Below are positions 1-5,599 of a DNA stretch of 5,599 nt, piece after piece. The DNA is from Planctomycetota bacterium (lineage in GTDB: Bacteria; Planctomycetota; Phycisphaerae; UBA1845), in contig JADFOB010000111.1 of the NCBI GenBank assembly GCA_022563055.1, positions 1 to 5,599 of the forward strand, read 5' to 3'. Under the pieces are notes generated by a model. That model worked only from the letters and a program-made list of their open reading frames with translations, was not told the DNA's origin and did no database searches. Position 1 is the stretch's first letter; each line of letters starts with the position of its first letter. The position numbers and the translations under genes were made by a program.

Positions 1-96
1 GGGCTAGTGCTCTTTGACACTTGATATGATGGAGATCTTTGTGCCACTGCCGTGCCGGCCGTGCCGCCGTTCGTGACACCATCGCCCGATCAGGCT
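1..96. other. Left-edge stretch without a recognisable gene
   Basis: I see no credible coding region here. It contains a short tandem CCGTGCCGG/CCGTGCCGC (50-67). It also contains GTGCCACTGC (41-50), which recurs in inverted orientation at 348-357, at the far edge of the inverted-repeat element that follows. This hints that the repeat family extends towards the window edge, but the match is only 10 bases. Confidence 0.4.
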
Positions 97-351
97 CTGC
101 TCTTGAGCAGTGCAAGACTCAAGCGGCTCGGTCTAGCGCGCATTTCTCACACCGCTTAGAGCGCGGAGAACGCAGAGGTTTGTGTAGAAAGAGATTATGA
201 CAGAATCCGTACGTTCGCTCTTGAGGCACGCTGCATTCTGTTGAACGCGCATTGGCGGCGATCGCTTCTTCTCTTTCCGTCTCCGCGATCTCTGCGGGCT
301 CTGCGGTGAGAAATCCGGGCTAGAATCCCAGAGATCACTGCTCAAGAGCAG
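97..351. repeat. Nested inverted-repeat element (MITE-like or long imperfect hairpin)
   Basis: Matching arms occur in properly nested order around a centre near 220. They are 97-112 with 336-351 (16 of 16, CTGCTCTTGAGCAGTG and its complement), 132-137 with 319-324, 142-150 with 306-314 (ATTTCTCAC/GTGAGAAAT), 162-169 with 280-287 (CGCGGAGA/TCTCCGCG), 188-194 with 270-276, and 200-206 with 235-241 (ACAGAAT/ATTCTGT). The outermost arm is itself nearly palindromic. The inner arms are rich in CGCAGAG/CGGAGA-type words. No reading frame in it looks coding. Seen: one long imperfect fold or eroded inverted repeat. Inferred: a non-autonomous mobile or dispersed palindromic element. No target-site duplication was identified. 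Confidence 0.7.
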
Positions 352-523
352 TGGCACACCAACCCGTCAAACCAAGGCTGATGGAGCAATAGATAGGATG
401 CGCTCACGCGCCACGGCCACGGGGTGCCGATAATAGTGCGGCGCTCGCCTGGAGAGCGACGCTTTGGCGCTGTCCCCGGAATTCGCATGGCCGTGCAATC
501 GCCCCAGAGCGTCGCCACGCCGG
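352..523. other. Gene-free spacer between the repeat element and the cysH promoter
   Basis: No convincing coding frame, RNA gene or strong promoter is visible. The only local structure is a short hairpin, CGCTC/GAGCG, near 443-459. Open frames on the minus strand across this stretch overlap one another in different frames, lack a good ribosome-binding site and resemble no family I recognise, so I treat them as chance. Confidence 0.5.
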
Positions 524-552
524 TTGACAACGGGCCTGTGAGTTTCTAGGAT
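524..552 (+). promoter_or_regulatory. Sigma70-type promoter for the cys leader and cysH
   Basis: A perfect -35 hexamer TTGACA (524-529) is followed by a 17-base spacer and a -10 hexamer TAGGAT (547-552; 4 of 6 to TATAAT). Transcription would start near 558-560, giving a leader of about 240 bases before cysH. The position, just ahead of a structured leader ORF, supports a functional role. The start site is inferred, not measured. Confidence 0.7.
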
Positions 553-564
553 GGGTAGCGTTGT

Positions 565-602
565 GGTGGTTCCAGCGCCAGGGATGTCCTGGCTGGGCCA
601 CC
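565..602 (+). promoter_or_regulatory. 5' leader stem-loop abutting the leader-peptide ribosome-binding site
   Basis: GGTGG (565-569), CCAG (572-575) and CCAGG (578-582) pair in order with CCTGG (588-592), CTGG (593-596) and CCACC (598-602), around the loop GATGT. This gives 14 base pairs with small bulges. The stem starts only a few bases after the predicted transcription start and ends directly before GAGG (603-606). Likely roles are protecting the 5' end or keeping the leader ribosome-binding site unpaired. Confidence 0.65.
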
Positions 603-615
603 GAGGATGGTTACG

Positions 616-678
616 ATGATTCGTCAACCCGTCATGGCACTGTGTTGCTGTTGTTGTTGTACCCCAGGAACAACCTGA
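616..678 (+). CDS. Poly-cysteine leader peptide of the cysH attenuator
   Basis: This 20-codon ORF encodes MIRQPVMALCCCCCCTPGTT. Codons 10-15 (643-660) are TGT TGC TGT TGT TGT TGT, and the stop is TGA at 676-678. The ATG at 616 is chosen because GAGG (603-606) sits nine bases upstream. An in-frame ATG at 607 is too close to that site, and ATG 634 has no site. The peptide itself probably has no function: the run of Cys codons would make ribosome progress depend on charged Cys-tRNA, as Trp codons do in the trp leader. It lies between a strong promoter and alternative RNA helices that end in a terminator, upstream of a cysteine-biosynthesis gene. Poly-Cys leader ORFs acting as cysteine-responsive attenuators are known in mycobacteria. 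A chance TGT microsatellite is the alternative, but the surrounding architecture argues against it. Confidence 0.85.
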   Translation: MIRQPVMALCCCCCCTPGTT

Positions 679-728
679 CGGGTCTTGGAATCATAGGAAT
701 CTGAATCCAGGGGCTCGCGGGTTGTTCC
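627..728 (+). promoter_or_regulatory. Attenuator: competing pre-emptor (1:2) and antiterminator (2:3) helices
   Basis: Helix 1:2 pairs ACCCGTCA (627-634) with TGACGGGT (676-683). Inside it, GTTGTT from the Cys codons (653-658) pairs with AACAAC (669-674). Helix 2:3 pairs GGAACAACCTG (667-677) with CGGGTTGTTCC (718-728), 11 pairs with one G-U. Both use segment 667-683, so they exclude each other. Helix 2:3 also takes the loop and part of the stem of the downstream terminator. Predicted logic: a ribosome stalled on the first Cys codons disrupts 1:2 and leaves segment 2 free, so 2:3 forms and transcription continues. A ribosome reaching the TGA at 676-678 covers segment 2, so the terminator forms. 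Without translation, 1:2 forms and also favours termination. The pairings are visible; the switching is inferred from the trp paradigm. Confidence 0.8.
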
Positions 729-745
729 GGCGGGCCCTTTTGCTT
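709..745 (+). terminator. Intrinsic terminator (3:4) of the cysteine attenuator
   Basis: GGGCTCGC (711-718) pairs with GCGGGCCC (730-737), eight consecutive pairs with one G-U. A G-G mismatch follows, then GG (720-721) with CC (727-728) around the loop TTGTT. A709-T739 and G710-T738 can extend the base. TTTTGCTT (738-745) follows the stem directly, as in a Rho-independent terminator with a slightly interrupted U-tract. It lies 57 bases upstream of the cysH start, so it would block cysH when formed. Confidence 0.8.
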
Positions 746-801
746 AGGGGCTTGTCCGGAGGTGTCCCAATCGCCCCGATGGAGGGAGAGCAGGTGGATT
801 C

Positions 802-1521
802 ATGGTAGAAAGACAGCTTATTGCGACTCATCGTGCGACGCCGATGACCGAGGACGCGTCAACCGAGGAGCTGATCGCCTGGACCTTGGACCGGTTCGCC
901 GACCAGCGGATGATGATGACCACGTCGTTCGGGATGGAGGGGTGCGCCCTGCTGGATATGTATGGCCGTCATGGCAGGCCGTTGACGGTCGTCTATCTCG
1001 ACACGATGTTCTTCTTCCCGGAAACCTACGCCCTGCGAGACCGCATGATCGAGCGATACCCGCACATCTCCTTCGAGAATCGCGGGACCACGCTCTCGCC
1101 CCAAGAGCAGGCAGCCATGTACGGTGATGAGCTCTGGAAACACGAGCCCGATAAGTGCTGCCGCCTTAGGAAGGTGGATCCGATGTACGCGGTCATGGCT
1201 GATGTCGACGTCTGGATCACCGGTCTTCGGCGAAGCCAATCGATCACGCGTGCCAATCTTCGTGTCATCGATTGGGACTGGCGCTATCAGGTGCTCAAGA
1301 TCAGTCCGCTGGCGAAGTGGGAGCGGCCCCAGATTTGGGAGTACATCCAGAAGCACGACGTACCCTATAACGAGTTGCACGACAAAGGTTATCCAACGGT
1401 CGGGTGCGTCCAATGCACCAAGCCGGTCGAGGGCTCTGCGCCGGGCGATTACTCGCGCGCGGGCCGATGGAGCGATGTCGACAAGACCGAGTGCGGGCTG
1501 CACGGTGGTGAGGGAATCTAG
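802..1521 (+). CDS. cysH: Assimilatory APS/PAPS reductase, [4Fe-4S] type
   Basis: A cytosolic enzyme that reduces adenylyl sulfate (APS, possibly PAPS) to sulfite with thioredoxin as electron donor. It is 239 aa, normal for the family. Motifs in order: SFGMEG (42-47, nucleotide-binding loop), YLDTMFFFPETY (65-76), CC at 119-120, GLRRSQS (141-147), CVQC (202-205) and the catalytic KTECGLH (C231). The CC plus CxxC set ligates a [4Fe-4S] cluster and is typical of APS-using enzymes; PAPS-only CysH of the E. coli type lacks it. The family usually has LDTG where this protein has LDTM, a mild oddity. The ATG at 802 is preferred, with AGGTGG (792-797) four bases upstream; ATG 844 has no site. It follows the poly-Cys attenuator and so is probably induced when cysteine is scarce. 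The chelatase and cobA follow on the same strand. Confidence 0.93.
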   Translation: MVERQLIATHRATPMTEDASTEELIAWTLDRFADQRMMMTTSFGMEGCALLDMYGRHGRPLTVVYLDTMFFFPETYALRDRMIERYPHISFENRGTTLSPQEQAAMYGDELWKHEPDKCCRLRKVDPMYAVMADVDVWITGLRRSQSITRANLRVIDWDWRYQVLKISPLAKWERPQIWEYIQKHDVPYNELHDKGYPTVGCVQCTKPVEGSAPGDYSRAGRWSDVDKTECGLHGGEGI

Positions 1522-1580
1522 TGCTACGTTGCGCTTGTCTTGACGAGTTGGCAAACTCATATGTGCCCCCGGTGCCCTCG

Positions 1581-1644
1581 GTGTGGCCAAGCCGCCCTCG
1601 GCTGGGTGGCTGCCCAGACACAGCGGAGGGCCGCTGTGCCACAC
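1581..1644 (+). other. Branched (cloverleaf-like) hairpin array in the cysH-chelatase gap
   Basis: An outer stem GTGTGG (1581-1586)/CCACAC (1639-1644) encloses three hairpins. They are AGCCG/CGGCT with loop CCCT (1590-1603), GGG/CCC (1604-1615), and a perfect 8-bp stem CACAGCGG/CCGCTGTG with loop AGGG (1619-1638). An alternative outer stem is GTGGCC (1583-1588)/GGCCAC (1646-1651). It is not a tRNA: no T- or D-loop signatures or acceptor end are present. It could be a dispersed GC-rich palindromic repeat, an mRNA processing or stabilising site, or a weak terminator. No U-tract follows. Confidence 0.55.
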
Positions 1645-1685
1645 GGGCCACCCCATGAGACCAGCGTAACGGAGCATTAGCCCGC

Positions 1686-2462
1686 ATGAGTAAGTCGGCG
1701 CTGGTTCTGGCTGCCCACGGATCCTCCAGCGAACGCTGTGTGAATCATCAGCTCGAACAACACGGCGTCGAGCTGGCGAAACGGGGACCGTTCGACGAGG
1801 TGGTGACAGCCTTTCACCGGGGCGAGCCGACCTTCGCAACGGTGCTCGATGGACTCTCGGCGGACGACGTTACAGTCGTCCCCGTCATGGCCAGCAACGG
1901 ATACTTTTGTGACAGCGTCTTGCCGCGCGAGCTGGCGAAGAATCAACGATACGCGAACCTGAGCGTTCATACGACCGCGCCGGTGGGAACGCATCCTCGC
2001 ATGGCCTCCCTTGTGGCGGGAAGGGTCGCTCATCTCCTTCAAACGTACAACCTTGCCGCCGATGCAACCACGCTGGCGATCATCGGTCATGGAACGAAGC
2101 GGCACGGTCGTAGTCGTCAGGCTGTCGACGATCTCGTGCGTGCGCTGAGCAACGGGCGTCTGTGTGCGGAGGTAATCGCGGCGTTCCTGGATGAGGCTCC
2201 CTCGGTGGAGACGATTCACGATCGCGCTGCCGGGCCGAACACCGTAGTGGTACCATTCTTAATCGGCGGTGGCGTTCACGCCATGCAGGACGTTCCCAAC
2301 CGGCTTAGCCTGCCTACGTTCGATGGAGCGTCGCTGCCTCGGACCGGGTCTGTGCGTGGTCGTTTCATCGTCTACGATGCTCCGATCGGTAGCGATCCGG
2401 GTATCCTCGAGATTATCGCCGATCTCGCTGGGCTGAATCCATTCGTGAAGGGTTCCCGGTGA
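1686..2462 (+). CDS. cbiX: Two-domain CbiX/SirB-like sirohydrochlorin chelatase
   Basis: Likely inserts Fe2+ (or Co2+) into sirohydrochlorin; iron, giving siroheme, is favoured by the cysH neighbour. At 258 aa it is close to two-domain SirB and twice the length of short CbiX. The N-half starts LVLAAHGSS (6-14, H11) and carries VPVMASNGYF (65-74). The C-half has IIGHGT (132-137, H135), FLDEAPSVETI (167-177) and VPFLIGGGVHAMQDVP (189-204, H198). The two-His metal site (HG plus GxH) looks complete only in the C-half; the N-half has Tyr73 where the second His would fall. This pattern recalls the DR2241-like branch of the family. GGAG (1671-1674) precedes the ATG by 11 bases. The 3' end overlaps cobA by GTGA, implying coupled translation. 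Cobalt chelation for B12 is the main alternative. Confidence 0.82.
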   Translation: MSKSALVLAAHGSSSERCVNHQLEQHGVELAKRGPFDEVVTAFHRGEPTFATVLDGLSADDVTVVPVMASNGYFCDSVLPRELAKNQRYANLSVHTTAPVGTHPRMASLVAGRVAHLLQTYNLAADATTLAIIGHGTKRHGRSRQAVDDLVRALSNGRLCAEVIAAFLDEAPSVETIHDRAAGPNTVVVPFLIGGGVHAMQDVPNRLSLPTFDGASLPRTGSVRGRFIVYDAPIGSDPGILEIIADLAGLNPFVKGSR

Positions 2463-3250
2463 ACCAAGCGCGCGGAATCGTCTACCTCGTAGGTGCCGGG
2501 CCGGGTGATCCGGGGCTGATCACGGTGCGTGGGCTCGAGCTGCTTCGCCGCGCGGATGTCGTCTTGCACGATCGTCTCGCCCCGCATGAACTCCTGAGCG
2601 AGATTCGCCCCCAGGCGGAGGTGTTGGACGTCGGCAAGGCGCGAGGATCGCACAAGGCTACACAGGCCAAGATCGACGCGATCCTGATCGATCGTGCCCG
2701 GCGCGGCAAGACGGTGGTTCGGCTCAAGGGTGGTGACCCATTCATCTTCGGGCGGGGCTACGAGGAATTCGTCGCCTGTCGCGACGCCGGCGTCGAGTGC
2801 GTTGTGATACCGGGCGTGAGCAGCGTGTGGGCGGGTCCAGCCGCCGCCGGCATCCCTCTGACCCAGCGGCTCTGCGCGCGCTCCATGGCTGTGGTGACAG
2901 CCACGGCAGCGAGCGAATGCGCGAGGGGACAACTGGATTTTGGGGCTCTCTCCAAGATTGACACCGTGGTGGTCCTGATGGGGCGGAAGAAGCTCCGCTG
3001 GTTCGCCGAGTCGCTGATCGCCGCGGGGCGCGATCCGACAACGCCGGTGGCCTGTATCGAGCGAGCGACGACTCCCCAGCAGCGTGTCACCGTGGCGACA
3101 CTCGAATCGATTGCGGATGCAGCCGACCGGGACGGATTAAAACCGCCGGTCGTGACCGTCGTCGGTGCAGTCGCCGCACACGCGACGGACAATCACCTCG
3201 CCGTCGGGTCGGGGGACCGGAGGCACGCGAGCGGACCGATCACCGGGTGA
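2459..3250 (+). CDS. cobA: Uroporphyrinogen-III C-methyltransferase (SUMT)
   Basis: Methylates uroporphyrinogen III twice, at C2 and C7, using S-adenosylmethionine to make precorrin-2, the branch point to siroheme and cobalamin. It is 263 aa, the normal size of stand-alone CobA; the CysG-type dehydrogenase/chelatase domain is absent. Family motifs: YLVGAGPGDPGLITVRG (9-25), VRLKGGDPFIFGRGYEE (87-103), IPGVSSVWAGPAAAGIPLT (117-135), MGRKKL (174-179), ERATTPQQRVTVATLESI (201-218) and PPVVTVVGAV (229-238). The GTG start at 2459 shares GTGA with the chelatase stop, and AGGG (2449-2452) lies six bases upstream, so the two genes are translationally coupled. No precorrin-2 dehydrogenase (SirC-like) is visible, so that step must be encoded elsewhere. 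The last ~20 residues are a polar, non-conserved tail. Confidence 0.93.
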   Translation: MNQARGIVYLVGAGPGDPGLITVRGLELLRRADVVLHDRLAPHELLSEIRPQAEVLDVGKARGSHKATQAKIDAILIDRARRGKTVVRLKGGDPFIFGRGYEEFVACRDAGVECVVIPGVSSVWAGPAAAGIPLTQRLCARSMAVVTATAASECARGQLDFGALSKIDTVVVLMGRKKLRWFAESLIAAGRDPTTPVACIERATTPQQRVTVATLESIADAADRDGLKPPVVTVVGAVAAHATDNHLAVGSGDRRHASGPITG

Positions 3251-3310
3251 CGTGCCGGCGGGCCGCTGGTCGGGACATCGGAAGGAGCGCCAACATGGAT
3301 GGATCACACA

Positions 3311-3389
3311 ATCAGAGCCCCGAGCGCCAGCGAGCGGGTTTTCCAGTGCGACGCCGGCACCGGTGAAACCCCGCGCTTGGGGCTCTGAT
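3311..3389. repeat. Long palindrome with 17-bp stem downstream of cobA
   Basis: Bases 3311-3327 pair with 3373-3389 (ATCAGAGCCCCGAGCGC with GCGCTTGGGGCTCTGAT), with one G-U and no mismatch. The 45-base interior continues the fold with GGGTTT (3336-3341)/AAACCC (3366-3371) and GTGC (3346-3349)/GCAC (3357-3360). No T-run follows, so it is not a standard intrinsic terminator. It may stabilise or end the cys-cob transcript, or be a copy of a dispersed palindromic repeat of the kind common in planctomycete-like genomes (inference). Confidence 0.65.
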
Positions 3390-3450
3390 CAATGCCGCCG
3401 AATGTGTCACGCACGCCGCGCCGGTTTCTTTGTGGCTGTTGGTAGCTCCA

Positions 3451-3572
3451 CCGTGCGTCTTGGCGTATACTCCCGCGAGATCCGATGCGGCGGGTTGGAA
3501 TCCGGGCCGGGTTCCATCCCAGTGTGTTACGCCGTGGGCGATCCGGTGGCCGAATGTTGATGCCTGCACGCG
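3451..3572 (+). ncRNA. Candidate structured 5' leader RNA of the radical SAM gene
   Basis: Several helices nest. CCGTGCG (3451-3457) pairs with TGCACG(C)G (3565-3572, one bulge and one G-U). GGCGTA (3462-3467) pairs with TACGCC (3528-3533). A strong hairpin at 3492-3520 (GGG, T-T mismatch, TGGAATCCG/CGGGTTCCA, three-base loop) sits inside. It ends 39 bases before the radical SAM start codon, where a 5'-UTR element would lie. Some words faintly resemble the cobalamin riboswitch (GGAATCCGG, GATGCCTGC), but the conserved order and cores are missing, so no class is assigned. A possible -10 box, TATACT (3466-3471), overlaps it; if used, the first helix would not be transcribed from there. Confidence 0.35.
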
Positions 3573-3611
3573 GTCAAGCAGCGCATCTGCTTTGTAGCGA
3601 AGGAGGCTGAA

Positions 3612-5513
3612 GTGGAACTTCCTCGCCGTGAACGAGACGACGTCTATCTTCCCGACGGTGCTTTCCGCGCCGCGCTCGATGATCTGAGGCGGTGCACGGA
3701 TGCCCATGATCTGAGCATCGCGATTGTCTACGCGTTCGACTTTCGGACGCGCATGTTGCCCTACTGGTATGTCGACAAACGTATGGCACCCTGTTCGGTA
3801 CGGACGCTGGGCGACGTCCTGCACGCTTCGGGATTCAAGAACGTTCGGATCATCCTGCAGCAGTGGACGCCGAACTTCGCACCGCATCAGGCGATCCTGG
3901 GCAACAAGCCGTTGGACATCCTCATGGTCTCCGCCATGCAGGTCCACGCCGAGCCTTCGTATGCGCTGGTTCGTGACGCCTATCGAATGGGCGACCGGCG
4001 GCCTTTGATTCTCGCGGGCGGTCCCAAGGCCATCTACGAACCGACCGATTATCTTGAGATTGATGGAGAGCGCGGCGTGAGCGCCGATTGCATCGTCACG
4101 GGCGAAGCCTACGTTTTTCTCGATCTGCTGCGGTGTATTCTGAACCACGCTACGGCGGGTGAGTCTCCGTTGACCGCGTTTGGGCGAGCCCGCCGCGAAG
4201 GGGCGCTCGACCGGATACCGGGGCTGGTGTATCTCCCAGCCGACGTGCCGTCCGACAAGCCTTACGCGATCAACACGGGAATCCAGCGGCTCTTGCGCGA
4301 TCTTGACGAAATGCCCATGCCCGACGCGGGCTATCGCATGCTCGAACCTCCGCACCGGCGCCCGACGCTCTCGCGGGAACCCTACGCGCCCCGGAAAGTC
4401 GGGAAGCAATCCATCATCGCGTCGGTCATTGCCACGCACGGTTGCAAGTTCAACTGCTCCTACTGCCCGATCCCGGCGGTCAATCAGCGGACATGGCGAA
4501 GCAAGAGCCCGCAACGGCTGGCGGCCGAGATCAAGAGCATCTACACGAACTTCGGTATCCGCGAGTTCTTCGGCACGGACGACAATTTCTTCAACGATCG
4601 TGAGACGGTGATTGACCTGATGAGCGAACTGGCCCGAACCCGCGTGAAGGGCAAGCCGCTCGCCAAGTACATCCGTTTCTTCACCGAAGCCACGCAGTTC
4701 GACGTGTTCAAGAATCGGGATCTCTTGCCGCTCTGCCGCGAGGGCGGTATGCGAGCGATCTGGTTCGGCATCGAGGATCTTACCGCTGCGCTGGTGAACA
4801 AGGGCCAACAAGAGGACGACACCGCCGATCTATTCCGCGAGTTATGCTCGCTTGGGATCGAGCCCATGGCGATGATGATCCACAGCGACGCTCAGCCGTT
4901 GCGATCCGCTCGGGGCGATCTTTCGGGTCTCTTAAACCAGGCGAAATATCTGTTCGACATCGGAGCGGTGTCCTATCAGTGCACCTATCTCGGACCGGCC
5001 ATCGGTACGCGGGACATCGAGGCGGCGGCGAAGGCCCGTTTCCTCTACAAAACAGTTGGCGGCCGGCGCATTCCCCAAGCCTACCAGGATGGAAACCACG
5101 TCGTCGCCTCCAAGAGCGACACGCCTTGGGAACGGCAGATGAACGTCCTGAGGGCGTACCGGGCTTTCTATAACCCGCTCAACACCCTGCGCACGCTGGG
5201 CAAGGTCGGGCGCGATCCGACGGTCGGTAAGCGTCTACTCTTTCAGTTGATTGGCCAGATCGGTTTGGCCATGACCGCGCCGAAGCTGCGACGCTGGGCT
5301 CGCGAGCTTAAGCGCGGACCGATCGAGGTCTACGACGGTCTTACGCGGGCTCGAATCCCCATGGTGGACGCCGCCGCCGGGCACGAGGTCTTCTGGGCGA
5401 TCGAGCACGTCCCTTCGTCCCATCTCCCCCAAAAGGAAAGCCACCGCCCCTCCGAATCATCCTCCGGCAAGATCACCCGCACGATCAAACCGGTGGAAGT
5501 GACCGTCGGCTAG
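3612..5513 (+). CDS. B12-binding-domain radical SAM protein, substrate unknown
   Basis: A 633-aa protein built like the BchE-type cobalamin-dependent radical SAM enzymes. An N-terminal Rossmann-like B12-binding region (about 35-175) has VRTLGDVLHASGFKNV (63-78), VSAMQV (106-111), LILAGGPKA (132-140) and TGEAYVFLDLL (163-173). The radical SAM core begins at HGCKFNCSYCP (276-286): C278, C282 and C285 form CxxxCxxC for the [4Fe-4S] cluster that cleaves SAM. FFGTDDNFFND (319-329) and IWFGIEDL (383-390) fit the TIM-barrel strands. A helical C-terminal region contains RAYRAFYNPLNTLRTL (514-529), and the end is a polar, Ser-rich tail. The canonical DxHxxG cobalamin ligand motif is absent, as in many such enzymes. 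The GTG start has a perfect AGGAGG (3601-3606) five bases upstream. The 361-base structured gap suggests a transcription unit separate from cobA. Methylation or ring chemistry is possible; I cannot assign a substrate. Confidence 0.85.
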   Translation: MELPRRERDDVYLPDGAFRAALDDLRRCTDAHDLSIAIVYAFDFRTRMLPYWYVDKRMAPCSVRTLGDVLHASGFKNVRIILQQWTPNFAPHQAILGNKPLDILMVSAMQVHAEPSYALVRDAYRMGDRRPLILAGGPKAIYEPTDYLEIDGERGVSADCIVTGEAYVFLDLLRCILNHATAGESPLTAFGRARREGALDRIPGLVYLPADVPSDKPYAINTGIQRLLRDLDEMPMPDAGYRMLEPPHRRPTLSREPYAPRKVGKQSIIASVIATHGCKFNCSYCPIPAVNQRTWRSKSPQRLAAEIKSIYTNFGIREFFGTDDNFFNDRETVIDLMSELARTRVKGKPLAKYIRFFTEATQFDVFKNRDLLPLCREGGMRAIWFGIEDLTAALVNKGQQEDDTADLFRELCSLGIEPMAMMIHSDAQPLRSARGDLSGLLNQAKYLFDIGAVSYQCTYLGPAIGTRDIEAAAKARFLYKTVGGRRIPQAYQDGNHVVASKSDTPWERQMNVLRAYRAFYNPLNTLRTLGKVGRDPTVGKRLLFQLIGQIGLAMTAPKLRRWARELKRGPIEVYDGLTRARIPMVDAAAGHEVFWAIEHVPSSHLPQKESHRPSESSSGKITRTIKPVEVTVG

Positions 5514-5531
5514 CGCGCCGTTGAAAAAGTA

Positions 5532-5555
5532 GCGGCCGCCCCCCGTGGCGGCCGT
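5532..5555 (+). terminator. GC-rich hairpin after the radical SAM gene, possible terminator
   Basis: CGGCCGCC (5533-5540) pairs perfectly with GGCGGCCG (5547-5554) around the loop CCCCGT, with G5532-T5555 extending the stem. It starts about 20 bases after the stop codon. No U-tract follows (TAGAAC comes next), so it may be a U-less terminator, an mRNA 3'-end stabiliser or a palindromic repeat. On the opposite strand the stem is followed by CTACTTTTTC, so it could instead end minus-strand transcription coming from the right. Confidence 0.45.
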
Positions 5556-5599
5556 AGAACGCCGAAAAACGTGCGTCTGCCGTACGATCATCCAGTTCT

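What the first reader, a model, noticed from the sequence alone, without database searches (positions are those of the whole stretch)
616..678. Six consecutive Cys codons in a 20-codon leader ORF upstream of the sulfur-assimilation reductase
MIRQPVMALCCCCCCTPGTT has a ribosome-binding site, a promoter and a stop codon, and lies 123 bases upstream of cysH, whose pathway makes cysteine. Cys is one of the rarest amino acids, so six in a row in a tiny ORF at this exact place is very unlikely to be chance. This points to a leader that senses cysteinyl-tRNA. Poly-Cys leaders are known in mycobacteria; this window does not look mycobacterial, so it may be an independent or more widespread case.
Basis: partly seen in the sequence, partly recalled or inferred. 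Interest (0 to 1): 0.93.

Follow-up and report, generated by a model that had tools for sequence, protein, structure and literature searches.

The report
Cysteine-sensing attenuator ahead of cysH
A tiny gene made largely of cysteine codons sits with a stop-or-go RNA switch in front of a sulfur-assimilation gene, and the same arrangement recurs in relatives, so these bacteria probably switch on cysteine production when translation runs short of cysteine.

Summary
In detail: MIRQPVMALCCCCCCTPGTT is encoded at 616-678, with six Cys codons at 643-660, 123 nt before a true cysH. In folding, stalling at the first Cys codon gives the antiterminator; a ribosome at the stop codon gives the terminator.

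All 37 rows of the window's CysH clade with readable upstream DNA have a Cys-rich short ORF followed by a hairpin with T-tract (34 by script, 3 by eye). Tail and terminator arm co-vary (n=43; 0 of 20,000 permutations). In 35 of 43 leaders the arm begins 11-18 nt after the last Cys codon; in the window it begins sooner. Copies also precede sulfite reductase and siroheme methylase genes of genomes labelled Acidobacteriota. In 32 of 37 scored leaders a start codon lies 5-12 nt after the -10 box, suggesting leaderless transcripts; the window is an exception.

Best reading: classical ribosome-mediated transcription attenuation sensing charged tRNA-Cys, unlike mycobacterial poly-Cys leaders, for which no conserved terminator is described. 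No experimental evidence. New variant of a known kind.

The parts
524..552 (+). sigma-70-like promoter TTGACA-17-TAGGAT
   Evidence: 10 of 12 matches; TTGAC-like -35 and TANNNT-like -10 boxes precede the leader ORF in most scored relatives
563..619 (+). possible first leader frame (GTG 563 to TGA 617-619) overlapping the leader ATG as ATGA; coupling or a frameshift relative to relatives; uncertain
   Evidence: read; the tool lists this frame from ATG 551 to 619; most scored relatives have one continuous frame from a start 5-12 nt after the -10 box
603..606 (+). Shine-Dalgarno-like GAGG, 9 nt before ATG 616
   Evidence: sequence
616..678 (+). leader ORF MIRQPVMALCCCCCCTPGTT
   Evidence: counterparts upstream of cysH in relatives
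643..660 (+). six Cys codons TGT TGC TGT TGT TGT TGT, the control codons
667..688 (+). antiterminator 5' arm: last three leader codons, stop codon and the bases that follow
   Evidence: duplex -28.4 kcal/mol, z -3.85; MFE fold of 661-745; with the full tail the duplex starts at 664
708..728 (+). antiterminator 3' arm: terminator 5' arm and loop
   Evidence: GGAACAACC 667-675 is the exact reverse complement of GGTTGTTCC 720-728
709..739 (+). intrinsic terminator hairpin, followed by an imperfect T-tract (to about 745)
   Evidence: dG -21.6 to -22.3; fold of 690-745; not found by the stock scanner
802..1521 (+). cysH, phosphoadenylyl-sulfate reductase family
1686..2462 (+). CbiX-family chelatase-like protein, probably siroheme branch of the same operon (operon inferred)
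   Evidence: PF01903
2459..3250 (+). uroporphyrinogen-III C-methyltransferase (siroheme synthesis)
   Evidence: TIGR01469, 277.6 bits against cut-off 185

Best explanation
This is a cysteine-responsive, ribosome-mediated transcription attenuator of the sulfate-assimilation genes cysH-cbiX-cobA. Transcription starts near 560 and the leader ORF is translated as it is made. When Cys-tRNA(Cys) is scarce the ribosome stalls on the early Cys codons of 643-660; the leader's last codons and stop region (667-688) stay free and pair with the terminator's 5' arm and loop (708-728), so the polymerase reads on into cysH. When Cys-tRNA is plentiful the ribosome reaches the stop codon at 676-678 and covers that arm, so the terminator (709-739) forms and transcription ends. 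With no ribosome the folding of the window also favours the terminator. Computed here: the parts, their conservation, the co-variation and the spacing. Inferred: translation, stalling, termination, response to cysteine.
For: (1) Gene: cysH plus siroheme enzymes. (2) Conservation: 37 of 37 CysH-clade rows with readable upstream have a Cys-rich ORF and a hairpin with T-tract, 34 by script (L004 and L013 with only 3 Cys in 8 codons) and 3 by eye. (3) Terminator 22-51 nt after the leader stop in 27 of 27 first-round leaders. (4) Co-variation: cognate tail-arm pairing -22.55 against -17.02 kcal/mol non-cognate, 0 of 20,000 permutations as good, n=43; 0 of 20,000 also for 33 dereplicated rows (first test, n=27). 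(5) Spacing: in 35 of 43 the arm begins 11-18 nt after the last Cys codon, although the stop codon moves. (6) Switch: with a ribosome at a Cys codon the 5' arm is already paired upstream (P>0.5) before the 3' arm is made in 38 of 43 leaders; with a ribosome at the stop codon in 5 of 43, and then the terminator forms (P>0.5) in 43 of 43. Window: antiterminator 0.92 when stalled at the first Cys codon, terminator 0.98 at the stop codon. (7) Specificity: of 44 distinct scan hits in 1.82 Mb (both strands of 260 loci) one is an antisense artefact and one (L140) precedes an unidentified gene upstream of cysH; the rest precede cysH, sulfite reductase, siroheme methylase followed by cysH, or ATP sulfurylase. 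The loci were fetched mainly with those genes as bait. (8) In G005, G826 and G740 a copy also precedes a NirA-family sulfite/nitrite reductase.
Against: No expression data of any kind. In the window the T-tract is imperfect (TTTTGCTT) and the stock scanner found no terminator there. The window's arm begins 3-7 nt after the last Cys codon, closer than in most relatives, so stalling at the last codons would mask it; folding with a stall at the last Cys codon favours the terminator (0.94). At equilibrium with the full hairpin, stalled states favour the terminator in 31 of 43 leaders, so most switches would have to work kinetically. Antiterminator z-scores are modest in many loci (mean -1.87; 11 of 27 below -2; L020 and L022 above 0.7). 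In 12 of 43 leaders, all from the G005-phylum set, the arm ends 11-35 nt before the stop codon, so a terminating ribosome may not cover it. The script ignored the first 9 nt after the last Cys codon, which sets a floor on the spacing. The window lacks the leaderless-like start of its relatives. Several rows (L024/L025, L010/L012/L017/L028, L020-L022) are close kin, not independent.
Confidence: 0.87

Rival explanations
1. Translation attenuation as in mycobacteria: ribosome stalling on the poly-Cys ORF frees the cysH ribosome-binding site rather than preventing termination.
For: Poly-Cys short ORFs before cys operons are described in mycobacteria, where they are reported to act on translation (passages of PMC13236596 and PMC9031893). 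Start codons here look leaderless, as there.
Against: Terminator hairpins with T-tracts in 27 of 27 first-round leaders. The distance from hairpin to the start of the cysH match ranges from 28 to 364 nt, which does not fit sequestration of the cysH SD. The co-varying partner is the terminator arm. Pairing to the cysH SD was not tested directly.
Confidence: 0.07
2. The peptide, not the codons, is the sensor: a Cys-rich nascent chain binds a metal or redox signal and stalls, as I recall for Cys-motif copper-responsive uORFs (of PMC9426467 only the search listing with the abstract's start was seen).
For: Cys clusters can bind metals (general knowledge); several leaders have spaced motifs such as CLCCC.
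Against: Peptide sequence, Cys number (3 to 7 in 8 codons) and flanking residues vary widely, while the distance from the last Cys codon to the arm is mostly kept. The identified genes assimilate sulfate.
Confidence: 0.03
3. Chance or low-complexity artefact: a TGY repeat that happens to lie upstream of cysH; in the window another frame (TTG 561 to TGA 704) reads the run as Leu.
For: (TGY)6 occurs in 153 of 248 and 97 of 247 genomes. The Leu frame exists.
Against: Of 43 background runs within 30 codons of a stop in loci L157-L216 (60 loci, one per genome, a part of all matches), 4 were followed by a hairpin-plus-T site, the strongest -10.0 kcal/mol, against -12.5 to -29.9 at cys genes (the scan itself required -12). 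Runs at cysH are interrupted by other codons in the Cys frame.
Confidence: 0.02

Closest known systems
Mycobacterial polycysteine leaderless short ORFs (Canestrari et al. 2020; not held; known here from citing passages)
   Same: Runs of Cys codons in a short ORF before cysteine genes; leaderless start (inferred here for most scored relatives).
   Different: There: reported as acting on translation, and no conserved terminator hairpin in Mycobacterium (PMC1262725 passages). Here: terminator plus co-varying antiterminator, other phyla.
Candidate cys/cbs leader peptides of Actinobacteria (Seliverstov et al. 2005, PMC1262725, passages)
   Same: Short ORFs with Cys runs near the stop codon upstream of cys operons.
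   Different: The authors found no conserved terminators there and called the mode of regulation unknown.
uORFC-8-2 motif, Rhodobacterales cysS (PMC8632094, passages)
   Same: Cys codons in a uORF followed by a terminator stem and U run; ribosome-mediated attenuation proposed.
   Different: Two tandem Cys codons, upstream of the tRNA synthetase gene, one order of Alphaproteobacteria. No Rfam family matched the window or nine of our loci at gathering score.
Leaderless attenuator leaders of other amino acids: trpL, leuL, ilvL of Streptomyces lividans (PMC8079986 passages), trpL of Sinorhizobium meliloti (PMC10117765 passages)
   Same: Leaderless leader peptide, control codons, in several cases a Rho-independent terminator.
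   Different: Not cysteine; the eight S. lividans leaders listed include no cysteine one. So the leaderless layout is not new in itself.
tRNA-Cys T-boxes (recalled)
   Same: Sense charging of tRNA(Cys).
   Different: Direct tRNA binding without a leader peptide; no T-box hit in the Rfam scans.

Membership tests
Ribosome-mediated transcription attenuator (trp/his type) | Short ORF rich in codons for the pathway product, upstream of the biosynthetic gene | tested here: met
Ribosome-mediated transcription attenuator (trp/his type) | Intrinsic terminator between leader ORF and first gene | tested here: met
   27 of 27 first-round leaders; the window's T-tract is imperfect and the scanner found none
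Ribosome-mediated transcription attenuator (trp/his type) | Antiterminator mutually exclusive with the terminator, supported by co-variation | tested here: met
   not convincing in every single locus
Ribosome-mediated transcription attenuator (trp/his type) | Arm free when stalled at control codons, masked at the stop codon | tested here: met
   for the window and most leaders; in 12 of 43 the arm ends 11-35 nt before the stop codon and fits less well
Ribosome-mediated transcription attenuator (trp/his type) | Read-through responds to the amino acid or charged tRNA | not testable with these tools
   needs reporter or RNA data
Mycobacterial polycysteine attenuator | Poly-Cys short ORF before cysteine genes | tested here: met
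Mycobacterial polycysteine attenuator | Leaderless short ORF | tested here: inconclusive
   32 of 37 leaders with a scored promoter (of 43) have an in-frame start 5-12 nt after the -10 box, against 2 and 3 of 37 in the other frames; the window does not; no transcript data
Mycobacterial polycysteine attenuator | Acts on translation, without an intrinsic terminator | tested here: not met
   terminator present
uORFC-8-2 (Rhodobacterales cysS) | Upstream of cysS with two tandem Cys codons | tested here: not met
   gene is cysH, six Cys codons
T-box riboswitch | T-box sequence and structure | tested here: not met
   no Rfam hit at gathering score in the window or nine loci

The most novel reading that the evidence does not exclude
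A portable cysteine regulon built on leaderless transcription attenuators: in Planctomycetota and Acidobacteriota a transcript that begins at the leader's start codon carries a poly-Cys sensor whose tail and stop region double as antiterminator. The cysH-plus-leader unit moved from Phycisphaerae-like bacteria into Acidobacteriota and was copied in front of sulfite reductase, while other Acidobacteriota carry different leader-terminator types on cysH, siroheme and possibly ATP-sulfurylase genes, so cysteine attenuation may be a widespread or repeatedly evolved way to control sulfate assimilation.
Probability: 0.5. Interest if true: 0.72.

Novelty: new variant of a known kind. Interest (0 to 1): 0.62.

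Why it matters
I found no report of cysteine attenuation in Planctomycetota or Acidobacteriota in the listings of searches (lists capped; most subscription papers not held). If true, the find gives a testable switch for sulfate assimilation in these phyla, shows a poly-Cys leader with the terminator and antiterminator that the 2005 survey did not find in Mycobacterium, and suggests that cysteine attenuation exists here besides Actinobacteria and Alphaproteobacteria, with more than one final step. It also offers a natural sensor of tRNA-Cys charging.

Tried and rejected
A covariance model of the leader (R1) found the known copies but across 392 genomes of the phylum mostly hit terminator-like sites (115 genomes at E<=0.001, only G001 below 1e-7), so it was not used for counting. 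(TGY)6 searches were too noisy to find new leaders. No leader passed the scan in the sulfite-reductase loci of G677, G003, G574, G578, G563 (L220-L224) and G002 (L230), nor in 29 of 30 ATP-sulfurylase loci. 19 distant CysH genes of the same class (L113-L131) had none with a terminator. A synonymous-change test on five close pairs had too few changes to decide translation; the ORF is better conserved than its upstream flank, 98% against 71% in L020/L022 and 93% against 61% in L010/L012. The 'Alphaproteobacteria' title of L017 was set aside: its genome falls in the class of G001. One script looked at one strand only and was redone. Tree: of 102 rows, 21 were dropped (20 near-duplicates and L107, which has 2 nt upstream), leaving 81; L106, L108, L135 and L027 were labelled 'no' there, which inflates the count of label changes; L142 has only 128 nt upstream. 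L251 was kept out of the n=43 tests as weak. L004 and L013 (3 Cys in 8 codons) are in the n=27 tests, not in n=43. Leaderless layout as a novelty was dropped after searches showed leaderless attenuators of other amino acids.

Full report
Observation. The ORF is present as described: ATG 616, six Cys codons at 643-660, TGA 676-678, cysH ATG at 802. The tool lists the longer ATG 607 version; 616 has GAGG 9 nt upstream. A TTGACA-17-TAGGAT promoter lies at 524-552. The downstream product is a phosphoadenylyl-sulfate reductase (PF01507; NF002537 232.7 bits, cut-off 154), followed by a CbiX-like protein and uroporphyrinogen-III C-methyltransferase. (TGY)6 is absent from 200 shuffles of the window but occurs somewhere in 153 of 248 and 97 of 247 related genomes, so composition alone proves little.

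The missing half. Downstream of the ORF lies a hairpin (709-739, -21.6 to -22.3 kcal/mol) followed by TTTTGCTT. The stock scanner did not call it. GGAACAACC (667-675, the last three leader codons) is the exact reverse complement of GGTTGTTCC in the hairpin loop region (720-728), and pairing extends through the stop codon to 688. Folding with a ribosome at the first Cys codon gives the antiterminator (0.92); at the last Cys codon, at the stop codon, or with no ribosome the terminator (0.94, 0.98, 0.98).

Relatives. A scan of the genome contigs with CysH gave 28 loci: 25 titled Planctomycetota, Phycisphaerae, Phycisphaerales or planctomycete, two Acidobacteria, one Alphaproteobacteria; the last belongs to the class of G001. 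27 had upstream DNA and 26 showed a Cys-rich short ORF; the exception, L027, is masked N there. All 26 plus the window have a terminator 22-51 nt after the stop. Further CysH genes came from 248 genomes of the class (49 with a hit at 1e-40) and 247 of G005's phylum (24 with a hit at 1e-50); that phylum is called Acidobacteriota here from the title of the record behind G005. On a CysH tree of 81 rows the clade holding the window has 38 rows: 34 with leader and terminator by script; L106, L108 and L135 with Cys ORF and hairpin seen by eye; L027 unreadable. Outside it 9 of 43 rows have leader and terminator (L136, L140, L141, L143, L147, L149, L151, L152, L155), all from the G005-phylum search; L146 is a weak tenth. 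The label changes 8 times on the tree, an overcount because those four rows were labelled 'no'. L024, L025, L134 and L135 sit inside the Phycisphaerae-dominated clade, which suggests transfer of cysH with its leader.

Mechanism tests. Tail-to-arm pairing is better within loci than between loci (-20.71 against -16.84, n=27; -22.55 against -17.02, n=43; 0 of 20,000 permutations each; the cognate arm is the single best in 7 of 43 and in the top quarter in 35 of 43). The distance from the last Cys codon to the arm is 11-18 nt in 35 of 43 (range 9-47; the script ignored the first 9 nt); in the window it is really 3-7 nt, so only stalls on the earlier Cys codons would leave the arm free. Two-stage folding: arm sequestered before the 3' arm is made in 38 of 43 stalled leaders against 5 of 43 at the stop codon; terminator at the stop codon in 43 of 43. 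But at equilibrium stalled leaders still favour the terminator in 31 of 43, so the switch must be partly kinetic. In 12 of 43, all from the G005-phylum set, the arm ends 11-35 nt before the stop codon.

Genes controlled. The Cys-ORF-plus-terminator scan over 260 loci (1.82 Mb both strands, window not included) gave 44 distinct hits. One is an antisense artefact of L136; the others lie upstream of cysH, of a NirA-family sulfite/nitrite reductase (G005, G826, G740), of siroheme methylase followed by cysH (L136, L141), or of ATP sulfurylase (L251, weak); the gene right after L140's leader, upstream of cysH, was not identified. This sample is biased, because loci were fetched mainly with these genes. 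Of 43 background (TGY)6 runs near a stop codon in L157-L216, none had a terminator stronger than -10.0 kcal/mol.

Start of the leader. In 32 of the 37 leaders for which a promoter was scored (of 43; 6 had none) an in-frame start codon (29 ATG) lies 5-12 nt after the -10 box, against 2 and 3 of 37 in the other two frames. This implies leaderless or nearly leaderless transcripts; there are no TSS data. The window differs: its nearest in-frame start is 54 nt after the -10 box, and a GTG-563 frame ends in TGA overlapping ATG 616. Coupling, an independent SD start or an assembly frameshift are all possible.

Codons. In the Cys clusters of 43 leaders TGT outnumbers TGC 162 to 70; in the window's four other genes the counts are 7 TGT and 17 TGC.

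Known work (passages seen only). Poly-Cys leaders are described for mycobacteria (Canestrari 2020, not held; cited in passages) and for Mycobacterium, Propionibacterium and Bifidobacterium without conserved terminators noted in Mycobacterium (PMC1262725), and a two-Cys attenuator before cysS in Rhodobacterales (PMC8632094). Leaderless attenuator leaders for other amino acids are known (PMC8079986; PMC10117765). The listings of searches (several capped) showed no cysteine attenuator in Planctomycetota or Acidobacteriota; PMC4833913 (passages) discusses leader genes in these phyla without the word cysteine, and PMC2965389 (passage) has it only in a reference.

Changes on checking. The spacing count was mended from 33 to 35 of 43, the window's own short spacing was added, and the frame control and two papers were added; confidence was lowered from 0.88 to 0.87 for the window's spacing, the translation rival raised from 0.06 to 0.07, and interest from 0.64 to 0.62 and the novel case's from 0.75 to 0.72 because leaderless attenuators are known.

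Verdict. A cysteine attenuator of the classical transcriptional type, probably leaderless in most relatives: new variant of a known kind.

Noticed in passing
L034 (G005:C97:16622-16758, minus strand), L218, L219: A second leader copy lies before a NirA-family sulfite/nitrite reductase in three genomes of G005's phylum search, so the attenuator seems to have been copied onto a second sulfate-assimilation gene.
   Followed up: yes
L147, L149, L151, L152, L155: A distinct leader type (such as MVSPACCCCCCCRPTRPTGGSG) with a different terminator arm (CCCACTGCC, one variant CCCCACTGCC) before cysH, with a sulfite/nitrite reductase-like gene close by.
   Followed up: partly
L251, about 700-860: A weaker Cys-containing ORF plus terminator before ATP sulfurylase in G753.
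   Followed up: partly
L129 (G225), upstream of cysH: An ORF ending LCACCCCCGTCC upstream of a distant cysH without a terminator; might be chance or another kind of control.
   Followed up: no
window 3311-3389: 17-nt inverted repeat (94% complementary) with 45 nt between the arms, between the siroheme methylase and the radical SAM gene.
   Followed up: no
window 97-112 and 336-351: Perfect 16-nt inverted repeat, with a second one (132-150/306-324) nested inside, upstream of the promoter; perhaps a small palindromic or mobile element.
   Followed up: no
window 3612-5513: Radical SAM protein with a weak B12-binding match (below cut-off) and no NCBIfam match above cut-off (best 47.3 bits, cut-off 360).
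   Followed up: no
L017 / G004: Record titled Alphaproteobacteria bacterium falls in the class of the Phycisphaerae-titled genome G001: probably mislabelled.
   Followed up: partly
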